Made by a program: the position numbers and the translations under genes. The notes beneath the pieces were generated by a model, which was not told the origin of the DNA, did not search any database, and saw nothing but the letters and a program-made list of their open reading frames with translations. Positions 1 through 38,013 of a DNA stretch of 38,013 nucleotides are shown one piece after another (within the stretch, counting starts at the first letter, position 1; each line of letters begins with the position of its first letter). Source of the stretch: Fidelibacterota bacterium (lineage in GTDB: Bacteria > Fidelibacterota > Marinisomatia > Marinisomatales > SCKK01); NCBI GenBank assembly GCA_022562455.1, contig JADFPG010000009.1, positions 1-38,013 on the forward strand. The letters run 5' to 3'.

Positions 1-165
1 GATTTGTGTAACACGTGCTCTGCTAATCCCCAGGTGTTTGGCAACATCAACCTGATTCCAGTCATTGACCTCCATCAATTCTAAAATGTCGATAGCTTGG
101 CGAAACAGTGATGGCTTTTTTGGTTTTGGGGTCTCCGGTTCAGGCATAAACCAGATTGTGCACAT
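1..165 (-). CDS. Partial small helix-turn-helix protein
   Basis: The frame runs off the left edge, so the C-terminus is missing. From an ATG at 165 it reads MCTIWFMPEPETPKPKKPS, then an alpha-helical stretch and a canonical helix-turn-helix (WNQVDVAKHLGISRARVTQI). This resembles the HTH segments of small proteins often labelled recombinase or resolvase-like. A second ATG at 147 is an alternative start. The frame stays open upstream of 165 to about 285 without another good start. A neighbouring frame upstream matches the N-terminus of the related gene at 1246-1554, so this copy may be frameshifted. DNA binding is inferred from the motif; no catalytic domain is visible. Confidence 0.55.
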   Translation of the reverse strand, partial: MCTIWFMPEPETPKPKKPSLFRQAIDILELMEVNDWNQVDVAKHLGISRARVTQI

Positions 166-291
166 GGTTCCTGTAATACGGTAAAACGGGATTGTGAACG
201 TGATCCACCCTCGGACGGTGTGTGTTTTGTGACCTTGTAGGGAGCGCGAAATTACCCTGAGAAAACGGGGTTTTTCATTTCCTGATTAGGA

Positions 292-382
292 GGGACGAGA
301 AGTCGCAGCGCAGCGAAGATCCCGATGAGGGAAGTGAATCGGGGAGTCCCTGTCCGTCCGGCAGGCGGGCCTCCGCCGGAGC
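292..382. repeat. 91-bp structured repeat, copy 1
   Basis: This 91-bp block recurs at 1561-1651 in the same orientation with 84 of 91 bases identical. It can fold: GGGAC at its start pairs with GTCCC near 347, CCCGAT pairs with ATCGGG inside that, and TCCGGC pairs with GCCGGA near the right end. The flanks are also related. On the left a short hairpin with a T run (ACCC at 254-257, GGGGT at 267-271, then TTTT) has a counterpart at 1526-1546. On the right each copy is followed by a terminator. No gene is seen between 166 and 634, so this repeat and its flanking hairpins are the content of that stretch. Confidence 0.8.
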
Positions 383-430
383 ACCACACTACATGATGAC
401 GAACCTACAGTCCATGTAGTTAACTAATCA

Positions 431-475
431 ACGGGCAATCCATTTACCAAATCAACGGTAATGTTGCCCGTTTTT
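431..475 (+). terminator. Rho-independent terminator after repeat copy 1
   Basis: A perfect 8-bp stem, ACGGGCAA at 431-438 and TTGCCCGT at 464-471, is followed at once by a T run. The loop is long (25 nt). Copy 2 of the repeat is followed by an unrelated stem with the same role, so the terminator position, though not its sequence, is conserved in both units. Confidence 0.7.
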
Positions 476-634
476 GCTTTCTTTTTAACTTGATAATTCC
501 CAAAATATTTATGCTTTTCCCATTTTTAATTTTTTTGTTATTTTCCACATCTTTTTTTGCGTATGTTTGAAATGCACTTATTATCCTAAAACTGGACAAA
601 TGGGTGTTCACCATAAACCATAAGAGGGAAGATT

Positions 635-997
635 ATGAATAATCTAAAAACCATAGGGCGCATCATATACGCCATTCCATTTGGTATTTTTGGCCTGATG
701 CATATGATGATGGCTGGAAACATGTCCGGCATGGTTCCTGCCTGGGTACCAGGCGGAATTATCTGGGTATATATAACCGGCTTGGCCTTGATAGCGGCCA
801 GCGTAAGTATCGTTACTAAGAAACAAATTTATTTGGCCTGCTTGCTGTTAGCCGGACTGCTGGGTGTTTTCGTGCTTACCATCCATTTGCCGATGCTTTT
901 AAGCGGTGACCAAATGGCCATGGGCAGCTTACTGAAAGATACCATCTCGTTAGGTGGCGCCTTGCTCATCGCCGGTTTGTTCAGGGACGAAAATTAA
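635..997 (+). CDS. DoxX-like small integral membrane protein
   Basis: The 120-residue product is almost entirely hydrophobic, with four predicted membrane segments at about 8-27, 38-60, 66-88 and 98-117. Glycines and prolines sit at helix ends as in the DoxX/DoxD-like family. A GGGAA Shine-Dalgarno sequence lies just upstream of the ATG. DoxX-like proteins are small inner-membrane proteins whose molecular role is mostly undefined; some relate to thiosulfate oxidation or oxidative-stress complexes. It stands alone here, flanked on both sides by the HTH/91-bp repeat unit, so it may be cargo of a former accessory insertion. Family assignment rests on size and topology and is moderate. Confidence 0.6.
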   Translation: MNNLKTIGRIIYAIPFGIFGLMHMMMAGNMSGMVPAWVPGGIIWVYITGLALIAASVSIVTKKQIYLACLLLAGLLGVFVLTIHLPMLLSGDQMAMGSLLKDTISLGGALLIAGLFRDEN

Positions 998-1035
998 GTT
1001 TTAGATAAAACTTATAAAATAAATATCATTCAGAC

Positions 1036-1102
1036 GGTAGGTGGAGACGGGCAATTGATATAATTCCTCGTGGCCGGATCCATGGGATCCGTCTACTCTA
1101 CC
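1036..1102. repeat. Imperfect long hairpin with BamHI-type palindrome
   Basis: An imperfect inverted repeat (left arm 1036-1050, right arm 1089-1102) encloses a perfect inner repeat CGGATCC / GGATCCG at 1075-1081 and 1085-1091 with a 3-nt loop. It lies 39 bp after the DoxX-like gene, but there is no T run beside it, so it is not a typical terminator. Confidence 0.5.
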
Positions 1103-1245
1103 CTCAGTTTATGGTGAAGCATTTATTCCTAAAGTGAGCAAGCCAAGAAGCACTTTGCTGCTCTTGATCATTTTAGCGCAATAGAAATCAGAAAATATTC
1201 TGTTAATTTGACTACAATAGTTCTCAAAATATATTTTAATTGTTA

Positions 1246-1554
1246 TTAGCTTGAGTGGTTTAGTTTATTTTTTAACACTTTTGTCACCCAAGCCCTGCTA
1301 ATACCCAACTGCTTGGCTAACTCAGCTTGATTCCAAATATTCTCAACCATTATCCGATGAAACCACTTTGCGTGTTCTTGTTTTGTTTATACTAGAGGAC
1401 GCCCATTTTTAGGTACTGATTGATAGTTAAATTTCTTATCCAGGAAGAAATATCGGCCGAAGATAACCGGAATATGGACCTTGAAAAAGTTTGATTCATC
1501 ATAGTTAACGTGGAGCACAAAACTACCCTGTGAAAGCAGGGTTTTTAGTTTCAT
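1246..1554 (-). pseudogene. Helix-turn-helix protein with in-frame stop
   Basis: From an ATG at 1554 the frame reads MKLKTLLSQGSFVLHVNYDE and continues to a TAA at codon 56 (1387-1389). It then reads on in the same frame through a clear helix-turn-helix (WNQAELAKQLGISRAWVTKV) to a natural stop at 1246-1248. Apart from that codon it would be 102 residues. It is a paralogue of the partial gene at 1-165: the HTH parts match closely and the N-terminal part weakly. It looks like a recently inactivated member of the small recombinase-associated HTH family. No ribosome-binding site is evident, and the region just upstream is the 91-bp repeat. Confidence 0.65.
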
Positions 1555-1560
1555 ACTGGG

Positions 1561-1651
1561 GGGACGAGAAGTCGCAGCACAGCGAAGATCCCGATGAGGG
1601 AAGTAAATCGGGGAGTCCCTGTTCGTTCGGTAGGCGGGCCTCCGTCAGAGC
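1561..1651. repeat. 91-bp structured repeat, copy 2
   Basis: Second copy of the block at 292-382. All seven differences are transitions in which copy 1 has G or C and copy 2 has A or T, and there are no gaps. It is preceded on the plus strand by a short hairpin with a T run (CCCTG 1526-1530, CAGGG 1537-1541, TTTTT 1542-1546). It is followed by a terminator at 1661. Confidence 0.8.
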
Positions 1652-1660
1652 GTGATGATA

Positions 1661-1696
1661 AACGGACATGGAAAATTCATGTCCGTTTTTATTTTT
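1661..1696 (+). terminator. Rho-independent terminator after repeat copy 2
   Basis: A perfect 10-bp stem, AACGGACATG at 1661-1670 and CATGTCCGTT at 1678-1687, with a 7-nt loop, is followed by TTTATTTTT. No gene on the plus strand ends here. The only candidate transcript is the 91-bp repeat itself, which suggests the repeat may be transcribed as a short structured RNA. Confidence 0.75.
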
Positions 1697-2200
1697 AAGA
1701 CGAAAAATTTCAGGTTAACAGCCATAGGAATGATTGGTTTCCACCGAGAGGATAACTATCAGGAAATATTTAACTACTCGTTGTTTTTTAATTTGTCCAA
1801 TAAAGAGTGCAATTGATAAAACCGTGTATAGGATAGACTTAAATGCGGTAATGCCAAACGTCAAGACCCCTGACGTAACGTTATGAACTCTTGTGTGGTT
1901 TTAGCCAAGAACGTGATTTGACGTCTTACCACATAGGGTGGTGATATCAAACTATAACAATTTAAGAGTAAAATACACCTCGCACCGTGCAAAACTCACA
2001 CTTTTCATTAGAACGATTAATGTAAATTCTTTAATCTATAACGTGTGCTACAAACACGGTTGTGGTATCTGTATTTCTCGCAGTGACCTGTAATTCCCCT
2101 TGCTCACACCTCAGCGGAATATTTCTTGCAAAGAAAGAAACAAAGAAAGAAATTAACTTGCATATTGATGTAAGAATATGTTAAAGGATTTAAAGGAAAG
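1697..2200. other. Gene-free spacer
   Basis: No convincing gene or RNA was found in these 504 bases. Short inverted repeats are present: ACGTCA/TGACGT at 1858-1863 and 1871-1876, and ACCAC/GTGGT at 1928-1932 and 1938-1942. Either could be an operator, but nothing ties them to a regulator. The right end would hold any promoter for the kinase locus. Confidence 0.4.
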
Positions 2201-2575
2201 TTGAAAACTAAACTGCCATCATTAAGCAACAAGAAGAGTAAATCACCTGAACAAAAATACCCTGATTCTAATCCATTATTATCAACCATTATTGAGAGTC
2301 CGAAAGATATTGTCATTTTCGCCTTGGGCCGGAATTACTGCTATACCGCTTTTAATAACGATCATGAGCAGACGATAAAAAAGATCTGGGGGGCCGATAT
2401 TGAGATTGGTATGAATATGCTAGAGATCATCAAGGACCCCCGGGATCGGGAGAAGATACCCGCTGCGGGGTGTGATGATTACCTGGCTAAACTGGTGTAT
2501 CAGGAAGTCATTCTGAAAAAATTGAAGGAATGGTTAGCGAAAGAAGGTATTTTTCAAAGGTACATTGGAGATTAA
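2201..2575 (+). pseudogene. Chimeric PAS/receiver remnant of a sensor kinase
   Basis: The 124-residue frame starts at a TTG (2201) beside an AAGGAAAG sequence that is too close to be an ideal ribosome-binding site. Residues about 25-88 read like the N-terminal part of a PAS domain (NPLLSTIIESPKDIVIFALG, then GMNMLEIIKDPRDREK). From about residue 88 the sequence abruptly becomes the end of a response-regulator receiver domain (IPAAGCDDYLAKLVYQEVIL). The receiver lacks its phosphoacceptor half, and the Pro normally after the conserved Lys is Leu. The simplest reading is a hybrid kinase that lost its middle, with the join at a stretch both domains share (a DREK-like motif). It ends at the start of the large kinase, whose own start it overlaps only if a TTG at 2565 is used. 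Confidence 0.6.
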
Positions 2576-2576
2576 C

Positions 2577-5500
2577 ATGACCAAAATCTTAATAATCGAT
2601 GATATAGAAGACATCCTGATTTCAGTTAAAGCTTTATTGAAGAATCTCGAGCCGGGATATGAAGTGCTTACCGCTCAAAGTGGAATTGAGGGAATCAAGC
2701 TGGCCAAATCCAAACAACCGGATACGATCCTGCTGGATGTTCACATGCCCGGGATGGACGGCTATGAGGTTTGTAAACGGTTACGGATGGAAGAGAAGAC
2801 AGAGCATATACCCATAATCTTTCTGACAGGAGTCAAAACCACTTCCAAAGATCGAATTAATGGCCTGGAACTGGGTGGGGATGCTTATCTTACCAAACCC
2901 ATTGATGAAGAGATGCTGTTAGCTCATCTACACGCGATGATCCGGATTAAGAAGGCTGAAGATAAAGTACGCCAGGAAAGAGATTTATTAGAAGTAAAAG
3001 TTGCTGATCGGACCAAGGAGTTACAGGTGTCCGAAGCCAAATATATTGATCTGTACGAAAATGCACCGGACATGTTTGCTTCCGTTGATGCCAAAACATC
3101 AACGATCCTTCGATGTAATCAGACTTTAGTTTTGGCTCTGGGCTATAAAAAAGATGAAATCATTGGTCAACCAGTATTCTTTGTCTATCATCCTGATTGT
3201 ATGGAAGAAGCGAAGAAAAATTTCCAGCAATTTGTGGATAGTGGGGAGATTCATGGCGCTGAATTGCAGTTAAAACGAAAAGACGGTAGCAAAATTGATG
3301 TTAGTTTGAATGTATCGTCTGTTCGTGATGAAGAAGGCAAAGTGCTTTATAGCAGGTTAATATGGCGGGACATCACCCAGCGCAAGCGAGTGGAGGAGGA
3401 ATTCAGGACGCAATCCGCTCAACGCCACAGATTATTGGAAGCTGGACGTCAGTTAATATCTTCTCTGGAAATTGATAAGGTCTTGAAATATGTATCTGAA
3501 GAAGTTCGCACACTCTTGGGTTGTAACGGTGTAACAATCTATATACTTGACGAGCAAGGCAAAATGCTTGAACCGATTCTGGCCTACGATCCCCCTTATG
3601 AAAAACAGATCATGTCTGCCAAACTTGATATTGATAACAGTTTAACCGGGCAAGGAATAAAAGCGAAGAAAGGGATTATATTTAACTATGCTACCCAGCA
3701 ACCAGGTGGTTATCACATACCCGGTACTCCAGTTGATGACGTTGATCATATTATCACAGCACCTTTCATTATTGGTGAGAGAACTATTGGAGCATTAACT
3801 ATTTATCGGAGGCAGGAAATATTTAATGAAGAAGATCTAACTTTGGTCGAGACTTTCACAATGTATGCCAGTACGGCAATCAACAACGCCCAAGTGCATC
3901 AGGAGTTGCTGAATCAAATTGAGAAACGCGAGCGGGTGGAAGAAACTTTGAAAGCGAGTACCACCATACTTGAAGAATCTCAAAGAATAGCTAACCTGGG
4001 CTCCTTTGTACTGGATATTACAACTGGTATTTGGACCAGTTCTGGAATTTTGGATAAAGTATTTGGTATTGATAAAGATTACAAGAGAGATGTCAGTGGA
4101 TGGGTAGAAATCGTACATCCTGATGAGCGTAAAGAAATGCAGGATTATTTAACTAATCATGTGATAGCTGAACGTAAACCTTTTGATAAAGAGTATCGCA
4201 TAATTCGAAAAAATGATCAGAAAGAATGCTGGGTCCATGGCCTTGGAAAACTTGAATTCGATTCTGTAGGGAAACCCATCAGAGTGATAGGAGTAATTCA
4301 GGACATTACCGAGCGGAAGCAGGCGGAGGAGAGACTAAAAGAAAGCGAGAGAAAGTTTCGCAATCTTTTTGAAGAATCGCTGGATGCCGTATTCATATCA
4401 ACCCTAGATGATCGAATATTAGATATGAATAAAGCTGGAAATGAACTTTTTGGATATACGGTTGATGAGTTTAAAAAGCTTAATCCGGAAATATTATATG
4501 CTAATAAAAAGGATAGAGAATCCTTTCTGAGGAAAATTAAAAAGCAAGGATTTGTGAAGAACCTCGAACTCAAATTGCAGAAAAAAGATGGAACTATAAT
4601 ATACTGTTTGGAATCTAGTATTGGCATTCGAGATGCGAATGGCAACCTCATCGGATATCAAGGAATTATCCGTGATATCACCAAACGTAAACAGGCTGAG
4701 GAAAAACTAAGAAATTCCGAGAGAAGATATAAGCACCTTTTTGACGAATTAGAAGCAATATTTGACCTTCTTCCTGCACTGATTTTTTATAAGGATACAG
4801 AGAACAGGCTCATTCGAGTAAATAAATATGTTGCCGATGCTTATGAAATGACAAAAAATGAATTGGAAGGTGTAAATTTGTTTGATCTGCATACAAAAGA
4901 TCAAGCCCAGGCTTATTGGGACGATGATTTGAAAGTAATAAATAGTGGTAAGCCTAAATTAGATATAGATGAACCTTGGGAAACAGCAGAAGGTTTAAAA
5001 TGGGTTAACACAAGTAAAATACCTTTTGTTGATGAGAACGGAGATATTATCGGAATAATTGGTATTTCATTAGACATCACCGAGCGGAAGAAAACAGAAG
5101 AAGAATTGCAGGCATCCAGGGAATATGCTCAGAATCTTATTAATAGTTCCCTGGACATGATCATCGCCGTGGATAAGGGACGCAAGATCATGGAGTTCAA
5201 CAAGGCCGCCGAACAAACGTTTGGCTACAAGAAAGAAGAAGTGATGGGTAAACACGTGGAGTTGCTTTATGCAGATGTGAGAGAGGGTCGGACAGTCCAC
5301 AAATCAACCGTGGAAAAGGGAAAGCATGTTCAGGAGATAACGAATAAGCGTAAAAATGGTGAGACCTTCCCGGCGCTGCTGGCTGCCTCTACTCTACTCA
5401 ACGCTCAGGGTGAAATAGTAGGAATCATGGGGGTTTCCCGCGATATCTCGGAACAAAAAGCGGCGGTGCAGGCACTGCGTGAGAGCGAAGAAAAATTCCG

Positions 5501-7055
5501 CGGTGTAATCGAGCAGTCCAACGATGGTATTTATGTCCTTCAAGGGGATCGGTTTGTCTTCATCAATCCCCGCTTCACGGAAATCACTGGCTACGAGCTG
5601 GAGGAAATCAGCGGAGAGGATTTCGATTTCATGAAATTGGTGGCTGAGGAAGGACTAAAAGTGTTAGAAGAAAGAAAAGCGATGCGAGAAAAGGGTGAAG
5701 AACCTCCTGGCCGGTACGTTTTTAAAGGCCTCAGAAAAGATGATCAAGAAAGGGATTTTGAGGTAAGTATAACCCTTGCGGAATGGGGGGGCGAGGAAGC
5801 AACTTTAGGAATTATTCAGGATGTAACCCAACGGATTCAAGCCCGTATGGATCTTGAGGATGCATTAGAAAAAGCAAAACAGGGGGAAAAAGTTAAAAGT
5901 CTTTTTCTGGCCAATATGTCACATGAAATCCGAACGCCGTTAAATGTTATTCTGGGGTTCACTGATTTAATTGAATTGAGCACCAAAGATAAAATCAGCT
6001 CAGAGGAACAGAATTTTTTTGATACTATTCGCCAAAGCGGCAAGCGGCTCTTACATACGATCCATGAGATTCTGGACATGTCTCTAATTGAAGCTAAAAC
6101 TATTTCTGTTAACTTAGAAGAACTCAATCTGGCAGATATCGTGAAAAAGGCAGTTAAGCCCTTGGTCTCAGAGGCTAATACCAAGGGTCTTGAGCTAAAT
6201 ATCAATACAGGCGAATCAAGTGGTCACATCTTAGCCGATGAAGACTCTGTTGTTAAGACGATTACCAATGTAGTTGAAAATGCGATCAAATATACTGAAA
6301 TAGGCAGAATCGATGTTGATCTTACCGAAAAAATAAATACCATGGTGCTATCCATTAAGGATACAGGCATCGGGATAGAGAAAGAGTTCTTAGATGAAAT
6401 ATTCCAGGTGTTTACTCAGGAAAGTGAAGGGTATACCAAAAAATATCAGGGCGTCGGCCTTGGGTTGGCATTGGTAAAGAAATATCTTGAATTCTGTAAT
6501 GCCTCTATAGAGGTTAAAAGTAAAAAAGGGGTTGGGTCAACGTTCACTATAACTTTTAAGAAGATAAAAGAACGGAGTAAGAAGAAGAGGATAGAAAAGT
6601 CTGTCGAAAAGACCAAGGTTGAACTGGATGTGAGAAAACATAGGCCGTTGGTTTTGTTAGTGGAGGATGATAAAAGCTCACAGAAACTTATTCATTTCTT
6701 TCTTAAGGATTACTATGAATTGGATTTTGCAGTCAGCGTTTCTGAGGCTAAGGAAAAACTTAGAGAGAAAAAAGTAGAACTGGTGCTGCTGGATTTATCA
6801 TTGATTGGGGGTGAGGATGGGCTGAACCTGGCACGATATATGAGAAAGACAAGGAAATGGCAAGAAATCCCAATAATAGCCACAACTGCTCACGCATTTA
6901 TGGAAGACAGGGATAAATGCCTCAATGCGGGGTGTAATGACTATATATCAAAGCCCATGAAGCAGATAGATTTGTTAATTAAGATGGAACAGTGGTTGCA
7001 AAATAGGTTTGATTATTCACCCACGAAAAACGGTGGGGCTATTTCAAAATCGTAA
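2577..7055 (+). CDS. Giant soluble hybrid histidine kinase
   Basis: The ATG at 2577 is preferred over a TTG at 2565 because TTGGAG lies 6 nt before it and family homology begins at MTKILIIDD. The 1492-residue product has, in order, a receiver domain (1-125, phosphoacceptor D54 in LLDVHMPGMDG), PAS (about 155-275), GAF (285-440), and five more PAS domains (about 466-580, 590-705, 718-840, 848-960, 970-1085). A HisKA domain follows with phospho-His H1116 in MSHEIRTPLN, then HATPase_c (about 1218-1330, with N, DTGIGI and GVGLGLALV boxes). A C-terminal receiver (1357-1475, D1406) ends it. No signal peptide or membrane segment is seen, so it should sense internal cues, perhaps redox or small ligands. 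The double receiver architecture allows input from another kinase and output to a phosphotransfer partner. No DNA-binding output regulator is nearby. Confidence 0.93.
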   Translation: MTKILIIDDIEDILISVKALLKNLEPGYEVLTAQSGIEGIKLAKSKQPDTILLDVHMPGMDGYEVCKRLRMEEKTEHIPIIFLTGVKTTSKDRINGLELGGDAYLTKPIDEEMLLAHLHAMIRIKKAEDKVRQERDLLEVKVADRTKELQVSEAKYIDLYENAPDMFASVDAKTSTILRCNQTLVLALGYKKDEIIGQPVFFVYHPDCMEEAKKNFQQFVDSGEIHGAELQLKRKDGSKIDVSLNVSSVRDEEGKVLYSRLIWRDITQRKRVEEEFRTQSAQRHRLLEAGRQLISSLEIDKVLKYVSEEVRTLLGCNGVTIYILDEQGKMLEPILAYDPPYEKQIMSAKLDIDNSLTGQGIKAKKGIIFNYATQQPGGYHIPGTPVDDVDHIITAPFIIGERTIGALTIYRRQEIFNEEDLTLVETFTMYASTAINNAQVHQELLNQIEKRERVEETLKASTTILEESQRIANLGSFVLDITTGIWTSSGILDKVFGIDKDYKRDVSGWVEIVHPDERKEMQDYLTNHVIAERKPFDKEYRIIRKNDQKECWVHGLGKLEFDSVGKPIRVIGVIQDITERKQAEERLKESERKFRNLFEESLDAVFISTLDDRILDMNKAGNELFGYTVDEFKKLNPEILYANKKDRESFLRKIKKQGFVKNLELKLQKKDGTIIYCLESSIGIRDANGNLIGYQGIIRDITKRKQAEEKLRNSERRYKHLFDELEAIFDLLPALIFYKDTENRLIRVNKYVADAYEMTKNELEGVNLFDLHTKDQAQAYWDDDLKVINSGKPKLDIDEPWETAEGLKWVNTSKIPFVDENGDIIGIIGISLDITERKKTEEELQASREYAQNLINSSLDMIIAVDKGRKIMEFNKAAEQTFGYKKEEVMGKHVELLYADVREGRTVHKSTVEKGKHVQEITNKRKNGETFPALLAASTLLNAQGEIVGIMGVSRDISEQKAAVQALRESEEKFRGVIEQSNDGIYVLQGDRFVFINPRFTEITGYELEEISGEDFDFMKLVAEEGLKVLEERKAMREKGEEPPGRYVFKGLRKDDQERDFEVSITLAEWGGEEATLGIIQDVTQRIQARMDLEDALEKAKQGEKVKSLFLANMSHEIRTPLNVILGFTDLIELSTKDKISSEEQNFFDTIRQSGKRLLHTIHEILDMSLIEAKTISVNLEELNLADIVKKAVKPLVSEANTKGLELNINTGESSGHILADEDSVVKTITNVVENAIKYTEIGRIDVDLTEKINTMVLSIKDTGIGIEKEFLDEIFQVFTQESEGYTKKYQGVGLGLALVKKYLEFCNASIEVKSKKGVGSTFTITFKKIKERSKKKRIEKSVEKTKVELDVRKHRPLVLLVEDDKSSQKLIHFFLKDYYELDFAVSVSEAKEKLREKKVELVLLDLSLIGGEDGLNLARYMRKTRKWQEIPIIATTAHAFMEDRDKCLNAGCNDYISKPMKQIDLLIKMEQWLQNRFDYSPTKNGGAISKS

Positions 7056-7164
7056 CTATTCAGGCTAAGGCATAGGCGAAGGCACAGGATTGTTAATCGT
7101 CAAATCATAGTCTTAGCCTTAGCCTGCGCCTTAGCCTTTTTCCAGTGAATAGGCTGAATAGTTA
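7053..7164. repeat. Word-type inverted repeat between convergent genes
   Basis: Arms TAACTATTCAG (7053-7063) and CTGAATAGTTA (7154-7164) are perfect complements; the left arm includes the stop codon of the kinase. Inside, the left side carries GGCTAAGGC-like words and the right side carries their complement (CCTTAGCC repeated), followed by a T run at 7137-7141. It probably works as a terminator between the kinase and the convergent rtcB. The arms are built of near-tandem 6-7 base words, a design seen in other spacers here. Confidence 0.7.
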
Positions 7165-7176
7165 CCTAAAATTTAA

Positions 7177-8616
7177 TCAACCTTTTATAACCCCAATCGG
7201 TTTGAATCTTGCCACTTTCTTACTGATCCCTGCTCCATCCATCACATCCACCACGTTTGAAACATCTTTGTAGGCATGAGGCATTTCTTCAGCGATAGTC
7301 CGTTTTCCACGAGCCATAATCTCTACCCCTCTGGAGCGGAGTTCTTCAATCATATTCATAGATCGGCTGATTTTACTCGATTTTTTCCGGCTCATCATCC
7401 GACCGGCGCCATGACAGGAAGAACCGAAAGTTTCCTGCATTGCTTTTTCTGTCCCAACGCACAAGTATGAATACCGACCCATGTCACCGGGGACCAGAAC
7501 AGGCTGTCCAATCTCTTTATACGACTCCGGTAATTCAGGATGATGCGGACCAAATGCACGGGTTGCCCCTTTTCTATGAACACAAACAGAGACATTTTTG
7601 CCATCAACCGTATGCTCCTCAAATTTGGCAATGTTGTGGCAGATATCGTAAATAAGCTTCATTTTTAATTCCGTTTGTGAGATGGCGAGGGCTTTGAGAA
7701 AAGCCTTTTCTGCGAGGTGTTTGATAACCTGTCGATTGACAAAAGCAAAGTTAGCGGCGGCTCTCATGGCCCCTAAGTATGCCTGACCCTCCGGGGACTG
7801 AATGGGTGAACATGCTAATTGTCTATCAGGAAGCTCTATCCTGTACTTTTCCACAGCTTTCTGTGTCATTTTCAGATGGTCAGTACAAACCTGATACCCC
7901 AATCCGCGTGAGCCGGTGTGAATAATAACGACAATCTGGTCTTTTTTCAGACCGAGAACTTCCGCACTGTAATCATCATATATTTCTTCCACGTAATCTA
8001 CTTCGACAAAATGGTTTCCTGAACCGAGTGTCCCAATCTGTTTGCTGCCTCGAAGTTTGGCATGTTGGCTGACATTCCCCGGATCAGCTCCTTTCAAACA
8101 TCCGTGTTCCTCGATAAAAAGGATATCTTCTTTACTGCCAAACCCCATATTCACTGCACTTGTTACACCGTCGAGAAGAATTTTGTCCAGAGCTTTTATA
8201 CTCAGATTTGGTATTGCTCCTTGTGAACCTACACCGGAGGGAATGTCCCGAAACAATTGGGCGAGAAGTGTGCGGATTTGGGGTTGTAATTCGGAACGAT
8301 GTAATCCTGTTGATAAAAGACTAACCCCGCAGTTGATATCATATCCAACTCCGCCCGGGGAGATGACCCCCTCATCTATATCCATCGCTGCCACACCCCC
8401 TATGGGAAATCCATAACCCCAGTGAATATCGGGCATGGCAAAGGAGTACTGAATAATTCCCGGGAGATGAGCTACATTTTGTACCTGTTCGATGCAAGGG
8501 TCATTTGCAATTCCTTTCATCAGTTCCCGATCGGCATAGATGCGGCCGGGTACCCTCATTTTTCCCGTTTTCGGGACTTCCCAGATATAGTCGTTAATTT
8601 GTTTCAATTGAACCAT
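7177..8616 (-). CDS. rtcB: RNA-splicing ligase RtcB
   Basis: RtcB joins RNA 2',3'-cyclic phosphate (or 3'-phosphate) and 5'-OH ends using GTP and Mn2+, via an enzyme-GMP intermediate. The 479-residue product has the family's normal length and motifs. These are the metal-binding GVGYDINCGV (D93, C96), GSGNHFVEV, HTGSRG, and CHGAGR with the guanylylated His at about 402. The ATG at 8616 is chosen; a TTG two codons upstream (8622) is possible. Its start abuts or overlaps the stop of the archease gene, so the two are probably translationally coupled. Bacterial RtcB is thought to repair broken tRNA or rRNA. No RtcR regulator or sigma54-type promoter was recognised here. Confidence 0.96.
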   Translation of the reverse strand: MVQLKQINDYIWEVPKTGKMRVPGRIYADRELMKGIANDPCIEQVQNVAHLPGIIQYSFAMPDIHWGYGFPIGGVAAMDIDEGVISPGGVGYDINCGVSLLSTGLHRSELQPQIRTLLAQLFRDIPSGVGSQGAIPNLSIKALDKILLDGVTSAVNMGFGSKEDILFIEEHGCLKGADPGNVSQHAKLRGSKQIGTLGSGNHFVEVDYVEEIYDDYSAEVLGLKKDQIVVIIHTGSRGLGYQVCTDHLKMTQKAVEKYRIELPDRQLACSPIQSPEGQAYLGAMRAAANFAFVNRQVIKHLAEKAFLKALAISQTELKMKLIYDICHNIAKFEEHTVDGKNVSVCVHRKGATRAFGPHHPELPESYKEIGQPVLVPGDMGRYSYLCVGTEKAMQETFGSSCHGAGRMMSRKKSSKISRSMNMIEELRSRGVEIMARGKRTIAEEMPHAYKDVSNVVDVMDGAGISKKVARFKPIGVIKG

Positions 8617-8618
8617 AA

Positions 8619-9047
8619 TCAAATATCAAAAATAATTCTGGCTTTCCATCCATTGGATGATTTGGATACCTGAAACTGATGATAGGTAATCCCCTTGATT
8701 TCGGTATGAATGATATGACGCTCCGGATCATAAATTTCGCCCCATGCTTCCCCAATATAATGACCGTTTTTGTCCATTGAAACTTGAAATTTTGAAAAGA
8801 GATAATTACTGCCATTGAATTGGATCATTAAATCCTCGAGCCATTGACGTAATGCAACTTCATGATTTCCTGAGGGGATATCGATTTGGTAACTTATGCT
8901 CTCCTTTACCTTGGATGTGTCCGTGATAATCTGAAACAAGGCGGAACCGGCATGTTCTAAAAGTGAAGGAAACGTCTCGCCATAGACTTCTATCCCAATG
9001 TCTGCGGTATGATCAATCATTGAAAATGTCTTCATATTATCACTCAT
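8619..9047 (-). CDS. Archease, RtcB activator
   Basis: Archease speeds RtcB guanylylation and turnover and widens its nucleotide cofactor use. The 142-residue product has the family N-terminus FSMIDHTADIGIEVYG with the conserved Asp of the metal site. The central segment LRQWLEDLMIQFN and the C-terminal EIKGITYHQFQVSKSSNGW block before a hydrophobic end are also typical. Start choice is between ATG 9047 and ATG 9035 (MKTFSMIDH), with no strong Shine-Dalgarno for either. Placement immediately upstream of rtcB, with overlap at the junction, supports the assignment and a two-gene operon. Confidence 0.93.
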   Translation of the reverse strand: MSDNMKTFSMIDHTADIGIEVYGETFPSLLEHAGSALFQIITDTSKVKESISYQIDIPSGNHEVALRQWLEDLMIQFNGSNYLFSKFQVSMDKNGHYIGEAWGEIYDPERHIIHTEIKGITYHQFQVSKSSNGWKARIIFDI

Positions 9048-9104
9048 TCTATATAAACAATTTACTAAAAATTGACATCTTATCTTTTAATTTAAATTTG
9101 TACC

Positions 9105-9263
9105 TAAATTGAGAGATTTACGTAGGATAAGTTGTCAACTTGTCCCCGTGACGACCTGCCCGACTGAAATCGTTCAGGCGGGGACGTAATATCTTTAGTA
9201 ATTATAATAACCCAATAAGTATACACATGTTCTTTAATAATTGCCATAAAATCTCTCAATTTA
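9105..9263. repeat. MITE-like element with 15-bp terminal inverted repeats
   Basis: TAAATTGAGAGATTT at 9105-9119 is matched perfectly in inverted orientation at 9249-9263, bounding 159 bp with no coding capacity. Inside are a palindrome AAGTTG-T-CAACTT and a GC-rich hairpin (GTCCCC ... GGGGAC). The latter includes CCTGCCCGACTGAA facing TTCAGGCGGGG, and a nearly identical hairpin occurs at 18854-18888. The element fills most of the spacer between divergent archease and exoribonuclease genes. No target-site duplication could be assigned with confidence. Confidence 0.6.
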
Positions 9264-9277
9264 AGTTGGAGTTTATC

Positions 9278-9307
9278 TTGACATTTTCCGATACAAACTG
9301 TTAATTG
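9278..9307 (+). promoter_or_regulatory. Putative sigma70 promoter for the exoribonuclease gene
   Basis: A consensus -35 TTGACA (9278-9283) is followed after 17-18 bp by TTAATT/TAATTG (9301-9307). Transcription would begin around 9313-9315, almost at the proposed TTG start codon, which would make the message leaderless or nearly so. The -35 match is exact and the -10 weak. Confidence 0.35.
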
Positions 9308-9314
9308 ACATGCC

Positions 9315-10283
9315 TTGAAAAAGATAATTCCCATTGCAGACTTTAAACTGAATGCCGATGTCCAGGGGTTTTACCTGTGCAAAGGAAAACATCTGCGCAC
9401 GACCCGAGCCGGTGAGCTATTCCTTGACCTTATACTACAGGACAAAACCGGAGAAATCGGGGCAAAGATATGGGACAGAGTGTCCGACTTTGCGGACAAA
9501 TTTAAAGCCGGTGATGCTGTAGCTGTTCGTGGGAGGGTGGAATCTTATCAGGATAAACTGCAACTAGTAATAGGTCGTATTAACAAAGCTACCCAGTCTC
9601 GTTATGGACGATATGGTTTTAAGGAAGAAGATCTTGTTCCCACCTCATCCTTGGACCCACAAAAGCTCTGGGCTGATATTGGTCAAGTAATCCAGAAAAT
9701 GGACAATAAATTTCTAAAACGACTGGTTACGGATATCTACAGAAAAAACAAAAAAACAATCCAGAATATTCCAGCATCTATATCGATGCATTATCCCTAC
9801 CGGACAGGCTTTCTGGAGCATGTTCATTCCATGGTTCAATCAGGGGAGCAATTGGCAAAACATTATCAAGCGGATGTGGATCTTTTGCTTGCAGGGATTT
9901 TTCTTCATGGAATCGGAAAGGTAAAGGAATTGTCTGATACCCTTATCCCCCGGTTTACCGATGAAGGGAACTTTATCGGTCATACCATACTCAGCAGAGA
10001 TATGATTCGAGAGGCAGCAACGGGAATTAAAGGATTTCCTGATGAACTTTTGATGCAGTTAGAACATCTTGTCGTTACTCACGAAGGTGTCTTTGGGGGT
10101 AGATATACTTCCAAAGCCAAGACTAAGGAAGCGCTACTTCTTCAATTTCTCGATCATATGGATACTAAGTTGAACCTTTTTGACAGAGTGTTGAATGATG
10201 ATTCTGAAGATGGAGACTGGACTTCCCGCCGGAACTACTTTGGCACCTCACTTTACAAGGGAAAACCAAACAAGACTCACTAA
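9315..10283 (+). CDS. YhaM-like 3'-5' exoribonuclease, OB-HD fusion
   Basis: The 322-residue product starts at TTG 9315; no ATG gives the conserved N-terminus KKIIPIADFK. Residues about 10-95 form an OB-fold nucleic-acid-binding domain (LRTTRAGELFLDLILQDKTG, AKIWD). Residues about 150-290 form an HD phosphohydrolase domain like that of Bacillus YhaM (RTGFLEHVHSM, then FLHGIGKVKEL, and FLDHMDTKLNL). The family degrades RNA or single-stranded DNA 3' to 5' using a metal centre. Here the HD dyad is His198-Gly199, so the metal-binding Asp is missing, while the other His and the distal Asp remain. It may be weakened or inactive as a nuclease, or may act as a nucleic-acid-binding protein. Its end overlaps the next gene. 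Confidence 0.85.
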   Translation: MKKIIPIADFKLNADVQGFYLCKGKHLRTTRAGELFLDLILQDKTGEIGAKIWDRVSDFADKFKAGDAVAVRGRVESYQDKLQLVIGRINKATQSRYGRYGFKEEDLVPTSSLDPQKLWADIGQVIQKMDNKFLKRLVTDIYRKNKKTIQNIPASISMHYPYRTGFLEHVHSMVQSGEQLAKHYQADVDLLLAGIFLHGIGKVKELSDTLIPRFTDEGNFIGHTILSRDMIREAATGIKGFPDELLMQLEHLVVTHEGVFGGRYTSKAKTKEALLLQFLDHMDTKLNLFDRVLNDDSEDGDWTSRRNYFGTSLYKGKPNKTH

Positions 10284-10794
10284 TCTCGCCAAAGCTGCCG
10301 TATTTACCAGTCTGGCAGTGGGAGCGGGATATGCCCTTTTGCTTGTACCCAATGTGGAACTCATTACGGCAATCGTGTTTACATCGGGAGTTTACCTGGG
10401 ACCAAGGTGGGGAATGGTCGTTGGTGCAACAGGGGAATTTATCTTCAGCGCTGCAAATCCCATGGGATCAGGGCTGGTCTTTCCCCCTTTAATCATTTCG
10501 CAAATGCTCGGTATGGCGATAGCAGGATTGTCCGGCGGAATCCTCAGAAATTTTTTCATTAATTCCGTTTGGACAGTAGGTAGAAAGATTCTTCTGGGAT
10601 GTATTGGGGGATTGATTACTTTCATTTTCGACAGCCTCACAACGATCAGTTACCCAATTGCGGCAGGCTACGAACCGAAACAAACTGTGGCAATTTACCT
10701 GACAGGAATAGGTTTTATGGTTCTTCACCAGCTTTCTAATACAGTAATATTTGCAACGGCTCTCCCCCGAGTTTTCTCCAGAATGAACGGATGA
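10240..10794 (+). CDS. ECF-type transporter S component, possibly for corrinoids
   Basis: A multi-pass membrane protein of about 184 residues with roughly six hydrophobic segments. It has the family pattern YLGPRWGMVVGATGEFIFSA followed by a long hydrophobic loop. S components of energy-coupling-factor transporters bind the vitamin and normally dock to a shared EcfAA'T module, which is not in this window. The frame extends up to ATG 10195, overlapping the upstream gene by 89 nt. The TTG at 10240 is preferred because it leaves a normal short N-terminus and a 44-nt overlap. It overlaps the barrel gene by ATGA. Substrate is not readable from sequence; corrinoid is inferred from the riboswitch-controlled TonB receptor nearby and from CbrT-like S components known for cobalamin. 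Confidence 0.7.
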   Translation: MAPHFTRENQTRLTNLAKAAVFTSLAVGAGYALLLVPNVELITAIVFTSGVYLGPRWGMVVGATGEFIFSAANPMGSGLVFPPLIISQMLGMAIAGLSGGILRNFFINSVWTVGRKILLGCIGGLITFIFDSLTTISYPIAAGYEPKQTVAIYLTGIGFMVLHQLSNTVIFATALPRVFSRMNG

Positions 10795-12515
10795 AAAAAT
10801 TCCTGACATATTGGGTGATATTTACAATTGGAGGATTGGGACTTCTTTTCCCTCAGGATGAATTGGGCGTGGGAAATCTTCCATTTGATTGGAGTGGACA
10901 TTGGGGGATTTACCACAGGTTTGGATATCCTGGTTGGGGGCAGGATTTTACTGATGGACCTTTATTTTTGGATGGCACGTTTGTTTTTTGGCCTGCTCGT
11001 TATTCCTTCCCGTTTACTCAAGACTTTCAAATAAATGAGGATTCAAATTCTGAAACAAATATCTGGTATCGCCGGGGGGACTATGCCTTAGATGATTTTG
11101 CACTTGATATGAAATTCAGACGAAGTAAGGACCAATTTATTCGATTTCAGGGAGTGAAGAGAAATTTTGAGGGAGAGGGTGCCTTTTTTGGTCCCATGAA
11201 TAACCCCGGAGGCGCTATCCAGCAGAATTATAAATTGACTTACAATTTAAAGAATGATGACGAAACCGGCTGGGATTTGGTCCTGGCATATTTTAAAACG
11301 AGCCATTCCATTCCAACAGTTACGTTTGGACAAGGTGTATTTCCGCCTGAACCTTGGGAGAAAAGTGTGTCTCAAAATGATAAAGTATTTACAATAGGAG
11401 TTGCCCGATCCTACCATCGCGGCAATTTCCACGGCGTGACAAGTTTTGGATTATTCTCACAGAGATTGAAATTAATACCAGATTCCGGACTGCTCAATTG
11501 GAAAGGGGATATCGTCAGTTACTGGTTGACTCACGAGGGACAATTACCCCTTTCCTCTAGCAAAGATCTGACGACACAATTTTCAACCAAACAATCTTAC
11601 CTCGACTCTGATAACCTTGGGTACCAGTTCAACAGGGAAGGAACTTTGACAATGGGATTCACGAATCAGACAGAAGATGGTTCATCTCAAGGTCAAGTGG
11701 GTCTGGGGTTTGTGGGGAATGAATGGAAACTTGTGGGGAGTGGTAAACTAAGCGGAAGTAATAGGTTTTTTACGATGTTCATAGATTTGAACCGTGAATA
11801 TGTAAACCTCCCTAATCAGATGAGTGGCGCCCGGTTCCACACTGGTCGGATTAATCTATATCCTGATAGCAAAGCCACGTCTCAAATTCAGACCCGAGTT
11901 CACACTGGCATTAGTAAAATGTGGGAAAAAGGTTTGATGACAATTGGGGTGTTTCAGTCAACAACAAATCCTCACTATTTTTTTCAAAACAGTTATTCTA
12001 TTGACCTTGTAACAGAGAAAAAAAGTACAGTACAGGGTGGTTTCGCAAAGTTTCGTTGGAATTATTTCAGGAATTGGTGGTTGTCAGCGGAAGGATTAAG
12101 TTTTTTTCATAGTGAGAAAGGGTGGGGACACGGGTTTCGAGATGAAGGGGAAATCTCTCTTTCATTTCAGCAAGATTTATTTAAGGGCAGACTGGATGCC
12201 CGGGTGCGATTGTGGGCAGATGTCTGGTTAGGTAGAGACGCATATTTCGTCTGGGATCCCTATATTTTCATCGGGTATTATAAAACACAAGTTAACAACC
12301 TGCCTCCGGATCAAAGAGTCCTGAATTTGGAAATCAGAGGCATCATCTCTTCCCGGTTCGAAATTTCCTATACCATGCTCAACGTGTTGAAGATTGTGGA
12401 AATGTGGTCCGGGAGAAAAATAGGAAAGGGAGAAACAGAATTTACAGCTTCTCCATCGTTTCCTGAATTGGGTCGTCTGGCATACCTCACCTTCCGGTGG
12501 GACTTAAGCGACTAA
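10791..12515 (+). CDS. Outer-membrane beta-barrel protein of unknown function
   Basis: The 574-residue product has a signal peptide (MKKFLTYWVIFTIGGLGLLF, cleavage near residue 21). It then runs almost entirely as alternating polar/aromatic beta strands with short turns, ending in the barrel-like LAYLTFRWDLSD. No plug domain, TonB box, SLBB or other known domain was recognised, so this is a porin-like barrel rather than a typical TonB receptor. Its ATG overlaps the stop of the S-component gene (ATGA), implying translational coupling. Its TAA overlaps the stop codon of the convergent TonB receptor gene by 4 nt. Context suggests it assists vitamin uptake across the outer membrane, but this is inference. 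Confidence 0.75.
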   Translation: MKKFLTYWVIFTIGGLGLLFPQDELGVGNLPFDWSGHWGIYHRFGYPGWGQDFTDGPLFLDGTFVFWPARYSFPFTQDFQINEDSNSETNIWYRRGDYALDDFALDMKFRRSKDQFIRFQGVKRNFEGEGAFFGPMNNPGGAIQQNYKLTYNLKNDDETGWDLVLAYFKTSHSIPTVTFGQGVFPPEPWEKSVSQNDKVFTIGVARSYHRGNFHGVTSFGLFSQRLKLIPDSGLLNWKGDIVSYWLTHEGQLPLSSSKDLTTQFSTKQSYLDSDNLGYQFNREGTLTMGFTNQTEDGSSQGQVGLGFVGNEWKLVGSGKLSGSNRFFTMFIDLNREYVNLPNQMSGARFHTGRINLYPDSKATSQIQTRVHTGISKMWEKGLMTIGVFQSTTNPHYFFQNSYSIDLVTEKKSTVQGGFAKFRWNYFRNWWLSAEGLSFFHSEKGWGHGFRDEGEISLSFQQDLFKGRLDARVRLWADVWLGRDAYFVWDPYIFIGYYKTQVNNLPPDQRVLNLEIRGIISSRFEISYTMLNVLKIVEMWSGRKIGKGETEFTASPSFPELGRLAYLTFRWDLSD

Positions 12516-14605
12516 GGAATTTTAATCGTCAGTCTTGAATAGAGTGTTCTCCCCGGTTCAGGATATCCGTAAACAGACTCCTGACTTTTACGATCTTGTA
12601 AATTCTTTACTCCCACACTTAAAATTGGTCTGATTCCTGTGATTTCAGTACTTGTGTAAGTGATGGAAAAATCCAACCGGTTGTAGGGTTTCAATTCCAC
12701 AGCGTCGTAAAATTGGCTATATGTGAATCTTCTCCTTCCGTAAAACCTGTAATTCAGATTGACTTGCAATGATTTTATCCGCCAGGATATTTCAGCCCAA
12801 TGTGAAACAGCCGGAACGTAGAGGAGTCGTTTTCTCCGGTCATCCCCTTTTGATAAGTTTCGACTTTCATTTTGATCGGACGTGAACTTGAATTGTATGG
12901 GAAATTTCACGGGCACATAATCAACCGACAAAGATACCCCGTAAGACTCTGTTCTATTGAGGTTAACGGGTGAATAAGTCCAATCAGGATTTGGGATCCA
13001 TTGTATCAGGTTTTGTGTATAGAAATGATACCCACGGAAAGTGAGTAGAAGAGCATCCGATTGAAGGGGTGTTATTTTGATTGCCAGATCTGAGGACGAT
13101 CCCTCTTCCGGTTTGAGGTTTGGATTTCCTTTCGAACCGTATGCATCTTGCCAGTAAAGGTCATTGAAAGTGGGGTTACGGTAGCTGGTACCTATATTCA
13201 AAAGTACAGCTTTGAGGGTGCGAATATGGGGTTTCAATATAAATCCCAAGCTTCCGGTAGTTATGGTTCCATCGGATTTTCCGTTCCATTCGGTACGAAT
13301 TGTGGACGTGATCTGGATACTTGGCTTGAGTTGAAATTGACCTAACCAGCCCACGGATTCGAAATCGTTTTTATGTTTTCCCGCATCATCACTTTTTATG
13401 CGATTTGCAGATCCATCTAAAATTATGTTATGTCGGATTCGTCCTTTCGCCGAGAATCGATGGATAATTCGCAAACGAGTCGAGAGAACTTCATGTTTTG
13501 AATCGATCGTCCAGTCCGGATCTGTATAGTGTTCATTTGTTTGTACAGCGCCAAAGAGAATTTCGGTCTGACCAAAACGGGAAAGTCCGCGAAGTGTCAG
13601 AATATGAAATTCATCACGATTGGTTTTTCTCGCCAGAGGAGAAGGGAATTGGAGGGAACCTGATATTCCTCGATCAGTATTATTCCAGAGTGAAAACAGG
13701 TGGGCATTCCACATTTCTCCTAACGGCAGATATGCTTGGACTCCATATGATTTTTGACTGAAATTGTTGTTATCACGGAAATCGCCTTCATTTTCATACG
13801 AATTCCCATAGAGAGCACCGTTTACATTTCGATAAGTAAAAGCACCTCTTCCACTGATGCCCCTTTCCCCCAATTCTCCGATTTTTGTCTCGATGAAGGA
13901 AGAGAATTGTTGGTCAGTGATTAGATTAATCACACCCCCCATTGCATTGGAGCCATATAAGGATGAACCGTGACCCCAATAATATTCGCCCTGACTGAAA
14001 AGGTTGGCAGGAAGCGTACTGAAATCAAAAGTACCATTTTGCAACGAATTCAATGGGAGTCCATCCATCATCACTAAAATGTGTTCACCATATCCCGTGG
14101 GGGAAGCGGTTGTCTTTAACCCAGCAGCTCCACCGTAATCCTTCATCTGGATTCCCATTCGGTCGAGTTGGTCTCCAACACTGTTGCCGGAGGAAGGAAA
14201 CCCCTGGATATTAAATGTCTGATGGACAACGGGTATGTTAAGTGATTCTTTCGCATACAGGTTTCCAACAACGTATATGGGATCGAATGGATAGACCTTT
14301 TCTTCAAGCACAATGGTGATATTTTGATGATTACCCTCTAATAGAGTAATTTCCAAAGGATGATAGGCTGAGTGAGTAATTTTCAGGATTGTTGTTTTGG
14401 TTCCATCAGCTTTGATAAAAAACCGACCATCCTGATTCGTTGTTGTGCCGAAACTATCTTCTGCAATGTAAACTTCAGCAAAAGGAATCGGCTTTCCGTT
14501 TTCGTCAGTAACCTTTCCTATAAAGAAGCTGTTGGCGAAGATATTCCCCAAATTGAAGAAGAATAAAGTAAAAATGTAGTAGGTTAACCTTGAGGTTTTT
14601 TTCAT
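12512..14605 (-). CDS. btuB: TonB-dependent receptor, likely cobalamin transporter (BtuB-like)
   Basis: The 697-residue product has a signal peptide (1-25) and a carboxypeptidase-regulatory-like domain at about 27-105 (GKVTDENGKPIPFAEVYIAE), typical of FCB-group receptors. A TonB plug at about 115-225 (ILVMMDGLPL, GSSLYGSNAMGGVINLI) and a 22-strand-type barrel follow. The last residues (RLTIKIP) end in Pro rather than the usual aromatic residue. A strong ribosome-binding site, AAAGGAGAG, lies 5 nt before the ATG. The cobalamin riboswitch directly upstream makes corrinoid import the likely function: TonB-energised passage of vitamin B12 or a precursor across the outer membrane. No btuF/C/D genes are in the window. 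Confidence 0.9.
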   Translation of the reverse strand: MKKTSRLTYYIFTLFFFNLGNIFANSFFIGKVTDENGKPIPFAEVYIAEDSFGTTTNQDGRFFIKADGTKTTILKITHSAYHPLEITLLEGNHQNITIVLEEKVYPFDPIYVVGNLYAKESLNIPVVHQTFNIQGFPSSGNSVGDQLDRMGIQMKDYGGAAGLKTTASPTGYGEHILVMMDGLPLNSLQNGTFDFSTLPANLFSQGEYYWGHGSSLYGSNAMGGVINLITDQQFSSFIETKIGELGERGISGRGAFTYRNVNGALYGNSYENEGDFRDNNNFSQKSYGVQAYLPLGEMWNAHLFSLWNNTDRGISGSLQFPSPLARKTNRDEFHILTLRGLSRFGQTEILFGAVQTNEHYTDPDWTIDSKHEVLSTRLRIIHRFSAKGRIRHNIILDGSANRIKSDDAGKHKNDFESVGWLGQFQLKPSIQITSTIRTEWNGKSDGTITTGSLGFILKPHIRTLKAVLLNIGTSYRNPTFNDLYWQDAYGSKGNPNLKPEEGSSSDLAIKITPLQSDALLLTFRGYHFYTQNLIQWIPNPDWTYSPVNLNRTESYGVSLSVDYVPVKFPIQFKFTSDQNESRNLSKGDDRRKRLLYVPAVSHWAEISWRIKSLQVNLNYRFYGRRRFTYSQFYDAVELKPYNRLDFSITYTSTEITGIRPILSVGVKNLQDRKSQESVYGYPEPGRTLYSRLTIKIP

Positions 14606-14634
14606 GATTCTCTCCTTTCCCTCGAAAGATTTGT

Positions 14635-14650
14635 CCCGTTACATTACGGG
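14635..14650 (-). promoter_or_regulatory. Hairpin between riboswitch and ribosome-binding site
   Basis: On the minus strand CCCGT and ACGGG (plus-strand 14635-14639 and 14646-14650) form a short stem between the riboswitch core and the AAAGGAGAG ribosome-binding site. It could be part of the expression platform. There is no adjacent T run, so translational control is more likely than termination, but this is inference. Confidence 0.4.
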
Positions 14651-14670
14651 TGTTTGAGAATATCAGTTTT

Positions 14671-14826
14671 GCAGGTTTCCTGACTTATGCCTCATAGGAT
14701 GACTTCCGCCTTCTCATCCCGATTATTTTCGGGACAATGGCTTTCACATTGTGGAAGAAAGCACCTAAGCAATTACAGTAGCGGGGCTGTACCCGATTTT
14801 CACGGGTTTCCCTCTCAAAACCGATC
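14671..14826 (-). ncRNA. Cobalamin (AdoCbl-type) riboswitch
   Basis: The minus strand carries the B12-box signature in order: GGT, AGGGAA, CCGTGAAAATCGGG, the conserved ACAGCCCCGCTACTGTAA, a GCCATTG ... GATGAGAAGG segment, and the closing AAGTCAGGAAACCTGC. Spacing is normal for the class. It sits in the leader of the TonB receptor gene and should reduce its expression when adenosylcobalamin or a related corrinoid is abundant. Confidence 0.96.
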
Positions 14827-14842
14827 TGTCAAAAAGCGGGTA

Positions 14843-14872
14843 AATTTATCTAATTATCGATGTTGATGTCAA
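14843..14872 (-). promoter_or_regulatory. Putative promoter of the riboswitch/btuB transcript
   Basis: On the minus strand an exact TTGACA (plus-strand 14867-14872) is followed by GATAAA (16-bp spacer) or TAAATT (18-bp spacer, 14843-14848). The start would fall just before the riboswitch core. The -35 overlaps a TCAAGG/CCTTGA inverted repeat (14869-14874 and 14881-14886) that could be an operator. Confidence 0.55.
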
Positions 14873-14937
14873 GGCTTTTACCTTGATTTGCTGGAAGGGT
14901 CAGAATAAATTTCCACAACTTTACTTGAACCAAATTG

Positions 14938-15747
14938 ATGAAGAATTCAAACTTATACGTAAATGTATCAGTAGCCAACATATATGGAGAGGCAGCTTTT
15001 ACTTCCGAAGTGGTTACTCAAGCCCTGTTGGGGGAAAGCCTCGAAGTTTTAAAAATTGAGGGTGAATGGGCTTTTGTTAAACAGTGGGACAATTATGAAG
15101 GGTGGATTAATCAATTTTTCACGGTTACAACGGATAGGAAGTTTGTGGAAAGAATAGAGGGGAATTCTAAAATGATTGTGGGGGATCTTTTCGGGGTGGT
15201 TTGTAAAGAACCAAATTCTTCATCGACAATTATTCGAGATCTTGTTTATGGAAACAATCTTCCCATTTTAGAGAATAAGAATGGATGGAAGCGGGTCTTC
15301 CTCCCGGATGGAGAAGAAGGATGGACATATGTAAAACCGCAAGATTTTTCAGCGAATGACATGCGTCACTATTTGGTTCAGGAAGCGAGTCGGTTTTTAG
15401 GCATTCAATATTTTTGGGGAGGAAAATCACCAAAAGGATTTGACTGTTCCGGTTTCGTACAAACGGTGATGAAATCAGTCGGAATTCATCTACCAAGAGA
15501 TACCCAGATGCAAGAAGATTATGCTATATTAGAGATAATTCCGTTTGAAAACAAGAAAGGGGATTTGATTTTTTTCTCCAATAATGAAGAACGGGTTAAT
15601 CATGTAGCAATGTCAATTGGAGGAGAAAGATTCATACATAGCTCAGGTTTTGTAAAAATTGAAAGTTTTGATAACGGCCGTTTATATAATGATGAGTTGA
15701 GTAAAAACGTCACATCCGTAAAAAGTATTAAAAGGTGGTGCCATTGA
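14938..15747 (+). CDS. NlpC/P60 peptidase with SH3 domains (YkfC-like)
   Basis: The 269-residue product has two bacterial SH3-like segments (about 1-60 and 70-135) and a C-terminal NlpC/P60 cysteine-peptidase domain. The catalytic residues are C170 (GFDCSGFVQ), H222 (NHVAMSIGG) and H234 (FIHSSG). The family cuts gamma-D-glutamyl-diamino acid bonds in peptidoglycan stem peptides. No signal peptide is present. With the SH3-SH3-NlpC layout this suggests a cytoplasmic YkfC-type role in muropeptide recycling, although export by another route is not excluded. ATG 14938 is preferred over the adjacent TTG 14935. Its end overlaps the HNH gene, so the two may be coupled. Confidence 0.88.
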   Translation: MKNSNLYVNVSVANIYGEAAFTSEVVTQALLGESLEVLKIEGEWAFVKQWDNYEGWINQFFTVTTDRKFVERIEGNSKMIVGDLFGVVCKEPNSSSTIIRDLVYGNNLPILENKNGWKRVFLPDGEEGWTYVKPQDFSANDMRHYLVQEASRFLGIQYFWGGKSPKGFDCSGFVQTVMKSVGIHLPRDTQMQEDYAILEIIPFENKKGDLIFFSNNEERVNHVAMSIGGERFIHSSGFVKIESFDNGRLYNDELSKNVTSVKSIKRWCH

Positions 15748-16283
15748 GGAGATTACGGCGAAATGGTAACTCTATTTTAAATCGTGAGGTTCTGGTTCTT
15801 AATCAGAATTATCATCCATTGCAGGTTTGTACAGCTAAACGGGCAATCTGTCTGGTATATTTAGGGAAAGTTGTTGTGGTTGAAAACTACCGGAACATCA
15901 TTCATTCTCCAAGTATTGCCCTTCGTCTGCCCAGTGTCGTTCGGCTTGACGAATATGTACATGTGAATGGAAGTGAAATTGTTTTGACACGGAAAAATAT
16001 CTTGAAACGGGACAAACACCAGTGTCAATATTGCGGTAGGAAAAGTGTGCCGATGACCATAGATCATATTATTCCTAAGGAACGGAGAGGGAAAGATACA
16101 TGGACTAATTTGGTCTGTTGTTGTCATGCCTGTAACCGAAAGAAAGGAAACCGAATTCCGCATGAATCAGGTTTAAGTTTGCTTAAAAAACCGATGAAAC
16201 CTACCCGAATACACTACATCCAGCAATTTGTGAAAAAAGAACAATCCTCCTGGCGTCCTTACTTATACATGGAACCGATTTAA
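15735..16283 (+). CDS. HNH endonuclease-family protein
   Basis: The product of about 180 residues has a conserved N-terminal block (REVLVLNQNYHPLQVCTAKR, AICLVYLGK). An HNH nuclease domain then holds two zinc CxxC pairs (CQYCG, CHACN), the IDHIIP His and the TWTNLV Asn. This stand-alone HNH family is common in Cyanobacteria, Bacteroidetes and relatives; its cellular role is not established, and it is not linked here to phage or intron sequences. Start is uncertain: GTG 15735 or 15738, or TTG 15744, the last with GGTGG 5 nt upstream. All overlap or abut the preceding stop. Confidence 0.88.
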   Translation: MVPLRRLRRNGNSILNREVLVLNQNYHPLQVCTAKRAICLVYLGKVVVVENYRNIIHSPSIALRLPSVVRLDEYVHVNGSEIVLTRKNILKRDKHQCQYCGRKSVPMTIDHIIPKERRGKDTWTNLVCCCHACNRKKGNRIPHESGLSLLKKPMKPTRIHYIQQFVKKEQSSWRPYLYMEPI

Positions 16284-16320
16284 AGAAAGGACATAACTTC
16301 GTAAATTGATTAAAAAATAT

Positions 16321-16484
16321 CTCTCGCAAACCTGCCTGCTGGCAGGCAGGGAAGCTAAGAACGCAAGGAGAATATTTATGACAGAAAACGAAATTACAAA
16401 GATATTAGTTTATATATTTTTTCCGCAGGATCCTTTGGACAAGAATAGTCAATAATTTATTATTCTTGGCGTCCTTTGTCTCGC
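16321..16484 (+). pseudogene. Fossil of a GxxExxY-family gene with flanking repeats
   Basis: An ATG at 16378 starts MTENEITKILVYIF, the hallmark N-terminus of GxxExxY proteins (MTENEI...), but the frame ends after 25 residues at 16455 with nothing of the rest of the family. GAG lies before the ATG. The left flank (CTCTCGCAAA ... GAAGCTAAGAACGCAAGGAG) and right flank (ATTCTTGGCGTCCTTTGTCTCGC at 16462-16484) are rough inverted complements. They are built from CGCAAAG and GCTAAGA-type words of the kind that commonly surround this family. This is read as an internal deletion of a once-complete insertion. Confidence 0.5.
16331..16350. repeat. GC-rich palindrome interrupting the GxxExxY flank
   Basis: CCTGCCTGCT facing GGCAGGCAGG, 9 of 10 pairs complementary. 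It sits inside the CGCAAA/GAAGCTAAG word repeat as if inserted. Related CCTGCC...GGCAGG palindromes occur at 18854-18888 and 22835-22864. Confidence 0.6.
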
Positions 16485-16529
16485 ATGTGCGGGAAGAAAT
16501 AATATTGAAATTCCGAGATGATTAAATAA

Positions 16530-17510
16530 ATGCATCGAAAACGTATTTTAAGTGGCATACAACCATCCGGGAATCTCCACCTGGGGAATTATTTTGGTAT
16601 GATGAAACGGATGATTGAATACCAGGAGACAAACGAGCTTTTCTGCTTCTTAGTGAATTATCATGCGATAACCACTATCACCAATAGTGAATTACTCAGG
16701 CAGAACACTTTTAAGGCTGCCTGTGATTTTCTTGCTCTGGGATTGGATCCTGATAAGGCAATTTTCTGGGTTCAAAGTGACGTCCCTGAAGTAACGGAAT
16801 TGACCTGGTTGTTGAATAATACCACAAGCATTGGACTTTTGGAAAGAGCCCATTCATACAAAGATAAAATAGCAAAAGGATTTAGACCAAACCATGGTCT
16901 GTTCAGCTATCCGGTGTTAATGGCGGCTGATATTTTGCTCTTTGGAGGAGAAGCCGTTCCTGTAGGGAAAGACCAAAAACAACACTTAGAGATTACACGG
17001 GATATTGCTATCCGTTTTAACAAAACTTTTGGCGAAACATTCATCATTCCGGAATCACTTATTGAAAATGACACGGGTCTCATTCCTGGTATCGATGGAC
17101 AGAAAATGTCCAAGTCATATAAAAATACCATCGAAATTTTTTGTGAGAAGGATGTACTTGCCAAAAAAGTGATGAGTATTATCACCGACAAAACACCCAT
17201 AGATGAGCCCAAGGAGACGGAAAACAGCACCCTGTTTCAGGTTTATTCTCTGTTTCTTAATGATGAAGATAAAAAGGAATTGGAAGACCGATTTCGTACA
17301 CCTGGTTTGGAATATGGTAAAGTAAAAAAGGAGCTTATTGAAATTATTTGGAATTATTTTAATCCCTATCGGATTAAACGAGAGGAGCTGTTAAATGATA
17401 AATTTTATGTTGTAAAAATTTTAAAAGAAGGGGCTGAAAAAGCACGGAGTGTTGGTAAGTCCTTCCTGGAATTGGCGAGGAAAAATGTTGGGCTAAACTA
17501 TCAGGAATAA
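16530..17510 (+). CDS. trpS: Tryptophanyl-tRNA synthetase
   Basis: Charges tRNA-Trp with tryptophan using ATP. The 326-residue product is the compact bacterial length and has the class I signatures: the HIGH equivalent SGNLHLGNYFG near residues 12-22 and KMSKS at 192-196 (GQKMSKSYKN). The conserved LLERAHSYKDK and MAADILLF segments are also present. Its TAA overlaps the scpA ATG by one base (TAATG), so it heads a tightly coupled trpS-scpA-scpB operon. No clear Shine-Dalgarno is seen at the ATG. Confidence 0.97.
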   Translation: MHRKRILSGIQPSGNLHLGNYFGMMKRMIEYQETNELFCFLVNYHAITTITNSELLRQNTFKAACDFLALGLDPDKAIFWVQSDVPEVTELTWLLNNTTSIGLLERAHSYKDKIAKGFRPNHGLFSYPVLMAADILLFGGEAVPVGKDQKQHLEITRDIAIRFNKTFGETFIIPESLIENDTGLIPGIDGQKMSKSYKNTIEIFCEKDVLAKKVMSIITDKTPIDEPKETENSTLFQVYSLFLNDEDKKELEDRFRTPGLEYGKVKKELIEIIWNYFNPYRIKREELLNDKFYVVKILKEGAEKARSVGKSFLELARKNVGLNYQE

Positions 17511-18229
17511 TGCAATACGAAGTTCAATTAAATAATTTCCAGGGTCCTCTTGATTTGCTTCTGTTTTTCATTCGCAGGGATGAGATTGATATCATGGATA
17601 TACCCATTGCCAGCATCACACAAGAATATTTAGAGTATATGGAAGCTCTACAAACTTTGAATGTAGCGATTGCAGGAGAGTTTATAGTGATGGCTGCAAC
17701 CTTGATGAGAATTAAGGCTAAAATGCTGCTCCCGAAGATTCATGGTGAGGAGGATGAAGATTTTGAAGACCCAAGGACAGAATTGATGCATCGGTTATTG
17801 GAATATCAGCGATTTAAAGTTGCCTCGGGAAATTTAGGCTTGATGTTAGAGACACATAGCAATCAATTCCCGAGGTCTGTCTCTTTGAATTATGATAATT
17901 CAGAGGGCGATGCGACCTATTATCTTGAGGAAGTTTCGCTTTTCAACTTGGTGCAACTTTTCAAAAACCTAATAGAAAACCTTCCCCCGGTAATTGAGTT
18001 AATAACAGCCCGAGAGGAGATTCACGTCAGAGAACAAATTGCCTTTATACTGTCAAAGTTTGTTGAAAAAAATCGATATTTGTTTTCTGAATTATTCCCT
18101 TTCTTCAAAACAAAGCAGGAAGTAATCACAGCATTTTTGGCTATTCTTGAGATGATAAAGTCAAAACAGATTCAGGTATTACAAAAGGGGGTATTTGGGG
18201 AGATTGTATTAGAACGATCTGAAGCATAG
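17510..18229 (+). CDS. scpA: Segregation and condensation protein ScpA
   Basis: ScpA is the kleisin subunit of the SMC-ScpAB condensin that compacts and separates sister chromosomes. The 239-residue product shows the family N-terminal block (FQGPLDLLLFFIRRDEIDIM, DIPIASITQEYLEYM). A variable acidic linker and a C-terminal winged-helix segment (VTFLAILEMIKSK-like) follow. It overlaps trpS and scpB by one base each. The SMC subunit itself is not in the window. Confidence 0.96.
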   Translation: MQYEVQLNNFQGPLDLLLFFIRRDEIDIMDIPIASITQEYLEYMEALQTLNVAIAGEFIVMAATLMRIKAKMLLPKIHGEEDEDFEDPRTELMHRLLEYQRFKVASGNLGLMLETHSNQFPRSVSLNYDNSEGDATYYLEEVSLFNLVQLFKNLIENLPPVIELITAREEIHVREQIAFILSKFVEKNRYLFSELFPFFKTKQEVITAFLAILEMIKSKQIQVLQKGVFGEIVLERSEA

Positions 18230-18780
18230 TGGAAAAAAATTCTTTACATAAAGAAGAACTTAGAATTGTGGAAGCCCTGTTGTTTTCTTCCAGCGAGCCT
18301 CTAACTCAGAAAAGAATTGACCTCTGTTTCGACAATAATGCTCCTCTACTTTCGGAGGTAATTCCTGAACTGATTGAGGGATATAATGGGGAAACCCATT
18401 CGTTTACCATCGAAAAAGTAGCGGGTGGATATCGCCTTATTACAAAATCAAAGTATGAACCATGGGTCAAACGCCTTCATAATCGTGCAGGAAAAACTAA
18501 ACTATCTCCGGCTGCCTTGGAGGTTTTGGCCGTGATTGCTTATAAAGCGCCTGTTACCAGAGTGGAAATTGAAAGTATACGTGGTGTAAACAGCGGGGGA
18601 GTGATCAAAACGTTGATAGAAAAAAACCTGCTTAGGATAAAAGGTCGAGCCAAAGGTCCTGGCAGGGCTTTGTTGTATACCGTAACGGATACATTTCTAA
18701 TTTCTTTTGGACTTGATCAATTATCTGATCTGCCTAAACTTAGAGAAATATCAGACCTTGAAAAAGAACTTCTTCCATAG
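18229..18780 (+). CDS. scpB: Segregation and condensation protein ScpB
   Basis: ScpB is the winged-helix accessory subunit of the SMC condensin. The 183-residue product starts at GTG 18229, overlapping the scpA stop (TAGTG). It carries the signatures IVEALLFSSSEPLT, LSPAALEVLAVIAYKAPVTR, VEIESIRGVNSGGVIKTL and LGDP-equivalent KGRAKGPGRALLY. It completes the ScpAB pair. The downstream 184 bp before rluB holds palindromes only. Confidence 0.96.
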   Translation: MEKNSLHKEELRIVEALLFSSSEPLTQKRIDLCFDNNAPLLSEVIPELIEGYNGETHSFTIEKVAGGYRLITKSKYEPWVKRLHNRAGKTKLSPAALEVLAVIAYKAPVTRVEIESIRGVNSGGVIKTLIEKNLLRIKGRAKGPGRALLYTVTDTFLISFGLDQLSDLPKLREISDLEKELLP

Positions 18781-18815
18781 AAGATTCGTTAGAATCGAGG
18801 GTAATGAAACATTCA

Positions 18816-18940
18816 TCCCGACCCCCCCGACAAGTCGGGGTCGGGGGGACAAACCTGCCCGACTGAACATATGGTCAGGCGGGGCAGGCAATTTCCTCTA
18901 CTCCCCCGATACGCTCCTTCGTCGCTACGGGGCAGGCCTG
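18816..18940. repeat. Cluster of three GC-rich hairpins
   Basis: Within an A+T-rich genome this spacer is strikingly GC-rich. It has a CCCGAC/GTCGGG stem with runs of C and G (about 18818-18848). A second stem is CCTGCCCGACTGA facing TCAGGCGGGGCAGG (18854-18888), nearly the same as the hairpin inside the element at 9105-9263. A CCCCGAT ... TACGGGG stem lies at about 18904-18931. An 84-codon open frame crosses the region but is not credible as a gene. Confidence 0.65.
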
Positions 18941-18964
18941 CTCAAAGCTATTTTCAGGTGAAAA

Positions 18965-19684
18965 ATGCGTCTTAATAAATTTTTAGCGAAAGCAGGAATA
19001 GCATCCAGAAGAAAAAGCGAAGAAATAGTTAAGGCAGGGAGAGTTCAAATCAACGGTATCCTGGTTAATGATCCATATGTTATTATTGATACTAACGACG
19101 ATGTTGTATTGGATGGAAAGCCTCTTCTTTCTTCTGTAGAAAGAGTTGTCATTTTGTTAAACAAGCCCCCAGGAGTTATCTCAACAGTATCCGATACTCA
19201 CCAGCGACCTACTGTGATGGATCTGATTCAATATGATGGTAGGTTGTTCACTGTGGGGCGTTTGGATAAAGATACAACCGGAGCACTTCTTTTGACCAAT
19301 GATGGGGATTTAGCGTATAAACTTACTCATCCAAAGTTTGAGATTCAAAAAATCTATGAAGTTTCGATTGATAGACCATTAATGAAAGAAGACGGAGAAA
19401 GAATTGAGAGGGGAATCGATATTGGAGATGGAGAAACGGGGATAGCAACTGTTTTAAAAACAAGGGAAATCGATAATAAAAACGGGGTAAGATGTTGTGT
19501 AACAATTTGTCTCCATCATGGGAAAAAACGTGAAATCCGACGAATGTTCTTAGCCCTGGAGTACCAAGTTTTCAGACTCAAAAGGGTCGAGTTTGCAGGA
19601 ATAGGGGTAAAGGGATTACCGGAGGGAAAATGGAGAGAATTGTCTTTACAGGAAGTAAATATGCTGGTACCTGAGTCCCTCTAA
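18965..19684 (+). CDS. rluB: RluB/RsuA-family 23S rRNA pseudouridine synthase
   Basis: Isomerises a uridine in rRNA; RluB acts on 23S rRNA near position 2605. The 239-residue product has an N-terminal S4 RNA-binding domain (MRLNKFLAKAGIASRRKSEE) and the catalytic motif GRLDKDTTGALLLTNDG with D101. KREIRRMF is conserved near the end. RluB, RluE and RluF are close relatives, but position between scpB and cmk matches rluB in many genomes. Confidence 0.92.
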   Translation: MRLNKFLAKAGIASRRKSEEIVKAGRVQINGILVNDPYVIIDTNDDVVLDGKPLLSSVERVVILLNKPPGVISTVSDTHQRPTVMDLIQYDGRLFTVGRLDKDTTGALLLTNDGDLAYKLTHPKFEIQKIYEVSIDRPLMKEDGERIERGIDIGDGETGIATVLKTREIDNKNGVRCCVTICLHHGKKREIRRMFLALEYQVFRLKRVEFAGIGVKGLPEGKWRELSLQEVNMLVPESL

Positions 19685-19986
19685 ACCACATTTGTAAAAA
19701 GTAATGTTTCAGTCATGGGTAGAAAGTATAGTTGCAAAAGACCCAAAAACCAAGAGCCAAGAACCAAACATTTTTTATTTATCGACGATTCATACAATCT
19801 TGGTTCTTGGGATTTGGAACTTGGTTCTTCATGCGTTTACCATTAATTGAGGGATTTCGTTAAAAAGGAATAACACGTTGGCTTTCACTTATTGGTTAAT
19901 TAAATTTTCAGGCTATTTGAAAGGTAGATTTTCAATTTTCATATGGGGTCTTTTTCTCTATGCATTATTGTAGAGTTTTTTAACAA
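19685..19986. repeat. Spacer with word-type inverted repeat
   Basis: The spacer has no gene. Its main content is an inverted repeat with arms at 19750-19767 (CCAAGAGCCAAGAACCAA) and 19800-19817. An extra TTGGTTCTT follows at 19821-19829. The arms consist of near-tandem repeats of one 6-7 base word, as in the spacers at 7053 and 28925 but with a different word. A promoter for cmk-rpsA probably lies between 19840 and 19986, but no good match stands out. Confidence 0.6.
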
Positions 19987-20658
19987 ATGATTATTGCGAT
20001 TGATGGGCCTGCTGCTTCTGGTAAAAGTACTACTGCATTGGGTGTGGCTCAAGTATTGGGGATTCGATACCTTGATACGGGTGCCATGTATCGAGCTGTA
20101 ACGTTGGCTGTGATCAGAGAAAAAGTAGATTTGAGTAATGTGAAGAGTGTCGATGCGTGTCTTTCCCATATTGAATTATCATTGAAATTTGAAAATTCTA
20201 AGGCTCATGTTTTCCTGGGAGATGAGGATGTTACGGAGGTAATTAGAGGGATTGAAGTGACACGGACCGTGAGTGCTGTCAGTGCTTTACCTTCGGTTAG
20301 ACGAAAAATGGTTTCTCTCCAGCGAAAGATCGCGTGGCAAGGGGATACCATCGTTGAAGGAAGAGATATTGGTACGGTTGTATTTCCTAATGCTGATTTC
20401 AAGTTTTTCATCGTTGCAGATTATGAAACACGAGGAGAGAGGCGTTTGAATGACATAAAAAAGATGGGAATTGATCTGTCTACCGAGGAGATAATTAAGG
20501 ACCTTAAAAGAAGGGACAAAATAGATTCTAGCCGAATGCATTCTCCACTCACTAAGGCAGAGGATGCAATTGAAATTGACACTTCGGGGATGACGTTAGA
20601 GGAACAAATAGGACTCATTATCGAAACGGTCAAAAAAGGAGAAAAAGGAGGAAAGTAA
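19987..20658 (+). CDS. cmk: Cytidylate kinase
   Basis: Phosphorylates CMP and dCMP with ATP. The 223-residue product has the P-loop GPAASGKST at residues 7-15, the substrate-binding RYLDTGAMYRAVT, and VEGRDIGTVVFP, with normal family length. It ends 6 bp before rpsA, a classical cmk-rpsA pair. The preceding bases have no strong Shine-Dalgarno. Confidence 0.97.
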   Translation: MIIAIDGPAASGKSTTALGVAQVLGIRYLDTGAMYRAVTLAVIREKVDLSNVKSVDACLSHIELSLKFENSKAHVFLGDEDVTEVIRGIEVTRTVSAVSALPSVRRKMVSLQRKIAWQGDTIVEGRDIGTVVFPNADFKFFIVADYETRGERRLNDIKKMGIDLSTEEIIKDLKRRDKIDSSRMHSPLTKAEDAIEIDTSGMTLEEQIGLIIETVKKGEKGGK

Positions 20659-20664
20659 TAGTTA

Positions 20665-22596
20665 ATGACTGACGAAAAAGTCGAAATCAAAGAAAAAATC
20701 GAAAAGGTTGAAGCTTCCGTTACAGAAGTAAAGGAAGAAGAGAAACAGGATTTATCATCTTTACCTGAAATTGAAGATAATGGAGAAGTCATTGTTATAG
20801 ACTATCTGGATGACAATCTTTTTGACGATGTAGTAGAACTTTCAATCGATCAGATGAGAGAGGATGAAAAAGCAGAGGATAAAGTTTCATCAGATATTTT
20901 AGAGCAATATAATCAATCCATATCTGATATAGCCCAACATCAAATTATTCAGGGTCGTGTGATTGGCCATAACGAAAAAGAAATTATCTTTGATATTGGA
21001 TTTAAATCTGAGGGAATAGTCCATCGTTCTGAATATGCTGGGATGGAAATCCCGGAAATTGGGGAGATGGTGGAAGTATATCTTGAGAAGATGGAAGATG
21101 AAAATGGTCAGACAATCTTGTCTAGGGAGAAAGCAGAATGGTTGGGTACCTGGAATCGCCTTACTGATCTTTATGAAAGTGGTGAGACGATTGTCGGGAA
21201 AATAGTTCGAAGAATAAAAGGTGGTATGGTTGTTGAAATTGACAGCATTCAAGCGTTTCTGCCCGGATCACAATTAGATGTTCACCCTGTTCAGGACTTC
21301 GACCAATATATTGGGCAGGAGATGGAATTCAAGGTTGTAAAAGTTAACAGATTGAGGAAAAATATTGTATTGTCTCGTAAGGCTCTTTTAGAGGATAGCC
21401 TCAAAGAACAACGTGAATCCTTATTACAGGATATCGAAGTTGGTCAAATACTGGAAGGTAGAGCAAAAAATATAACTGACTTTGGAGTTTTTATCGACCT
21501 TGGGGGAGTTGATGGTCTTCTTCATATAACAGATTTATCATGGGGACGGGTGAATCACCCATCTGAATTGGTTAAAGTAGGAGAAACCCTCAATGTGAAG
21601 GTGATTGATTATGATTCAGAAAGAAAACGAATATCTTTGGGACTAAAACAGTTGACTCCCCATCCATGGGAAAGTGTCCCTGAAAAATATCCGGTTGATA
21701 CTATCATTAACGGTAAAGTAGTAAGTATGACGAACTATGGCGCCTTCCTGGAGATTGAAAAGGGCGTTGAAGGGTTGGTACATATTTCAGAAATGTCATG
21801 GGTTCATAATATACATCATCCCTCAGAAGTTGTGAAACTTGGTGACAATATCGAGGCAAAGGTTTTAAGTGTCAACAGTGAGGAGAGAAAAATTGCTCTT
21901 GGATTCAAGCAACTTCAACCGGATCCGTGGGAAAGTGTTGAAGAAAAATTTCCTATTGGATCAATCCATAAAGGTGTTGTCAGAAATCTTACACAATTTG
22001 GAGCTTTTGTTGAACTTGCGAAGGGTGTCGATGGTCTTATTCATGTATCCGATCTCTCCTGGACGAAAGTAGTAAAACATCCGAGGGATTTCCTGAAGAG
22101 AGACGAAGAAGTTGAAGTAAAAATTCTCGATTTATCCAAGGAGAGCAGACGGATTTCTTTAGGACTTAGGCAACTTACAGAAGATCCCTGGCCGGAAATT
22201 ACTGAAAGATTTAAAGCCGGATCTATTGTATCGGGGAAAGTGATCAGGGTTTTGGAAAAAGGAATTATTATTCAGCTTGAGATGGATGTGGAAGGAATCA
22301 TTCCTTCCAGATCATTGCCAAGAAAAGACCGCCAGGAAATATTGAACCGATATATGGAAGGTAGCATGGCTGAAGGAAAGGTTAAAGACGTTAGGCCTGA
22401 TGATAAGAAAGTCATTCTTAGTGCTGTAAATATTCCTGAAGCTAAAGTTGACAGCCAGCTGGCTGAGGATTCCCAATTAGAAGAAAAAGCTGAATCGTCT
22501 TCACAAATTAAAGTAGAAAATCCAGAGAATGATGATAACCCTGACGAGAGTGTAGTAGAAGACAATATTCAGTCAGAAGAAAATAATAAAGATTAA
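20665..22596 (+). CDS. rpsA: 30S ribosomal protein S1
   Basis: S1 binds mRNA leaders and helps load them on the 30S subunit. The 643-residue protein has an acidic, low-complexity N-terminal extension (about 1-90). Six S1 repeats follow at about 92-158, 172-240, 259-328, 345-415, 430-502 and 515-585; repeats 3-5 carry the strongest signatures (GVFIDLGGVDGLLHITDLSW and its variants). A Glu/Asp/Ser-rich tail ends it. The 90-residue acidic N-terminal extension is longer than in E. coli S1. Organisation with cmk is conventional. Confidence 0.96.
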   Translation: MTDEKVEIKEKIEKVEASVTEVKEEEKQDLSSLPEIEDNGEVIVIDYLDDNLFDDVVELSIDQMREDEKAEDKVSSDILEQYNQSISDIAQHQIIQGRVIGHNEKEIIFDIGFKSEGIVHRSEYAGMEIPEIGEMVEVYLEKMEDENGQTILSREKAEWLGTWNRLTDLYESGETIVGKIVRRIKGGMVVEIDSIQAFLPGSQLDVHPVQDFDQYIGQEMEFKVVKVNRLRKNIVLSRKALLEDSLKEQRESLLQDIEVGQILEGRAKNITDFGVFIDLGGVDGLLHITDLSWGRVNHPSELVKVGETLNVKVIDYDSERKRISLGLKQLTPHPWESVPEKYPVDTIINGKVVSMTNYGAFLEIEKGVEGLVHISEMSWVHNIHHPSEVVKLGDNIEAKVLSVNSEERKIALGFKQLQPDPWESVEEKFPIGSIHKGVVRNLTQFGAFVELAKGVDGLIHVSDLSWTKVVKHPRDFLKRDEEVEVKILDLSKESRRISLGLRQLTEDPWPEITERFKAGSIVSGKVIRVLEKGIIIQLEMDVEGIIPSRSLPRKDRQEILNRYMEGSMAEGKVKDVRPDDKKVILSAVNIPEAKVDSQLAEDSQLEEKAESSSQIKVENPENDDNPDESVVEDNIQSEENNKD

Positions 22597-22606
22597 CATA
22601 CTAATC

Positions 22607-22864
22607 TGAACACGATATGTGTTCACAGTATTAATAAGAACATAGCTTCAACCCGTCCGTCAGCTGACGGATCCCTTTGGGATAGGGGCTCTCCGTGGGA
22701 GTCCTTCGTGACCTATGGAGCAAATTTCTTAAAAAGACTAAGTCCCGAAACTTCGGTATGAGGAGTAAAGGAGCTGGGGTGGATATGAATTACGAATTAT
22801 CCCGAAATTTCGGGACTCACACGGAGAAATTCGCTGCCTGACCCCGATTTAATCGGGGCAGGCA
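22607..22864. repeat. Spacer packed with palindromes
   Basis: The rpsA-ybbR spacer has no gene. It contains TGAACAC/GTGTTCA (22607-22613, 22619-22625), the perfect palindrome CCGTCAGCTGACGG (22657-22670), AGTCCCGAAA (22741-22750) facing TTTCGGGACT (22808-22817), the overlapping palindrome CCCGAAATTTCGGG (22801-22814), and TGCCTG-A-CCCCGAT facing ATCGGGG-CAGGCA (22835-22864). The last belongs to the CCTGCC/GGCAGG set seen at 16331 and 18854. The first hairpin may act after rpsA, but it lacks a T run. Confidence 0.7.
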
Positions 22865-22887
22865 ATACAGATATATAGAGAAAAGTC

Positions 22888-23871
22888 ATGAAGCTTTCTG
22901 ACCTTCGCGGCATTTTAGAAAAAGGGCACTTCCAGGTGTGGACTGGCGCCATTTTTTTCGCAATTATACTTTGGTTATTTGTTATATCTGAACACAAATA
23001 TACTTATATCGTGGAAGTTCCAATCGAAGTCAGAAACATAAAAGAAGGTAAAACTCTGAGTGCAGAAGTAGTCCCTACTGCTGATGTGAAATTTAGGGCA
23101 ACAGGTCGAGCATTTTTTAAAACACTGTTACTCAAATCGATTTCTGATTTTAAGCTGGTACTTGATCTTGAACGAATCAGAACAGAATACGATTTTTATC
23201 TCAATGATTATTTTGATAAATACGCTGAAAAAATTGTCATCCCGCCTGGATTTGAATTGGACTATATTGAAGTTGTTCGACCGGATTCTATTCATATCTC
23301 GTTAGATGATTATATGATTAAGCCGGTGATGGTTAAGATTAATGTGGAAGTTCAACCAGCTCCCAATTACATCCAGGTGGGAGAATTAAGTTATTCACCT
23401 AAACGAATCGATTTAAAAGGACCCAAAGAAATCATTCGCAGTGTGAATGAGGTAGAAACAAACTTTAAAAGCTTCCCCGATTTACAGGCTCCTATTAGGG
23501 AATTAATCCCATTGAATATTGACTTTCCCCGGGTGGTAGAGGCTTCACACCCTGCAATCGAAATCTTTGCCGATATACAGAGTATTGGTGAAAGAATCAT
23601 CTTCGAAGTACCTGTAAAAGTGATTAATAAATTAGAGGAATATCAAGTATTTCCGACTCCTTCTACCGTGTCGTTAACGGTGATTGGAGGCGTAGAATAT
23701 ATTGCAAACCTTAAGCCTGACGATATTGAAGTCATTGTAGATTTCAGGTCACAGTGGGAAATAAACAAATATTATTATAAACCGACAGTGATCGTACCCA
23801 ACGATGTTATAGAATGGAGAGACCTTTCTCCTAAAAATATCGAACTCTCAGTTACTCGCATTCGTCGGTGA
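22888..23871 (+). CDS. YbbR-domain membrane-anchored protein
   Basis: The 327-residue product has a single N-terminal membrane anchor (about 18-35, AIFFAIILWLFVIS) followed by tandem YbbR-like beta domains facing the periplasm. YbbR proteins (CdaR in Firmicutes) often regulate the membrane diadenylate cyclase CdaA. Here no cdaA precedes it; the upstream spacer holds only palindromes. It overlaps tsaD by 4 nt (GTGA), indicating coupled translation. Function beyond the domain assignment is unknown. Confidence 0.82.
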   Translation: MKLSDLRGILEKGHFQVWTGAIFFAIILWLFVISEHKYTYIVEVPIEVRNIKEGKTLSAEVVPTADVKFRATGRAFFKTLLLKSISDFKLVLDLERIRTEYDFYLNDYFDKYAEKIVIPPGFELDYIEVVRPDSIHISLDDYMIKPVMVKINVEVQPAPNYIQVGELSYSPKRIDLKGPKEIIRSVNEVETNFKSFPDLQAPIRELIPLNIDFPRVVEASHPAIEIFADIQSIGERIIFEVPVKVINKLEEYQVFPTPSTVSLTVIGGVEYIANLKPDDIEVIVDFRSQWEINKYYYKPTVIVPNDVIEWRDLSPKNIELSVTRIRR

Positions 23872-24863
23872 CGATTTTAAGCATTGAAACCTCCTGCGAT
23901 GAAACGGCAGCTGCCGTTTGTCAAGATAGGAAGATACTTTCTTCTACAATCTTATCTCAAAGTATACATACAATGTTTGGTGGTGTTGTTCCGGAAATTG
24001 CGTCAAGGGAACACGAAAAGTGGCTTTCTCTTGTTGTTAAAAATGCACTCAGTGAATCAGGCGTGAGCATGAATGAATTGGATGGAGTTGCCGTGACCAG
24101 GGGACCGGGGTTGATGGGGGCCTTGTTAACAGGCGTCAGTTTTGCCATGGGATTTTCTCAAGGACTCAGTATACCATGTATCGGAATTAACCATATTGAG
24201 GCTCACATATTTTCGAACTTTATTGATTATCCGGAGTTAAAATACCCGTTTATTTGTCTATTGGTTTCGGGTGGACATACTCAAATATGGCTGGTTAATG
24301 CGTTGGGTAATTATGAATTATTAGGTGAAACCAGAGATGATGCTGCAGGAGAGGCTTTTGATAAAGGCGCAAGGATTTTAGGTTTGGGTTATCCAGGTGG
24401 ACCCGCAATCGAAAAAATATCGAGGAATGGAGATGAAGATGCTATTGCGTTTCCTCAAGCTTTTATAAAAAAAGAGGGTATTGAATTTAGTTTTAGTGGG
24501 TTAAAAACTTCATTGTTGAATTATGTATCTAAACAAGGAAAAGAACGAGTGAATAGTAGAATTTCCGATATTGCTGCCAGCTACCAAAAAGCAATAATTA
24601 ATGTATTAATATCAAAGTTGAAACAGGCTATTGATTTGACCGGCGTAAAAATTTCAGTTATAGCAGGTGGAGTAGCTGCTAATAAAAGGTTAAGAGAATT
24701 TGCCAAAAAAGAATTATCCAATTTTCATATTTTGTTTCCCGACTTATCCTTATGTACAGATAATGCCGCAATGATTGCTTTTTTAGCAGAAGAATATCTT
24801 AGGGAAAATACCGCATCCCCAATTTATCTTGATGCAGTTCCCAACCTGAGACTGGTAGGATAG
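23868..24863 (+). CDS. tsaD: tRNA threonylcarbamoyladenosine transferase TsaD
   Basis: Catalytic subunit that, with TsaB and TsaE, transfers the threonylcarbamoyl group to A37 of ANN-decoding tRNAs. The 331-residue product starts at GTG 23868 inside the YbbR stop and reads MTILSIETSCDETAAAV. It has the metal-binding HxEAH (INHIEAHIFSNF), LVSGGHTQIW and the C-terminal CTDNAAMIAF. Length and motifs are complete. The next gene begins 3 bp after its stop. Confidence 0.97.
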   Translation: MTILSIETSCDETAAAVCQDRKILSSTILSQSIHTMFGGVVPEIASREHEKWLSLVVKNALSESGVSMNELDGVAVTRGPGLMGALLTGVSFAMGFSQGLSIPCIGINHIEAHIFSNFIDYPELKYPFICLLVSGGHTQIWLVNALGNYELLGETRDDAAGEAFDKGARILGLGYPGGPAIEKISRNGDEDAIAFPQAFIKKEGIEFSFSGLKTSLLNYVSKQGKERVNSRISDIAASYQKAIINVLISKLKQAIDLTGVKISVIAGGVAANKRLREFAKKELSNFHILFPDLSLCTDNAAMIAFLAEEYLRENTASPIYLDAVPNLRLVG

Positions 24864-24866
24864 TTT

Positions 24867-27050
24867 ATGCCAACAGTGACCCCTCCAACTGGAGGCATAT
24901 CTTTATGGATGCTTGGAGTACTTTGTCTTTTATTCTTCATATTAATTCGAATAGCTTATTCGAAAAAATATGGAATTTTAAAAAGATGGCAATACCTAAC
25001 TGTAGGTACATTGCGTGGTCTGGTATTTATTTTGATATTAGTGATAATCATTGATTTTAAATTTAACAGGTCATTAAATGTCACAAAATCACCCGTTCTT
25101 CGTGTTTTTCTTGATAATTCTGTAAGTACGGTATATCACCAATCCATATCAAAGGAATCACTCATGGAGGGATATACGGATTTGGTTCAGGGACTTCAGA
25201 AATTTTCTGATAATTTCCAAGAGAATCTGATTATAGAATCCTATTCTTTCGGTAGCCAGATTCAACAATTGGACATTGAAAAATTGGTGGTTGATTTTAC
25301 TGAACCTGTTACAGATATATCAGAAATATATAAAAAATCAACAGAAGTTCAACACGATCATTTTTTATCGGGAATAATTATTGTAACTGATGGTCAGATA
25401 ACCAAAGGAGAAGATCCGGTTGAATTGAGTGAATCTGTTAATGTTCCCACATATTCCATAGGGATTGGTCAAGCTACTCCCATGGTAGACATAAATATTG
25501 AATCGATACAAGCACCCACAGTTGGTATTCGAAGGGATGATGTTATAGCAGATGTAATGATATCATCTGTCGGGTCATTTAATGAAAGAGTAAATGTTTC
25601 TTTATCAAAAGATGGAAAACTTATTAGTTCAAGAATGATGACGCTTGTTGGTCAGGGATCCCTTAAACATGTTAAATTTCAATTTAAACTAGAGGAACTG
25701 GGAAAGAACCATTATACTGTCCAGGTGACTTCTGTTAGGGATGAGATCAATATTAGCAATAATCGGTCTTCATTTGATATTGTTATTTTAAAAGATCAAT
25801 TCAAGGTTGCACTCATTACAGGAGCGATTAATCCGAATACCTCATTCATAAAAAGAGTGCTTAAAAGGGAAAATCATTTTCTCATTGATCATTTTGTTTA
25901 TTATCCAAATGGATGGAGTCCGACCATTGCAGAATTCTGGAGGAATAAATATGATTTAATAATTCTTGATAATATGCCCACGACTAATCTTCCCAACAGG
26001 TGGGTTAAAGACTTAGAGAGAAAATTAAAAAATTTTCCATCTTCCCTTGCATACATTCCTGGACAAAATATTGATAAAAAGAAGGCTATCTCATACTTCC
26101 AGACATTGGGTATTCAAACATTGGGAGGAATTGGAAACCTGTCGGGGGAATATCCGATTGGTTTTACAAATAAAGGTCAAACGCATCCTGTTTTAGGCGG
26201 TAATTTATTAGTTGGAAGTAAGGTTCGTTCCGTTACATCATTTCCCCCAATTCCATTAAAGTTCCCGGTAGAACCGAGAATAGAATCGTTGGAAACTCTT
26301 GTAATTTTAGAGTCGGTTAACCCCAGCCCATTATTCATGATTGGTGAAGTTTCGAGAAATAAAAGAGGCGCTCCAACTAGGACTGCCATTTTCACTTCAG
26401 ACAAGTTATGGGAATTGCATTTAAAAGTTCTTGATACAGATCTATCAGGATTTGCAGAGAAATGGTGGCAGAGGACTTTTAATTGGTTAGTAAAATCGGG
26501 AGGAGACGAAGAGTTATATTTTAGAGTAAATAAAAGCACATTTCAACAAGGTGAACCCATAAAAATAACAGGACAAATTGTTGAATTTACACCAGGAGAT
26601 ATGGAGCAGGATATTAAAGTGACTGTAAATGTTGAAAAAGATGGAGATACTGCAGGTATTTATCCGCTTGCGTTTTCTGCTGATAAGAATCATTGGGAGG
26701 GAAGTTTTTATGCTTCAAAACCGGGTGCGTATAATTACAACATTTCGGTATATGTAAATGATATACTAAAAAGCCAACAGGAAGGATCATTTCGCGTAGA
26801 TGAGAGTCAAATCGAACTTGATAAGGTGTATTTAAATAAAAAGATGTTAATGGATTTAGCTAATAATTCAGATGGGATATATCTGGATTGGGATGAGCGA
26901 GATAAATTATTTGAGCATCTCAAAATCAAAAAGAGAAATATCACTATTTCCCAGGTTATCCAATTGAGTCACTGGCAACCTTTAATGGTTTTTTTCATAT
27001 TCCTGTTAACAACTGAATGGATAATTCGAAGAGTCATCGGGCTACAATAA
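24867..27050 (+). CDS. VWA-domain integral membrane protein
   Basis: The 727-residue product has two N-terminal membrane segments (about 10-28 and 48-65) and a von Willebrand factor A-like domain (about 75-220). The MIDAS motif DNSVS starts at D83, and a later TDG has D175. A long beta-rich extracytoplasmic region follows, including an Ig-like part near 560-650. A C-terminal membrane segment (about 700-720) ends it. The layout resembles BatA/BatB-like and other FCB-group VWA membrane proteins, whose roles are mostly unknown. It directly follows tsaD. No AAA+ MoxR partner is nearby. Confidence 0.75.
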   Translation: MPTVTPPTGGISLWMLGVLCLLFFILIRIAYSKKYGILKRWQYLTVGTLRGLVFILILVIIIDFKFNRSLNVTKSPVLRVFLDNSVSTVYHQSISKESLMEGYTDLVQGLQKFSDNFQENLIIESYSFGSQIQQLDIEKLVVDFTEPVTDISEIYKKSTEVQHDHFLSGIIIVTDGQITKGEDPVELSESVNVPTYSIGIGQATPMVDINIESIQAPTVGIRRDDVIADVMISSVGSFNERVNVSLSKDGKLISSRMMTLVGQGSLKHVKFQFKLEELGKNHYTVQVTSVRDEINISNNRSSFDIVILKDQFKVALITGAINPNTSFIKRVLKRENHFLIDHFVYYPNGWSPTIAEFWRNKYDLIILDNMPTTNLPNRWVKDLERKLKNFPSSLAYIPGQNIDKKKAISYFQTLGIQTLGGIGNLSGEYPIGFTNKGQTHPVLGGNLLVGSKVRSVTSFPPIPLKFPVEPRIESLETLVILESVNPSPLFMIGEVSRNKRGAPTRTAIFTSDKLWELHLKVLDTDLSGFAEKWWQRTFNWLVKSGGDEELYFRVNKSTFQQGEPIKITGQIVEFTPGDMEQDIKVTVNVEKDGDTAGIYPLAFSADKNHWEGSFYASKPGAYNYNISVYVNDILKSQQEGSFRVDESQIELDKVYLNKKMLMDLANNSDGIYLDWDERDKLFEHLKIKKRNITISQVIQLSHWQPLMVFFIFLLTTEWIIRRVIGLQ

Positions 27051-27062
27051 TGTTTTACAGAG

Positions 27063-27091
27063 TTGACATTTATGATTACAGGTGGTATTTT
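27063..27091 (+). promoter_or_regulatory. Promoter of the polysaccharide cluster
   Basis: TTGACA (27063-27068), a 17-bp spacer and TATTTT (27086-27091) form a near-consensus sigma70-type promoter. Transcription would start near 27098, giving a leader of about 17 nt that contains the GGAG ribosome-binding site of the next gene. No further strong promoter or terminator is seen through the cluster to the window end. Confidence 0.65.
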
Positions 27092-27114
27092 CACGCCGTT
27101 TTTGGAGTTATAGA

Positions 27115-28440
27115 ATGATTAAAATAGCAGTTATTGGCACGGGCTATGTGGGTTTAGTAACCGGAACCGGATTATCAGATTTTGGGAACAAAGTTGTCTG
27201 TACCGATATAAACAGAGAGAAAATAGAAATTCTTCAAAAAGGAGAAATTCCCATATATGAGCCCGGGCTTAAGGAATTAATTGATAGAAATGTTTCGTCG
27301 GGTCGATTGTCATTTTCCCATGATATTGGTACTGCTATTCAGAATGCAGAAGTCATATTTATTGCCGTCTGGACTCCTATGGGTGTGAATGGTGAAGCAG
27401 ATTTATCGGCTGTTATTGAAGTAGCAAAAACCATTGGACGGAACTTGAACAGGTATAAAGTAATATGCACAAAAAGTACGGTACCGATAGGTACTGGGGA
27501 TAAAATTAAGGAGGTCATTAAAGACAATTTAAATAGTGATAATAGTGATAATACTTTTGATGTTGTGTCAAATCCTGAATTCATGCGAGAAGGGTCGGCT
27601 GTTAAGGATTTTTTATTGCCCAATCGAGTCGTTATTGGAACAGAAAGTGAAAAAGCAAAAAGTATAATGAAAAATATTTATCGTCCCTTATTTATTAATG
27701 AAACTCCCATGGTATTTACAAATATTCCCACTGCGGAAACGATAAAATATGCGTCTAATGCATTTCTTGCCGTAAAAATATCGTTTATTAACGAAATTGC
27801 AAATCTTTGTGATGTTACAGGGGCGGATGTCCATGTAGTAGCAAAAGGGATGGGATTAGATGGCAGGATAAGTCCAAAATTCTTGCATCCGGGTCCTGGT
27901 TTTGGTGGATCTTGTTTTCCCAAAGATACAAGCGCATTAATACACATGGGAGAAAAAAGAGGCGTAGATTTTAATGTAGTTATGGCTGCATTGAAAACAA
28001 ATGAACACCAACGGTTACATGTATATAAAAAATTACTAATGCTGATGAATGAAAATGTAAAAGGCAAAAAAGTCGCTATTTTGGGTTTGGCATTCAAAGC
28101 CAACACGGACGATGTAAGGAAATCAGCTGCTGTTTATTTTCTTGAAAAACTGTTAAAAGATGGAGCGATTGTGACTGCCTTTGACCCGATAGCCAATTCT
28201 AATATGGAAAAAATCTTTCCCGCTGTTGGATATTGTAATTCTCTCAATGAGGCTGTAAAAGATACAGATGCCGTGGTCATCCTGACTGAATGGCATGAAT
28301 TCCGTGGGATGGATCTGGAGAAAGTGGCTTCACTCGTTCGGGAGAAAGTAATACTCGATGCTAAAAATATATTAAATCCCAATGAACTGAAACGGTTAGG
28401 TTATAACTTTGATAATGTGGGAAGACCAACTGTGAAATGA
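27115..28440 (+). CDS. ugd: UDP-glucose 6-dehydrogenase
   Basis: Oxidises UDP-glucose to UDP-glucuronate with NAD+. ATG 27115 is chosen because GGAG lies 7 nt upstream and the protein then begins with the Rossmann motif MIKIAVIGTGYVGLVTG; an in-frame GTG at 27082 would lie inside the promoter. The 441-residue product has the catalytic Cys267 in GPGFGGSCFPKD and the usual dehydrogenase-like C-terminal domain (AFKANTDDVRKSAAV). It overlaps the next gene by ATGA. It is the first of two nucleotide-sugar dehydrogenases in the cluster. Confidence 0.95.
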   Translation: MIKIAVIGTGYVGLVTGTGLSDFGNKVVCTDINREKIEILQKGEIPIYEPGLKELIDRNVSSGRLSFSHDIGTAIQNAEVIFIAVWTPMGVNGEADLSAVIEVAKTIGRNLNRYKVICTKSTVPIGTGDKIKEVIKDNLNSDNSDNTFDVVSNPEFMREGSAVKDFLLPNRVVIGTESEKAKSIMKNIYRPLFINETPMVFTNIPTAETIKYASNAFLAVKISFINEIANLCDVTGADVHVVAKGMGLDGRISPKFLHPGPGFGGSCFPKDTSALIHMGEKRGVDFNVVMAALKTNEHQRLHVYKKLLMLMNENVKGKKVAILGLAFKANTDDVRKSAAVYFLEKLLKDGAIVTAFDPIANSNMEKIFPAVGYCNSLNEAVKDTDAVVILTEWHEFRGMDLEKVASLVREKVILDAKNILNPNELKRLGYNFDNVGRPTVK

Positions 28441-28919
28441 GAAAAATAGAAGGGGTGAAAATAAAAGAATTGACTGTTCATCAGGATATTCCTGATACGG
28501 ATCAAAACAAAACAAACTTAGGATTTTTAATAGAGATTCTACGAGATGATGACGATCTATTGAAAAGGTTTGGACAAACAACATTCACCGTAACGTATGA
28601 AGATACAGTGAAAGCATTTCATTGGCATAAACGTCAGGATGATCTCTGGTTTGTAGCATCAGGTAAAGCAATAATCGTACTCCATGATATAAGAGAGAAT
28701 TCCCCAACTATCGGTGTGACTCAGGTGATCTCATCGGGGGATAATGATTATAAGTTAATTCTAATTCCTTCCGGAGTCGCTCATGGTTATAAAGTGATCA
28801 GTAAAAAGCCTGTTTTACTCTTCTATCATACTACTTGCAGTTACGACCCTTTAAATCCGGATGAAGAAAGAATTCCGTGGGATGACCCTGAGATTAATTT
28901 CGATTGGGACGCGGTGTAA
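28437..28919 (+). CDS. RmlC-like sugar epimerase-family cupin
   Basis: A 160-residue protein of the dTDP-4-dehydrorhamnose 3,5-epimerase fold. Its second half matches RmlC well (IPSGVAHGYKVISK, then YDPLNPDEERIPWDDPEINF). The first half differs: the catalytic GLHYQ region is replaced by AFHWHKRQDDLW. Lacking about 20 residues of RmlC, it may be a 3- or 5-epimerase or a ketoisomerase acting on the 4-keto sugar made by the RmlB encoded just downstream. Its ATG overlaps the ugd stop. Confidence 0.75.
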   Translation: MRKIEGVKIKELTVHQDIPDTDQNKTNLGFLIEILRDDDDLLKRFGQTTFTVTYEDTVKAFHWHKRQDDLWFVASGKAIIVLHDIRENSPTIGVTQVISSGDNDYKLILIPSGVAHGYKVISKKPVLLFYHTTCSYDPLNPDEERIPWDDPEINFDWDAV

Positions 28920-28924
28920 GAAGT

Positions 28925-28993
28925 GCGGAATGAGGATTTCGGAATTCGGAATGAAGAATTGGGGGGAATATCCGCAATCTGCAATCCGAAATT
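28925..28993. repeat. Word-type inverted repeat before rmlB
   Basis: The left side is a near-tandem series of GCGGAATG, GGATTTC, GGAATTC and GGAATGA words. The right side (about 28968-28993) carries their complement (TCCGCAATC, TGCAATCCGAAATT). A TGAGCTTGTCGAAC block directly precedes the rmlB ATG, so this spacer rather than a normal ribosome-binding site leads into rmlB. Confidence 0.6.
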
Positions 28994-29014
28994 TAATAGT
29001 GAGCTTGTCGAACG

Positions 29015-30031
29015 ATGACGACTTATCTCATCACAGGTGGTAGTGGCTTTATCGGTAGTAATTTTATCCGGTATCTTTTGAACAAAGATCCTGATAGTAC
29101 GGTGATAAACCTGGACAAACTCACCTATGCGGGAAATCAGGAAAATCTTCGAGACATTGAAAATGACTCCAGATACCATTTTGTTTATGGTGATATATGT
29201 GATGAATCAGTAGTAAATGAAATATTTGTGACTCAGAAACCTGACATTGTTATTAACTTTGCTGCCGAAAGTCACGTAGACAGGTCTATTGGAAAACCTG
29301 ATGATTTTATTAAAACCGATGTATTTGGAGTATTTGTGTTGTTAGAGGCATCAAAAAAATATGGTGTGGATTTTTTTATACAAATTAGTACCGATGAAGT
29401 CTATGGAAGTATCGATAAAGGATATTTTCAAGAAACAGATCAACTGATGCCCAGCAGCCCCTATTCTGCCACTAAAGCTGGCGGAGAGAGACTTGCCTTT
29501 TCCTATTTTGTTACATATAACCTTCCTGTCATCATCACGCGAGCCAGCAACAACTTTGGTCCGTATCAGTACCCAGAAAAGCTTATTCCTCTTTTTATTA
29601 CCAACGCCCTTGAAAATAAATTCTTACCCTTATACGGTGATGGGAAAAATGTCCGGGATTGGCTATTTGTGGAAGACCATTGTGAGGCAATTTTATATTT
29701 AATTAGAAAGGGTACAATTGGAGAGACATATAATATTGGTAGTGGGAATGAGATGCAGAATATCGAAATAACGAATCTCATTCTTGAATATCTTAAAAAG
29801 CCCTCAAGTCTGATAAAACCAGTGAAAGATAGGTTAGGTCACGACAGAAGGTATGCATTGGATTGTACGAAACTCCATTCATTAGGGTGGCGATCTGCTG
29901 TTAATTTTAACAAAGGTATGAGAACGACAATTGAATGGTACAAATCGAATGAAGAATGGTGGGAAAAAATTAAATCAGGAGAATTTCTCGATTTCTACAA
30001 ATCACACTATAAGTTATCATACACATCCTAA
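29015..30031 (+). CDS. rmlB: dTDP-glucose 4,6-dehydratase
   Basis: Converts dTDP-glucose to dTDP-4-keto-6-deoxyglucose, the entry to rhamnose and many deoxysugars. The 338-residue SDR protein has the NAD motif TGGSGFIGSN and the family block LTYAGNQENLRD. The ISTDEVYGS catalytic Asp/Glu and Y150-x3-K154 (YSATKAG) are present. The C-terminus IEWYKSNEEWWEKI is typical and helps recognise a second, broken copy at 31421-31546. No rmlA or rmlD is in the window. Confidence 0.95.
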   Translation: MTTYLITGGSGFIGSNFIRYLLNKDPDSTVINLDKLTYAGNQENLRDIENDSRYHFVYGDICDESVVNEIFVTQKPDIVINFAAESHVDRSIGKPDDFIKTDVFGVFVLLEASKKYGVDFFIQISTDEVYGSIDKGYFQETDQLMPSSPYSATKAGGERLAFSYFVTYNLPVIITRASNNFGPYQYPEKLIPLFITNALENKFLPLYGDGKNVRDWLFVEDHCEAILYLIRKGTIGETYNIGSGNEMQNIEITNLILEYLKKPSSLIKPVKDRLGHDRRYALDCTKLHSLGWRSAVNFNKGMRTTIEWYKSNEEWWEKIKSGEFLDFYKSHYKLSYTS

Positions 30032-30039
30032 GAAAAAAT

Positions 30040-31350
30040 ATGTCGACTAATCAGTTAAAGGAAAAAATTCTATCGAAAACTGCAAGGATTGGTATCGTCG
30101 GATTAGGGTACGTAGGTCTCCCGTTAGCCGTTGAATTTGCTAAGGCTGGGTTCAATGTACTTGGTATTGATATAGACCAATCGAAAGTTGAAAGTATTAA
30201 AAGCGGGATAAATTATATCAAGGATATTGACAATGACTATTTGAAGGGTGTTGTTACCAATGGTCATTTTACTGCAACTTTGGATTACAGTAAGATCGGT
30301 GATCTGGATATTGTCATTATCTGCGTTCCAACGCCGTTAAATAAATTAAAAGATCCGGATGTATCTTATATAATTTCGGTTTTAGATGAACTGGTTAAAT
30401 ATCTGCACGAAAATATGTTTATTATTTTGGAAAGCACTACCTACCCCGGAACAACTCGGGAATTGATTTTACCTTCTTTAGAAGAAACTGGATTAAAAAT
30501 AGGTGAAAATATTAATCTTGTATTTTCTCCCGAAAGAATTGATCCCGGGAATGATCAGTACACGTTGAAAAATACGCCAAAAGTTGTTGGCGGGATTACC
30601 CCCAATTGTACAGAATTGGGTAGAATATTATATAGCACAATTATATCGGATGTAGTAACAGTTAAGTCTACAGAATCAGCAGAAATGGTAAAGTTGTTAG
30701 AAAACACCTTTCGTTCAATTAATATCGGTCTGGTCAATGAAATGGCTATCATGTGTGACAAATTGGGTGTTGATGTCTGGGAAGTGATTGATGCTGCTGC
30801 AACCAAACCATTCGGTTTCATGAAGTTTTTGCCGGGTCCTGGTCTGGGAGGTCACTGTATTCCAATTGATCCTCATTATCTGGCATGGAAAATGAAATCT
30901 TTGGACTATAAGGCACGATTTATTGAATTAGCCGGTGAGATAAACACTGAGATGCCCTTTTATGTGGCAAACCTGGTATCTGAGGGGTTAAATCGATTTA
31001 AAAAAAGTATTAATGGGGCTAATATCTTAATCGTAGGCATCGCATATAAACCGGATATTGATGACATTCGTGAATCCCCAGCTCTTGATGTGATGAAAAT
31101 ATTAGAAGAGAAAGGTGCCAAAGTAATTTTTCACGATCCATATGTTGGGGAAATCCAATGGAATGGCGAAAGAATGCATTCTCAAGATATTTCACCTGAA
31201 TTAATATCATCGCAGGATATTGTAGTGGTTATCACTAACCATTCTATCATTGATTTTTCTATGATCCGGCAACATTCAAAGCTTGTGGTTGATACTCGCA
31301 ATATCATTGATGGTGATAACTCCAACGTCATAAAATTAGGAGCAGTATGA
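30040..31350 (+). CDS. UDP-HexNAc 6-dehydrogenase (WbpA/WecC-like)
   Basis: A 436-residue nucleotide-sugar dehydrogenase with the Rossmann motif RIGIVGLGYVGLPLAVEFA, catalytic Cys273 in GLGGHCIPIDP and the C-terminal AYKPDIDDIRESPA. The GGHC rather than GGSC motif and the N-terminal form place it with WbpA/TviB/WecC enzymes. These oxidise UDP-GlcNAc, UDP-GalNAc or UDP-ManNAc to the uronic acid; which substrate is not readable. Its stop overlaps an ATG that begins a truncated signal-peptide gene. Confidence 0.9.
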   Translation: MSTNQLKEKILSKTARIGIVGLGYVGLPLAVEFAKAGFNVLGIDIDQSKVESIKSGINYIKDIDNDYLKGVVTNGHFTATLDYSKIGDLDIVIICVPTPLNKLKDPDVSYIISVLDELVKYLHENMFIILESTTYPGTTRELILPSLEETGLKIGENINLVFSPERIDPGNDQYTLKNTPKVVGGITPNCTELGRILYSTIISDVVTVKSTESAEMVKLLENTFRSINIGLVNEMAIMCDKLGVDVWEVIDAAATKPFGFMKFLPGPGLGGHCIPIDPHYLAWKMKSLDYKARFIELAGEINTEMPFYVANLVSEGLNRFKKSINGANILIVGIAYKPDIDDIRESPALDVMKILEEKGAKVIFHDPYVGEIQWNGERMHSQDISPELISSQDIVVVITNHSIIDFSMIRQHSKLVVDTRNIIDGDNSNVIKLGAV

Positions 31351-31442
31351 AATTTATCATCTATCCATTTATCATTGTTACAACATTCATTTCAATTTCA
31401 TCTGCACAAACCTATGGAAGACTGGACGTGTCCTTGAGGTAG
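31347..31442 (+). pseudogene. Truncated signal-peptide gene
   Basis: The ATG overlaps the preceding stop (ATGA). The 31-residue frame reads MKFIIYPFIIVTTFISISSA then QTYGRLD and stops at TAG 31440-31442. It is a complete signal peptide with almost no mature protein. It looks like the start of a polysaccharide export (Wza-like) gene cut off by recombination; the intact export gene 300 bp downstream has a comparable AQTSGR motif after its own signal peptide. Confidence 0.6.
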
Positions 31443-31546
31443 CTCTGGGGGAGAACATTGAATGGTACAGGAACAACGAAACTTGGTGGTGCAAGATAAA
31501 GTCGGGTGAATTTATGGAATATTACATGAGGCACTATGAGTTTTAG
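31421..31546 (+). pseudogene. C-terminal fragment of a second RmlB
   Basis: In a frame different from the signal peptide fragment, the sequence encodes NIEWYRNNETWWCKIKSGEF and ends MEYYMRHYEF at TAG 31544-31546. The intact RmlB upstream ends IEWYKSNEEWWEKIKSGEF, so this is the last 30-40 residues of another RmlB of different sequence. The join lies near 31412-31430. No start codon or other RmlB sequence is present. Confidence 0.75.
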
Positions 31547-31652
31547 GAGTCTTGGAGATTGCTATGGGAATTGGAACAGATATGCAGGCAAACCGAACGA
31601 CGAATTAGCCAAGACAGCCATATATGGATCTAAAAGTAAGAGGATACTGTGA
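31536..31652 (+). CDS. Possible 38-residue small protein
   Basis: An ATG with GAGG 5 nt upstream opens a 38-codon frame that ends at TGA 31650-31652, exactly before the GTG of the export gene. The product (MSFRSLGDCYGNWNRYAGKP, then polar residues) matches nothing recognised. It could be a real small gene coupled to the export gene, or carried-over debris from the cassette that brought the RmlB fragment. It also contains the ribosome-binding site of the next gene. Confidence 0.3.
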   Translation: MSFRSLGDCYGNWNRYAGKPNDELAKTAIYGSKSKRIL

Positions 31653-32678
31653 GTGAGGCTATGTGTGAATAGGTCAAAGAAGTATTTACTGATTATGCTC
31701 ATGTTTCCTCTAGGAACGTTCTGGGCACAGACATCAGGCAGGTCACGAATATTTGGCGAAATGGAGACAAAGTATCAGGGACCTATAATAGAAGACCTGA
31801 CCGTTAGGTCCGTGGATCAGTATACACCCATTGAGGGCCCCATTGACCCTGATTCTTATATCCTCGGGCCAGGTGATATACTTGGTGTTAACATTATTAC
31901 AGTAGAGAACCTGACATTTCTGCTCCCGGTGAATCCGACCGGCGAATTGTTGATTCCAACAGTTGGTATCGTGAAAGTAGCAGAGCTAACATTGACAGAA
32001 GTCATTGTAGTAATCAAAGAATTCATTATACAAAATGCTTATCGTAATGCTGTGGTGGATGTAACGCTAGTAGGAATGCGCAAATTCCGAATCCTTGTGA
32101 TGGGTGGTGTACAAGAACCTGGATTTGTGACGGCGACACTCGTAGATCGTCTCACTGACGTGATTTCTGAAGCAGGGGGATTGCATAAGTACGCTGATGA
32201 AGAAAGAATCAGGATCGTCAGATGGAATGGGAATATCGAGTCTGTCTCTATCAAGCAGTTCCTCTTGGGGGCAGATCTTGACCATAACCCTACTGTGCAG
32301 GAGGGAGATCGAATTGAGGTTCCTTTTCTATCGGGTTACCAGCCGAGAGTAGAAGAATTTACGACATACAATGAAAGTGCCATTTTCGTAATCGGATTTG
32401 TAAGATTTCCCGGGGCGTTACGATATTTTCCTGGCTATTCTGTTCGAGACTACATTGGAATGGCTGGTGGCGTTTTAGAGACGGGGGATTCCAAGAAAGT
32501 TCTGGTGTCGCGATTGGGGTTAGGAAGTGATATCGGTCTTGCAGATTATGCTAGACCAGGTGACACTATTTACGTTCCAGAGAATATTCGTAGCCGTATA
32601 TTGGGAAACGCCAGTATCATTCAGACATTATCAGCCATTGCGGGTCTTTATCTGAGCTATCTTGCAGCCACGAGGTAA
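31653..32678 (+). CDS. SLBB-domain polysaccharide export protein (Wza-like)
   Basis: The 341-residue product begins at GTG 31653, with AAGAGGA 8 nt upstream. It has a signal peptide (about 8-26, IMLMFPLGTFWAQ) and a poly_export domain (about 65-145, DSYILGPGDILGVNIITVEN). SLBB-type beta-grasp repeats follow (ILVMGGVQEPGFV, then IFVIGFVRFPGALRYFPGYS), and a hydrophobic C-terminus (SIIQTLSAIAGLYLSYL) ends it. Proteins of this family form the periplasm/outer-membrane channel for capsule or exopolysaccharide. By eye its base composition is more GC-rich than the genes on either side, and it follows a scar, suggesting a separate origin. Confidence 0.88.
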   Translation: MRLCVNRSKKYLLIMLMFPLGTFWAQTSGRSRIFGEMETKYQGPIIEDLTVRSVDQYTPIEGPIDPDSYILGPGDILGVNIITVENLTFLLPVNPTGELLIPTVGIVKVAELTLTEVIVVIKEFIIQNAYRNAVVDVTLVGMRKFRILVMGGVQEPGFVTATLVDRLTDVISEAGGLHKYADEERIRIVRWNGNIESVSIKQFLLGADLDHNPTVQEGDRIEVPFLSGYQPRVEEFTTYNESAIFVIGFVRFPGALRYFPGYSVRDYIGMAGGVLETGDSKKVLVSRLGLGSDIGLADYARPGDTIYVPENIRSRILGNASIIQTLSAIAGLYLSYLAATR

Positions 32679-32682
32679 TAGC

Positions 32683-33993
32683 TTGAAAAACCTTACACAG
32701 CACGAAACGAGAATCTTGGATCTAACGCGAAAGTATCCAGAGATTGTAAGTGATAGATCTGCCCGGGAAAAGGTTGCATCTGAGATCGGAATAACAGAAA
32801 AGACATTAAGAAATCGGATTGCTGATTTGAAGAGGTATGGATTATTAAATGTTTTAGGAGAAAAGTCGAAACAGACCATTTCACACGCAGAAGAAATCAA
32901 ATTTGAAAGAGAGATCAATCTTTTTGATTATGCCAAGATTATTTGGGATAATAAATGGATTTTAATGCAAATAATCGGGAGTATCTCCATTTTATCAGTT
33001 ATTGTTACCTTACTTCTCCCGGTTTGGTATAAAGCGACTACTGTAATACTTCCCCCCACATCACAATCGTCATCTTTAGGTGCCCTGGGTTTACTGGGAG
33101 ATGTTGGCTTTGGTAATCTTCTAGGCGGGGATAATTCTCAAAACCAGTACCTCGCTGTATTAAAGAGTCATCAACTTCGAAGAAAAGTTATTAAACGATT
33201 CTATTTACAGAATAAGTATAACCTGGAAACCATGCAAGAGACCTTCGACGCCTTGGATAATAATACTGAGGTCGAAGTTGGCGATGAAATGCAGATTTCA
33301 ATTTCTGTCTGGGATAAGGAGCAGGATATTGTTGCTGATATGGCTAACTACATGATCTTCTGTTTAGACAGCATAAATATTGAATTTTCTACCAGCTCTG
33401 CGAAAAATAATCGAGAATTTATCCAAGGGAGAATCGAGGAGATTATTGATAGTCTATATGTACTTGAACAAAAATTTACCGAGGTCATGGAAGACGAAGG
33501 TATACTTGCCCTTGAAGACCAAGTACGTGTTGGAGTGGAAAAAGCAGCCGAAATCCAATTCATGATTATGGTGAAGGAAGTTGAACTTGAAATAACTAAA
33601 GTAGCTTATCAAGGTAAAAGTCCCAAGATTCAGATTCTTGAAAGAGAACTGGAAAGCTTAAAAAATAAATATCTTGCCTTCACACAGGGAAATATTGATG
33701 AACAACTGGTACCTTCTTTTAAAAAAGTGCCCCAATTAAAATTAACGTTCGAACAACTTGCTAGAAAAATTGATTATTATACCAAATTACTCGCTTTTTT
33801 GGGGCCCCAATTTGAACAAGCAAAGATAGAAGAAGTTAAGGACATTTCAACCGTACAGATTCTAGATCAGGCCATAACACCCGAGAAGAAAGATAAACCT
33901 AAACGAACACTAATTGTTCTTGTTACTTTTTTCGTAAGTACATTCTTAGCGATAAGTGCTGTAATTATTAAGGATAGTTCAAAGACGTCCTAA
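32683..33993 (+). CDS. Wzz-type chain-length protein with N-terminal helix-turn-helix
   Basis: TTG 32683 is chosen because GAGGT lies 8 nt upstream; it begins 4 bp after the export gene stop. Residues about 8-60 form a helix-turn-helix or winged-helix domain (HETRILDLTRKYPEIVSDRS, then EIGITEKTLRNRIADLKRYG). A first membrane segment lies at about 93-113 and a periplasmic Wzz/GNVR region follows (PVWYKATTVILPPTSQSSSL). A coiled-coil stretch sits near 290-370, and a second membrane segment at about 408-430. Wzz proteins set polysaccharide length, and normally the N-terminus is a short cytoplasmic tail. No C-terminal tyrosine kinase is present. The cytoplasmic HTH suggests direct DNA or RNA binding by a membrane co-polymerase, which is unusual. 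Confidence 0.85.
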   Translation: MKNLTQHETRILDLTRKYPEIVSDRSAREKVASEIGITEKTLRNRIADLKRYGLLNVLGEKSKQTISHAEEIKFEREINLFDYAKIIWDNKWILMQIIGSISILSVIVTLLLPVWYKATTVILPPTSQSSSLGALGLLGDVGFGNLLGGDNSQNQYLAVLKSHQLRRKVIKRFYLQNKYNLETMQETFDALDNNTEVEVGDEMQISISVWDKEQDIVADMANYMIFCLDSINIEFSTSSAKNNREFIQGRIEEIIDSLYVLEQKFTEVMEDEGILALEDQVRVGVEKAAEIQFMIMVKEVELEITKVAYQGKSPKIQILERELESLKNKYLAFTQGNIDEQLVPSFKKVPQLKLTFEQLARKIDYYTKLLAFLGPQFEQAKIEEVKDISTVQILDQAITPEKKDKPKRTLIVLVTFFVSTFLAISAVIIKDSSKTS

Positions 33994-34031
33994 TAGTAAA
34001 TTGGTTATCATTCTTAGAATGATTGGCTAAC

Positions 34032-35216
34032 ATGCGGTTAAGATTGTTCACTAAACTCATTACATTTTTTAAATTACTATGTGAGATACCGCTCTGTATT
34101 ATTTATTTCATTTCTTGTATGATACCGAAGGATAAATCCTTGTGGATTTTTGGATCATATGGCGATCAATATAATGATAACAGTAAACATTTTTTTGAGT
34201 ATGTAAGGAGAAATAAAGCCCATATCAATGCGGTCTGGCTTACCAACAATGACGAATTAATAAAAGAACTTAGGGATAAAGCCGTTCGCGTAGAAAATAA
34301 ATTTTCTTGGAGAGGATTTTATACTTCCGCACGCGCAGGGATTGTGATTATTTCTTCATATAGAAATAATGTGAATCCATACGCGATCGGTGGCTCTTTT
34401 GTTGTGAATCTATGGCACGGATTCTCGGTTAAAAAGATGGAGTATGATATTCCACCCGGTTATAACAAAGGATTCTATTGGCGCAGACGGATTTTTGAGA
34501 AATTCGCTTTACTTTTACCCAGGTTTCGGTACGATTATAATCTGTTGACGACTCCTTCAAAGATGGTTGCGAAGATATATGAACGTACTTTCAGAATGAA
34601 GGCAGAAAATATTGTTGTTACCGGCGATCCCCGCACTGATGTTCTTTTCCCAATCAGGTCACCGGTCGATTCCCCTAAAACGATCTTATACATGCCTACT
34701 TTTCGATCCCATCAAGAATTAAATTTTTTCAATTATAGTTTTTATCCAGATCGATGGGTAGCAACGTTAAAAAAACATGATTGCGTACTAAAAGTAAGAT
34801 TCCATTCTAATGAAAAGATAAATGAAAAATTAATTAGTACATGGGTGAAAACTTATGATCAGTTTGAATATATTCAGCGGAAGGAAGATACATATTCATT
34901 ATTTACGGAAGCATCACTTCTAATTACAGATTATTCTAGTGTTATGTTCGATTTTTCTATTACTGGCAGACCGGTGGTATTTTTACCTTTGGATATAGAG
35001 GATTATCTTGATCGCGAGCGGCCGATGTATTTTGATTACAAAAAAGAGATAGCCAGAGATTATCGTTTTGATGATTGGGAGCAGTTGAGGGAATACATAG
35101 ATTTGAATGGAGTTGCCAAAATTGATACTTCCCGTTTTCTCGGACAAGTTCATGATTTTCATGACGGTAAATCATCCGAACGCGTTTATAATGCGATTGT
35201 AACAAGAGTTTCTTGA
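34032..35216 (+). CDS. CDP-glycerol glycerophosphotransferase-family protein (TagB/TagF-like)
   Basis: The 394-residue product has an N-terminal hydrophobic stretch (about 8-30) and the GT-B fold typical of TagB/TagF: SLWIFGSYGDQYNDNSKHFF, NLWHGFSVKKM, VTGDPRTDVLF, ILYMPTFRSH and LLITDYSSVMFDF. The two conserved His/Asp clusters are present. Such enzymes transfer glycerol- or ribitol-phosphate, or related units, from CDP carriers and occur in Gram-negative capsule clusters too. No tagD-like cytidylyltransferase is in the window. ATG 34032 is preferred over TTG 34023; neither has a strong ribosome-binding site. Confidence 0.85.
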   Translation: MRLRLFTKLITFFKLLCEIPLCIIYFISCMIPKDKSLWIFGSYGDQYNDNSKHFFEYVRRNKAHINAVWLTNNDELIKELRDKAVRVENKFSWRGFYTSARAGIVIISSYRNNVNPYAIGGSFVVNLWHGFSVKKMEYDIPPGYNKGFYWRRRIFEKFALLLPRFRYDYNLLTTPSKMVAKIYERTFRMKAENIVVTGDPRTDVLFPIRSPVDSPKTILYMPTFRSHQELNFFNYSFYPDRWVATLKKHDCVLKVRFHSNEKINEKLISTWVKTYDQFEYIQRKEDTYSLFTEASLLITDYSSVMFDFSITGRPVVFLPLDIEDYLDRERPMYFDYKKEIARDYRFDDWEQLREYIDLNGVAKIDTSRFLGQVHDFHDGKSSERVYNAIVTRVS

Positions 35217-36505
35217 ATATTCGATCTATTTTTAATTCGCAATTTTATAGGAACACTTTTGTCCTATTTTCTGGGAATGCCGTCAACCAAATAATATTAT
35301 TATTAACATATCCAATTATATCTAGACTTTATGAACCGGCGGATTTTGGACACTTTGAACAGGTTAATGCTATTTTTCTGTTTATTGTCCTGCTGGCATC
35401 TTTAAGGTATGAATATGCAATCATCATTGCAAAAGATGATAATGAGGCCAGCAATGTGCTGACATTATCCTTATTTCTATTAATAGTTTTCTCGGTAGTA
35501 GTTTTTATTCTTCTCCTTCTTTTTAGATCATCAATTGCCGTAATGCTTTCAAATCCAAAACTAGAATTATATCTTTTTTGGATTTCGCCATTTTTATTGG
35601 TAGCCGGGATGCAACAGATTCTTTATAACTGGATTATTCGTAAGAAGAATTTCAAATTAGCCAACAGTTCTAATATACTAAAATCATCTACCAATTCTTT
35701 AGGAAGGGTAGCGTTAGGTTTTATTATCGCCAACCCCATATCACTATTTCTTTCAAGGGGGATTTCTTTTTTATTGTCGTTATTAATCCTAGTCCGGAAA
35801 GAGATTATCCCCTTTTTCAACGCTTTAAAGAATGGTGTTATTTCTTTACCGGGAGTAATGTCCGTAGCGAAGAAATATAAGGACTTCCCTTTGTACATGG
35901 GTGGTGGAGTTATCCTGAATCGTTTTACAACCAGTTTAACCCCCTTATTACTGTCAGGTTTTTTTGGTTTAAAAGTATTAGGTTTTTATGCGATGGCAAA
36001 CACGGCCTTGAATATTCCTATTTCAATATTAAGGAACTCAATACAAACTGTGTTTTTGCAAGAAGCTTCTGAATTAAAGAATAAGGAAAAGAAAATTTCC
36101 GGAGAATTATTAAAAATCACATTATTACTTTTTACAATTGGAATTATTCCAACAGGTCTGATCATTGGATTCGGCCCGAAAATATTTTCTTTTATTCTAG
36201 GTTCGCAATGGGAGCTGTCAGGAACGATAGCAAGTATCATTATAATATGGCTTTTCTTTACAATTGTTGCTACTCCATCAATGGCCATAGTTCCCGTAGT
36301 AAATCTTCAACAGTATTATCTCATCCTTCAAACTATCCTATGCATTACGCGGATTGTAGTTTTATTTGGTACATATACCCTTTATGGGGAACTTAAATCG
36401 GTTCTATACGGATTGATGTTACATGGTTCACTATTTAATATATTTAACGTCATTTATGTAATGAAAAAAACGCATCAAATTGAGATAAGAAATTTTGAAG
36501 CTTAA
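35213..36505 (+). CDS. Wzx-type lipid-linked oligosaccharide flippase
   Basis: A 430-residue integral membrane protein with about 12 hydrophobic segments. The polysaccharide-transporter N-terminus (NTFVLFSGNAVNQIILLLTY, then PIISRLYEPADFGHFEQ) is typical of the MOP flippase superfamily. It should move undecaprenyl-linked repeat units from cytoplasm to periplasm. The TTG start at 35213 overlaps the preceding stop (TTGA). Its end overlaps the polymerase gene by 11 nt. Confidence 0.9.
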   Translation: MNIRSIFNSQFYRNTFVLFSGNAVNQIILLLTYPIISRLYEPADFGHFEQVNAIFLFIVLLASLRYEYAIIIAKDDNEASNVLTLSLFLLIVFSVVVFILLLLFRSSIAVMLSNPKLELYLFWISPFLLVAGMQQILYNWIIRKKNFKLANSSNILKSSTNSLGRVALGFIIANPISLFLSRGISFLLSLLILVRKEIIPFFNALKNGVISLPGVMSVAKKYKDFPLYMGGGVILNRFTTSLTPLLLSGFFGLKVLGFYAMANTALNIPISILRNSIQTVFLQEASELKNKEKKISGELLKITLLLFTIGIIPTGLIIGFGPKIFSFILGSQWELSGTIASIIIIWLFFTIVATPSMAIVPVVNLQQYYLILQTILCITRIVVLFGTYTLYGELKSVLYGLMLHGSLFNIFNVIYVMKKTHQIEIRNFEA

Positions 36506-37787
36506 CAGGAATTCACCATTTCTAAAAATATCTTTCTTTTTTCTTTATTGTTTAACATTGTTTTTTATTCTATTTGAGAGAATTCCTCTTCCCGAGATCA
36601 ACATGTCTCCTTATAGAATTTGTACCGGGATAGTATTAGCACTGGTAGTGTTAGAATTAGTGAAGAAAAAACAGGCTGATATACCCAATGAACTATTGTT
36701 ATTTTTACTATTTTTGATCGGTACGTCACTAATCGGTATAAATACTAGAAATCTATCAGTCTACATACAGTATTTATTTCTTTCTTGTTTAGCCGTTATT
36801 ATTTACAATCTATTAAAAATAGTACAATTAAGACAACGCGACTTTAATATATTGATGTATTTACTCATAGTGATTGGTTGTATAGGTGGACTGACTCTAT
36901 TAACTGATTATTATCAATTAACGCAGTTTAGTCTTTTATTCGGTAAAGAGATATATAAGGAATCGTTGTCCGGTAGAGGGGCCGGCCTTTTAGGGGGAGA
37001 GGCCAATTTAACCGCTGCACGACTGGTAGCTTTACTGCCATTTGGATTATATCTATTATTTTCATCAAAGAAATGGGGGATTAATAAAATCGTTGTATTT
37101 TTTATGGCTAGTATAATTCTCTTTGCGATTATTCTTACGGGATCACGCATGGGGATTTTGGCATTATGTCAGATAATACTATTCACGATGATATATGAAA
37201 TGCGTAAAGCTAAATTAGGTATGAGAATTAGTTTGGTCGTTGGATTTATTGGACTGATAACAGTCCTTTTCTTATCTTTTGGACTTATTAAGGACAAAAA
37301 ATCTCAATCACGATTTGAAAGTTTAGGTTCAATCACTGATTTGAATAAAATCTCCTATACGAATTATGATATGGATGAATCACTCGTTGAACGGTTCTTG
37401 CTGATGTGGGTAGGTGTAGATCTAATTAGAAAAAATCCAATCTGGGGAATAGGAATTGGGAACGCGAAGTATATGCCTCAAAAATATCTTCCTACTATCG
37501 ATAAAATAAAATATTTGCATAACACCTACTTAGATGTTGGTTCAGAGAATGGGATTCCAATGCTTTTAATTCTAATAATGTTTTTGGGATGGATTTTAGT
37601 TTCATTATTTAAAAAACGTACACATATTGAACATGACTTCTATTTCTATTTTAGTCTGGGTTTCTGGATTCTAATGTTCTGCTGGTTTTTCCTATCCGAT
37701 TTTTCAAACAAACTGTTCTGGAATTTATTTCTTCCTTTGGCCATGTATTTGATAAAAAAGCCAAATCCTGAGGTAACTTTTGATTAA
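36495..37787 (+). CDS. O-antigen polymerase/ligase-family membrane protein (Wzy-like)
   Basis: A 430-residue protein with about 11 hydrophobic segments and a larger periplasmic loop near 270-340 containing NPIWGIGIGNAKYMPQKY and YLHNTYLDVGSENG. This Arg/Gly/His pattern is typical of Wzy_C/O-antigen ligase family proteins. In a Wzx/Wzz cluster it is best read as the polymerase that joins flipped repeat units. Start TTG 36495 lies within the end of the flippase gene; a ribosome-binding site is not clear. Confidence 0.85.
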   Translation: MKLNRNSPFLKISFFFLYCLTLFFILFERIPLPEINMSPYRICTGIVLALVVLELVKKKQADIPNELLLFLLFLIGTSLIGINTRNLSVYIQYLFLSCLAVIIYNLLKIVQLRQRDFNILMYLLIVIGCIGGLTLLTDYYQLTQFSLLFGKEIYKESLSGRGAGLLGGEANLTAARLVALLPFGLYLLFSSKKWGINKIVVFFMASIILFAIILTGSRMGILALCQIILFTMIYEMRKAKLGMRISLVVGFIGLITVLFLSFGLIKDKKSQSRFESLGSITDLNKISYTNYDMDESLVERFLLMWVGVDLIRKNPIWGIGIGNAKYMPQKYLPTIDKIKYLHNTYLDVGSENGIPMLLILIMFLGWILVSLFKKRTHIEHDFYFYFSLGFWILMFCWFFLSDFSNKLFWNLFLPLAMYLIKKPNPEVTFD

Positions 37788-38013
37788 TTCACTCGTTAGC
37801 GTGGCTATTGTGACTCATAATCGTAAAAGAGAAGTAAAAAAAGCGATTCAATCGGTATTTAAGCAGTCCTACCCGTCATTGGAAGTAGTTGTTGTTGATA
37901 ATGGTTCAACAGATGGAACCAGTGCAATGATTGCAAGAGAATTTCCAACGGTTCAACTTGTACGATCTCCTAGTAATAAGGGATGTCCTCAGGGAAGAAA
38001 TATAGCTATTAAG
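37780..38013 (+). CDS. Family 2 glycosyltransferase, N-terminal part
   Basis: The frame starts at TTG 37780 with GAGGT 6 nt upstream, overlaps the polymerase stop by 8 nt and runs off the right edge after 78 codons. It reads LVSVAIVTHNRKREVKKAIQ then VVVVDNGSTDGT, the nucleotide-sugar-binding N-terminal part of a GT-A fold, with the DNGS acidic motif, and SNKGCPQGRNIAIK. It should add a sugar to the repeat unit in the cytoplasm; specificity cannot be read. Confidence 0.92.
   Translation, partial: MINSLVSVAIVTHNRKREVKKAIQSVFKQSYPSLEVVVVDNGSTDGTSAMIAREFPTVQLVRSPSNKGCPQGRNIAIK

Follow-up and report, generated by a model that had tools for sequence, protein, structure and literature searches.

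A helix-turn-helix domain on a Wzz-type polysaccharide co-polymerase and a palindromic candidate operator in its operon

We analysed a stretch of 38,013 nucleotides from a Fidelibacterota bacterium (assembly GCA_022562455.1, contig JADFPG010000009.1, forward strand; hereafter the window), in which an operon headed by ugd carries a gene for a Wzz-type co-polymerase with an N-terminal helix-turn-helix (HTH) domain, referred to here as HTH-Wzz. Its features are:

27063-27091, + strand: sigma-70/FCB-like promoter TTGACA-17-TATTTT upstream of ugd (read directly, consensus only)
27115-28440, + strand: ugd, UDP-glucose dehydrogenase, operon head (Pfam)
27261-27268, no strand: GCCCGGGC palindrome, candidate operator, within the ugd codons for EPGL
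28437-28919, + strand: dTDP-sugar isomerase-like cupin (Pfam)
29015-30031, + strand: RmlB-like dehydratase (Pfam)
30040-31350, + strand: WecC-like UDP-sugar dehydrogenase (Pfam)
31653-32678, + strand: Wza-type export protein (Poly_export and SLBB; Pfam)
32683-33993, + strand: HTH-Wzz gene (436 aa, TTG start), predicted polysaccharide co-polymerase with N-terminal HTH
32689-32862, + strand: HTH domain, residues 3-60, helices 6-17, 25-35 and 39-51
32797-32835, + strand: predicted recognition helix, residues 39-51 (EKTLRNRIADLKR), its putative role assigned from the AlphaFold2 helix and near-invariance
32911-33195, + strand: Wzz domain, residues 77-171, with TM1 at residues 91-111 (Pfam PF02706, E 4.1e-13; AlphaFold2)
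33763-33975, + strand: GNVR domain, residues 361-431, with TM2 at residues 408-435 (Pfam PF13807, E 8.7e-11; AlphaFold2)
34023-35216, + strand: glycerophosphotransferase (Glyphos_transf; Pfam)
35213-36505, + strand: Wzx-type flippase (Pfam)
36495-37787, + strand: Wzy-type polymerase / O-antigen ligase family (Pfam)

We confirmed that 32683-33993 is a real open reading frame (ORF) encoding a Wzz/GNVR polysaccharide co-polymerase with an N-terminal HTH. Its TTG start is in register with the ATG/TTG starts of homologues and is preceded by a GAGG-type Shine-Dalgarno-like sequence, and both Pfam domains score above their curated cut-offs (49.9 vs. 25.5 bits for Wzz; 42 vs. 27.7 bits for GNVR). AlphaFold2 built the three HTH helices at pLDDT about 80-94, followed by a disordered linker at residues 57-77 (pLDDT below 50) and by the two hydrophobic helices, which in the predicted topology bracket a periplasmic alpha-helical domain. 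Foldseek matched the complete chain to Wzc, WzzE and KpsE (E down to 5e-14), and Pfam detected no C-terminal BY-kinase, the ORF ending after TM2.

The original prediction had placed an HTH, fused to Wzz, on the cytoplasmic side of the membrane, and profile searches, structure prediction and conservation of the same domain order in 60 of the ~130 genomes of the order all support this. As a single sequence the head gave matches below threshold (HTH_11 at 0.007; also CggR_N and Csa3); the family profile, built from 24 homologue sequences, was clear, matching the Csa3 wHTH in the PDB at 4.5e-6, and family members match HTH_24 with E down to 8.9e-7. The nearest folds were Lrp/AsnC HTHs at a TM of about 0.7, a likeness that is indicative at most since the Foldseek E-values were above 0.1. 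No match to the winged HTH of OmpR/Trans_reg_C type was listed for the head, the nearest being HTH_11, CggR_N, HTH_24 and AsnC-type domains, and the C-terminal RAM domain is absent, the HTH leading into the linker, a TM helix and Wzz. Profile, AlphaFold2 model and alignment agree on a tri-helical HTH fold with a conserved recognition helix. Conservation along the protein is highest in the head (3.0 bits per column vs. 2.4-2.8 elsewhere outside the linker), where L4, H7, E8, P19, R28, A32, E39, K40, T41, R43, N44 and R45 are invariant, and the recognition helix is the most invariant part of the whole protein; the two arginines of the invariant R-N-R would suit a GG-rich half-site.

Across the phylum, the HTH profile matched 64 of 245 genomes at E<=0.001, comprising the 60 in the order, nearly always with one HTH-Wzz per genome, one strong match outside the order (G213) and three weak partial ones. 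Every complete match in the 245 genomes lay within an ORF of Wzz size and never in a stand-alone regulator; the shorter matching ORFs are apparent gene fragments, several of them at contig edges. In the window's own genome 32683-33993 is the single match, and other contigs encode several HTH-less Wzz proteins and a ~800-aa Wzc-like ORF (contig C118). The original prediction would have counted homologues without the head against the domain, and some relatives do lack it (family f13, L038, L039); these, f13 for example, lack the palindrome described below as well. Since HTH-less homologues exist, the HTH is a module that has been gained or lost and does not belong to the Wzz fold itself. With the HTH left out, the tree of Wzz bodies divides the HTH bearers into two parts with HTH-less clades between them (96-99% support), forcing at least four gains or losses. 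The HTHs of families f6 and f9 are about 46-57% identical to that of the window, their bodies align weakly with the window body, and within the window's genome the protein nearest to the f6/f9 body is the HTH-less Wzz on contig C64, not the window protein; those f6 loci with the palindrome at position +51 of wza carry two different Wzz bodies. Judged from these alignments and the tree, the same HTH is carried by two distantly related Wzz subfamilies. Among open papers, we found no HTH-Wzz fusion by title or abstract.

The HTH-wzz gene is linked to genes for export, flippase and polymerase (Wza at 31653, Wzx at 35213, Wzy at 36495), and no other regulator was recognised by Pfam among the operon genes. 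Compared with a congener (G001), identity is about 96% for the genes up to 31350, 59% for wza and 35% for HTH-wzz, and the genes downstream of HTH-wzz are largely unrelated; by this comparison, two species of the genus differ by a serotype-like cassette exchange in which the HTH was retained. Against locus L085, the window loses similarity abruptly over 31350-38013, beginning in the gap before wza. Within this 302-bp gap, positions 31460-31546 encode EWYRNNETWWCKIKSGEFMEYYMRHYEF*, which resembles the C-terminus of the RmlB-like dehydratase at 29015-30031 and, on that likeness, is what remains of a gene at the border of the variable cassette.

The 8-bp palindrome GCCCGGGC was first seen as an invariant element in the aligned serS-wza intergenic region of 15 f6 loci (serS being identified by inspection of the protein), where it adjoins a predicted FCB-type promoter. 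Of 47 loci, 43 have it upstream of HTH-wzz. The stretches up to 6.5 kb upstream of the gene, 319 kb in all, contain 66 copies, with about 1 expected, and those up to 6 kb downstream, 315 kb in all, contain none; CGGGCCCG, used as reversed control, had none on either side. In an unbiased ranking, GCCCGGGC came first of 6501 tested 8-mers (43/47 loci vs. 1.5 expected, z 35), and those ranked next overlap it, although all such counts for HTH and palindrome are inflated by the kinship of the genomes. Four genomes (G048, G053, G107 and G133) have only one or two copies each, all in the HTH-wzz operon. As a separate observation, GCCCGGGC is depleted genome-wide relative to the reversed control in many f7, f10 and f8g25 genomes (for example, 3 vs. 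18, 9 vs. 55 and 1 vs. 11), which looks as if stray copies were selected against.

The position of the palindrome relative to the predicted promoter varies among families. The YEPGL codons of ugd contain it in f1, f2, f4, f5, f7, f11 and f12 (in f12, one of two exact). Family f8 has it at +309 of ugd, and f8g25 in the preceding gene; for f6g16 and f6g37 it falls within the signal peptide of wza, where the ARA residues 18-20 are constant and the rest varies. The other f6 loci have an intergenic copy, just upstream of the predicted -33/-7 promoter, and mostly a second one in wza at about +190-250. In the window, the copy is about 165 bp downstream of the predicted transcription start. The original prediction had named 27051-27114 as the DNA target; promoter-like sequence does lie there, but it holds no palindrome conserved across families, and the conserved element is instead the one at 27261-27268 in ugd.

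Codon usage points to selection at the codon level in HTH-linked ugd. In the HTH-linked set (32 ugd genes, two of uncertain HTH status), the proline is CCC in 29/29 and the glycine GGG in 27/31, ranking 1 and 3 of 239 columns by codon deviation, and the sole columns of comparable deviation are serine columns; the same proline and glycine codons are ordinary in 41 unlinked or HTH-less ugd genes. CCCGGG at EPGL occurs in 25/26 HTH-linked ugd genes, 0/13 unlinked and 2/28 HTH-less ones, of which L193 comes from a genome that is 64% complete and has a sister with the HTH, and L169 from a contig that ends shortly after ugd. Protein constraint as the cause of GCCCGGGC in ugd was rejected on the basis of this codon analysis and the unlinked and HTH-less controls. 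In f6g16, three ugd genes that lie upstream in the HTH-wzz operon also lack CCCGGG at EPGL; the site is at wza there.

The palindrome is likewise absent from the region in f13, where ugd, wza and an HTH-less wzz are linked and CCGGGT stands as a synonymous variant, and from the contigs of the window's genome that carry HTH-less Wzz genes (C64, C89, C7 and C118). The converse mismatch also occurs: f8g18 (G020, G099; L096, L104) has the HTH, with its recognition helix unchanged, and no GCCCGGGC within one mismatch in 8 kb, and f10 has ACCCGGGC only. An underpowered independent-pairs test on the ugd tree, with four pairs only, gave two for, one against and one tie.

Two further elements were noted. 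The serS-wza intergenic region contains a second conserved element, AGGAATACTATCGATATAAACTGCGCCCAGTTTAA, 3' of the predicted promoter and with an inverted repeat AAACTG-CGCC-CAGTTT (L109, L111, L115, L117-L119, L123-L126, L128 and L129); the f6 leader that includes it had no Rfam match in the five loci searched. An lpxB-like gene (L243, which is contig C41 of genome G000; L283-L292) has two GCCCGGGC copies about 800 bp apart, at the PARAILIDY codons and near the 3' end; the pair was present in the two f1 genomes and in most f7 genomes examined, the first copy only in f3, and neither in G040. Given this pair, the regulon may be wider, or GCCCGGGC may be the target of another regulator that acts on the envelope more broadly. 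A genome-wide GCCCGGGC regulon was rejected, since the other sites inspected in the window's own and related genomes, lpxB excepted, lie inside seemingly unrelated coding sequences.

We consider it probable that HTH-Wzz is both a co-polymerase and a membrane-tethered regulator that binds GCCCGGGC and thereby couples its own capsule/O-antigen operon to the amount or state of Wzz. The fusion, its conservation, the palindrome and the co-occurrence of palindrome and HTH can be read directly from the sequences; from them we infer that the HTH binds GCCCGGGC, that binding alters transcription and that the state of Wzz is the signal. A flexible linker of about 20-30 residues would keep the N-terminal HTH in the cytoplasm close to the membrane, and the HTH heads of oligomeric Wzz would most likely bind GCCCGGGC at the 5' part of their own operon. 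Transcription of the genes for sugar precursors, export and polymerisation might in this way respond to how much Wzz is assembled or to its state. The f6 site, just upstream of the predicted -33, would suit activation, and the window site, past the predicted start, would suit a roadblock, or looping where two sites exist; the putative regulator may act as repressor or as activator. A palindrome whose occurrence follows that of the HTH lends comparative support to the regulatory idea of the original prediction, in which DNA binding is a conjectural step.

A wider version of this mechanism can be offered tentatively, in which Wzz would read the state of chain assembly by oligomerisation, loop paired GCCCGGGC sites as repressor or activator of its operon and possibly control lpxB; a single bifunctional enzyme-regulator, shared across the order, would thereby balance capsule and lipid A synthesis. 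It is unlikely, in our estimation, that GCCCGGGC instead serves some other, soluble regulator of envelope genes as its operator, with the Wzz HTH having another DNA target or a protein-protein role, and with HTH and palindrome co-occurring since both belong to the same type of regulated operon. The two conserved lpxB sites in f1 and f7 and the f8g18 loci with HTH and no site fit such a regulator; however, the site tracks the HTH-wzz operon and not a gene, being absent from unlinked ugd, from f13 and from the other Wzz loci of the same genome, and the operon offers no second recognisable regulator.

We regard it as very improbable that GCCCGGGC acts as an ops-like element for pausing or antitermination, with a NusG paralogue of RfaH/UpxY/LoaP type or RNA polymerase as its reader; its place close to the 5' part of long operons for polysaccharides, in many cases within transcribed sequence, would accord with such a role. 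However, genomes with both HTH and site (G008, G018, G051 and G053) have one NusG only, whereas HTH-less ones (f13, f8g21, G033 and G055) mostly have two or three and no site; in addition, the conserved f6 copy is upstream of the predicted promoter and the f6g16 copy well inside the operon. A NusG paralogue as reader was rejected on this double dissociation of site and paralogue. Separately, we observed that a second protein of the NusG family is common across the order, and that some HTH-Wzz genomes lack it. The HTH of Wzz would be the simplest reader of GCCCGGGC.

It is more improbable still that the HTH, as a relic or as a module for protein interaction, binds no DNA and that the palindrome is a codon accident; the sub-threshold single-sequence Pfam matches of the head would agree with this, but its recognition helix is the most invariant part of the protein, the codon deviation is confined to linked ugd and the intergenic copies are invariant in the 15 aligned f6 loci. 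A recombination site for exchange of the serotype-like cassette that begins near wza is scarcely credible, since the abrupt divergence of the genus pair after 31350, which suggested it, is set against copies on one side of HTH-wzz only, a distance of 4-5 kb from GCCCGGGC to the breakpoint in the window, and the absence of GCCCGGGC where there is no HTH.

Proteins of the Wzz type are the textbook regulators of chain length; to our knowledge, how a cell senses the amount of polymer it has made is poorly understood. Our preferred reading, in which HTH-Wzz binds GCCCGGGC, suggests that sugar-chain machinery may control its own genes; if true, a DNA-binding Wzz would be a direct feedback link from envelope polymer assembly to transcription. 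The palindrome makes the idea testable: the protein domain and the 8-bp site are both defined, and f13 and unlinked ugd are natural negative controls. Synonymous-codon conservation is a suggested way to find regulatory sites hidden in coding sequences of uncultured bacteria.

Like the Wzz/PCP-1 proteins (WzzB, WzzE, FepE; PF02706), HTH-Wzz has two TM helices around a periplasmic helical region, with Wzz and GNVR domains and with Wza, Wzx and Wzy genes adjacent; canonical Wzz proteins have only a short cytoplasmic N-terminus, whereas HTH-Wzz has an extra N-terminal HTH of about 60 residues. The Wzc/BY-kinase co-polymerases (PCP-2a) share the membrane and periplasmic core and likewise have a cytoplasmic appendage that couples the co-polymerase to control, but theirs is a C-terminal tyrosine kinase and that of HTH-Wzz an N-terminal HTH. 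From Lrp/AsnC and Csa3, to which the head gives its nearest folds and profile matches, HTH-Wzz differs by having no RAM or CARF ligand domain and no wing in the model, and from RfaH/UpxY/LoaP with ops, which also pair a short element with the start of polysaccharide operons, by the independence of GCCCGGGC from NusG paralogues. The comparison with ToxR and CadC drawn in the original prediction holds for the order of parts, since as in ToxR, CadC and TcpP a cytoplasmic N-terminal DNA-binding domain, a TM helix and a periplasmic part are predicted in one chain (sequence and AlphaFold2); it fails for the HTH, which is Lrp/AsnC- or Csa3-like and tri-helical rather than OmpR-type, and unlike these regulators HTH-Wzz has two TM helices and a sensor part that is the biosynthetic co-polymerase itself. 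A survey of transmembrane one-component regulators mentions neither Wzz nor chain length in its main text (PMC10269533). HTH-Wzz is probably a regulator of this transmembrane one-component type, with a co-polymerase as its membrane part and a candidate operator found by comparison.
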